From Atopococcus tabaci DSM 17538 (lineage in GTDB: Bacteria > Bacillota > Bacilli > Lactobacillales > Carnobacteriaceae_A), in the NCBI RefSeq assembly GCF_000429585.1, contig NZ_AUCD01000012.1, positions 1-41,527 on the forward strand: a DNA stretch of 41,527 nt. The letters run 5' to 3'. Both the position numbers and the translations under genes were made by a program. This document shows positions 1 through 41,527 of the stretch, piece after piece (within the stretch, counting starts at the first letter, position 1; each line of letters opens with the position of its first letter). The notes beneath the pieces are model-generated. The model was not told where the DNA came from. It was given only the letters and a program-made list of their open reading frames with translations, and did no database searches.

Positions 1-77
1 CAAATACATACTTCCGCTTGGTATAATACGGCGTAGCTCTTTCCCATAGAAACATCTAATGCCAGTACATAGGTCAT
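1..77 (-). CDS. IS110-family transposase (DEDD recombinase), N-terminal 25 codons
   Basis: This is the first 25 codons of a gene that continues past the left edge. The start is ATG at 75-77, preceded by a purine-rich AGAGAGG ribosome binding site. The visible protein begins MTYVLALDVSMGKSY. This is the characteristic opening of IS110-family transposases: a beta strand carrying the first Asp of the RuvC-like DEDD catalytic domain, followed by the S-x-GK-S pattern. The family catalyses insertion through a RuvC-like domain plus a C-terminal serine-containing domain and, in studied members, is guided by a bridge RNA encoded in the non-coding end of the element. The remaining catalytic residues are outside the window, so activity cannot be judged. 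The family call rests on this short stretch only. Confidence 0.75.
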   Translation of the reverse strand, partial: MTYVLALDVSMGKSYAVLYQAEVCI

Positions 78-103
78 TTGGGTTCCTCTCTTTCTTCTTC
101 ACA

Positions 104-247
104 TTGAAAGACCCTCACTGCTTCATTTCGTATCCCATTTCCTTTACCCGGACTCATGGTCCCACATACTTAAACCTAATTGAGAAATGACAGTGAAGGA
201 GCTCTGTTTTTGTTTTGGACTCGTGGTCCTCGAGAGCTTGTTCGAGC
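104..247 (-). ncRNA. Candidate IS110 bridge RNA in the transposase 5' non-coding region
   Basis: On the transposase-sense strand, bases 199-184 can pair with 129-112: CCTTCACTG pairs with CAGTGAGGG (one G-U), and TCATTTC with GAAATGA, with a 2-base bulge. The resulting 16-bp stem encloses a 54-base loop (130-183). Two near-identical small palindromes of the form GGAC-N5-GTCC lie at 150-162 (inside the loop) and 217-229 (outside it), and a further CTCGA/TCGAG hairpin lies at 229-246. There is no open reading frame here. Placement upstream of the transposase matches where IS110-group elements encode the bridge RNA, whose stem-loops carry target- and donor-binding loops. The RNA ends, guides and expression are inferred, not shown. 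Confidence 0.5.
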
Positions 248-286
248 TTCCTTTCACCCTTACTATACTTCTATAAAAGAAAAATA

Positions 287-320
287 GTAGGCAGAAACCC
301 CCGTCGAGGTTTCTACCTAC
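287..320 (-). terminator. Intrinsic terminator after dtd
   Basis: A 13-bp stem (287-299 with 308-320, one G-T pair) has an 8-base loop and is followed on the minus strand by ATTTTTCTTTT. It lies 17 bases after the dtd stop codon and probably ends the relA-dtd transcript, insulating it from the IS110 element downstream. Confidence 0.85.
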
Positions 321-336
321 TAATTTTAGTATGTTT

Positions 337-783
337 TTATTTATTTTTACTGTCAACGAGGACCGTCACCGGACCGTCATTGATAAGAGAGATTTGCATG
401 TCTGCACCGAACTCTCCTGTTTCCACTTTGAATCCTTCTTTTCGCAAACCTTCATTCAGCGACTCGTATAACGGAATCGCTTTTTCAGGTCTAGCAGCAT
501 TGATGAAGCTGGGGCGGTTCCCTTTTTTCGTGTCCGCATGGAGGGTGAATTGTGAAATTGACAATATCTCCCCGTCCACTTCTTTCAAAGACAAGTTCAT
601 CTTTCCTTCATCGTCTTCAAAAATGCGCATTTTGGCCACTTTTCGAACAAGGTAATCTACATCGGGTTGTTCATCGTCTTCGCCGATTCCAACCAACAAC
701 ACAAATCCCTTGTTTATCTCGCCGACCGTTTCTCCACTAATTTTTACACTTGCTTCACTGACTCGCTGGATAACAACACGCAA
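337..783 (-). CDS. dtd: D-aminoacyl-tRNA deacylase
   Basis: This cytosolic proofreading enzyme hydrolyses D-amino acids from mischarged tRNAs, including glycine mischarged on tRNA-Ala in studied homologues. The 148-residue protein has the full family length. It carries the SQFTL active-site motif (77-81), the GNRPSF segment (88-93) and the NDGPVT motif (135-140) that contains the cross-subunit Gly-cisPro element of the dimer. The start is a TTG codon at 781-783, preceded by AGAGGAG with 8 bases of spacing; the protein then opens RVVIQRV, as expected. It lies 25 bases after relA, the usual pairing in Firmicutes, and is probably cotranscribed with it. A terminator at 287-320 follows. Confidence 0.95.
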
Positions 784-808
784 AACTATCGCTCCTCTGA
801 CTGTTGAT

Positions 809-3028
809 TCAAGATGTCACTCTCTTCACGCTGTAGACATCCGGAATAGATTTTATTTTATCGACGATTTTTTCCAACTCATCCAAGTTTTGGATGCCAA
901 TGGTCAAGCGAACCGTCGCAATTTGATTGTGATCCACTTTCCCGTTCACGTTACTCAACTTTTTCGTTTGGTTACTGAAAACTTGAAGGATTTCATTTAA
1001 TAGACCAGAACGATCATAGCCTTCAATTTGAAGTTCAGCGTCATACTCTTTGTGTGCTGTTTGATCTGTTTCCCATTCCACTTCAATCAGGCGGTTTTCA
1101 GGATCATCTGCTGACTGCACATTCGGACAATCTTTTCGGTGGATGGAAATGCCTCGTCCACGAGTGATATACCCGATGATTTCATCCCCTGGAACGGGAC
1201 TGCAACAACGGCTCAACCGAATCAACATATTGCCGGAACCTTGTACAACAACACCGCCTTCATGACGAATTTTCATTTTTTCCGGTTCTTTTTTCTTCAT
1301 TTCCAACTGTTGGATATCCGATTGGATGATTTCTTTCTCTTTTTCTTGTTCTCTTTCACGGCGTGCTTTTTCCGTCAAGCGGTTCGCAACCGTGTATAGT
1401 TTGACTTCGCCATAGCCAATAGCGGCATAGAGATCGTCTTCATGTTGGAAATTGAATCGTTCCGAAAGTTTCTTCAAATTTTCCTTCGTGAGCATTTCTT
1501 TCGGAGAAAATTCCATAGCTTTCAGTTGCTGTTCCAGCATTTGACGCCCTTTTTCAATGTTTTGTTCTTTGTCCTGTGTTTTGAAGAACCGTTTGATTCT
1601 ATTGCGGGCTTTGCTCGTGTTGACGTACTTCAACCAATCTTGGCTCGGTCCAAACGAAGAAGGAGACGTCAACATTTCCACAATGTCCCCTGTTTTCAAT
1701 TTATAGTTCAACGGAACAATCTTTCCATTGACTTTGGCGCCGGTGGATTTATTGCCTACTTCTGTGTGTACATGATAGGCGAAATCCAATGTACTGGAAC
1801 CGGCAGGAAGTTCCATGACATCCCCTTTAGGCGTAAAGACGTATACTTTGTCTTTTAAAATATCTTCTTTGATGCTGTCCATGAAGTCAGACGCATCACT
1901 GGATTCGGTTTGATATTCCAAAATGTCGCGGAACCAGGAGAGATGCTCATTCAATTCATCGCCTTGGATTTGTTTCGTGATGCCTTCTTTGTATGCCCAG
2001 TGTGCAGCAACCCCGTATTCAGCAATTTCATGCATTTCCTGCGTACGTATCTGCACTTCCAGCGGTGTCGCATTTGGTCCTAGAACCGTTGTGTGCAACG
2101 ATTGGTACATGTTGGCTTTAGGCATGGCAATATAGTCTTTGAACCGCCCCGGCATCGGTTTCCAACGTGTGTGGATAGCACCCAACACCGCGTAACAATC
2201 TTTGAGGGATTCAACGATAATGCGGATAGCCAACAAATCATAAATCTCATTGAATTGTTTCTTCTGGTCGCGCATTTTTCGGTAAATGGAATAAATGTGC
2301 TTCGGTCTACCGGTGATATTCGCTGTGATTCCCAACTCTTCGATGGAGGTTTCGATGATGCCGATTGCGTCTGCAATATATTTTTCCCGTTCGTCTCTTC
2401 GGGAATTCATCAAATGAACAATGCGGTAGTATTGTTGGGGATTCAAATACCGCAATGCAGTGTCTTCCAGCTCCCATTTGACTCGGCTGATCCCCAACCG
2501 GTCTGCCAATGGAGCGTAAATTTCCAACGTTTCCATGGAAATGGTCCGCTGTTTTTCCGGACGGTGAAAGCGCAAGGTGCGCATGTTATGAAGGCGGTCG
2601 GCCAATTTCACTAAGATGACACGAATGTCTTTCGCCATCGCCAGCAACATTTTACGGTGGTTTTCCGCTTGTTGTTCTTGTTTGGATTTAAATTTGATTT
2701 TACCTAATTTGGTTACCCCGTCCACCAACTCTGCAACTTCAGGAGAAAATTCCTCACTCAACTGCTCGAATGTCACGGACGTGTCTTCCACTACGTCATG
2801 CAGGAAGCCTGTCGCTACAGTGACCGGATCCATTTTCAGCTCAGCCAGGATACCTGCCACTTGGATTGGATGGACAATGAACGGTTCTCCGGATTTCCGG
2901 TACTGATCTTTATGGGCTTCAGCAGCAAGATCGTAGGCCTTTTTTATAAATGCTACATGGGAAGTATTCATATAGGTCAGGCATAAAGCCATCACTTCTT
3001 GTGCTGTATAGTCTCTTTTAGCGGCCAT
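809..3028 (-). CDS. relA: Bifunctional (p)ppGpp synthetase/hydrolase, RelA/SpoT (Rel) family
   Basis: This is the master stringent-response enzyme. It makes (p)ppGpp from ATP and GTP/GDP on amino-acid starvation and hydrolyses it otherwise, acting in the cytosol and on stalled ribosomes. The 739-residue protein shows, in order, an HD hydrolase domain (HDVVEDT near 77), the synthetase domain ([13 protein letters not shown] near 240; YQSLHTTV near 308), TGS (about 396-456), a zinc-finger-like segment with CCSPVPGDE, and a C-terminal ACT domain. The intact HD signature indicates a bifunctional enzyme, as in Firmicutes. I chose ATG 3026-3028 because AGAAGGTGG precedes it and the MAAKRDYT opening matches homologues. 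An in-frame extension upstream to 3154 is rejected, because it would be translated through a hairpin. A promoter at 3260-3288 and a leader hairpin at 3125-3148 precede it. Confidence 0.95.
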
Positions 3029-3124
3029 TCTTGCCACCTTCTTTCTTTGGAGTGCTCTTTTAATATTGGGATACATCTCGATGAAAATTAACTTTTCATA
3101 ACATGCAGACATAATTTCAAAAAC

Positions 3125-3148
3125 GAGGCTGAAATTTCTCTCAGCCTC
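3125..3148 (-). terminator. Intrinsic terminator or attenuator in the relA leader
   Basis: An 8-bp perfect stem (GAGGCTGA with TCAGCCTC) and an 8-base loop are followed on the minus strand by GTTTTTG. It sits about 100 bases upstream of the relA start and about 105 bases downstream of the apparent relA promoter. It could end transcripts coming from deoC, attenuate relA, or both. No clear alternative antiterminator pairing was found by eye. Confidence 0.7.
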
Positions 3149-3259
3149 TGACATGTATATTTGATTCGATGTCCCTTGACGAAGCGGTTAGAAACAAATG
3201 ACTTTCATACCATCCGTCTGCGAAACTCACCTTAATCGAAGTCGTTACTATTCTGTATT

Positions 3260-3288
3260 AGTATAAGGTTTTCTATGCCAAATAGCAA
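3260..3288 (-). promoter_or_regulatory. Sigma-A promoter upstream of relA
   Basis: On the minus strand, -35 TTGCTA (3283-3288) and -10 TATACT (3260-3265) are separated by exactly 17 bases. Transcription would start near 3253, leaving a leader of about 225 bases before relA. Confidence 0.65.
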
Positions 3289-3308
3289 TACCTCGGACCC
3301 CTTTAGGA

Positions 3309-3959
3309 TTATTCTCCCAAAAGCGCAATACCATTGGAGGTGCCTATGCGTGTCGCGCCTGCTTCGATGAAATCCAGCGCTTCTTGGTAAGTGCGGACAC
3401 CGCCGCTGGCTTTCACGCCCATATCAGGACCCACTGCTGCACGCATTAATTTTACGTCTTCAATGGTTGCACCGCCTGTTGAAAAACCGGTTGAAGTTTT
3501 TACGTAATCTGCGCCTGCTTCCTTGGCTAATTCACATGCTTTCAATTTTTCATCTTTTTCCAACAAGGATGTTTCAATAATGACTTTCACCAATGCTTTG
3601 TCTTTGGAAGCATCCACTACAGCTTGGATGTCTTCTTTTACAACGTCGTACAATCCGCTCTTCAACGCCCCGATATTAATCACCATATCAACTTCAGTAG
3701 CGCCTTTTTCAATCGCATCTTTTGCTTCAAATGCTTTTGTCTCAGGGGTGGAAGCACCTAGTGGGAATCCGATAACCGTACATACCTTTGTCGGTGCACC
3801 TTCCAATAATTGTGCGCTTGTCTGAACCCATGCCGGATTGACACACACAGACATAAATTCGTGTTCTCTCGCTTCTTCACAAAGTTTTTCGATTTGTTCT
3901 TTCGTTGCTTCTGGTTTCAATAAAGTGTGATCGATATATGTTTTCATATCTTTTGTCAT
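3309..3959 (-). CDS. deoC: Deoxyribose-phosphate aldolase
   Basis: This class I aldolase of the cytosol splits 2-deoxyribose-5-phosphate into glyceraldehyde-3-phosphate and acetaldehyde, feeding deoxynucleoside carbon into glycolysis. The 216-residue protein is full length. It has the catalytic Asp in VDMVINIG (D91), the Schiff-base lysine in VKTSTGF (K154) and the second lysine in VKASGG (K183). The start ATG 3957-3959 follows AGAAGGAT with 6 bases of spacing; the alternative MKTYIDHT four codons later lacks a better site. It lies 22 bases after prmA at the end of the mpg-DUF3013-prmA-deoC run. No other deo genes are nearby, so it stands apart from the usual nucleoside catabolic operon. No hairpin follows directly, so transcription may run into the relA leader. 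Confidence 0.95.
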
Positions 3960-3981
3960 TGTGTTATCCTTCTTTCAATAC

Positions 3982-4932
3982 TTAATTATCTTCTGGTTTT
4001 TGTGCAATAATGGCAATCCAGTCTTTCATTTGCAAAACTTGCTGGATGTCAAAGCCTTGTTCTTTCAGCTGATCTAAAATGAGCGTTTTTTTCTCTTCGA
4101 TGATTCCAGAAGAGACAAACAATCCACCCTCTTTCAACACACGCCATGCATCCGGAATCAACGGTGTGATGATTTCAGCCAAAATATTGGCGACCACTAC
4201 ATCGGCCTCCAAATCAATGCCTTTCAATAAATCATTGGCCTGTACTTGAATCTCGGCATCCAGTTGATTTAACTGGATGTTGTCTTTTGCAGATTTTACC
4301 GCCACGTCGTCCAAATCAAAGGCGTGGATGGATTGCGCTCCCAACAAAGCACTGGCAATGGTTAATACTCCTGAACCTGTTCCGACGTCCACCACTGTTT
4401 CTCCGCCTTTAAGAACGGTTTCCAATGCTTGGATACACAAACGGGTGGTCGGGTGTGTTCCCGTTCCAAATGCGAGACCCGGATCCAATTGAATCAGTTT
4501 TTCATCGCCGGACTCCGGCTCGTATTCTTCCCAATCGGGCACCACCGTCATGAAACGGGTGATCCGTACTGGATGGTAGTACTTCTTCCAGGCAGTTGCC
4601 CAGTTTTCTTCATCCATGGAATGGGCTGTCACAGTATACGGGCCCAACTCGAAACCGAAATCTTTCAATTGTTCGATTTTTTCTTTAAGATTCGCAATCA
4701 TTTCCTCTTCATCCACATTGACGGAAAAGTACCCTTTCACCACAATTCCATCCGCTGGGAAATCTTTTTCGTCCAATGCCCATAAAGTATCAAATCCATA
4801 TTCAGGCAAATTCAAAAAATCTGCCCGATCAGAAATAGACACTCCTTGCGATCCGGCCTCTATAAAAATATTGGATACCGCTTCAGATACTTCGCGGTTA
4901 ATCTGGATGCTATATTCTTTCCACTGAGTCAC
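3982..4932 (-). CDS. prmA: Ribosomal protein L11 methyltransferase
   Basis: PrmA transfers methyl groups from S-adenosylmethionine to lysines and the N-terminus of ribosomal protein L11. The 316-residue protein has the substrate-recognition N-terminal domain (about 1-100), the DPGLAFGTGTHPTT segment (150-163), the SAM-binding motif VVDVGTGSG (180-188) and the PrmA-type VVANILAE segment (246-253). The start is GTG 4930-4932, preceded by AAGGAGGACGAAA. An in-frame ATG at 4984-4986 lacks this site and adds a basic tail not typical of the family. The first 23 bases overlap the end of the DUF3013 gene, suggesting translational coupling. deoC follows 22 bases later. Confidence 0.93.
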   Translation of the reverse strand: MTQWKEYSIQINREVSEAVSNIFIEAGSQGVSISDRADFLNLPEYGFDTLWALDEKDFPADGIVVKGYFSVNVDEEEMIANLKEKIEQLKDFGFELGPYTVTAHSMDEENWATAWKKYYHPVRITRFMTVVPDWEEYEPESGDEKLIQLDPGLAFGTGTHPTTRLCIQALETVLKGGETVVDVGTGSGVLTIASALLGAQSIHAFDLDDVAVKSAKDNIQLNQLDAEIQVQANDLLKGIDLEADVVVANILAEIITPLIPDAWRVLKEGGLFVSSGIIEEKKTLILDQLKEQGFDIQQVLQMKDWIAIIAQKPEDN

Positions 4933-5464
4933 TTTCGTCCTCCTTCTTGATTTTATCGATAAAGCTTTCTTCTTTTTCATCCGCAAATTTCAAATAAGTG
5001 CGGTCGTAGCGGTTCGTCGCTTTCATCGTTTTCAAGGTCCCGTTAAAATTGCGTTCACTCCATTGAAGGTCAAACTGCCCTATTGTATCGTCTTCCGCAA
5101 AATCACGCAGCTGTGCAGAGCCTTGAGTCGCAACGATATTCAACTGTTTCAATATGGCATCTACATACCCTTTTTCAATTCCTATGCGGAAGTTCATTTC
5201 AAACGCCTGCAAATAATGTTGCGGAGAGGCATGTGAAATGGCGGGATCGTAAAAAGCGATGGCATCTTCGAATTGGATGACACCCGGTTCGTTCAACTTC
5301 CCTTCTGAATCTTGCACTTGGACATCTTTATCGACATCCACTTTAAATGTAAAGAATACTTCCACGATGTGTTGTTCACTATTCTGGACAACTTTCCATT
5401 GGAAATTCGGCTGCATTTCCGTCAATGCCTGCTGAATATATTCTGATAACTGTCTGGTCTTCAT
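4910..5464 (-). CDS. DUF3013 family protein of unknown function
   Basis: This is a 184-residue protein that I assign to the DUF3013 family from its pattern and its place next to prmA, an arrangement seen in lactic acid bacteria. It is predicted cytosolic, with no signal peptide or membrane segment. The composition is mixed alpha/beta with an acidic, charged C-terminus (KEESFIDKIKKEDESD). No catalytic motif is visible, and no function should be assumed. The start ATG 5462-5464 is preceded by GAGGGGG with 6 bases of spacing. A longer reading upstream to 5605 would overlap mpg and has no better site. It lies 17 bases after mpg and overlaps prmA by 23 bases, so it is likely cotranscribed and perhaps coupled with prmA. 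Confidence 0.75.
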   Translation of the reverse strand: MKTRQLSEYIQQALTEMQPNFQWKVVQNSEQHIVEVFFTFKVDVDKDVQVQDSEGKLNEPGVIQFEDAIAFYDPAISHASPQHYLQAFEMNFRIGIEKGYVDAILKQLNIVATQGSAQLRDFAEDDTIGQFDLQWSERNFNGTLKTMKATNRYDRTYLKFADEKEESFIDKIKKEDESDSVERI

Positions 5465-5481
5465 GATTTTCCCCCTCACAA

Positions 5482-6123
5482 TTATGACTCTTTCGATGCG
5501 TTCACTGCACTCAGCCATCCTTTGTCCACGGAATCTTCTGCCTTTCTTCTGCGGGAAACGAATGGATTGCCTTTCACTGTGTACCGCAAAGGAGCTTCTG
5601 TCCATTCCCCTTTGTTCGGGATACCGATACGGGGTGATGTGACAATTTCTCTCGGCACTCTTTTCTTTTCCAAATCAATATATAGAGGTGGTTCGCTTAT
5701 GTCTGTTCCATCATCCGCTTTGGTGACATCCAAGGCTCTTGTCAATTTTCCAGGTCCGTCTGTCAATTCTGTTATCGGCCGGTTACGTCGGTCCAACATT
5801 AAATGTATGCCGTCTTCCGGTTCCAGTGCTCGAATCAGTATCGCCTCAGGTATGTCTTTTTCCTGTACCACCAGGTTCAACATATAATGAGTGTGCATTT
5901 GATAAATATAGATCGTCCCAGGCTTTTGATACATGGAATGCAGACGGGGGGTTTGTTTGCGTTGGTAGCTGTGCGCTGCCCTGTCGATTTCCCCTAAATA
6001 AGCTTCCGTCTCCACAATCCAACCGGAAGCAATGCCCTCCGGTGTTTCTTTCACGATGAGACAGCCTAAGAGTTCTTCAGCAATTTCTTGAGTTGGTTTA
6101 TGAGTATCTTCCCAAAAACGCAT
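5482..6123 (-). CDS. mpg: DNA-3-methyladenine glycosylase (Mpg/AAG family)
   Basis: This base-excision repair enzyme removes 3-methyladenine and other alkylated or deaminated purines by cleaving the N-glycosidic bond. The 213-residue protein has the family length. The catalytic Glu lies in ETEAYLG (E40, with Y42 in the base pocket), followed by the AAHS segment (49-52), PGTIYIYQMH (68-77, with the intercalating-type Tyr) and GPGKLTRAL (123-131). The start ATG 6121-6123 follows AGGAGG with 4 to 5 bases of spacing. It is the first gene of a run with DUF3013, prmA and deoC, read from a promoter at 6179-6207. Its operon with a ribosomal-protein methyltransferase does not suggest a shared pathway. 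Confidence 0.92.
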   Translation of the reverse strand: MRFWEDTHKPTQEIAEELLGCLIVKETPEGIASGWIVETEAYLGEIDRAAHSYQRKQTPRLHSMYQKPGTIYIYQMHTHYMLNLVVQEKDIPEAILIRALEPEDGIHLMLDRRNRPITELTDGPGKLTRALDVTKADDGTDISEPPLYIDLEKKRVPREIVTSPRIGIPNKGEWTEAPLRYTVKGNPFVSRRRKAEDSVDKGWLSAVNASKES

Positions 6124-6178
6124 AAAACCTCCTGATTATTTTTATTCGTTGGTTTCTACTCTTTTTATTCACTCTTTT

Positions 6179-6207
6179 AGTATACAACAGATTTGACGCT
6201 TTACACA
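6179..6207 (-). promoter_or_regulatory. Promoter for the mpg-DUF3013-prmA-deoC run
   Basis: On the minus strand, -10 TATACT (6179-6184) lies 17 bases after a weak -35 TGTGTA (6202-6207). It starts about 50 bases upstream of mpg, just after the terminator of the preceding gene. Confidence 0.5.
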
Positions 6208-6233
6208 CATAATTCGCCAAAATTGTTTATAAA

Positions 6234-6264
6234 AGAAGCCCACCAAAGAATTCGGTGGGCTTCT
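6234..6264 (-). terminator. Intrinsic terminator after the CNNM/CBS gene
   Basis: An 11-bp perfect stem (AGAAGCCCACC with its complement) has a 9-base loop and is followed on the minus strand by TTTTATAAAC. It begins 3 bases after the stop codon. Confidence 0.9.
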
Positions 6265-6267
6265 CGT

Positions 6268-7554
6268 TTATTCGATAGCTAGTTCTTCGTTTTGTTCCAT
6301 GGGAGTATAATCTACCCGTACTTGGAGCACACGCCTGTTGCGAACGTACACAACGGTCACTGTCATGTTTTCATAGGTAAATGTATCGCCTTCTTCAGGA
6401 ACGCGCCCCAATTGTTCGATAACAAATCCACTGACAGAATTGGAAATGAACACATCGTCATTGTCGATGCTGTACAATTGAAAAAGTTTCTCCAAACTGG
6501 TTGTTCCCAAGATTTGATAGCTTTGGTCTTCTAAGGGGACAATCTCTTCTTCAATGATATCACTTTCATCCCAAATTTCCCCGACTAGTTCTTCCAGAAC
6601 GTCTTCCATTGTCACAATCCCAATGGTTCCTCCGTATTCATCGGTGACCACAGCCATATGCATTTTCTTTTGCTGCATATCTTTTAGTACCTTTGTCAGC
6701 TTCATGACTGGAGGGATAAACATGATTTCTTTGACACAATCCAAGATAGGCAACTCTGCTTCAGATTCCATCTTCTTCTGCATATAGCGGTTGAAGTCTT
6801 TTTCATGCAAGAAACCATAAATGTTATCAATTGAATCGTCGTACATCAATATGCGCGAATAATTGTGTTCGTAAAAGATTTTTCGAATGGCTTCATCCGA
6901 ATCATCGATATCAGCAGCAATAACATCTACACGCGGGGTAAGAATGCTGCTGACTTCAAGATCATTGAATTCAATTGCCGAACGGATCAGTTGGTGGTCA
7001 TGATTCTCCAGACCGCCGCCCAGTTCTGCTTCCTCCACAAGCGAAAGCAGTTCTTCTTCGCTGATCAAGTTGCTTTTGGTGGATTTGAAGTATCGAGTAA
7101 TGAGACTGGTCCATTTTCCAAATAGCCATGTTAAGGGTTTGAGAACCACGACCAATAAGCGTAAAAAAGGAGCCGAAAGTTTCGATAAGTCTTCTGAACG
7201 TTCACGGGCAATGATTTTCGGAGTGATTTCTCCAAAAATCAATACCGCAATTGTCATAACGACAGTAGCAACAGCGGGTCCATAAGTAGGAAAAAACGAC
7301 ACAAAAAAGAGTGTAGCGATGGAAGACGAGGCAATATTGACAATGTTGTTCCCAATCAAAATAGTAGAAAGAAGACTGTCATAATCCTCCGACAATTCCA
7401 AAACTTGTTTCGCTCTCTTGTCCCCTTTGTCTGCTTCCGTCCGCAAACGAATTCGATTTGCAGAAGTAAAGGCGGTCTCCGCAGATGAAAAATAAGCGGA
7501 GAGCAGGATTAACGCAATTAACCCCACTATCGCCGATATACTGTCACTGTCCAT
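6268..7554 (-). CDS. CNNM/DUF21-CBS-CorC_HlyC membrane protein (hemolysin-like, MpfA/YhdP type)
   Basis: This membrane protein of the CNNM/CorC family is linked in characterised Firmicutes relatives to magnesium efflux or magnesium tolerance; the older name is hemolysin-like. The 428 residues give an N-terminal DUF21 domain (about 1-190) with four hydrophobic segments near 5-25, 62-90, 95-112 and 125-150. A pair of CBS domains follows (about 205-325; ILTPRVDV at the first, TDEYGGTIGIVTMEDVLEELVG at the second is the family signature region), and then a C-terminal CorC_HlyC domain (about 345-415). The start ATG 7552-7554 has GGGAGGA about 11 bases upstream, a long spacing. Own promoter (7594-7622) and terminator (6234-6264) suggest a single-gene unit. 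The transported ion is inferred from the family. Confidence 0.85.
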   Translation of the reverse strand: MDSDSISAIVGLIALILLSAYFSSAETAFTSANRIRLRTEADKGDKRAKQVLELSEDYDSLLSTILIGNNIVNIASSSIATLFFVSFFPTYGPAVATVVMTIAVLIFGEITPKIIARERSEDLSKLSAPFLRLLVVVLKPLTWLFGKWTSLITRYFKSTKSNLISEEELLSLVEEAELGGGLENHDHQLIRSAIEFNDLEVSSILTPRVDVIAADIDDSDEAIRKIFYEHNYSRILMYDDSIDNIYGFLHEKDFNRYMQKKMESEAELPILDCVKEIMFIPPVMKLTKVLKDMQQKKMHMAVVTDEYGGTIGIVTMEDVLEELVGEIWDESDIIEEEIVPLEDQSYQILGTTSLEKLFQLYSIDNDDVFISNSVSGFVIEQLGRVPEEGDTFTYENMTVTVVYVRNRRVLQVRVDYTPMEQNEELAIE

Positions 7555-7593
7555 ATATTAGGTATTCCTCCCAGAAAATAAATTGTTTTAAAT

Positions 7594-7622
7594 AGAATAG
7601 CATGTTAATCGATTCACGACAA
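7594..7622 (-). promoter_or_regulatory. Promoter for the CNNM/CBS gene
   Basis: On the minus strand, -35 TTGTCG (7617-7622) and -10 TATTCT (7594-7599) have a 17-base spacer, between the sirtuin stop and this gene's start. Confidence 0.55.
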
Positions 7623-7640
7623 GAGAGAGTTTGGTGTTCT

Positions 7641-8393
7641 TTAGTCGATGTCTTTCCGATAATTGTCCAATTCAGATAAAACTGAAGAGATGGAACGTTC
7701 AAATGCCAAATCTACTTTCCTGGAGGTAGTTACAGCTGTCTTGTTGATTAATACCAAGCGGTCTCCTTCATAGTAATTGATTAATCCGGCTGCTGGATAC
7801 ACAACCAAAGATGTGCCTGCGACAATCACCATATCTGCCTTCATCAATGCGTCGATACTTTCCACTAATGTCTGTTGGTCCAACGACTCACCGTACAAGA
7901 CAACGTCGGGACGGACAATCCCCTCATCATGCGCACACCGTGGAATGCCTTCACTGTCCCGCTGCAATTCCTCTAAACGGTATGGTTCTCCACATTTCAA
8001 GCAGTAATTTTGCAGTGTCGTTCCGTGCAGTTCCAATACCCGACTGCTGCCGGCTTTTTGATGAAGTCCGTCAATATTTTGCGTGACCACCGTAACATTC
8101 TTGCCTTGTTTTTCTAAATCGGCCAAAAAAGTATGTGCGACATTGGGGTTTGCTTCTGGATAGACCAAATTATTGAAATAATAGTCGAAAAAAGCTTTAG
8201 GATAACGCCGCAAAAAGTCACCACTGACCGCTTCTTCCGGTGAGACAAGTCCTCTGACTTCTTGCATATACAATCCCTTTGAAGAACGAAAATCGGGTAT
8301 GCCGCTTTCCGTAGAGACACCTGCTCCGCCAAAAAAGACAATATTTTGACTTTGTTCCAATATTTCGTTTAATCGCGCAATCGACTGATTCAT
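7641..8393 (-). CDS. cobB: Sir2-family NAD-dependent protein deacylase
   Basis: Sirtuins remove acyl groups from lysines of cytosolic proteins using NAD. The 250-residue protein has GGAGVSTESGIPDFRS (22-37) for NAD binding, TQNIDGLH (104-111), the catalytic His in ELHG (H123), the zinc region beginning CLKC (131-134), and RPDVVLYGE (161-169). The usual zinc ligand pattern is C-x2-C...C-x2-C. Here the second pair reads C153-A-H155-D156, so the fourth cysteine is missing and His155 or Asp156 would have to substitute. The start ATG 8391-8393 follows AAGGAGG with ideal spacing. The gene lies between the lepA terminator and the CNNM promoter; no convincing promoter of its own was found. Confidence 0.92.
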   Translation of the reverse strand: MNQSIARLNEILEQSQNIVFFGGAGVSTESGIPDFRSSKGLYMQEVRGLVSPEEAVSGDFLRRYPKAFFDYYFNNLVYPEANPNVAHTFLADLEKQGKNVTVVTQNIDGLHQKAGSSRVLELHGTTLQNYCLKCGEPYRLEELQRDSEGIPRCAHDEGIVRPDVVLYGESLDQQTLVESIDALMKADMVIVAGTSLVVYPAAGLINYYEGDRLVLINKTAVTTSRKVDLAFERSISSVLSELDNYRKDID

Positions 8394-8434
8394 TGCAATC
8401 CTCCTTCAAAACGTTTTCAACGAGTACTAAAGAA

Positions 8435-8473
8435 AGAGAAAAGAAAGTGCACCTGTATGCACTTCTTTTCTCT
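8435..8473 (-). terminator. Intrinsic terminator after lepA
   Basis: A long stem of about 16 bp (8435-8451 with 8458-8473, one bulged A) starts 6 bases after the lepA stop. Its downstream arm on the minus strand is pyrimidine-rich, ending TCTTTCTTT. The sirtuin gene follows about 40 bases later. Confidence 0.8.
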
Positions 8474-8479
8474 TAATCA

Positions 8480-10303
8480 TTAATCCTCGTCCAAGTTCAA
8501 AACAGACATGAAAGCTTCTTGAGGAATTTCTACATTCCCTACGTTCTTCATCCGCTTCTTACCTTCTTTTTGTTTCTTCAATAGTTTTTGACGGCGTGTG
8601 ACGTCACCACCGTACAATTTAGCCGTAACATCTTTACGGTAAGCTTTAATAGTGGAACGGGCCACAATCTTATGCCCGACAGCTGCTTGAACCGGAATCT
8701 CAAACATTTGTCTTGGTATGGTTTCCTTCAGCTGTTCTACAACTGCCTTACCACGGTTGTAAGAGAAGTCGCGGTGAACAATGAAACTCAATGCGTCTAC
8801 TTTTTCTCCGTGGATTAAGATGTCCATCTTCACCAAATTGCTCTCGCGGTACCCGCTGATTTCGTAATCCAAAGAAGCGTATCCTTTTGTGCTTGATTTC
8901 AAGCGGTCAAAGAAGTCGTACACAATCTCCGACAAAGGAATGTCGTATACAACATTGACCCGGATATCATCCAAGTATTCCATAGTGACGAATTCACCGC
9001 GTTTGCGCTGGCAAATTTCCATTACGGCCCCTACATAATCATTCGGTACAGTGATCGTCGCCCTCACATATGGTTCTTCCACTGATTGGATTTCAGTTGG
9101 TTCAGGCATTTCAGATGGATTAGACACTTCCACCTGAGTGCCGTCTGTTTTATTGACGTGATAAATAACGGATGGTGCGGTTGTGATCAAGTCTAAATTG
9201 AATTCTCTCTCTAAACGTTCTTGGACCACATCCATATGAAGCATGCCCAAGAATCCACAACGGAAACCGAAACCAAGAGCTTGTGATGTTTCAGCTTCAT
9301 ACTGGAGTGCAGCATCGTTCAACTGTAGACGTTCCAGAGCCTCACGCAAATCTTCGTAACGAGAGGAATCTGTCGGGTACATTCCGCAAAAGACCATTGG
9401 AACCATTTTACGGTATCCCGGCAAAGCTTCCTCTGTAGGGTTGTCCGCCAGCGTAATGGTGTCACCGACACGTGTGTCCTGGATTGTTTTGATGTTGGCA
9501 GTCACGTAGCCCACATCTCCCACCATCAAGTAATCCCGCTGAATTGGCTGCGGAGAGAAGACTCCCACTTCTGTGACTTCAAATTTCTTGCCGTTGCTCA
9601 TCATTTGGATGGTGTCACCCGGCTTGAGAATCCCATCCATCAAGCGGATGTTCAATACTACACCGCGGTAAGCATCATAAGCTGAGTCGAAAATCAACGC
9701 TTTTAACGGATTGTCGATGCTGCCTTGAGGAGCCGGAACTTTTTCAACGATCTGTTCAAGGATTTCTTCAATTCCGATTCCTGCTTTAGCGCTGGCCAAG
9801 ACAGCTTCGCTGGCGTCAATTCCGATGATGTCTTCGACTTCTGTGCGAACGCGTTCAGGGTCAGCGGCCGGCAAGTCAATTTTATTGATGACCGGAAGAA
9901 TCTCCAGGTCGTTGTCAATCGCCAAATACACGTTTGCCAAAGTTTGAGCTTCCACGCCTTGTGCGGCATCCACAACCAAAATGGCCCCTTCACATGCTGC
10001 CAAGCTGCGTGAGACTTCGTAAGTGAAGTCGACGTGTCCTGGAGTGTCAATGAGGTGGAGGGTATACGTTTCGCCGTTTTTAGCTGTGTACTGCAATTCG
10101 ACAGCATTCAGCTTGATGGTGATTCCGCGTTCTCTTTCCAAGTCCATGGAATCCAAGTACTGGTTTTGCATTTTACGGTCGGCTACTGTGTGAGTGACTT
10201 GTAAGATACGATCGGCCAAGGTGGATTTTCCATGGTCGATATGTGCAATAATAGAAAAGTTGCGGATATTTTTCTGCCTTTGTTCCATTTCTTTTCTGTT
10301 CAT
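8480..10303 (-). CDS. lepA: Elongation factor 4 (ribosome-associated GTPase LepA)
   Basis: LepA/EF4 is a translational GTPase that binds the ribosome and is implicated in back-translocation and 30S subunit biogenesis. The 607-residue protein is full length. It opens with the G1 motif AHIDHGKST, then RGITIK (switch I region), DTPGHVDF (G3) and NKIDLP (G4), followed by EF-G-like domains II, III and V and the LepA-specific C-terminal domain ending in the conserved basic region with [13 protein letters not shown]. The start ATG 10301-10303 has a weak GTGGGAT upstream; ATG six codons in has no better site. It has its own promoter (10350-10378), overlapped by a palindrome, and lies downstream of the heat-shock operon, separated by a terminator. 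Confidence 0.97.
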
Positions 10304-10349
10304 TTAATCCCACTTTCTTCCCTAATACATAGGAAATAGTTCTTTCATT

Positions 10350-10378
10350 ATAATAGCAAGCACGGAGGGATTTGACAA
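10350..10378 (-). promoter_or_regulatory. Promoter for lepA
   Basis: On the minus strand, -35 TTGTCA (10373-10378) and -10 TATTAT (10350-10355) are separated by 17 bases, about 40 bases upstream of lepA. The -35 box lies inside the palindrome at 10371-10391. Confidence 0.65.
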
Positions 10379-10391
10379 TACAAGTGTCAAA
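10371..10391 (-). promoter_or_regulatory. Operator-like palindrome overlapping the lepA -35 box
   Basis: Perfect 7-base arms TTTGACA and TGTCAAA are separated by 7 bases, spanning 21 bp and covering the lepA -35. The size and position fit a dimeric repressor site, but no regulator is identified; it may also be a chance symmetry around a -35 sequence. Confidence 0.35.
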
Positions 10392-10402
10392 GGGTCCTCA
10401 AA

Positions 10403-10434
10403 AAGAAAACCCAAGCATTCGCTCAGGTTTCTTT
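10403..10434 (-). terminator. Intrinsic terminator after dnaJ
   Basis: A stem of about 11 bp with G-U pairs and a 4-base loop begins about 6 bases after the dnaJ stop and is followed on the minus strand by CTTTTTG. Confidence 0.75.
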
Positions 10435-10439
10435 TGCGT

Positions 10440-11603
10440 CTATTTCTTTCCTTTGTCTCTAAGGAAGGCATCTTTCATTTTACCAAAAAAAGAATCGTCT
10501 CCTTGTTCCTGTACTTCATAACCGTCGAGCGTAGCGAACTCCCTCAATAAATCAGCCTGTTCTTGGGACAGTTTGTCAGGAATAACAACTTTGATTCGAA
10601 TATGCTGGTCTCCGTTCCCTGTGCCTCTCAACTTAGGAGCACCCTTTCCTTTCAAGCGGAAAGTCGTACCCGGTTGGGTGCCAGCTGGAATTTTGAACCG
10701 TACTTTCCCGTGGACAGTCGGAACTTCAATTTCATCCCCAAGTGTTGCTTGGACGAAGTTGATTGGAAGTTCATAATAAATTTCGGAGCCTCTTCGGTCA
10801 AAGATTTCACTTGGGCGTACACGGAAAATGATATACAAATCTCCATACGGTCCGCCGTTTTTCCCTGCATCTCCTTGTCCTTGCAGACGCATTTGGTTGC
10901 CGTCCTCCACACCTGCTGGAACAGTGACTTTTACAGAGTGCCGTTCTTTGACTTGGCCGGTACCGTGGCACGTGTCACATTTTTCTTTGATTTCTTGACC
11001 GGTTCCTTGGCATACATCACATACTTGACGAGTCATCACGCGGCCAAGTGGTGTTTGACGTTCAGCCTGGATGGAACCTGCTCCATGACACTTGGAGCAC
11101 GTAACTGGTTGAGTGCCTGGTTTTGCACCGTCTCCGTCACATGTGCCACAGACTTCTTGGCGGTTGTAACGAATGGTCGTTTCTTTGCCGAATATCGCTT
11201 CTTCAAAATCCAAATCCATGGTGTATTGCAAATCATCGCCTTGACGGGGAGCGTTCGGGTTGTATGCCCGTCGGCCGCCTCCGCCAAAGAATTGTTCGAA
11301 GATATCGTCAAACCCGCCAAAGCCACCACTGAATCCGCCTTGGCCGAACCCACCAAAGCCGCCGGCTCCGAAGTTGGGATCGGTGCTGGCGTGCCCGTAT
11401 TGGTCATAAGCAGCCCGTTTATTTTCATCACTCAACACTTCATACGCTTCGGTGATTTGTTTGAATTTTTCTTCAGCATCCGGTTCTTTGTTGATATCAG
11501 GATGGTATTTTTTGGACAGTTTACGGTACGCTTTTTTTATTTCATCTGTTGACGCACTTTTGGAAACACCCAGTAGGTCATAGTAATCTTCTTTTGTCGC
11601 CAT
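10440..11603 (-). CDS. dnaJ: Chaperone DnaJ (Hsp40)
   Basis: DnaJ binds unfolded proteins and stimulates DnaK ATP hydrolysis. The 387-residue protein has the J domain (about 4-68) with the essential HPD, a Gly/Phe-rich linker (about 75-110), the zinc domain with four CxxCxGxG-type repeats ([32 protein letters not shown]) and the C-terminal substrate-binding domains. The start ATG is at 11601-11603 with GAGGG upstream. It is the last gene of the hrcA-grpE-dnaK-dnaJ cluster. A strong hairpin after dnaK (11665-11701) separates it from dnaK, so its level may depend on read-through. No clear promoter of its own was seen. Confidence 0.97.
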
Positions 11604-11664
11604 AGTTTCCCTCCATCGTGCACATCGAACAAAGACAGCTGTGCCTTGTACAATGCATATTCAG

Positions 11665-11701
11665 AAGAAAAAGCCAAAAGCACTGTGCTTTGGCTTTTTC
11701 T
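11665..11701 (-). terminator. Hairpin terminator between dnaK and dnaJ
   Basis: A near-perfect stem (AGAAAAAGCCAAA-type arm with its complement) is followed on the minus strand by a U-rich stretch inside its own arm (GGCTTTTTCTTCTG). It likely lowers dnaJ expression relative to dnaK. Confidence 0.75.
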
Positions 11702-11724
11702 GCAAATTATTTAAGTCATTCCTA

Positions 11725-13563
11725 TTATTCGTCGTCCACTTCTTCGAAATCAGCATCGACAACATTGTCGTCCGTGTTGGTGTCAGTTGTTTGTGCACCA
11801 GTATCGTCTCCTGCGGCCTGCTGCTGTTGAGCTGCTTGTTCGTACAGCTTCACAGTCAAGTTTTGGACCACTTCGCTCAAGGCATCGCGTTTGGATTTGA
11901 TTTCTTCCAAATCGTCTTTCTCAAGCGCAGACTTCAATTCGTCGCGTGCATCTTCCGCTTTTTTCACTTCGTCTGCATCGACTTTTCCTTCCAAGTCTTT
12001 CAATGTTTTGTCCACTTGGAAGACCAGTTGATCTGCTTCGTTGCGCAGTTCTACTTCTTCTTTGCGTTTTTTGTCTGCTTCCGCGTTTTCTTCTGCTTCA
12101 CGGACCATGCGGTCAATTTCTTCGTCGCTCAAACCGGAAGAAGATTTGATAGTGATTTTTTGTTCTTTGCCGGTACCTAAGTCTTTTGCACTGACGTTTA
12201 CAATACCGTTTTTGTCGATGTCAAATGTAACTTCGATTTGAGGCACGCCACGTGGTGCAGGCGGAATATCGGTCAATTGGAAGCGTCCAAGTGTTTTATT
12301 GTCTTTAGCCATTGGGCGTTCCCCTTGCAAGACATGGACATCAACTGCCGGCTGGTTGTCAGCAGCTGTGGAGAACACTTGAGATTTGCTTGTTGGGATG
12401 GTTGTGTTGCGTTCAATCAGTTTCGTGAACACGCCGCCCATCGTTTCAATACCTAGAGACAATGGAGTAACGTCCAACAGGACAATGTCTTTCACGTCTC
12501 CGCTGATGACTCCACCTTGGATCGCTGCACCCATCGCTACCACTTCATCCGGGTTCACGGAACGGTTTGGATCTTGTCCAGTTTCGTTTTTCACAGCTTC
12601 TACAACAGCTGGAATACGTGTAGAACCACCAACCAAGATTACTTGGTCAATCTCGGACTTGCTCAAGCCGGCATCCTGCAATGCTTGACGTACCGGTCCT
12701 TTTGTCCGTTCAACCAAGTCATGGGTCAATTCATCGAATTTCGCACGTGTCAAGGTCATTTCCAAGTGCAATGGACCTGCATCGCCGGCAGTGATGAACG
12801 GCAGGCTGATTTGAGCGGAAGAAACTCCGGACAAATCTTTTTTCGCTTTTTCAGCTGCATCTTTCAAGCGCTGCATCGCCATTTTGTCTTTAGATAAGTC
12901 AATGCCGTTTTCTTTTTTGAATTCTGAAACCATGTGGTCGATGATTTTGTTGTCGAAGTCATCTCCACCAAGGTTGTTGTCTCCAGCTGTAGACAATACA
13001 TCGAATACACCGTCACCCAATTCCAGGATAGAAACGTCGAATGTACCTCCACCCAAATCGAAGACCAAGATTTTCTCGTCGGTTTCTACTTTGTCCAATC
13101 CGTATGCCAAGGAAGCAGCCGTTGGTTCATTGACGATACGTTCAACTTCCAAACCGGCGATGGTTCCGGCATCTTTCGTTGCTTGACGCTGGGAGTCGTT
13201 GAAGTAAGCTGGTACAGTGATGACTGCTTTTGTCACTGGTTCGCCTAAGTAGTCTTCTGCATAGCTCTTCAAGTACTGCAAAATAAATGCAGAAATCTCT
13301 TGTGGAGTGTACTCTTTTCCTTCTATCTCCACTTTGTAGCCAGCCTCTCCAATGTGACGTTTGATGGAGCTGACTGTGTGGGGGTTTGTAATTGCTTGGC
13401 GTTTTGCCACTTCTCCAACTTGGATTTCACCGTTTTTGAAAGCAACGACAGATGGAGTCGTGCGGTTTCCTTCCGGGTTAGGGATGATGTTTGCTTCTCC
13501 GCCTTCCAATACTGCTACTGCGGAGTTTGTTGTTCCTAAGTCAATACCAATAATTTTGCTCAT
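11725..13563 (-). CDS. dnaK: Chaperone DnaK (Hsp70)
   Basis: DnaK is the central ATP-driven chaperone, cycling with DnaJ and GrpE. The 612-residue protein has the ATPase domain (about 1-360), opening [10 protein letters not shown], with the phosphate-binding loops DLGGGTFD and GGSTRIP. The substrate-binding domain follows, then a helical lid and a disordered Gln-rich and acidic tail ending in the EEVDD-type terminus. The start ATG 13561-13563 is preceded by AAAGGTGAG. The length and the shorter Gram-positive-type ATPase domain fit Firmicutes. It follows grpE by about 97 bases without an obvious terminator, so it should be read from the CIRCE-controlled promoter upstream of hrcA. Confidence 0.98.
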
Positions 13564-13660
13564 AATGCACTCACCTTTTCTCTTGATTTATTGCTTCAAT
13601 AATTCCCGCTGCAAGTCATATAGCACTTACAGAGGAATGCATACGTCAGTAAAAGCTGTT

Positions 13661-14272
13661 TTATTGCACAACAGCCACTTTTGCCGCGCGTAACACACGA
13701 CCGTGTAAAGTGTAGCCTTTTTCAAAGACTTGGGCAACTGTTCCGGATTCTTGACCTTCTTCAGCTGGAACAGCAGTATACGCTTCGTGGAATTGTGGAT
13801 CAAATGGTTCACCCACTGGATCGAGGGTTTCGATGCCTTCTTTGGATAGAGCCTGCTCAAAGCTGGCCAAGACCATTTCAATTCCTTTTTTCAAGCTTTT
13901 GCCTTGTTCATCGGTCACTTCAATCGTCAGTGCCCGTTCCAAGTTATCTATGACTGGAAGGAGCTCTGTCGCTAAAGATTGAGAGCGATAACGCGCCGCC
14001 TCTTCTTTTTCTTTTTGGTTTCTTCTGAGGGTGTTTTGCAACTCAGCTTGCAGACGCAGGTAACGTTCTTCGCATTCTTCCAATTCTTTCTTTGCCTGTT
14101 CTAATTCTTCATGGATAGACTCGTCGATTCCGGAAGCCTGGTCCTCGAAAAACTCTTCAGCTGCTTCTGATTCCTGCGTGTTTTGAGTTTCCTCCACAGG
14201 TTCTTCTTGTGTCATAGTTCTTTTGTTTGTTTCTTGTTCTGCCACACTAATCCCTCGTTTCTTCTCACTCAT
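13661..14272 (-). CDS. grpE: Nucleotide exchange factor GrpE
   Basis: GrpE releases ADP from DnaK. The 203-residue protein has an acidic low-complexity N-terminus (about 20-60, rich in Glu and Gln), a long coiled-coil helix (about 60-110, including ERYLRLQAELQN), and a C-terminal beta domain ending with GRVLRAAKVAVVQ, the family signature. The ATG at 14270-14272 overlaps the hrcA stop as ATGA, but little Shine-Dalgarno sequence precedes it. An in-frame GTG at 14243-14245 has GAGGG six bases upstream and could be the true start, giving 194 residues. Both versions contain the whole functional domain. It is regulated with hrcA through CIRCE. Confidence 0.95.
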   Translation of the reverse strand: MSEKKRGISVAEQETNKRTMTQEEPVEETQNTQESEAAEEFFEDQASGIDESIHEELEQAKKELEECEERYLRLQAELQNTLRRNQKEKEEAARYRSQSLATELLPVIDNLERALTIEVTDEQGKSLKKGIEMVLASFEQALSKEGIETLDPVGEPFDPQFHEAYTAVPAEEGQESGTVAQVFEKGYTLHGRVLRAAKVAVVQ

Positions 14273-15330
14273 AAATGATTCACGCGTTTCAACTCTTCTT
14301 GATTAAGATAGAATCGCAAGACAATTTCCGGAAGTTCTTTTCGAAACGTGTTCAGGACGCGGATAATTTTTTTATAAGACATGTTCGTTGGTCCGAGTAC
14401 CGCCAGCGCGCCTTCTCCGTACCCGATGATTTGATAATTGGCAGTCACCAAACTGAAATCAGAAAACAAATCATTTTTCAGTTCTTCTCCAATTTTGATG
14501 TCAATATCTCCATTTTCTCTGGTGAGAAGCGAAGCAACATTCATCCCGTCTTCCATCAGTTCATACATGGATTTCACTTGTTGAATATCCATGTGTTCCG
14601 TAAATTCCAACAAATTGGTTTTTCCACTGATATACAGCCGTTCTGTCGGCGCTTGTTCGAACACACTCAACAAATCATGAAGAATGATTTCTGCACTTCT
14701 CGCGTATTTGCGGATAAGAACTGGAATGTCTGTCTGCAATTTTTGATAGACGTCTGTCAGCATTTTTCCAACAAGGACGTCTTCGATGATGCGGACCATT
14801 TTTTCCATATCTGCGTACTCCACATTTTCCGCTAGTGGAAACACCATGTTTTCCACCCCGCCGGTATCCGTCAACAAAATGGCCATTGCTTGGCCTCCGC
14901 TCAACGGAACCAACTGGAATCCGGTTAATCTGCTTGAGGTGGCTTCCGGACCAGACACAATAGCGGTGTAACTGGTCAATTTGGACAACACATCCGCAGA
15001 ATGGTGCATGAGGTCATCCATTTTTTGGAATTGATGACTCAGAGCGTTTTGAATATAGCTGGATTGGTCTTCTTTTGTTCCTTCTTTCTGGTTGATCATG
15101 TGATCAACGTAAAAACGGTATCCCTTTAATGATGGAATGCGTCCGGATGAAGTATGAGTTTTTTCAATCAATCCAAGCTCTTCTAAACGACTCATCTCAT
15201 TTCGTATCGTTGCCGAACTGAATTTCATGTCCGTTTTCTGCAATAATGTTTTGGAACCAACCGGTTGGCCATCCTTCGAATACAGTTCAATAATTGCTTT
15301 AAAGATAGAAAGCTGTCTCTCAGTCAACAT
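14269..15330 (-). CDS. hrcA: Heat-inducible transcription repressor HrcA
   Basis: HrcA binds CIRCE operators to repress class I heat-shock operons, and needs GroEL for activity in studied species. The 353-residue protein has an N-terminal winged helix (about 1-70, including GQPVGSKTLL and SSATIRNEMSRLEELGL), followed by GRIPSLKGYRFYVDH, and a C-terminal GAF-like dimerisation region. The start ATG 15328-15330 follows GAGGGGAT. The gene is the first of its operon and lies about 65 bases downstream of a CIRCE element, so it represses itself together with grpE, dnaK and probably dnaJ. It overlaps grpE by 4 bases. Confidence 0.97.
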   Translation of the reverse strand: MLTERQLSIFKAIIELYSKDGQPVGSKTLLQKTDMKFSSATIRNEMSRLEELGLIEKTHTSSGRIPSLKGYRFYVDHMINQKEGTKEDQSSYIQNALSHQFQKMDDLMHHSADVLSKLTSYTAIVSGPEATSSRLTGFQLVPLSGGQAMAILLTDTGGVENMVFPLAENVEYADMEKMVRIIEDVLVGKMLTDVYQKLQTDIPVLIRKYARSAEIILHDLLSVFEQAPTERLYISGKTNLLEFTEHMDIQQVKSMYELMEDGMNVASLLTRENGDIDIKIGEELKNDLFSDFSLVTANYQIIGYGEGALAVLGPTNMSYKKIIRVLNTFRKELPEIVLRFYLNQEELKRVNHL

Positions 15331-15395
15331 GAGCGATCCCCTCTTTCAAAAAGACGGACTAGAGAAACTCACGTATAGTTTCAGGTGACGATATT

Positions 15396-15422
15396 TTAGC
15401 ACTTGCCACCTTCGAGTGCTAA
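15396..15422 (-). promoter_or_regulatory. CIRCE operator (HrcA binding site)
   Basis: The plus strand reads TTAGCACTT, 9 bases, GAGTGCTAA: the CIRCE inverted repeat with one mismatch in the left arm (T for C at position 9). It lies just downstream of the -10 box, overlapping the predicted transcription start, which is typical for HrcA repression. Confidence 0.95.
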
Positions 15423-15431
15423 CACATGTAT

Positions 15432-15460
15432 AATTTATCAAAGAACAACTGGTCTGTCAA
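15432..15460 (-). promoter_or_regulatory. Promoter of the hrcA-grpE-dnaK operon
   Basis: On the minus strand, -35 TTGACA (15455-15460, consensus) and -10 TAAATT (15432-15437) have a 17-base spacer. CIRCE follows directly. Confidence 0.7.
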
Positions 15461-15517
15461 CGAAAAGAAAGGAAAATTTCCATCTCTCCCTTGTTTCTCG
15501 GTTCAAGAAAGACAGGG

Positions 15518-16483
15518 CTAGATGAATTTTTCCTTATTTACATTCACATCTGACAGAATTCCACGCGACTGCCGTTCATCTATTTCCAATTGCTCAATCA
15601 ATTGTTCTGCTGAAGCAAATTTTACTTCTTCGCGTAGAAAAGAAACCCATTTGACTCGAATGTGTTCGCCGTATATTTCTTCATTAAAATCAAAGATATG
15701 CACCTCGACAGAATAGTTTTTTCTTTTCTCAAAGGTCACGTTGTACCCAATGGAGGCCATTCCGTCGTACCACACACCGTTTACCCATACTTTTACTGCG
15801 TACACGCCTCTTTTAGGAAGGATGATAAACGGTTCAGGATACATGTTTGCTGTTGGGTAACCGAGGGTTCTTCCTCTTGCATCTCCATGAATCACAACTC
15901 CCGGAACTTCATAGATGTACCCTAACAACTCGTTGGCTTCCTCCACTCTGCCTTCTTTCAAAACTTTTCGAATCCGCGTGGAACTGATTTTTGCTCCATG
16001 GTCGGATTTTTGCTGGACTGTCACGACTTCAAATCTTCCATTCGCGTAACCAGGCAAGTGATCCATAGAGGCGACGGTTTTCTTCCCGTATGTGTAGTCG
16101 AAACCGGCTACGGCCGCTACAGCATTCAATCCGACAATGTACTGGTCGACAAATTCTTGTGGGGACAACGATCCCAAACGAGAAGTGAAATCGACCTCAT
16201 ACAAGATGTCCACTCCCAACGACTCCATCAACTCTTCTTTGCGTGTCAATGTAGTCAAATACTGATGCTCGTATGGGTCGAACTTGGAATAAACGATTGC
16301 GGGATGTTGGTTAAAGGTCATCACAGCGCATTTCACATTTTTTTCTTTCGCTTTTTCAATTCCTCTTTTGATCACTCTCTGGTGACCTTTATGCACGCCG
16401 TCAAAAAAACCGAGTACCAAAACAATTTCTTTCGGGTAAAGGGCATCCTTGTCGTACGGGTGGTGCAATTTGATAATTTCCAT
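15518..16483 (-). CDS. ribF: Bifunctional riboflavin kinase/FAD synthetase
   Basis: RibF phosphorylates riboflavin to FMN and adenylates FMN to FAD. The 321-residue protein has an N-terminal nucleotidyltransferase domain with LGFFDGVHKGH (24-34) and SSTRIRK (168-174), and a C-terminal flavokinase domain with GRTLGYPTAN (204-213) and the GVYAVKV strand. The start ATG 16481-16483 follows AGAGGTG with about 8 bases of spacing. It lies 13 bases after truB, the usual Firmicutes pairing, and is cotranscribed with it. A short tail after the kinase domain (about 305-321) is ordinary. No strong terminator follows before the hrcA promoter. Confidence 0.95.
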   Translation of the reverse strand: MEIIKLHHPYDKDALYPKEIVLVLGFFDGVHKGHQRVIKRGIEKAKEKNVKCAVMTFNQHPAIVYSKFDPYEHQYLTTLTRKEELMESLGVDILYEVDFTSRLGSLSPQEFVDQYIVGLNAVAAVAGFDYTYGKKTVASMDHLPGYANGRFEVVTVQQKSDHGAKISSTRIRKVLKEGRVEEANELLGYIYEVPGVVIHGDARGRTLGYPTANMYPEPFIILPKRGVYAVKVWVNGVWYDGMASIGYNVTFEKRKNYSVEVHIFDFNEEIYGEHIRVKWVSFLREEVKFASAEQLIEQLEIDERQSRGILSDVNVNKEKFI

Positions 16484-16496
16484 GGAACATTCACCT

Positions 16497-17411
16497 CTAC
16501 AGAGAATTTCTTAACATTTTCATCGGTTTGATTACACCTTCTTTAGAAGGGTGCTCCTGGTAAATTCCGACTGCGGTTTTTTCTTTATAAAACACGACGG
16601 GATACGGACCTGAGTAGTCCAGTTCTGTTTGATGCAATAGAGCGCCGTCTTTCACTCGAAGCCACAAATCTTCTGACAATTCAAAGCGTGGAAAAGCTGT
16701 CAAAGCCCGTTCAATCGACAAGAGAATCTCTTCTACCGTCTGTGCTTCTGCATGCTTTGCCACCTGCTCGAGAGTCACACACTCTTCGGCTTTGAATCCA
16801 CCGCTCCCCGTCCGGGTTAAGTCTGACATATGTGCCGGATACCCCAACAATTTACCGGTGTCAACCGCCAATGTACGGACATATGTTCCTTTTCCGCAAA
16901 GAACCCGGAACCGCCAACTCAGTGTTTGAGTCTCAAAATCATATGTGGGCTCGGATGTCCGTTCAAACGATTCGATATGCGCTTGTCGTTTTGGCCGTTC
17001 AACCGTTTCACCCTGACGCGCATAATCGTATAACCGGCGTCCATTCACTTTCACTGCGGAATACATCGGTGGTATTTGGACAATGTCTCCAGTCATCTGG
17101 TTCATCGCTTCATCTATTGCCGCTTCATCTAATTGAGGAACAGGCTTTTGTTCGACGATTTCACCGCTTTTGTCTTCAGTGGTCGTGGATATGCCTAAAG
17201 TGATTTCTCCCATGTACTCTTTTCCTGATTCCATGAGGTACTCGATAACTTTGGTCGCTTTTCCGATACAAAGTGGAAGCACTCCGTCCACATCGGGATC
17301 CAGGGTACCTGTGTGTCCTATTTTTTTTGTTTTTAGTATTTTCCGTGCTTTCATAACGCAATCATGACTGGTCATGCCGCGTTCTTTCCACAAAGGGAGT
17401 ATTCCTTCCAA
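16497..17411 (-). CDS. truB: tRNA pseudouridine(55) synthase
   Basis: TruB makes pseudouridine 55 in the T-loop of tRNAs. The 304-residue protein has the catalytic Asp in GTLDP (D38), with [19 protein letters not shown] as the signature region, the later YARQGE and GTYVRTLA motifs, and a C-terminal PUA-like region. The start is a TTG codon at 17409-17411, preceded by AGGAGG with 7 bases of spacing; the protein opens [16 protein letters not shown] as in homologues. It is read from an extended -10 promoter at 17447-17455 and followed by ribF. Usually truB follows rbfA directly; here a plus-strand degV separates them. Confidence 0.96.
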
Positions 17412-17446
17412 ATCGAAACCTCCTAACGCATTTTTGCAACTTCCCT

Positions 17447-17455
17447 ATTATACCA
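17447..17455 (-). promoter_or_regulatory. Extended -10 promoter for truB-ribF
   Basis: On the minus strand the sequence TGGTATAAT combines a consensus -10 (17447-17452) with the TG extension (17454-17455). No good -35 is visible. It replaces transcription from rbfA, which is blocked by the degV terminator. Confidence 0.65.
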
Positions 17456-17553
17456 TAACTGCCAGAGGGGCTTCCATGAATGCAGCCGTTTTTCTTCATT
17501 CCTTTTCCTGTTCTCACCTACCAAGACGTTGCATCCTCAATGTAAGATATCTT

Positions 17554-17582
17554 TTTTCATCGATTTTTGCTATCCTTATTGT
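17554..17582 (+). promoter_or_regulatory. Possible promoter for degV
   Basis: -35 TTTTCA (17554-17559) and -10 TATTGT (17577-17582) have a 17-base spacer. Both boxes are imperfect, so this is the best candidate rather than a clear site. Confidence 0.35.
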
Positions 17583-17639
17583 ATTAGTTCATTCATTTTG
17601 TGATGAACAGTCAAACTTCGTTTCTTGGAGGAGGAAAAA

Positions 17640-18479
17640 ATGCTTAAAATTGTTACTGATTCAACTGTGCAGTTGTCACAAGAAGAGATTGACCGCTACG
17701 GTATCACAATCGTTCCTTTGTCTGTCATGATAGACGGAACTGTCTATTCCGATAATGTGACAATCACAAAAGAAGAATTTTTAGAAAAAATGGGTACGAG
17801 CACAGCGCTTCCAACCACATCCCAACCTTCTATTGGAAGTTACCTTGAGTTGTACGATCAACTGGGAGCGGACGGGAGCCAGGTTCTTTCCATCCATGTC
17901 TCAGGTGATTTGAGCGGAACGTATTCCGCTGCTGTTCAAGCATCCCAGTTGACAAAAACGGATGTCACCGTGTGGGACAGCAAGTTTGTCGACCGACCGT
18001 TGGCTTTCCAAGTCATCACAGCAGCTGAAATGGCTCAGGAAGGAGCAGATGTGGACAGCATCCTTCAGCAGTTGGAAGTGGTGCGGAATGAGTGTGTCTT
18101 TTATGTCGGCATCGTCACTTTAGAGAACCTGGTTAAAGGGGGACGCGTCAGCAATACTTTGGGTAAAATTTCTGCTTTCTTCAATCTAAAGCTTATGTTG
18201 AAGATGACAGCAGCTGAGGGACTGGCAGTTGATACAAAGGGTCGTGGTATGAAATCGTTGACCAAGCAGATTGACCGTATTATGGATGACATCGATTCCG
18301 TTTCTTCTCTTCGCGAAATTTCCGTCACCCATGTCGGTTTGACTGAATACACCCAACAACTCATCGATAGATTAAAACAACAGTTTCCACAAATGCCCAT
18401 AACCATCAACCAAGCGAGCCCTGTGTTGATGACGCACGCTGGAAAAGGTGCATTCGCCATCAGTTACTTCAAGGGCTAA
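17640..18479 (+). CDS. DegV family fatty-acid-binding protein
   Basis: DegV/FakB-type proteins bind a fatty acid and present it to the kinase FakA for phosphorylation and phospholipid synthesis. The 279-residue protein has the N-terminal KIVTDSTVQL strand, typical of the family, the TSQPSIGSY segment (about 60-68) and the ISGDLSGTY-type ligand motif (HVSGDLSGTYSAA near 90). The start ATG 17640-17642 follows GGAGGAGG; a reading five codons longer lacks support. It is transcribed alone on the plus strand, between rbfA and truB, and ends in a bidirectional terminator. No fakA homologue is in the window, so the partner must lie elsewhere. Confidence 0.88.
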   Translation: MLKIVTDSTVQLSQEEIDRYGITIVPLSVMIDGTVYSDNVTITKEEFLEKMGTSTALPTTSQPSIGSYLELYDQLGADGSQVLSIHVSGDLSGTYSAAVQASQLTKTDVTVWDSKFVDRPLAFQVITAAEMAQEGADVDSILQQLEVVRNECVFYVGIVTLENLVKGGRVSNTLGKISAFFNLKLMLKMTAAEGLAVDTKGRGMKSLTKQIDRIMDDIDSVSSLREISVTHVGLTEYTQQLIDRLKQQFPQMPITINQASPVLMTHAGKGAFAISYFKG

Positions 18480-18486
18480 ACATTAA

Positions 18487-18522
18487 AAAACCCGCCAAGC
18501 AGAATTCTGCTTGGCGGGTTTT
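18487..18522. terminator. Bidirectional terminator between degV and rbfA
   Basis: A perfect 18-base inverted repeat (AAAACCCGCCAAGCAGAA and its complement) has A and T runs at both ends, so it serves degV on the plus strand and rbfA on the minus strand. Confidence 0.92.
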
Positions 18523-18553
18523 CATATGCTTTAGAAAAGCGGCTGAACTCAGC

Positions 18554-18913
18554 TTACTCTTCTTCGTCTTCTTGTTTGATTTGATTGAGCAATTCTTCGA
18601 TACGATTCCCGTATGCCAGGGATTCATCTCTCTGGAATGTCAATTCAGGAGTGCGGTAAAGCGTCAACCGGCTGCCGAGTTCTTTACGAATCAAACCGGT
18701 TGCCTTTTCCAACCCTTTTTGCGTATCTTCGATTGTTTCAGGATCTTCCGATAAAGTGCTGTACAAGACAGTTGCTTGCTGCAAATCTCCTGTCACGTCC
18801 ACCTCAGTGATGGTCACACCTTCTACACGCGGATCTCTGATACGTTTGCGTAAGATGTCATTGACTTCGCGTTGGATCTCTTGGGCTACGCGCCCTACTC
18901 GATAATTTGGCAT
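18554..18913 (-). CDS. rbfA: Ribosome-binding factor A
   Basis: RbfA binds the 30S subunit and helps mature the 5' end of 16S rRNA. The 119-residue protein has a single KH-like domain, with RVAQEIQREVNDIL at the start and the DPRVEGVTITEV segment (about 28-40), followed by an acidic tail. The start ATG is 18911-18913 with TAGGTGG upstream. It is the last gene of the rimP-nusA-ylxR-ylxQ-infB-rbfA operon, 24 bases after infB, and ends at the shared terminator with degV. Confidence 0.95.
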   Translation of the reverse strand: MPNYRVGRVAQEIQREVNDILRKRIRDPRVEGVTITEVDVTGDLQQATVLYSTLSEDPETIEDTQKGLEKATGLIRKELGSRLTLYRTPELTFQRDESLAYGNRIEELLNQIKQEDEEE

Positions 18914-18937
18914 TTTATACCACCTATCTTGTTTCGT

Positions 18938-21184
18938 TTATTTTTCTACTTCAACCATTTCGTACGCTTCAATGGTGTCATCCACTTTGATGTCGTTATA
19001 GTCTTTGATGGTGATACCACATTCGTATCCATTTCTCACTTCACGTACATCATCCTTGAATCGTTTCAAACTGGACAATTCGCCTTCGTGGACAACGACT
19101 CCGTTACGGACTAAACGAATGCTGCTGCTGCGTTTGACGACTCCGTCAGTAACGAAACATCCAGCAATGGTCCCGACTTTGGAGACATTGTAAATCTCAC
19201 GGACAATAAGGGTACCAGTAACTTTTTCTTCATACTCTGGATCAAGCATCCCTTTCATGGCTGCTTCGATTTCATCAATAGCATTATAGATAACACGGTG
19301 AGTCCGTATGCTGACGCCTTCCCGATCAGCCAACTCTTTGGCCTGCGGAGTTGGACGAACGTTGAACCCTACAATAATCGCCGCACTGGCGGTTGCAAGT
19401 GACACGTCGCTTTCATTGATGGCTCCGACGCCTGTGTGGATGATGTTCACCCGCACGCCTTCCACATCAATTTTTTGCAAGCTTGCCGCCAAAGCTTCAA
19501 CAGAACCTTGAACGTCTGCTTTAATGATGATGTTTACTTCTTTCAGTTCGCCTTCTTGAAGACTTTCAAACAAGTTGTCCAACGTTACGCGGTTGGTTTG
19601 TCTGCGCTGAGCTACTGTTGCTTGTTCAGCACGAGCTTCCCCGACTTGACGGGCAGTTTTCTCGTCTTCAAACACAACAAATTGATCGCCGGCATTCGGC
19701 GTATCGTTCAATCCAGTGATTTCGACCGGTGTAGAAGGTCCAGCTTCTTGTACGCGGCGTCCACGGTCGTTTGCCATCACACGTACACGTCCGTAAGTGT
19801 TTCCGACAACAATCGGATCGCCTACGCGCAGTGTTCCTTCTTGAACAAGAAGTGTGGCAATCGGTCCTTTGCTCTTGTCCAAACGAGCTTCAATGACCGT
19901 TCCGATAGCACGGCGTGTTGGGTCGGCTTTCAATTCTTGAACTTCCGCCACCAACAAGATCATTTCCAACAATTCTTCAACGTTTTGGCCGAACAATGCA
20001 GAAAGTTGAACAAAAATCGTGTCTCCGCCCCATGATTCAGGAATCAATTCGTATTCTGTCAATTCCTGCATGACACGGTCTGGGTTGGCGGTTGGTTTGT
20101 CCACTTTGTTTACCGCTACGATGATTGGAACATCTGCTGCTTTCGCGTGGTTGATAGCTTCCACGGTTTGCGGCATGACTCCGTCATCTGCTGCAACAAC
20201 AATCACTGCGATATCGGTGACATCTGCTCCACGCGCACGCATGGTTGTAAAGGCCGCGTGTCCAGGTGTATCCAAGAAGGTGATCAATTTTCCATCTACA
20301 TCCACTTGGTATGCTCCAATATGCTGAGTGATCCCGCCGGCCTCTCCTTCGCTGACATTCGCATTGCGGAGAGTATCCAACAAAGTGGTTTTTCCGTGGT
20401 CAACGTGTCCCATGATCGTGACTGTCGGTGGACGGGTAACCAAGTTTTCTTCATTCTTCTCTTCTTCAAAGAACGTAGAGAAGTCTGTCAAGTCCACTTC
20501 TATTTTCTCTTCTGCCCCGATACCGTAGTCAGCAGCCAATAATTCGATAGCGTCTTTTGACAACGATTGGTTTTGGTTGGCGACGACGCCCATCATGAAG
20601 AGTTTTTTCACGATCTCTGCTGGTTCTCTGTGCAGTTTTTTCGCGATTTCAGCGACTGTCATGCCGTCTGTATACACCAACACTTCCGGCAACTCTCTGT
20701 GTTTACGTGGAGTTGGAGGTGTGGTTGATTTGTTGGCCTGCTTATTTTTCCCTTTGCGGCGACGAGGGCCGCCGTGAGTGCCTTGGAAACCACGGTTGTT
20801 GCGTTTGTTTCGTTTAGCTGGATTATTTCCAGAAGGATTGGATTGGGAAGCTGCAGGTTCATTGGTTCGTTTATTGTTGCGGTTGCCCTCTCCTGATTGT
20901 TTTTGAGGAGAAGCACTGCGTTTGGTGCGGTCTTGACGTGAACGTTCACTGCGTCCTTTTTCCGCTACCGTTTCCGCTTTGTCCGCAGGCTTGATGCGCT
21001 GCTCGGAAGCGGCTTTTCCACTTCCTGTTGATCCGAAAGCGTCGGATAATTTTGCGACTTCTTGATCTTCCATGGAAGACATGTGGCTGTTGTACTCAAT
21101 CCCTAGTTCCGCAGCCTTTTCAATCACTGTTTTACTAGGCAAGTCCTTTTCTTTTGCGAATTCATATACTCTCTTTTTTCCCAT
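18938..21184 (-). CDS. infB: Translation initiation factor IF-2
   Basis: IF-2 is the GTPase that places initiator tRNA on the 30S subunit and promotes subunit joining. The 748-residue protein has an N-terminal IF2 domain (about 1-50), a long basic, Asn/Arg/Pro-rich disordered linker (about 60-160), a second IF2_N domain (about 165-225), the G domain beginning GHVDHGKT (259-266) with DTPGHAAF and NKVD, and C-terminal domains for fMet-tRNA. The start ATG 21182-21184 ([12 protein letters not shown]) follows GGAGG; a start five codons upstream is unlikely. It lies 4 bases after ylxQ. The linker is shorter than in many proteobacteria, as expected for Firmicutes. Confidence 0.97.
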
Positions 21185-21188
21185 GCAA

Positions 21189-21503
21189 TCATCCTCCATT
21201 TATTTCTAAGAGTTCTTGGAAGCGTCCGCTAAATCCTTCGTCCGTCACCGCACAGATCGTTCGCTGCTTGCCGATTGCATGGCTCAGTTCTTCTTTCGTG
21301 AACTTGATAGCGATTGGCACTTCGTAGTGCCGACACTTATCCAAGAATTTCTTCTTTGTATTGCTGCTTGCATCCGCAGCGATGAAAACCAACTTTGCTT
21401 GTCCTTTTCGTATATCCGTCAATACCTGCTGTTCGCCTGCAGTCAGTTTCCCAGCCCGCATCGCCAGTCCTAAAAGGTTTAAAATGCGCTGTTCGGTCTT
21501 CAT
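21189..21503 (-). CDS. ylxQ: L7Ae-family RNA-binding protein YlxQ
   Basis: This is a 104-residue protein of the L7Ae/L30e/Gadd45 fold, which binds kink-turn RNA. Seen are [16 protein letters not shown] (about 10-25) and [12 protein letters not shown] (about 43-54), typical of this family. Its ATG (21501-21503) overlaps the ylxR stop as ATGA, so it is likely translated by coupling. It sits between ylxR and infB as in other Firmicutes. The precise RNA target is unknown. Confidence 0.88.
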
Positions 21504-21784
21504 AGATTTTCACGTGCTTTTTGGTGCTGCACATATTGTAACAATTCTTCATAAAATGCATCTTCCAATTTGATGGATAACACACGATCCAGTGTACGTT
21601 TTTCCCAACCTTCTTTGACAACTTCAGGGTCCATCGTGACATAAGCCCCTCTGCCGTTCATTTTTCCGGATGGGTCGATGGCGACTTCGCCTTCTTTGTT
21701 TTTCACCACACGGATCATTTCTTTTTTCGGTTTCATCTCATTGGTGACAACACATTTTCTCATGGGGATTTTACGTGTGCGCAT
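21500..21784 (-). CDS. ylxR: YlxR family RNA-binding protein (DUF448)
   Basis: This is a 94-residue basic protein with the family features MRKCV, a conserved Arg in MIRVV, and the GRGAYV motif (about 45-50). Family members have been linked to RNA binding and to regulation of RNase P or transcription, but the role here is inferred only from the family. The start ATG 21782-21784 is preceded by AAGGAGG, which overlaps the end of nusA. It overlaps ylxQ by 4 bases in the nusA-infB operon. Confidence 0.88.
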   Translation of the reverse strand: MRTRKIPMRKCVVTNEMKPKKEMIRVVKNKEGEVAIDPSGKMNGRGAYVTMDPEVVKEGWEKRTLDRVLSIKLEDAFYEELLQYVQHQKARENL

Positions 21785-21796
21785 CTAAAACCCTCC

Positions 21797-23083
21797 TTAT
21801 TCTTCCATGTCGTTCCGTTCTTCAGCGGATTCAATCATGTCTTCCATATCTTCAGAGGACAGTTCGCCTTCTTCATAGTCGGTGTCAAATACCGGCTCTC
21901 CGGGTTGGTCCATGTCTTCAGACACTTCCTCAGCCAACAAGCTGACTTCTGCGCTCTCTTCCATATCTGCAATGTCTTCCACCGCTTCAGTGAGCGTATC
22001 TGCAGATTCCGGTTCGAGAATTTCCGATTCAACTGCCACCTCATCCACGTCTTTCATCTCTGACTCAGATTTGATGTCGATTTTGTAACCTGTCAACTTC
22101 GCAGCCAAACGGACATTCTGTCCTCTTTTACCGATTGCCAAAGACAGTTGGTAATCCGGTACGATGACCAGACAGCTGTTGGAGTCTTTATTGAATTGCA
22201 CATCCAGCACTTGTGCCGGGTTCAATGCATTCGCGATGAAGACTTCCGGGTTTTCGTTCCATTCGACGATGTCCATGTTTTCTCCATGTAATTCATTCAC
22301 AATGGATTGCACACGCTGACCGCGCGGACCCACACAGGTTCCTACCGGATCAATGTTTTCTTCTCTGGATGTCACGGCAATTTTTGACCGGTCTCCAGCT
22401 TCGCGAGCGATGGAAATGACTTCAACTGTACCGTCATAAACTTCCGGCACTTCTTGCTCAAATAGACGTTTGATCATATTTGGATGAGTGCGGCTGACAA
22501 ATACTTGAGGGCCCTTTGTCGTATTTTCCACTTTGCTGACGTATACTTTGATACGATCATGCGGCTGATAGGTCTCGTTTGGCATTTGGTCCTGCTTGGA
22601 CAAGACAGCTTCGATTTTTCCTAAGTTAACATAGATGTAGCGGCTGTCCATACGTTCAACGATCCCCTGCATCAAGTCATCTTCGTATTGGATGTACTCG
22701 TTGTAAATGATGTTGCGCTCTTCTTCACGAACACGCTGCATAATCACTTGTTTCGCTGTTTGGGCAGCGATGCGTCCAAAGTTTTTTGGTGTCACTTCAA
22801 ATCGGATTTTATCTCCTACTTCATAGGCGGTGTTCATCTTCAAGGCTTCTTCCAACGCCACTTCCAATGTGGAGTCATAGACTTCTTCCACTACTTCTTT
22901 GACAGAATAAACCGTGATGGTTCCTTCTTGTCCGTCAAAAACCACTTCAACGTTTTGCGCTTGTCCGTAATTTCGTTTATAAGCAGAGACCAAAGCAGCT
23001 TCAATCGCTTCTCTAATCACTTCTTTAGAAATTCCTTTTTCTTTTTCAAGTATCTCCAAGGCGCTTAATAATTCCTTGCTCAT
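21797..23083 (-). CDS. nusA: Transcription termination/antitermination protein NusA
   Basis: NusA binds RNA polymerase and controls pausing, termination and antitermination. The 428-residue protein has the N-terminal polymerase-binding domain (about 1-125), S1 (about 135-200), and two KH domains (about 220-345, including VGPRGQRVQSI and IGKRGQNVRLA). After the KH domains comes a strongly acidic tail (about 350-428, rich in Glu, Asp and Met), longer than in Bacillus subtilis NusA (about 371 residues). No canonical AR repeats are visible in it. The start ATG 23081-23083 follows AAGGAGAG. It is the second gene after rimP. Confidence 0.96.
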   Translation of the reverse strand: MSKELLSALEILEKEKGISKEVIREAIEAALVSAYKRNYGQAQNVEVVFDGQEGTITVYSVKEVVEEVYDSTLEVALEEALKMNTAYEVGDKIRFEVTPKNFGRIAAQTAKQVIMQRVREEERNIIYNEYIQYEDDLMQGIVERMDSRYIYVNLGKIEAVLSKQDQMPNETYQPHDRIKVYVSKVENTTKGPQVFVSRTHPNMIKRLFEQEVPEVYDGTVEVISIAREAGDRSKIAVTSREENIDPVGTCVGPRGQRVQSIVNELHGENMDIVEWNENPEVFIANALNPAQVLDVQFNKDSNSCLVIVPDYQLSLAIGKRGQNVRLAAKLTGYKIDIKSESEMKDVDEVAVESEILEPESADTLTEAVEDIADMEESAEVSLLAEEVSEDMDQPGEPVFDTDYEEGELSSEDMEDMIESAEERNDMEE

Positions 23084-23114
23084 CTTTTTCTCTCCTTAAC
23101 CGTTACACTCTAAC

Positions 23115-23588
23115 TTAAAATTGAACTGCCAGCCGTGCTTTTGCAATGTGTTCTTTCGGAAGGGTTATTTGTTTCGAACGAGTTTTAATTCGGATGGTCA
23201 TAATCAACGAGTCTTCTGTCACTTCATCCAGCGTTCCTTCGTAGATGCTCTCACCTTCAACGGTTTGATGCAGTGTGACGTGGATGTATTTGCCGACTGC
23301 TCGTTGGAAGTCCTTTTCGTTCTTCAATGGTCGTTCGGCTCCCGGTGATGATACCTCCAGATAATACGCGTGAGGGATCGGATCTGGGTCTTGTGCATCG
23401 AGCGTTTCACTCATTTTTTCACTGAAAAAGGCACAATCGTCCAAATCGATTCCTTCCGGTTTATCGATGTACAGACGCAAGAACCATGTTTTCCCTTCTT
23501 TTGTGTATTCTACGTCGACCAATTCATAACCTAATTCCTCAGCAACTGGTACAGCTAGCTGAGTGACGGTTTCTACAGTATTGCTCAA
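23115..23588 (-). CDS. rimP: Ribosome maturation factor RimP
   Basis: RimP is needed for maturation of the 30S subunit. The 157-residue protein is full length, with the N-terminal ELVDVEYTKEG strand pattern (about 21-31), YIDKPEGIDLDDC (about 41-53), and the VSSPGAERPLK motif (about 88-98) before a C-terminal Sm-like domain. The start is a TTG at 23586-23588, preceded by AGGAGG with 8 bases of spacing. It is the first gene of the nusA-infB operon, with a candidate promoter just upstream and the polC terminator before that. Confidence 0.95.
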   Translation of the reverse strand: MSNTVETVTQLAVPVAEELGYELVDVEYTKEGKTWFLRLYIDKPEGIDLDDCAFFSEKMSETLDAQDPDPIPHAYYLEVSSPGAERPLKNEKDFQRAVGKYIHVTLHQTVEGESIYEGTLDEVTEDSLIMTIRIKTRSKQITLPKEHIAKARLAVQF

Positions 23589-23607
23589 TGCACAGTCCTC
23601 CTTTTTT

Positions 23608-23636
23608 TATATGTTCGTCCCGCAAACTAAGGTCAA
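23608..23636 (-). promoter_or_regulatory. Candidate promoter for the rimP-nusA-infB operon
   Basis: On the minus strand, -35 TTGACC (23631-23636) and a poor -10 CATATA (23608-23613) have a 17-base spacer. The leader would be only about 15 bases long. It is the only candidate between the polC terminator and rimP. Confidence 0.4.
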
Positions 23637-23672
23637 TTTGAACGCTTCTTTTCTTACCCTAGTCCATAAAAA

Positions 23673-23694
23673 GAGTGAGCGTTGCCGCTCACTC
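23673..23694 (-). terminator. Intrinsic terminator after polC
   Basis: A perfect 9-bp stem (GAGTGAGCG and its complement) has a 4-base loop and is followed on the minus strand by TTTTTATGG. It lies about 96 bases after the polC stop. Confidence 0.9.
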
Positions 23695-23790
23695 AAACGA
23701 AATATCTCCATCAACTCATAGATGATGGTAACACAAACTCCTTCATAACGCAACTTGTTGCACTCATTTCAGCTTTTGGAACGAGTCGGT

Positions 23791-26700
23791 TTACAATGAG
23801 TCGAACAGGGAGAGCTGGTTCTCTTCCGGCAGGCCATTCAACACACCGTTGGCATCCATGTATTCAATCACTGTTTTCGACACTTTCCCTCTTCTGGACA
23901 AATCTTCTTTTGAAAGGAAAGGTTGTTCTTTTCTGGCCGCGACAATTTGTTTTGCCACGTTCTCACCCAATGATGGAACGGCTCGGAATGGGGCAATCAA
24001 CGAATCGCCTTCAATGATGAAGTCACTCGCCTCTGATTTTTCCAAATCCACCATCTTGAAGGTGAATCCGCGTTCCAACATCTCGTTTGCCAATTCCAAC
24101 ACCGTCAACAAGTTTTTCTCTTTCACACTCGCGTCCATGCCCTTGTCAGTGATTTCTTTCATCGCTGCTTTGACAGCTGTTTTTCCTTGCGCCATCGCCT
24201 GCAGGTCAAAATCCGATGCCCGGACAGAGAAATACGCCGCATAGTAATAAATCGGGTGGTGCACTTTGAAGTATGCCACCCGCAGTGCCATCAATACGTA
24301 AGCAGCCGCGTGAGCTTTCGGGAACATGTACTTGATTTTCAAACATGAATCAATGTACCACTCCGGAACGTTATGCGCCCGCATTTCTGCCTGCCACTCG
24401 TCTGGAATCCCTCTTCCTTTACGGACAAACTCCATGATTTTGAAGGCCAGGCTGTCATCCAGTCCTTTATGCTGCAAGTACACCATGATGTCATCCCGAC
24501 AGCCGATCACTTCCGACAACGGGATGTTCTTTTCACGGATCAGTTCTTCCGCATTCCCCAAGTATACATCCGTCCCGTGTGAAAGGCCTGAAATTTGAAG
24601 CAGCTCCGCAAAGGTTTTTGGTTTTGTCTGCTCCAACATGCCCCGCACGAACCGTGTTCCAAATTCCGGCACTCCCAACGTTCCGACTTCCGAATTGATT
24701 TGTTCTGGGGTGACACCCAATACCTCTGTACCTTCGAACAGTTTCATGACTTCCGGGTCATCAGCCGGAATGGTCGTCGGGTCAATACCGGACAAATCTT
24801 GAAGTTTCCGGATCATGGTTGGATCATCGTGTCCCAGGATATCCAGTTTCAAGACGTTTTCGTCAATGGAGTGGAAATCAAAGTGCGTGGTCTTCCATTC
24901 GGCATTCTGATCATCGGCCGGATATTGAACCGGAGTGAAGTCATACACATCCATGTAATCAGGAATAACGATGATTCCGCCCGGGTGCTGCCCGGTGGTC
25001 CGTTTAACCCCCGTCAGCCCCTTCGCCAATCGATCGATTTCCGCTCCCCGATAATGCAGGTCGTTGTCCCGCTCATATGCTTTCACATACCCGAAAGCAG
25101 TCCTGTCGGCAATGGTACCGATTGTTCCCGCACGATAGACGTAATCTTCTCCGAACAACACTTTAGTATAATGGTGTGCTTTTGCCTGGTATTCACCTGA
25201 GAAGTTCAAATCGATATCCGGTACTTTATCGCCATTAAAGCCTAAGAACGTTTCAAATGGAATATCGTGTCCATCTTTTGCTAAGTTGGCTCCACATTTC
25301 GGACAGTCTTTTTCTGGCAAGTCATACCCCGATCCGATGGAACCGTCTGTGAAGAATTCGGAATATTGGCAGTCTGGACAACGGTAATGCGGCTGGAGCG
25401 GATTAACTTCTGTAATACCCGTCATCGTCGCTACGAAACTGGAGCCGACAGACCCCCGGGAACCAACCAAATAGCCATCTTCTAAACTTTTCTGCACTAA
25501 TTTTTGAGAAATCAGATAAATAACCGAGAAGTTGTTCCCAATGATACTATCCAATTCTTTTTCCAGTCGTTTCTCGACAATTTCCGGTAACGGGTTCCCA
25601 TACAACCGATGAGCCTCCCCATAACTCAAGTTACGGATTTCATCTTCGGAACCTTCAATCTTTGGTGCATACAGATCTTTTTTCACCGGAGAAATGCCGT
25701 CTTCAATCATGTCCACAACTTTCAGTGGATTGTCGACCACCACTTTTTCAGCACGTTCTTCGCCTAAAAAGCTGAACTCTTCCAACATTTCATTCGTCGT
25801 CCGCAAATGAGCTTCCGGAAGTCTGCCCTTTCTATAACTGTTGGACTTTTGAGTCTCCAACAGTATCTTTCTATAAACTGCATCTTCCGGATTCAAGTAA
25901 TGGACATTTCCGGTGGCGACTACCGGTTTATCCAATTCTTCTCCAATTTTTACCAAGTTGGAAAGAATGTCTTCCAAATCTTTTTCGTTTTTCACCATTT
26001 CATTGTCCAACAATGGTAGGTAAACCGGCTTTGGCATGATTTCAATATAGTCATAATTTTTGGCGCGTTTTTTCGCTTCTTCGTAACCTTTTTGCATGAT
26101 GGCCTCAAAGACTTCCCCTTCGCTGCAGGCTGTGCCGAGCAGCAGGCCTTTTCTGTGTTTGTTCAATTCAGAACGCGGAATGCGCGGGGTGCGGAAAAAG
26201 TATTGGACCGAAGAAAGAGAAATCAGTTTAAACAGGTTCTTCAGCCCTTCCTGCGTTTGGGCAAGAATCGTCGCATGGAAAGGACGGGCACGTTTGTATG
26301 CATCTCCTTCGCCCATGTAATCATTTAATTGTTCGTGGTTCGTGATTCCATATTCTTCTTCCGCTTCTTTCAAGAAAATCCAACACAAATGCGCCGTCGT
26401 TTCCGAGTCATAAATCGCCCGGTGGTGCTGTTCCAAGTGCACGCCGTACTTCTTCGCCAACGTATTCAAACGGTGGGATTTGTACTGGGGATGCAAGAAC
26501 CGAGACAACTCCAAGGTATCGATGACCGGATTCGTGGACTCCGGCATCCCGTTCCGGGTCAACGCTTTGTTCAAGAACCCCATGTCGAAACTGGCATTGT
26601 GGGCAACCAGTATGGTTCCTTCTGCAAATTCCATGAATTCTTTCAGTACTTCTTTTTCAGGTTTCGATCCTCTTACCATATCGTCCGTGATACCGGTGAG

Positions 26701-28122
26701 GTTGATGGTTGTTTGAGAAAGGGGGTGTCCTGGATCGATGAATTCTTCAAACGTTCCAACGACGTTCCCTTTGTACATCTTCACACCGGCCAACTCAATG
26801 ATTTTGTCATATATTGCCGACAATCCGGTTGTCTCCACGTCGAACACAACATACTCCGCATCGCTCAAGTCAATTGATGCAGGGTTGTATGCAATCGGCA
26901 CCCCGTCGTCTACTACATATGCTTCCAAGCCGTACAGAATTTTTATGTCGTGTTTTTTCCCGGCTTGGTGGGCTTCCGGAAACGATTGAGCCGCTGCATG
27001 ATCGGTGATGGCAAACGCCTTGTGTCCCCATTTGGCCGCTTGCGCAATCAGATCAGATGCAGAGTTGGTGGCATCCAGTTGACTCATGTTTGTGTGGGCG
27101 TGTAGTTCCACCCTTTTTTTCTCATTGATGCCGGTGTCTTTTCGTGTTTCGTGGGCCCATTCCATAATATCCTGGGCGTTGACGACCAAATCACGCATAA
27201 AGGAATCTTCCTGTACACTCCCGCGGACACGTACCCACATCCCTTTTTGAATGGCTCCAAAGGCTGCTTCGTCTTCTTGGTTATTGGAAAACTTTTTCAC
27301 AGAAAAAGAAGAGGTATAGTCAGTTATTTTCATGATCAACAGCTTCCGTCCGGAACGCAGCTCGCGGATTTCCACATCGAATACATAGCCTTCCAACGTG
27401 ACGCGCCGTTCTTCTTCCACGATGTCACGCATGCGCTTGACTTCTTCGGAAGCAGAAATCGAACGCCCGATAGCAACCGGACCTGAGTGGACCGCATCCT
27501 CTTTTTCTTTCCTGTCTTGCTCTGCTTTTTTCATGTTCTCCATTGCTCGTTGGGCAATCAATGCGTCTGCTTCTTCTTTTTTAGCTTGGAATTCTTTCAA
27601 TCGTTTTTCATTAGCTTCTTCATCCACCATCGGTTGAATTCGGAATGGCGGGAAACCCATGTCTTGGTACGCTTGTTCCACAGCCGGGAAATACTGTTCT
27701 TGGAACGGCTGTTTCATGACCTCATTCTCTACGTAGAAGAGCACTTTGCCGTCTTTAAAAAACGGAAACTGTTCATTGAACGCTTTGTCACAAACCGGGG
27801 AAGTTACGCCGCTTTTCGCCACGGCTTTCGGCCAGTAACGCTCCAACTTTTCGGGTGTGAGAGAAGGGTTATCCGTCAACACCTGCAGGCTGACGTCTGC
27901 GATCGATTTAAATGAACGACGCATAGAGTCCTCCATCGTTTGATACAACTGAAATGGCAAAATATCTTCGAACCGCAGCGCAAAATGCCATCTTTTCGAT
28001 TGCTTGTGTACAGTGACTGATTCGACTCTTCCCTTTTCTAGATAGGGTTGGATTTCCGGATCACGGTCTAATCCAATCTGTTCCATCAATTTCTGAAACA
28101 ATTCCTCTTTGTTTAAGCTCAT
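23791..28122 (-). CDS. polC: DNA polymerase III PolC, Gram-positive replicative alpha subunit
   Basis: PolC is the essential replicative polymerase of low-GC Gram-positives, with built-in 3'-5' proofreading. The 1443-residue protein shows, in order, N-terminal domains, an OB fold (about 241-315), PHP part 1 ([13 protein letters not shown] near 338), an inserted exonuclease domain (about 423-590; D428 and E430 in [16 protein letters not shown] near 509), PHP part 2, and the polymerase domain. The latter has a zinc site (C915, C918, C940, C943), PDIDLNF (968-974) with the catalytic aspartates, and TGQHPGG (1043-1049). The start ATG is at 28120-28122. The exonuclease-inside-PHP order is the PolC hallmark, distinguishing it from DnaE. 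It lies between proS and rimP, the standard order. Confidence 0.98.
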
Positions 28123-28233
28123 CCGAAATATCCTTTCTTGCTTATGATGAATAAAAAGGAGAACCGCAATGCAAATAAATCACATGCTGAACTCCTCTCT
28201 GCCTGGTTGCTTTATTCTTCCGCTGTGTTTAGT

Positions 28234-29955
<1,722 letters not shown>

Positions 29956-29987
29956 TTATAGTCCATATGCATAACGATCACTCTTTT

Positions 29988-31259
29988 TTATCTTAGGAAA
30001 AATCGCTGAATGTCGTTCCAAGTGACAACCACCATCAACAGGAACAACAACCCTACGCCGATCAGCGTGATGATTCCTTCTTTTTCTTCGCTTAGGGGTT
30101 TTCCTCTTATTCCTTCAATGACGTTCAACAAAAGTTTCCCGCCATCCAAAGCAGGAACCGGCAGCAGATTGATGATACCCAGGTTGATGCTCAATACCGC
30201 CAACCAATTGAGTATGCCTGCTGCACCGGTCTGAACAACGGCCTCCGTGGTGGCGTAAATGGCCACCGGACCGCCAAACATGTCGACCGAAAATCCGCCT
30301 GTCACCATAGAAAGGAGAACAGAACCGATTTGTGTGATGATATTCCATGTTTGCGTGAATCCATAGCTGATTTTCGCAATAATGGAGGTTTCCATAGAGG
30401 CATTGACCCCAATCAATCCATACGTCTGCCCATCTTCCGTTGTATCGGCTTCCGGCACGACTGTCAATGTTTCAGTGGCCCCTTCTGGTTTTTGGACCTC
30501 CAAAGTCAGCTCTTCCTCCGGGTGCTCCTGGATGGTCAACACCATTTCTACCCAACTGTCCATTTTTTCTCCATCAATGGTCCGTATCAAGTCGCCCTCT
30601 TCCAGTCCTGCTGCTTCAGCGGGACTTCCGGGTTCCACTTTTCCAGCGCGCGGTTCATTGCTGATGATCCCCCCCTGAAGAAAAGCAATCAATATGAAGG
30701 TCACGATGGCCAACAATAAATTGTTTAAAGGCCCTGCAAAGTTTGTGAGCATCCTTTGAATCAATGGAGCCGATTGAAACTGACGGTCAATCGGCGCAAT
30801 TTGAACCGTTGTTCCATCTTGCTCGATAACCAGCGCATCCCGATTGACTGGATAGCGTACGGTTTGATCAATTTCACTTCTTTGACGGCCTTCAATGAAG
30901 AGCTCTCTTTCTAAATCAAAAGACGTTACTTCCAAAGGAACAGCATCTGCCAATTGTTTTTTACTGTACAAGTTGATGACGGACACATGTCCTGCATCAT
31001 CCAGCTTAACTGTGACCGGCATTCCGGGACGGATGTCGGTTTCTTCTTCGTAGCCAGCCATCCGCACGTATCCACCTAAAGGGAGCAAACGAATAGTATA
31101 TGTCGTCTCGCCTTTTCGGTGAGCAAAAATTTTCGGTCCAAATCCCACTGAAAATTCGCGAACCAAGATTCCCGCTTTCTTCGCAAAATAATAATGTCCC
31201 AATTCATGAATCACGACCAGTGTACCGAATACTGCTATGAAAGTTAGTATCGTTGTCAG
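29988..31259 (-). CDS. rseP: Site-2 intramembrane zinc metalloprotease RseP (Eep/RasP type)
   Basis: This S2P protease cleaves transmembrane segments, such as anti-sigma factors, signal-peptide remnants and peptide pheromones in relatives. The 423-residue protein has HELGH (H18, E19, H22) in the first membrane helix, a PDZ domain (about 205-290, GSPAEAAGLEEGD), and a late membrane helix with the zinc ligand in PALDGG (D372). The start appears to be CTG 31257-31259: AAGGAGG precedes it by 8 bases, and the product TTILTFIAVFG aligns with the start of Enterococcus Eep. No ATG, GTG or TTG in frame has both a ribosome site and an intact N-terminus. The gene follows cdsA, as usual. Confidence 0.92.
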   Translation of the reverse strand: MTTILTFIAVFGTLVVIHELGHYYFAKKAGILVREFSVGFGPKIFAHRKGETTYTIRLLPLGGYVRMAGYEEETDIRPGMPVTVKLDDAGHVSVINLYSKKQLADAVPLEVTSFDLERELFIEGRQRSEIDQTVRYPVNRDALVIEQDGTTVQIAPIDRQFQSAPLIQRMLTNFAGPLNNLLLAIVTFILIAFLQGGIISNEPRAGKVEPGSPAEAAGLEEGDLIRTIDGEKMDSWVEMVLTIQEHPEEELTLEVQKPEGATETLTVVPEADTTEDGQTYGLIGVNASMETSIIAKISYGFTQTWNIITQIGSVLLSMVTGGFSVDMFGGPVAIYATTEAVVQTGAAGILNWLAVLSINLGIINLLPVPALDGGKLLLNVIEGIRGKPLSEEKEGIITLIGVGLLFLLMVVVTWNDIQRFFLR

Positions 31260-31306
31260 AAGAGGTTCCTCCTTTTCATAAGAACAACGAAACAAGCATA
31301 CTGGAA

Positions 31307-31333
31307 CCTGCAAACAAAGTACATGTTTGCAGG
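31307..31333 (-). other. Perfect stem-loop between cdsA and rseP
   Basis: A 9-bp perfect stem (CCTGCAAAC and GTTTGCAGG) with a 9-base loop lies 48 bases upstream of the rseP start. No T-run follows on the minus strand, so it does not look like a terminator. It may stabilise or mark a processing site in the cdsA-rseP transcript. Confidence 0.5.
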
Positions 31334-31375
31334 ACAATGCTCGTTACGTCAAGTTTCTCTCAAGAATGGTGCTGT

Positions 31376-32161
31376 TTAGACCACGTTGATTACCGATATT
31401 AAGACCATGACAAAAATTAAACTGTCAAACCGGTCCAAAATTCCTCCGTGTCCGGGGAGCAGGCTGCCCGAGTCTTTTACGCCGTAGTGACGTTTGATGG
31501 CAGATTCCACCAAGTCGCCCAGTTGACCAGCAACGGATACAACAGCCGCCAGTGCCAGCATTGTCCAAAACGGCAACCCTGTGTTCACTAAAGTCAAGTA
31601 AAGAGCTGCCACCAGCATCGCAACTGCAACGCCGCCCAACGATCCCTCCACTGTCTTATTCGGGCTGATGGCAGGAGCCAATTTCTTCTTTCCAATTTTT
31701 CTGCCTATCAAATAAGCGCCCGAGTCGGTTGCCCAGATGACAAACAAAATTAAAAAGAGCAAGTGAATATTCCGCTCTCTAAGTAACGTAAATGCATGGA
31801 AGCCTGTGCCAACATACAACATGCCCATCAAAGAGACAGAAACGTCTTCCACATCATAGTCTTGCTTGGAAAAAAGCAGATAAACAAATAAAAGCAACAC
31901 TATTCCAAGAACCCCATCGTACAACGACCAGTGGTCTGAAACCATCGGGAACAAGCGATGAGAAAACACAATCATCGCAACACCCAAGTAAGAAAGGAGT
32001 GCCCCGAGAGAATACGGTTGAATGGATTTTATTTTTATTAGTTCGTACATACCTATAATTGCCAGCACAGCCAGTAATATTTCCAGTGGCCACGAGCCGA
32101 TAAGCAAAAAAGGGATGAAAAAGAGTAACGCAAAAACGGTAGTGATAATACGCTGATTCAT
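31376..32161 (-). CDS. cdsA: Phosphatidate cytidylyltransferase
   Basis: CdsA converts phosphatidic acid and CTP to CDP-diacylglycerol, the precursor of phosphatidylglycerol and cardiolipin. The 261-residue integral membrane protein has about seven or eight hydrophobic helices and the C-terminal signature around QLGDLVESAIKRHYGVKDSG, followed by LLPGHGGILDRFDS. The start ATG 32159-32161 follows AGGAGGAG. It lies 24 bases after uppS and upstream of rseP in the standard order uppS-cdsA-rseP-proS-polC. Confidence 0.95.
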   Translation of the reverse strand: MNQRIITTVFALLFFIPFLLIGSWPLEILLAVLAIIGMYELIKIKSIQPYSLGALLSYLGVAMIVFSHRLFPMVSDHWSLYDGVLGIVLLLFVYLLFSKQDYDVEDVSVSLMGMLYVGTGFHAFTLLRERNIHLLFLILFVIWATDSGAYLIGRKIGKKKLAPAISPNKTVEGSLGGVAVAMLVAALYLTLVNTGLPFWTMLALAAVVSVAGQLGDLVESAIKRHYGVKDSGSLLPGHGGILDRFDSLIFVMVLISVINVV

Positions 32162-32185
32162 TTTTCTCCTCCTGTCACGCTTCCG

Positions 32186-32929
32186 TTATAATCCGCCAAA
32201 TCGCCGGCTCCTCTGTTGGAAGCTGCTCAAGGCTTCATCAAACACATCGCCATTAAACTCAGGCCATGCCAAGTTTGAAAAATAAAACTCACTGTAAGCG
32301 TTCTGCCATAATAAAAAGTTACTGAGCCGTTGTTCTCCGCTGCTTCGGATCATCAAATCCACTTCCTGATAGGGCGTAACAGAAGATGCTGTCAACAAAT
32401 GGTCCTCAAATGTAGCCTCATCAATATCTGACACGTTTAAGCGGCCACTTTTTACCAACTGGGCAATTTCTTTGGTGGCATTCACAATTTCCGCTCTTCC
32501 GCCGTAGTTCAACGCGAAATTTAAAATCATCCCATCGTTGTCTTTCGTTTGTTCAACCGCTTTTTCAACGGCTTTCCGTGTGGGTCCAGGTATTTTCCCT
32601 TTGAATCCTGTAACCGTGACACGGATGTTGTTCTTCAATAGTTCCGGCATGAACACATCAAAAAAATCAATCGGCAGTTTCATGAGAAAACGGATCTCAT
32701 CCAACGGCCTTTTCCAGTTTTCAGTGGAAAAGGCAAACAGTGTTAATACTTTGACGCCTCTTTCACTGGCACGGACAGCCACTCTTCTGACTGCCTCCAT
32801 GCCTTCTTTATGTCCTTCTGTTCTGGGAAGGTTTCTCTTTTGTGCCCATCTCCCGTTTCCGTCCATAATGACAGCCACGTGTTTGGGAATCGGTCCTTCC
32901 ATAGATACAGGTGTTCGTTCGTCGTTCAC
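32186..32929 (-). CDS. uppS: Isoprenyl (undecaprenyl) diphosphate synthase
   Basis: UppS makes undecaprenyl diphosphate, the lipid carrier for peptidoglycan and teichoic acid precursors, by cis-condensation of isopentenyl diphosphate. The 247-residue protein has IMDGNGRWA (21-29; catalytic D23), the GHKEGM segment, LTLFAFSTENW, and the C-terminal DLMIRSSGEQRLSNFLLWQ motif. The start is GTG 32927-32929, with GGGGG about 8 bases upstream. It is read from the promoter at 32965-32993 and heads the uppS-cdsA-rseP-proS-polC run. Confidence 0.96.
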   Translation of the reverse strand: MNDERTPVSMEGPIPKHVAVIMDGNGRWAQKRNLPRTEGHKEGMEAVRRVAVRASERGVKVLTLFAFSTENWKRPLDEIRFLMKLPIDFFDVFMPELLKNNIRVTVTGFKGKIPGPTRKAVEKAVEQTKDNDGMILNFALNYGGRAEIVNATKEIAQLVKSGRLNVSDIDEATFEDHLLTASSVTPYQEVDLMIRSSGEQRLSNFLLWQNAYSEFYFSNLAWPEFNGDVFDEALSSFQQRSRRFGGL

Positions 32930-32964
32930 TTTATAACCCCCGTTACTGAGTCTGCACTTCTCTC

Positions 32965-32993
32965 ATTGTAGCAAAAAACCATGAGAATGCCTA
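32965..32993 (-). promoter_or_regulatory. Promoter for the uppS-cdsA-rseP run
   Basis: On the minus strand, -35 TAGGCA (32988-32993) and -10 TACAAT (32965-32970) have a 17-base spacer. It diverges from the small plus-strand gene at 33151. Confidence 0.6.
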
Positions 32994-33103
32994 TACGAAA
33001 TCTTTATTTTGGTGAAGGAGGAAGTGAAGCCTTTTGCACTACTTTCTCCCTTTATGTACCCGTCAATCCGCAAGCGTTCCATTCCTGCTCCCCGAAATAC
33101 CTA

Positions 33104-33112
33104 TGTTATAAT
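33104..33112 (+). promoter_or_regulatory. Extended -10 promoter for the 33-codon gene
   Basis: TGTTATAAT combines the TG extension (33104-33105) with a consensus -10 (33107-33112). No good -35 is seen. Transcription would start near 33119, about 32 bases before the start codon. Confidence 0.6.
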
Positions 33113-33150
33113 AAAATTCATAAGAAAGTCTTAGGAAGGAGGATATCAGT

Positions 33151-33252
33151 ATGAAAAGAAGAATCAAACGATACATTATCGGTCTTATTGTCACAGCCAT
33201 TGTAACCAAAGTGGTCAATATGCTCTTTGGAGAAGATGAACAGACCGCTTAA
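33151..33252 (+). CDS. Small cationic single-pass membrane protein, 33 residues, unknown function
   Basis: The reading frame ATG 33151 to TAA 33252 encodes 33 residues. The N-terminus is strongly basic (MKRRIKRY), a hydrophobic segment follows (about 9-25, rich in Ile, Val and Leu), and the end is acidic (GEDEQTA). It has an AAGGAGG site 8 bases upstream, an extended -10 promoter 39 bases before the start, and a strong terminator 18 bases after the stop, so it looks like a complete one-gene unit. I do not recognise the family. The positive-inside rule predicts one membrane helix with the N-terminus in the cytosol. It lies on the strand opposite to all neighbours, between uppS and frr. It could be a small regulator of a membrane complex or a toxin-like peptide; neither is shown. 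Confidence 0.75.
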   Translation: MKRRIKRYIIGLIVTAIVTKVVNMLFGEDEQTA

Positions 33253-33270
33253 TAACCGAATCATTCCCAT

Positions 33271-33317
33271 AAAAAAGCGAAGGACTTGCGGCCGTTGCCG
33301 GGGTCCTTCGCTTTTTT
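33271..33317. terminator. Bidirectional terminator between the small gene and frr
   Basis: A 15-bp perfect outer stem (33271-33285 with 33303-33317) has A and T runs at the ends and an inner CGGC/GCCG pairing. It ends both frr on the minus strand and the small plus-strand gene. Confidence 0.92.
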
Positions 33318-33329
33318 AATCTAATTCGA

Positions 33330-33887
33330 TTAAATGTCCAAAATTTCTTTTTCTTTCTCTTCGGCGATTTTATCAATGTTTGCAACGCTGTCGTCCGTCA
33401 ATTTCTGAACATCTTTTTCATAGCGGCGCAAATCATCTTCTGTGATTTCTCCGCTTTTTTCTTCTTTCTTCAATTGGTCCATCGCATCCCGGCGGATGTT
33501 ACGAACAGCAATTTTTGCGTTTTCAGCTTCTTTGCCTACTTGTTTCGCAATTTCTTTTCTGCGTTCTTCTGTCAATGGAGGAATCGCCAAACGAATGACA
33601 CTTCCGTCGTTTGCTGGAGTAATGCCCAAATCGCTTCTTTGGATCGCTTTTTCAATTTCAGAGATGGAGCTCTTGTCGTATGGAGTAACCATCAACAAAC
33701 GCGCTTCCGGCACAGAGATTTGCGCCAATTGGTTCAATGGCGTCATGACTCCGTAATACTCTACATCGATGCGGTTCAACAAACTAGGGTTGGCGTTTCC
33801 GGCACGGATTCCTGCCAATTCGCGTCTCAACGCTTGTTCCGCTTTCTCCATTTTTGTTTTTGTGTCTTTTAACAATGCATCACTCAT
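33330..33887 (-). CDS. frr: Ribosome-recycling factor
   Basis: RRF, with EF-G, splits post-termination ribosomes. The 185-residue protein is full length, with a three-helix bundle and the small beta domain (about 30-105). Seen are [17 protein letters not shown] (about 24-40), [13 protein letters not shown] (about 45-57) and the long C-terminal helices with [13 protein letters not shown]. The start ATG 33885-33887 overlaps pyrH by 8 bases and follows GAGGGGG. It is the last gene of the rpsB-tsf-pyrH-frr cluster and ends at the terminator shared with the small gene. Confidence 0.97.
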
Positions 33888-34611
33888 ATTTTTTCCCCCT
33901 CACTGTAGTTCCAATCACTTCACCCATTGCCACACGCTTGATGTTTCCGGATTGATTGAGATTAAATACGACCAACGGGATGTCGTTGTCCATACTCAAT
34001 GAACTGGCTGTCGTATCCATGACCCGCAATCCTTTACTGATAAGGTCCAAATGAGTCAATTCGTCGAATTTAACTGCGTTGGTGTCTAGCTTCGGATCTG
34101 CTGAGTATACACCATCTACATTGTTTTTAGCCATCATGATGACATCTGCTTCAATCTCAGCTGCACGCAAAGCTGCAGTGGTATCCGTAGAGAAGTACGG
34201 GTTCCCGGTTCCGCCGGCAAAAATGACTACACGTCCTTTTTCCAAGTGACGGACAGCTTTTCTGCGAATATACGGTTCTGCGATTTGGCGCATTTCGATG
34301 GAAGTTTGAACTCGGGTCGGCACATCTATGTTCTCCAAGCAGTCTTGCAACGCAAGTGCATTCATCACCGTTGCGAGCATACCCATGTAATCAGCTTGTG
34401 CCCGCTCCATGCCCATCTCAGAGCCGACCTGGCCTCTCCAGATGTTTCCTCCACCGACGACAATAGCGATTTCTATTCCCAATCCATGAACTTCTTTGAT
34501 TTCATCACAGATTTTTTTGATCGTTGGTGGATGGATTCCAAATCCACCTTCACCTGCTAGAGCTTCGCCGCTCAATTTCAATACGACGCGCTTATATTTT
34601 GGTTGAGTCAT
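33880..34611 (-). CDS. pyrH: Uridylate kinase
   Basis: PyrH phosphorylates UMP to UDP and is essential for pyrimidine nucleotide supply. The 243-residue protein has the amino-acid-kinase fold: [12 protein letters not shown] (9-20), [10 protein letters not shown] (51-60), and [20 protein letters not shown] (about 131-150). The start ATG 34609-34611 follows GGAGGG. It lies just after the tsf terminator, which would separate it from rpsB and tsf; no convincing promoter was seen in the 45 bases between, so partial read-through is likely. It overlaps frr by 8 bases. Confidence 0.97.
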
Positions 34612-34664
34612 TTTTTCCCTCCATCAATCCATTACAGTCTCAGTTTATCATATTCCTAAAAAAA

Positions 34665-34688
34665 AGGAACGCATCTTACTGCGTTCCT
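34665..34688 (-). terminator. Intrinsic terminator after tsf
   Basis: A perfect 9-bp stem (AGGAACGCA and TGCGTTCCT) with a 6-base loop is followed on the minus strand by a run of eight T. It lies about 20 bases after the tsf stop. Confidence 0.92.
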
Positions 34689-34708
34689 GATTCCGTTTCT
34701 GGCGGAAC

Positions 34709-35590
34709 TTATTTTTTCAATTGGTTTTGTACTTCTTCTGCGAAGTTTTCTTGGCGTTTTTCGATTCCTTCGCCCACTTCGTAACGAGTGAATGCTTTGA
34801 TGGAAGCACCGTTTTCTTTCAAGTATTGACCAACTGTTACATCAGGGTTCTTAACGTATGGTTGGTCTACCAAGCTGATTTCAGCCAACCATTTGTTCAA
34901 GCGGCCTTGAACCATTTTTTCGATGATTTTTTCAGGCTTGCCTTCGTTTTTCGCTTGTTCTTTCAAGATTTCCAACTCATGGTCAAGTTCTTCTTGAGGA
35001 ACTTCGTCACGAGTGATGTAACGAGGGTTGATGGCAGCGATGTGCATTGCAACGTTACGTGCAATTTCTACATCTTCTGTTCCGTCAAGAACAGTAAGAA
35101 CCGCAATACGTCCGCCCATGTGTTTGTAATCACCAAATACTTGGTTGTCTTCTTTTTCAACAATCAAGAAACGACGCAAAGTGATTTTTTCACCGATGGT
35201 TGTAGTCGCTTCTGTGATTTCAGAAGCAATTGTTCCATCGTTCATTTTAACATCGTTTGCAGCTTCAACATCCGCAGGTTTTTCAGTTGCGATTGCTTTA
35301 GTGATGTCTTGTACCAATGTTTGGAATTGTTTGTTTTTCGCTACAAAGTCAGTTTCAGCATTGATTTCTGCGATAACTGCAGTGTTTCCGTTCACGTGGA
35401 TGTCAGCCAAACCTTCTGCAGCGATACGGTCAGCTTTTTTAGCCGCTTTGGATACGCCTTTTTCTCTCAAAAAGTCGACTGCCGCGTCCATGTCCCCGTC
35501 TGTTTCAACAAGAGCTTTTTTCGCGTCCATCATTCCCACGCCTGTTTTGTCGCGCAATTCTTTTACTTGTGCAGCTGAAATTTTAGCCAT
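34709..35590 (-). CDS. tsf: Elongation factor Ts
   Basis: EF-Ts exchanges GDP for GTP on EF-Tu. The 293-residue protein has the N-terminal UBA-like helices with [16 protein letters not shown] (about 11-26) and the core with ETDFVAKN (about 78-85) that contacts EF-Tu. The start ATG 35588-35590 follows TAGGAGGA; an upstream in-frame start at 35657-35659 is rejected as lying in structured leader. It follows rpsB but is separated by a terminator and a leader of about 140 bases, so it may be partly independent. Confidence 0.97.
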
Positions 35591-35656
35591 TTTGTTTCCT
35601 CCTATAGGTATAATGTAGAACACTTTATTGCTTAAGAAAAACGTTCTGCGCAAGAG

Positions 35657-35690
35657 CACGTAAAAAACTGAAACGTCCTTTTCTTACGCG
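35657..35690 (-). promoter_or_regulatory. Stem-loop in the tsf leader
   Basis: On the minus strand CGCGTAAGAAAA can pair with TTTTTTACGTG over about 11 bp with two G-U pairs, around an 11-base loop. It lies about 67 bases upstream of the tsf start, after the rpsB terminator. No T-run follows, so it could affect translation or RNA stability of tsf. Confidence 0.4.
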
Positions 35691-35731
35691 TTGAACAGAT
35701 TTTACAATTTCTTATATTCTATAGAAAAAGC

Positions 35732-35750
35732 TGCCTCGTTAACGGAGGCA
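35732..35750 (-). terminator. Intrinsic terminator after rpsB
   Basis: A 6-bp stem (TGCCTC and GAGGCA) with a 7-base loop is followed on the minus strand by GCTTTTTC. It lies about 64 bases after the rpsB stop. It is a moderate terminator and may allow read-through into tsf. Confidence 0.7.
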
Positions 35751-35813
35751 TAAGACCGGAGCATCAGAATGTTCAGCCTGTTCCGCCATCTTCAAGACAG
35801 CCTAATAGTTTTA

Positions 35814-36572
35814 TTATTCTTCGTTGTCGCCTTCAACAACTTCAACGATTTCTTCAAGGGATTCAGATTGAGCTGCTTCTTCGTTATCTGCGCCTTGGTT
35901 TCCTTCGATGAATGCGTCAGCCATTTTAGAAGTCAACAATTTGACTGCACGAATAGCGTCGTCGTTTGATGGGATGATGACATCAACTTCGTCTGGGTCG
36001 CAGTTTGTGTCAACCATTGCAACGATTGGAATGTTCAATTTTTGTGCTTCTTTAATTGCGATACGTTCTTTACGAGGGTCTACCACAAACATAACATCTG
36101 GAATACCAGGCATGTCTTTGATTCCGCCCAAGAATTTTTCTAAACGGTCGCGTTCTTTGATCAAAAGACCTACTTCTTTTTTAGGAAGAACTTCGAAAGT
36201 TCCGTCTTCTTCCATTTTCTCGATTTGTTTCAAACGAGAAATACGTTTTTGGATTGTGTCCCAGTTTGTCAAAGTACCGCCCAACCAACGGTGGTTTACG
36301 TAGTACTGACCAGAACGAATTGCTTCTTCTTTGATGGATTCTTGTGCTTGTTTTTTCGTACCTACAAACAAGACTGTTCCACCGTTTGCTGCGATATCAC
36401 GCATGTATTTGTATGCTTGGTCGATCATACGAACGGTTTTTTGCAAGTCGATGATGTAAATACCGTTCCGTTCTGTAAAGATATAAGGTTTCATTTTCGG
36501 GTTCCAACGACGTGTTTGGTGTCCGAAATGTACACCTGACTCAAGCAATTGCTTCATTGTTACTACTGCCAT
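35814..36572 (-). CDS. rpsB: 30S ribosomal protein S2
   Basis: S2 is a late-assembling 30S protein. The 252-residue protein opens [27 protein letters not shown]-like, with the HFGHQ motif (about 15-19), [20 protein letters not shown] and [11 protein letters not shown], and an acidic C-terminal tail (about 225-252). The start ATG 36570-36572 follows GGAGG; a longer frame upstream to 36692 would run through the leader and is rejected. It has a strong promoter (36701-36729) and a structured leader, and heads the rpsB-tsf-pyrH-frr cluster. Confidence 0.97.
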
Positions 36573-36694
36573 TTTTCTTTCCTCCAATTTGGTTTTTATT
36601 TTCCCTCCCCTGATTTCTGCTGTATGGAAACTTGCACCTTGCAAGCACCGTCCATTACATCCATCAAGGTGTGAAATAAGTGCTCTTCGCACCG
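36573..36694 (-). ncRNA. Structured 5' leader of rpsB
   Basis: The leader of about 120 bases can form two competing folds on the minus strand. CACCTTG (36671-36665) can pair with CAAGGTG (36641-36635) over 7 bp, or the latter can take part in a local hairpin CTTGC-ACCTT-GCAAG (36631-36645). A GTGC/GCAC hairpin lies near the 5' end. Such competing pairings suit autogenous control by a ribosomal protein, but no known leader family is claimed. Confidence 0.4.
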
Positions 36695-36700
36695 TTTGTA

Positions 36701-36729
36701 ATTATACAGAAGGTTTTCGACAATTGCAA
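36701..36729 (-). promoter_or_regulatory. Strong promoter for rpsB
   Basis: On the minus strand, -35 TTGCAA (36724-36729) and -10 TATAAT (36701-36706, consensus) have a 17-base spacer. It diverges from the plsC promoter. The 340-base interval 36573-36912 contains only these two promoters and the two leaders. Confidence 0.8.
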
Positions 36730-36770
36730 GAACAAAACATCAAAAAATTCTTATTGAAAAAGAAAAACTG

Positions 36771-36799
36771 TTGCCAAAAAGTTTACGTTGCCGCATACT
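36771..36799 (+). promoter_or_regulatory. Promoter for the plsC-like gene
   Basis: -35 TTGCCA (36771-36776) and -10 CATACT (36794-36799) have a 17-base spacer. The leader to the start codon is about 105 bases and contains no convincing gene. Confidence 0.5.
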
Positions 36800-36912
36800 A
36801 TTACATGATGAAGCAAGGAAAATCTTCTCTTATCCGCTTCATTCATAAACGTCAAACTGCTGAACGATGTTGAAGAATCAATACTTCGTTAAGCGATGTG
36901 GAGGGTAATAAC

Positions 36913-37512
36913 GTGTTTTATTCTATTGTCAGAGGGATTATTCGAATATTTGTCTATATCCTGAATGGAAAACCTGAAGTTCAAAACAGAGAAGTGGTAC
37001 CAAAAGATGAGAATTACATCTTGGCCTCCCCTCACCGGACTTGGTTGGATCCGGTCTTTCTAGCTTTGGCCGCCAGCCCGGAACAATTCAGTTTTATGGC
37101 AAAAAAAGAGCTATTTAAAAATCCTCTTTTGCGTCGGCTGATCATGAAGATGAACGCTTTTCCAGTTGACCGGAAGAATCCGGGACCAAGCGCCATTAAA
37201 ACACCAGTAAAAATTTTGAAAGAAGGAAAACTGGGTCTGGTTATTTTCCCAACCGGCTCCCGTCATTCTTCCGAATTGAAAGGCGGCACATTGACCATTG
37301 CCAAATTGAGCGGCAAACCGATTGTACCCGCTGTTTACTCGGGACCTAAGACATTCAAAGAACTGCTTCAGCGAAAAAAAGCAGTGGTCAGATTCGGTGA
37401 ACCGCTGGTGGTTGAACGGAAAACGCGTTTGAACGATGAAACAGCCAAACAATACGGGGACTTACTGCAGTCACGTTTTGACACCATCGATAAAGAACTT
37501 GGCCAACAGTAA
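36913..37512 (+). CDS. plsC: 1-acyl-sn-glycerol-3-phosphate acyltransferase (PlsC-like)
   Basis: This family transfers a second acyl chain to lysophosphatidic acid, giving phosphatidic acid, the substrate of CdsA. The 199-residue protein has a hydrophobic N-terminal anchor (about 3-18), the catalytic HxxxxD in SPHRTWLD (about 42-49), FPVDRKNPG (about 86-94), a FPTGSRHS block (about 116-123) in place of the more usual FPEGTRS, and IVPAVYSGP (about 140-148). The start is GTG 36913-36915, preceded by GGAGGG with 7 bases of spacing. A GTG five codons earlier has no site. It has its own promoter and a shared terminator. The exact acyl acceptor is inferred. Confidence 0.88.
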   Translation: MFYSIVRGIIRIFVYILNGKPEVQNREVVPKDENYILASPHRTWLDPVFLALAASPEQFSFMAKKELFKNPLLRRLIMKMNAFPVDRKNPGPSAIKTPVKILKEGKLGLVIFPTGSRHSSELKGGTLTIAKLSGKPIVPAVYSGPKTFKELLQRKKAVVRFGEPLVVERKTRLNDETAKQYGDLLQSRFDTIDKELGQQ

Positions 37513-37551
37513 AAAAACGCCTCACAGAAAAAATCTGTGAGGCGTTTTTTT
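37511..37551. terminator. Bidirectional terminator between plsC and the ABC exporter gene
   Basis: A perfect 18-base stem (A7 then CGCCTCACAGA, with its complement ending in T7) has a 5-base loop. It ends both convergent genes and overlaps the ABC stop codon. Confidence 0.93.
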
Positions 37552-39364
37552 AACTGTATGACGGTTCAGGGTCTCCTGTTTGGAGTCCCAGATTTTGCAG
37601 CTCATACATATCTTTGTAGACGCCGCCTTTTCCAATCAATTCGTCATGCGTGCCGCGTTCGATGATTTTCCCTTTATCCAGAACCAGAATCAAATCAGCG
37701 TCCCGGATAGTGGACAAACGGTGTGCGATGGCGATCGTTGTCCGGCCTCTCCGCATTTTTGCCAATCCAGCCTGAATCAGTGCTTCAGTTTCTGTATCGA
37801 TGTTTGCTGTCGCTTCATCCAAAATCAAAATCTTCGGATCTTTTACGATAGTCCTAGCAAATGAAATCAACTGCTTTTGCCCGCTTGAATAACCCGCTCC
37901 CCTTTCAACGACACGCGCATCATATTTATCCGGAAGCTGTTCAATGAATTGATCCGCTTGAACAAAACGAGCGGCGTCCACGATTTCTTTGTCTGAAATG
38001 GAATCGTCTTTCAAACGAATGTTGTCTTTGATGGTCCCGTAAAACAAAAAGGAATCTTGCAGGACGAGTCCCATCTTTGTGCGCAGCTCTTCGATCGGAT
38101 ACTCCCGTATGGATTTTCCATCGATCAACACATCGCCTTTTTGGAATTCGTAAAAGCGCATCAGCACATTAATGATGGAGCTCTTTCCACTTCCTGTATG
38201 CCCCACCAGAGCGACTGTTTCTCCTGGCTCAGCGGTGAAACTGATATCATCCAAGACGTTGTTTTCTCCATCGTAAGAAAACGACACATTCTTAAATTCG
38301 ATTTTTCCGTTTTGAATGGTTGCGTCTTCCACATTATGTTGTTCCGGAACATATTCTTCCGTATCCAACACTTTCAAGATGCGCGCGCTGGAAATCAACC
38401 CGTCTTGGAACAAGCTGAGGCTGTCCATCAGTCGAGTCAAGGGACGGAAGAAGTTGTTGGCATACGAAGTAAAGGCGTAAATGACCCCCACTTCCACTGG
38501 ACCGACCAGTGCCTCCCGCCCGAAAATCCATAGAATCACCACAATGGACAATGTATAAAGCATATTGATAATCGGACTTAATAACAATGCATTAATTTTT
38601 GTCATCGAAAAATGCGCGTCGAAATACTCTTGGTTGGTTTTTTCAAATTCTTTTTGCAACCGTCTTTCCTGCCTGAACTGCTGAATGACGGACATGCCGT
38701 TGATGGACTCAGCGAGCTTTGAGTTCAATTGGCTGTTCTTCTCTTTCATTTCTTGATATGTCCGTGAGCTGTATATTTGATAGATGTTTGTCACGATGAC
38801 CAAGACCGGAACAAACAGCAATATCCACAACGTCACTTCAATGTCCAGCAGGAACATCGCTCCCAAAGAAGTGATGAGACCGAATGCGCTTTGAAGAATC
38901 GTCAAAAACACATTCCAGAAGTCTTTCATCGCTTCTGTGTCATTCGTCACCCGCGTGACAATCCATCCCGCAGAAGTTTGGTCAAAGAAGCGCATGCCCA
39001 GTTGATGGATTTTTGTGAAAATATGTTCACGGATATTTTGGACGGTCTTTTCAGAAGCCATATTAAACAAATACAAGTTGAAGTACCACACAATTCCTTT
39101 AACGATGGTTCCTGCCAAGTACAGTGAAGCAAACAATATTAAAATGCCGGTGGTTGCTTCCCGTGGTGTCAAATAGTCATCGATGAACACTTGGATAATT
39201 CTTGGCAAAACGGCGTTAATCACTGCCAACAGGATACCGAAAAAGATACCCCAGAAAAATTGCCATTTGTAAGGACCGGAAAAAGAAATGATTCTTTTGA
39301 GGACCGTTGCCTGTTCTTTCAAAGGAATCGAATGATAGTTTGTTTGTTTTTGTTCCATCTTCAT
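37550..39364 (-). CDS. ABC multidrug exporter half, LmrD/BmrD-like
   Basis: This is one half of a heterodimeric ABC exporter. The 604-residue protein has a six-helix membrane domain (about 30-330) and a nucleotide-binding domain (about 355-590) with Walker A GHTGSGKS (388-395), a Q-loop, Walker B ILILDE with catalytic E517, and the switch His in IAHR. Its signature is YSSGQ (492-496) instead of LSGGQ. In LmrCD- and BmrCD-type exporters one ATP site is degenerate; here the non-canonical signature belongs to that site and pairs with the Asp of the partner. The start ATG 39362-39364 overlaps the partner's stop as ATGA. Drug export is inferred from the family; the substrate is unknown. Confidence 0.88.
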   Translation of the reverse strand: MKMEQKQTNYHSIPLKEQATVLKRIISFSGPYKWQFFWGIFFGILLAVINAVLPRIIQVFIDDYLTPREATTGILILFASLYLAGTIVKGIVWYFNLYLFNMASEKTVQNIREHIFTKIHQLGMRFFDQTSAGWIVTRVTNDTEAMKDFWNVFLTILQSAFGLITSLGAMFLLDIEVTLWILLFVPVLVIVTNIYQIYSSRTYQEMKEKNSQLNSKLAESINGMSVIQQFRQERRLQKEFEKTNQEYFDAHFSMTKINALLLSPIINMLYTLSIVVILWIFGREALVGPVEVGVIYAFTSYANNFFRPLTRLMDSLSLFQDGLISSARILKVLDTEEYVPEQHNVEDATIQNGKIEFKNVSFSYDGENNVLDDISFTAEPGETVALVGHTGSGKSSIINVLMRFYEFQKGDVLIDGKSIREYPIEELRTKMGLVLQDSFLFYGTIKDNIRLKDDSISDKEIVDAARFVQADQFIEQLPDKYDARVVERGAGYSSGQKQLISFARTIVKDPKILILDEATANIDTETEALIQAGLAKMRRGRTTIAIAHRLSTIRDADLILVLDKGKIIERGTHDELIGKGGVYKDMYELQNLGLQTGDPEPSYS

Positions 39365-41109
39365 TCAACTCCTTTCAATTTGCGTTCAAGCTGTTGCTGT
39401 TCATACATGTCTTTATACCAACCGTCGTTTTCCAGCAGTTCGGCATGTGTCCCTCGTTCCACAATCCGTCCTTCATCGAGTACAATGATTTCTTCCGCAT
39501 GCATCACACTGCTGATGCGGTGGGCAGCGATAATGGTTGTTTGATCCTCCCGTTCCCTCTTCAAACCGGATAAAATGGCTTCTTCTGTTTCGGCATCCAC
39601 CGCCGAAAGGGAATCGTCTAAAATAAGCAATTCAGGATTTACAATCAAAGCCCGCGCAATGGAAATCCGTTGTTTTTGACCACCGGACAACGACACGCCG
39701 CGTTCTCCAACGGCTGTATCATAGCCATCCGGGAAAGCAAGTATATCGTCATGGATGGCGGTCAGTTTCGCTGCGTGCTCCACTTCTTCTTGACTCAAAT
39801 CGGGATTCGCGAAACGGATATTTTCTCTGATAGTGGTAGAGAACAAGTAGTTGTCCTGTGGAACATAGCCGACTTGTTTCAGCAGTCCATCCAGCGTGTA
39901 TTCCCGGATATCCTGCCCTCCGATTTTGATCACTCCGTCGTAATTGTCATATTCTCTCAACAGCAGCCTGAACAGTGTCGTTTTACCGGCGCCTGTTTTT
40001 CCGACTACACCAAGCGTATGCCCTTTTTTCAAGTTGAACACGATGTCTGAGAGCGCAGGTGTTTCGCTTTCTGGATAACGGAACTCCTTGACAGCGTATT
40101 GAATATCTCCTTCAGCCGCTTTATCCGTTGCTCCTTGGATTTCCACAATCGAAGTCTCTTCTTTCATCAATTGTTCGATACGGTCATAACTTGCGCTTCC
40201 TCTTTCCAGAATATTAAACAACCGTCCTACCGCCATCATCGGCCATACAAGCATGGTGATGTAGTTGATGAATGTAACAAAATCCCCGATAGTGATTTCA
40301 TTTGCCGTTACCAACGCCCCTCCGACCAAGATAGACAGAACGTAGGATAAACCGATAATCAGCGTGATAGCCGGGTCGAACAATGAATCAATTTTATAAA
40401 CCCGGTTGTTTTCTTTTACAACATGATTGGTTTGTTCATTGAATTCTTCAATGTCTTCTTTTTCTTGTCCAAAGGTTTTGATCACTTTGACACCTTGGAT
40501 GCTCTCTTGCACTTTATCGTTCAGCGAAGAAAATGCGGCCTGTGCGCTTCGGAAACGGGAATGCAGTTGCTTTCCCAATATTCTGGAGACAATCGCTAAA
40601 AACGGCATCGGCAAGATTGCCACAAGAGTCAAGCGCCAATCCACCACAAAAACCATCGCTAAAATGGTCGTTATGCCGACACTCAGCGTATCTGCAATCA
40701 TCAAGATGCCTCCGCCCGCCACCATCCGTAACCCTCTTAAGTCGTTGGTGGCATGAGCCATCAAATCACCTGTCCGGTACTTTTGGAAAAATTCGTTGTC
40801 CATTTTTGTAAAGTGGTTAAATAGACGCTGACGGACAATCTTTTCCAACCGTGCAGCATTTCCCCAAATTCGTACGCGCCACACGTACCGCAGCAAATAT
40901 TGACTGATTGCTACTGCTGCAAGCAATCCCAGCCACATCATCAATGAGCGGCTGGTAAGTATTCCTGTTTCAATTTCATCCACAACAATCCCAATGATAC
41001 GAGGGGGTATCAAATTGAGCAATGCTACGATAAATAATGTAATCACTCCGATAATATATGATTTCTTTTCTTGTTTAAAAAACCATCCAAGTTTCTTAAA
41101 TATTCCCAT
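39361..41109 (-). CDS. ABC multidrug exporter half, LmrC/BmrC-like
   Basis: This is the partner half of the exporter. The 582-residue protein has a membrane domain (about 15-310) and a nucleotide-binding domain (about 335-570) with Walker A GKTGAGKT (370-377) and a canonical LSGGQ (474-478). Its Walker B reads LLILDD, with Asp499 where the catalytic Glu normally lies. This is the complementary asymmetry expected of the LmrC/BmrC half. The start ATG 41107-41109 (MGIFKKLGWFF) matches homologues, but the ribosome site is weak (AGAGAAG). A GTG at 41125-41127 would add six residues. It overlaps its partner by 4 bases. A terminator lies 35 bases upstream; no good promoter was found between them. 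Confidence 0.88.
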   Translation of the reverse strand: MGIFKKLGWFFKQEKKSYIIGVITLFIVALLNLIPPRIIGIVVDEIETGILTSRSLMMWLGLLAAVAISQYLLRYVWRVRIWGNAARLEKIVRQRLFNHFTKMDNEFFQKYRTGDLMAHATNDLRGLRMVAGGGILMIADTLSVGITTILAMVFVVDWRLTLVAILPMPFLAIVSRILGKQLHSRFRSAQAAFSSLNDKVQESIQGVKVIKTFGQEKEDIEEFNEQTNHVVKENNRVYKIDSLFDPAITLIIGLSYVLSILVGGALVTANEITIGDFVTFINYITMLVWPMMAVGRLFNILERGSASYDRIEQLMKEETSIVEIQGATDKAAEGDIQYAVKEFRYPESETPALSDIVFNLKKGHTLGVVGKTGAGKTTLFRLLLREYDNYDGVIKIGGQDIREYTLDGLLKQVGYVPQDNYLFSTTIRENIRFANPDLSQEEVEHAAKLTAIHDDILAFPDGYDTAVGERGVSLSGGQKQRISIARALIVNPELLILDDSLSAVDAETEEAILSGLKREREDQTTIIAAHRISSVMHAEEIIVLDEGRIVERGTHAELLENDGWYKDMYEQQQLERKLKGVE

Positions 41110-41143
41110 TGCTCTTCTCTCACCCACATTCTTTATATAAAAA

Positions 41144-41165
41144 AGCGGCCTAAACTTTTACCGCT
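41144..41165 (-). terminator. Terminator upstream of the ABC exporter pair
   Basis: A 5-bp GC-rich stem (AGCGG and CCGCT) with a 12-base loop is followed on the minus strand by TTTTTTATATAAAG. It would stop transcripts coming from the IS30 element or from a gene the element interrupts. Confidence 0.6.
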
Positions 41166-41169
41166 CATC

Positions 41170-41527
41170 GTTCTTGTTTATTTCGTTTGTCAAATTAAGC
41201 TAGAAATAATTTAAACCTGATACATTCTCCAGAAAGACCTCCAACGGGGTCTTATAGTTTAAAGATTTTCTAGGTATTTTATTCCTTCGGATTGCGACAG
41301 AAGAAATAAATTGTTGATCGACTTCGTTGAAGCCCATTTGTTTAGGTAACCCATCTTTACGTAAGAGACCGTTTGAATGTTCATTTAGTCCGCGTTGAGA
41401 GGGACAGCCTGGATCCGCAAAGAAAATAGAAATATCTTGTTGATTACTTAAGTTTTTCCAATTGGAAAATTCCTTGCCACAATCAAATGTAATCGACTTA
41501 AATATATTCTTTGGTAGCTGCTTAAAC
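41170..41527 (-). mobile_element. IS30-family insertion sequence, right (3') part only
   Basis: The element contains the end of the transposase (41200-41527). Its right end probably lies within about 41166-41198, where TTTGACAAACG occurs just after the stop codon, but no second inverted repeat is available to confirm it. The rest of the element lies beyond the window. Confidence 0.6.
41200..41527 (-). CDS. IS30-family transposase, C-terminal 109 codons
   Basis: This reading frame enters from the right edge and ends at TAG 41200-41202. The visible part is the second half of the DDE (rve-type) catalytic domain. It contains the second catalytic Asp in ITFDCGKEF, and the final Glu in RGLNEHSNGLLR, followed by the KSLNYKTPLEVF motif typical of IS30 transposases. 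The frame is intact as far as it can be seen, so the copy may be active. The DNA-binding N-terminus and first Asp are outside the window. It ends about 90 bases from the ABC exporter gene. Confidence 0.88.
   Translation of the reverse strand, partial: FKQLPKNIFKSITFDCGKEFSNWKNLSNQQDISIFFADPGCPSQRGLNEHSNGLLRKDGLPKQMGFNEVDQQFISSVAIRRNKIPRKSLNYKTPLEVFLENVSGLNYF

Follow-up and report, generated by a model that had tools for sequence, protein, structure and literature searches.

The window analysed here comprises 41,527 nt of contig NZ_AUCD01000012.1 from Atopococcus tabaci DSM 17538 and starts at a contig edge (G000:C11) of a 2.27-Mb draft genome. At this edge lies a minus-strand open reading frame (77-1) whose translation is that of an IS110-type transposase start, as a preliminary description of the locus had proposed. 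Only the first catalytic D falls within the 25 residues present. Upstream of the frame is a non-coding leader (about 336-78, minus strand), and the stop codon of dtd (337-339) adjoins the element boundary at its far end. Coordinates are collected in Table 1.

Table 1. Features of the leader and its surroundings, with the basis for each assignment
Feature	Position	Strand	Basis or remark
DEDD (IS110-family) transposase start, first 25 codons	1..77	minus	translation MTYVLALDVSMGKSYAVLYQAEVCI; contig end cuts gene
Donor-binding domain (loop 2)	112..199	minus	closed by the donor-loop stem
Donor-loop closing stem	199-184 with 129-112	minus	16 pairs, 2-nt bulge, 54-nt loop
Predicted right donor guide AGGAAA	138..143	minus	same sense as RE GTAGG+AA; z 4.6
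Terminal hairpin of donor loop, GGACCATGAGTCC	150..162	minus	
Predicted left donor guide AAGUAUGU	164..171	minus	complementary to LE ACATACT; z 7.7
Target-binding domain (loop 1)	193..257	minus	consensus structure; terminal hairpin GGACCACGAGTCC at 229-217
Putative right target guide AAAACAAAAAC, A-rich	206..216	minus	z 2.3; TGTCAA match in sister element
Predicted left target guide AAGCUCUC	232..239	minus	GCTCTC at 3/3 own-genome right-end junctions; family signal z 12.1
Alternative helix, 3' arm of 5' stem-loop (289-284) with downstream 5'-arm repeat (266-261)	261..289	minus	
5' stem-loop and U-tract, terminator-like	280..322	minus	five sites beside different genes; covarying stem
Left subterminal inverted repeat CTAAAATTAGT	319..329	minus	family consensus CTAAGATTAGT; 7 bp from junction counting core
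RE partner of left repeat, CTACGATTAGT (or CTACGTTTAGT)	3 bp from right end		RE sequences from own genome
Predicted -10 box TAAAAT (TAAGAT in relatives)	323..328	minus	completed by right-end -35 TTGACT, 17-bp spacer, circular form only
Core dinucleotide AA, left end (element/host junction)	335..336	minus	five-copy comparison; AA in 42/42 homologues

The leader occurs in five copies in its own genome, each at a contig end and each beside different genes, and all five share the left end (LE) ACATACTAA, preceded across the junction by AA. The assembly is interrupted within each copy, which leaves the left and right flanks of the copies unpaired in this genome. Right ends (RE) were located by the pattern TTGACTAAACGTAGG followed across the junction by AA, which gave three. 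At one further locus (L160; G000:C14 near 34919-34935) the left end AAACATACTAAGATTAGT is joined directly to the target repeat AGAGCGGGACAAAATGC, and this is a decayed or internally deleted copy.

An initial alignment of five proteins held no conserved block usable for a scan. Using a transposase alignment to scan 84,980 species genomes, we recovered about 80 relatives in the Bacilli (Bacillales and Lactobacillales) with the leader upstream of a DEDD transposase, and in all loci read the RNA precedes the transposase gene. Nearly all carry an LE of AA followed by ACATACT and an RE of TTGACTAAWCGTARG followed by AA. At both junctions, 42 of 42 non-redundant elements have AA as the short common core, without target-site duplication; the core is AA/TT and not the CT expected earlier. 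Subterminal inverted repeats (sTIR; CTAAGATTAGT/CTACGATTAGT) of 11 bp lie at offsets of 7 and 3, with an offset difference of 4 in 60 of 76 loci. The full 11 bp is present in many members, and the repeat is shorter or more mismatched in the window copy and some relatives. On an Enterococcus hirae plasmid (NZ_CP068116.1; L043, 1184-3010), a two-frame transposase that looks like IS1182 family sits just inside an IS110-type left end, beside its hairpin.

The full-length homologues contain DEDD_Tnp_IS110 and Transposase_20 domains, match the NCBIfam IS110 model and have D/E/D/D/S catalytic residues that align to those of IS621. PF01548 gave no match in the source genome because the element body falls into assembly gaps, and the transposase body is accordingly absent from that assembly. 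The transposase is about 24% identical to that of IS4321 over 357 aa, and that of IS621 is alignable mainly in the C-terminal part. Since it is equally distant from the two, we assign it to the superfamily and not to either of the groups.

In the preliminary description, the candidate bridge RNA was given a stem at 199-184/129-112. The pairs, bulge and loop of this stem were as described, with two G-U pairs instead of one. The folding energy of the window copy is ordinary (z -0.48; 56 of 200 shuffles as good), and it is because homologues covary, not because of folding energy, that the stem is more than chance. Across 40 homologous leaders, alignable over their whole length, 78% of cells pair in this stem, and 72 cells are changed on both sides, compared with a mean of 37 in shuffles and 7-27 in slid controls. 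Covariation scores 0.327 in the true register and 0.056-0.100 when slid. The predicted RNA is longer than this stem, which closes the donor loop only: the RNAalifold consensus consists of a 5' stem-loop, a two-part domain with the hairpin GGACCACGAGTCC, which is the target loop, and a second domain with GGACCATGAGTCC, the donor loop. Both-side changes were found in 25 of its 35 pairs, 6 of the 35 being LE with donor guide, that is, DNA-guide matching and not an RNA helix. Searches of Rfam at gathering and permissive thresholds returned no match. In Enterococcus phoeniculicola, one leader (L074) is missing what normally separates the near-identical hairpins of loops 1 and 2 (GGACTACGAGTCC), as if deletion by recombination between hairpins had left a single hybrid loop.

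Column-by-column covariation with the target is weak because the distance from core to repeat varies by 0-4 nt. We therefore used a register-free sliding match, in which 13-nt windows along the leaders of 42 elements were compared with the flanks and ends of the same and of other elements. Related sequences inflate permutation z-scores in such a comparison; as a control, the rest of the leader gives no such signal (for the left target, median z over the leader about 0.5). The left-target match was scored with the reverse complement of the right flank and is highest at leader position 94, on the 5' side of loop 1 (z 12.1; 6.21 nt for own against 3.89 nt for other flanks). The left donor, scored with the reverse complement of LE, has its maximum at 160-163, on the 5' side of loop 2 (z 7.7), and the right donor (RE) peaks at 190, on the 3' side of the same loop (z 4.6). 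The right target peaks at 112-118, on the expected 3' side of loop 1, with a z of 2.3 that weakly supports a guide there; for the window copy, we infer this guide. All four predicted guides sit where IS621 has them. With the right target guide as the weak member, the loops thus match the elements' own ends and own insertion sites and the stem covaries, the two points on which the bridge RNA proposal could have failed.

Compensatory changes follow the ends: the LE variants CAACCT, CAATCT and CAGACT have the loop-2 partners AGGTTG, AGATTG and AGTCTG, and relatives with RE GTAAG carry RNA AAGAAA. Also, natural reprogramming is visible, at the level of sequence, in the guide/target pairs. The own-genome guide GCUCUC faces three targets GCTCTC, a sister genome combines the guide AGCCUC with the target AGCCTC, and in Aerococcaceae GAGGCUUU goes with GGAGGCTTT. 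In two held-out elements, the match to the own right flank extends over 10 nt (ISSep2) and 9 nt (an element of Bacillus arachidis), which none of 40 other targets equals. The 6-nt left-guide match of the window copy is likewise equalled by 0 of 40 other targets; that of the sister genome, also 6 nt, is unspecific alone (13 of 40 others as good). Among sister elements (L024, L030 and L033 in G023; L027, L031 and L034 in G017), the left flanks are mostly TTCTCTGTCAA or TTCTTTGTCAA, with L027 differing, and in the G023 loop 1 the right-side target guide has a different natural sequence, AUGUCAAAC.

As targets, the elements use A-tracts next to dispersed repeats that are palindromic or terminator-like. 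Right flanks read AA(A)GAGGCTGGGACAAAA and, in the own genome, AA(A)GAGAGCGGGACAAAATGC, a dispersed repeat with 19 pattern matches there (reversed control 0). Most of these, about 15 copies, are unoccupied and have an A-rich tract before the repeat; the three own-genome right ends are all at GAGAGC repeats. A multi-copy intergenic repeat AGAGCGGGACAAAATGCGTTTAGACCCGAACC was seen in the same genome (for example L156-L173), and in many Bacilli the elements are flanked by similar repeats whose inverted ends lie 85-400 nt from each other (for example Shouchella, L080-L087). That all targets are simple intrinsic terminators was not supported by a strict test, in which 11 of 76 right flanks had an immediate hairpin, 22 had a partner arm 85-400 nt away and 43 had neither; the safer wording is therefore the edge of palindromic or dispersed repeats, some of them terminators. 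For IS621, similarly, the insertion sites lie at REP palindrome edges (PMC11208160). In the open-access literature searched, we found no description of this target repeat, nor of terminators as the target.

On computational evidence that establishes the conserved structure, both ends, the core, the donor guides, the left target guide, the polarity and the promoter geometry, the leader is very probably the left non-coding end of an insertion sequence of the IS110/IS1111 superfamily that encodes a bridge RNA for the target and for its own ends, with IS1111 polarity. The element could instead be an ordinary IS110-group member, like IS621 or ISEc21, with IS110 guide polarity. An RNA upstream of the transposase, a long LE with a short RE and the NCBIfam match all fit such a member, and the upstream position, described earlier as that of IS110-group RNAs, stands. 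The guide polarity and the ends, however, are IS1111-like. On its 5' side, loop 1 favours the right flank over the left in 31 of 40 elements (5 ties), and loop 2, also on its 5' side, favours LE over RE in 38 of 40, whereas in IS621, read in the same way from an E. coli genome (query confirmed by its matches), the left guide agrees in sense with the left flank and the left donor guide with RE. Strand matches run in opposite order in IS110 and IS1111 (PMC11187229), and the order here, with the top-strand complement 5' of the bottom-strand match, is that of IS1111 and not that of IS110 (bottom 5' of top). The 11-bp sTIRs with their 7- and 3-bp extensions also argue against an ordinary IS110 element, which we consider improbable; an sTIR of 11-13 bp with a 7-bp left and a 3-bp right extension is the IS1111 signature (PMC11187229).

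Two other explanations concern the hairpin at the left end. In the preliminary description the element began downstream of a dtd terminator, and on this contig the hairpin (285-322) does follow dtd directly. However, five insertion sites next to different, unrelated genes share this hairpin and about 10 bp beyond it almost unchanged, and relatives have it at the same place with arms changed but still paired. The hairpin is therefore part of the element, which starts directly beside the dtd stop codon, and a host terminator here is scarcely conceivable. Alternatively, the leader could be a structured 5' UTR whose terminator and fold-back limit transposase expression from outside, with the protein choosing the target. 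The conserved terminator-like hairpin with its U-tract suits this proposal, and insertion sequences are commonly shielded against read-through in such a way. Yet it does not predict that loop 1 follows the flanking target or that loop 2 follows the element ends, and we regard it as very unlikely; a terminator function may exist in addition to the guide role.

As a bridge RNA element with IS1111 polarity, the locus shares features with several known systems and is identical to none. Like IS621 (PMC11208160, PMC11208158), these elements have an RNA in the LE with a 5' stem-loop, target loop and donor loop, in that order, with left guides on 5' sides and right guides on 3' sides, a predicted promoter across RE-LE, D/E/D/D/S catalytic residues and a target at a palindromic-repeat edge. 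They differ from it in that the 5' guides of IS621 read the left flank and RE and theirs the right flank and LE, and in their AA/TT core (CT in IS621). IS621, moreover, has no long sTIR and no U-tract after its 5' stem-loop, and its transposase is alignable mainly C-terminally. With the seekRNA elements of the IS1111 group (ISEc11, IS4321/IS5075; PMC11187229) they have in common the 11-bp sTIR, both extensions and the strand order, but there the RNA lies downstream of the transposase, which in IS4321 is about 24% identical. ISEc21, of IS110 type (PMC11187229), has its RNA upstream of tnp and a junction promoter, with the opposite order of strand matches; a long sTIR was looked for in ISEc21 and not found. 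ISSep2 of Staphylococcus epidermidis (IS110 family, NZ_CP093203.1) is likewise close: it has the same LE ACATACTAAGATTAG and RE TTGACTAATCGTAGGAA, an upstream RNA, a 5' hairpin with a U-tract, a transposase of 400 aa and, in loop 1, the guide CCAGACTCTT with a 10-nt match to the right flank of the element. Its transposase is 38-42% identical to the homologues used, and it has another guide and target. A few IS1111 elements with upstream RNA were noted earlier and not followed up (PMC11187229), and we found no study of such elements in the open-access literature searched.

Across the RE-LE junction, TTGACT-17-TAAGAT or TAACAT is present in 73 of 76 loci. The start predicted for this promoter, leader position 17-18 (window 316-317), falls within the 5' stem-loop, in its 5' arm. 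RNA that enters from outside folds into a hairpin flush with the U-tract in all 40 leaders; for RNA starting at 17 or 18, this holds in 3 or 0 of 40. The position of the predicted start within the arm therefore suggests that only outside read-through is terminated. The alternative helix (Table 1) has 93.5% of cells paired, with 19 both-side changes against 5.4 in shuffles, and appears in the MFE fold of 18-25 of 40 leaders. Polymerase arriving from the host would produce the complete hairpin, flush with its U-tract, and stop, protecting host and element. RNA from the junction promoter would begin within the 5' arm and form no flush hairpin, and the 3' arm would refold with the downstream repeat. 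If this switch is true, junction-started RNA escapes termination and bridge RNA and recombinase would therefore be made from excised circles only. It is possible, though we think it rather doubtful, that these elements represent a third stable arrangement, with IS1111-type ends and polarity, an RNA moved upstream, and a start-site-selective terminator limiting RNA and recombinase to excised circles.

In the scheme that we infer for transcription, RNA binding and recombination, excision would join the element ends, so that the RE-LE junction forms the promoter TTGACT-17-TAAAAT, from which an RNA of about 200-240 nt and then the recombinase mRNA would be made. The 5' side of loop 1 would pair with the GAGAGC strand, at the end of the dispersed palindromic or terminator-like repeat, and its 3' side with the A-rich sequence on the other side of the target; loop 2 would pair with the element's own joined ends. 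The RNA-bound recombinase would then exchange strands at the AA core, the RNA reading both DNAs opposite to IS621 (IS1111 polarity) though encoded upstream of the transposase.

Bridge RNAs are in development as programmable recombination tools. If a guide predictor takes the polarity of IS621 for granted in upstream RNAs, target and donor halves would be assigned wrongly in these elements. In the published view, IS110 (upstream RNA, one order) and IS1111 (downstream RNA, sTIRs, reverse order) are two coherent groups, and the same work deduces that the RNA moved from one end to the other. A large group in the Bacilli, including ISSep2, that combines an upstream RNA with IS1111 ends and order indicates that RNA position is separable from polarity. 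The group supplies natural guide/target pairs for rule-finding, and with it the question of RNA relocation becomes testable.
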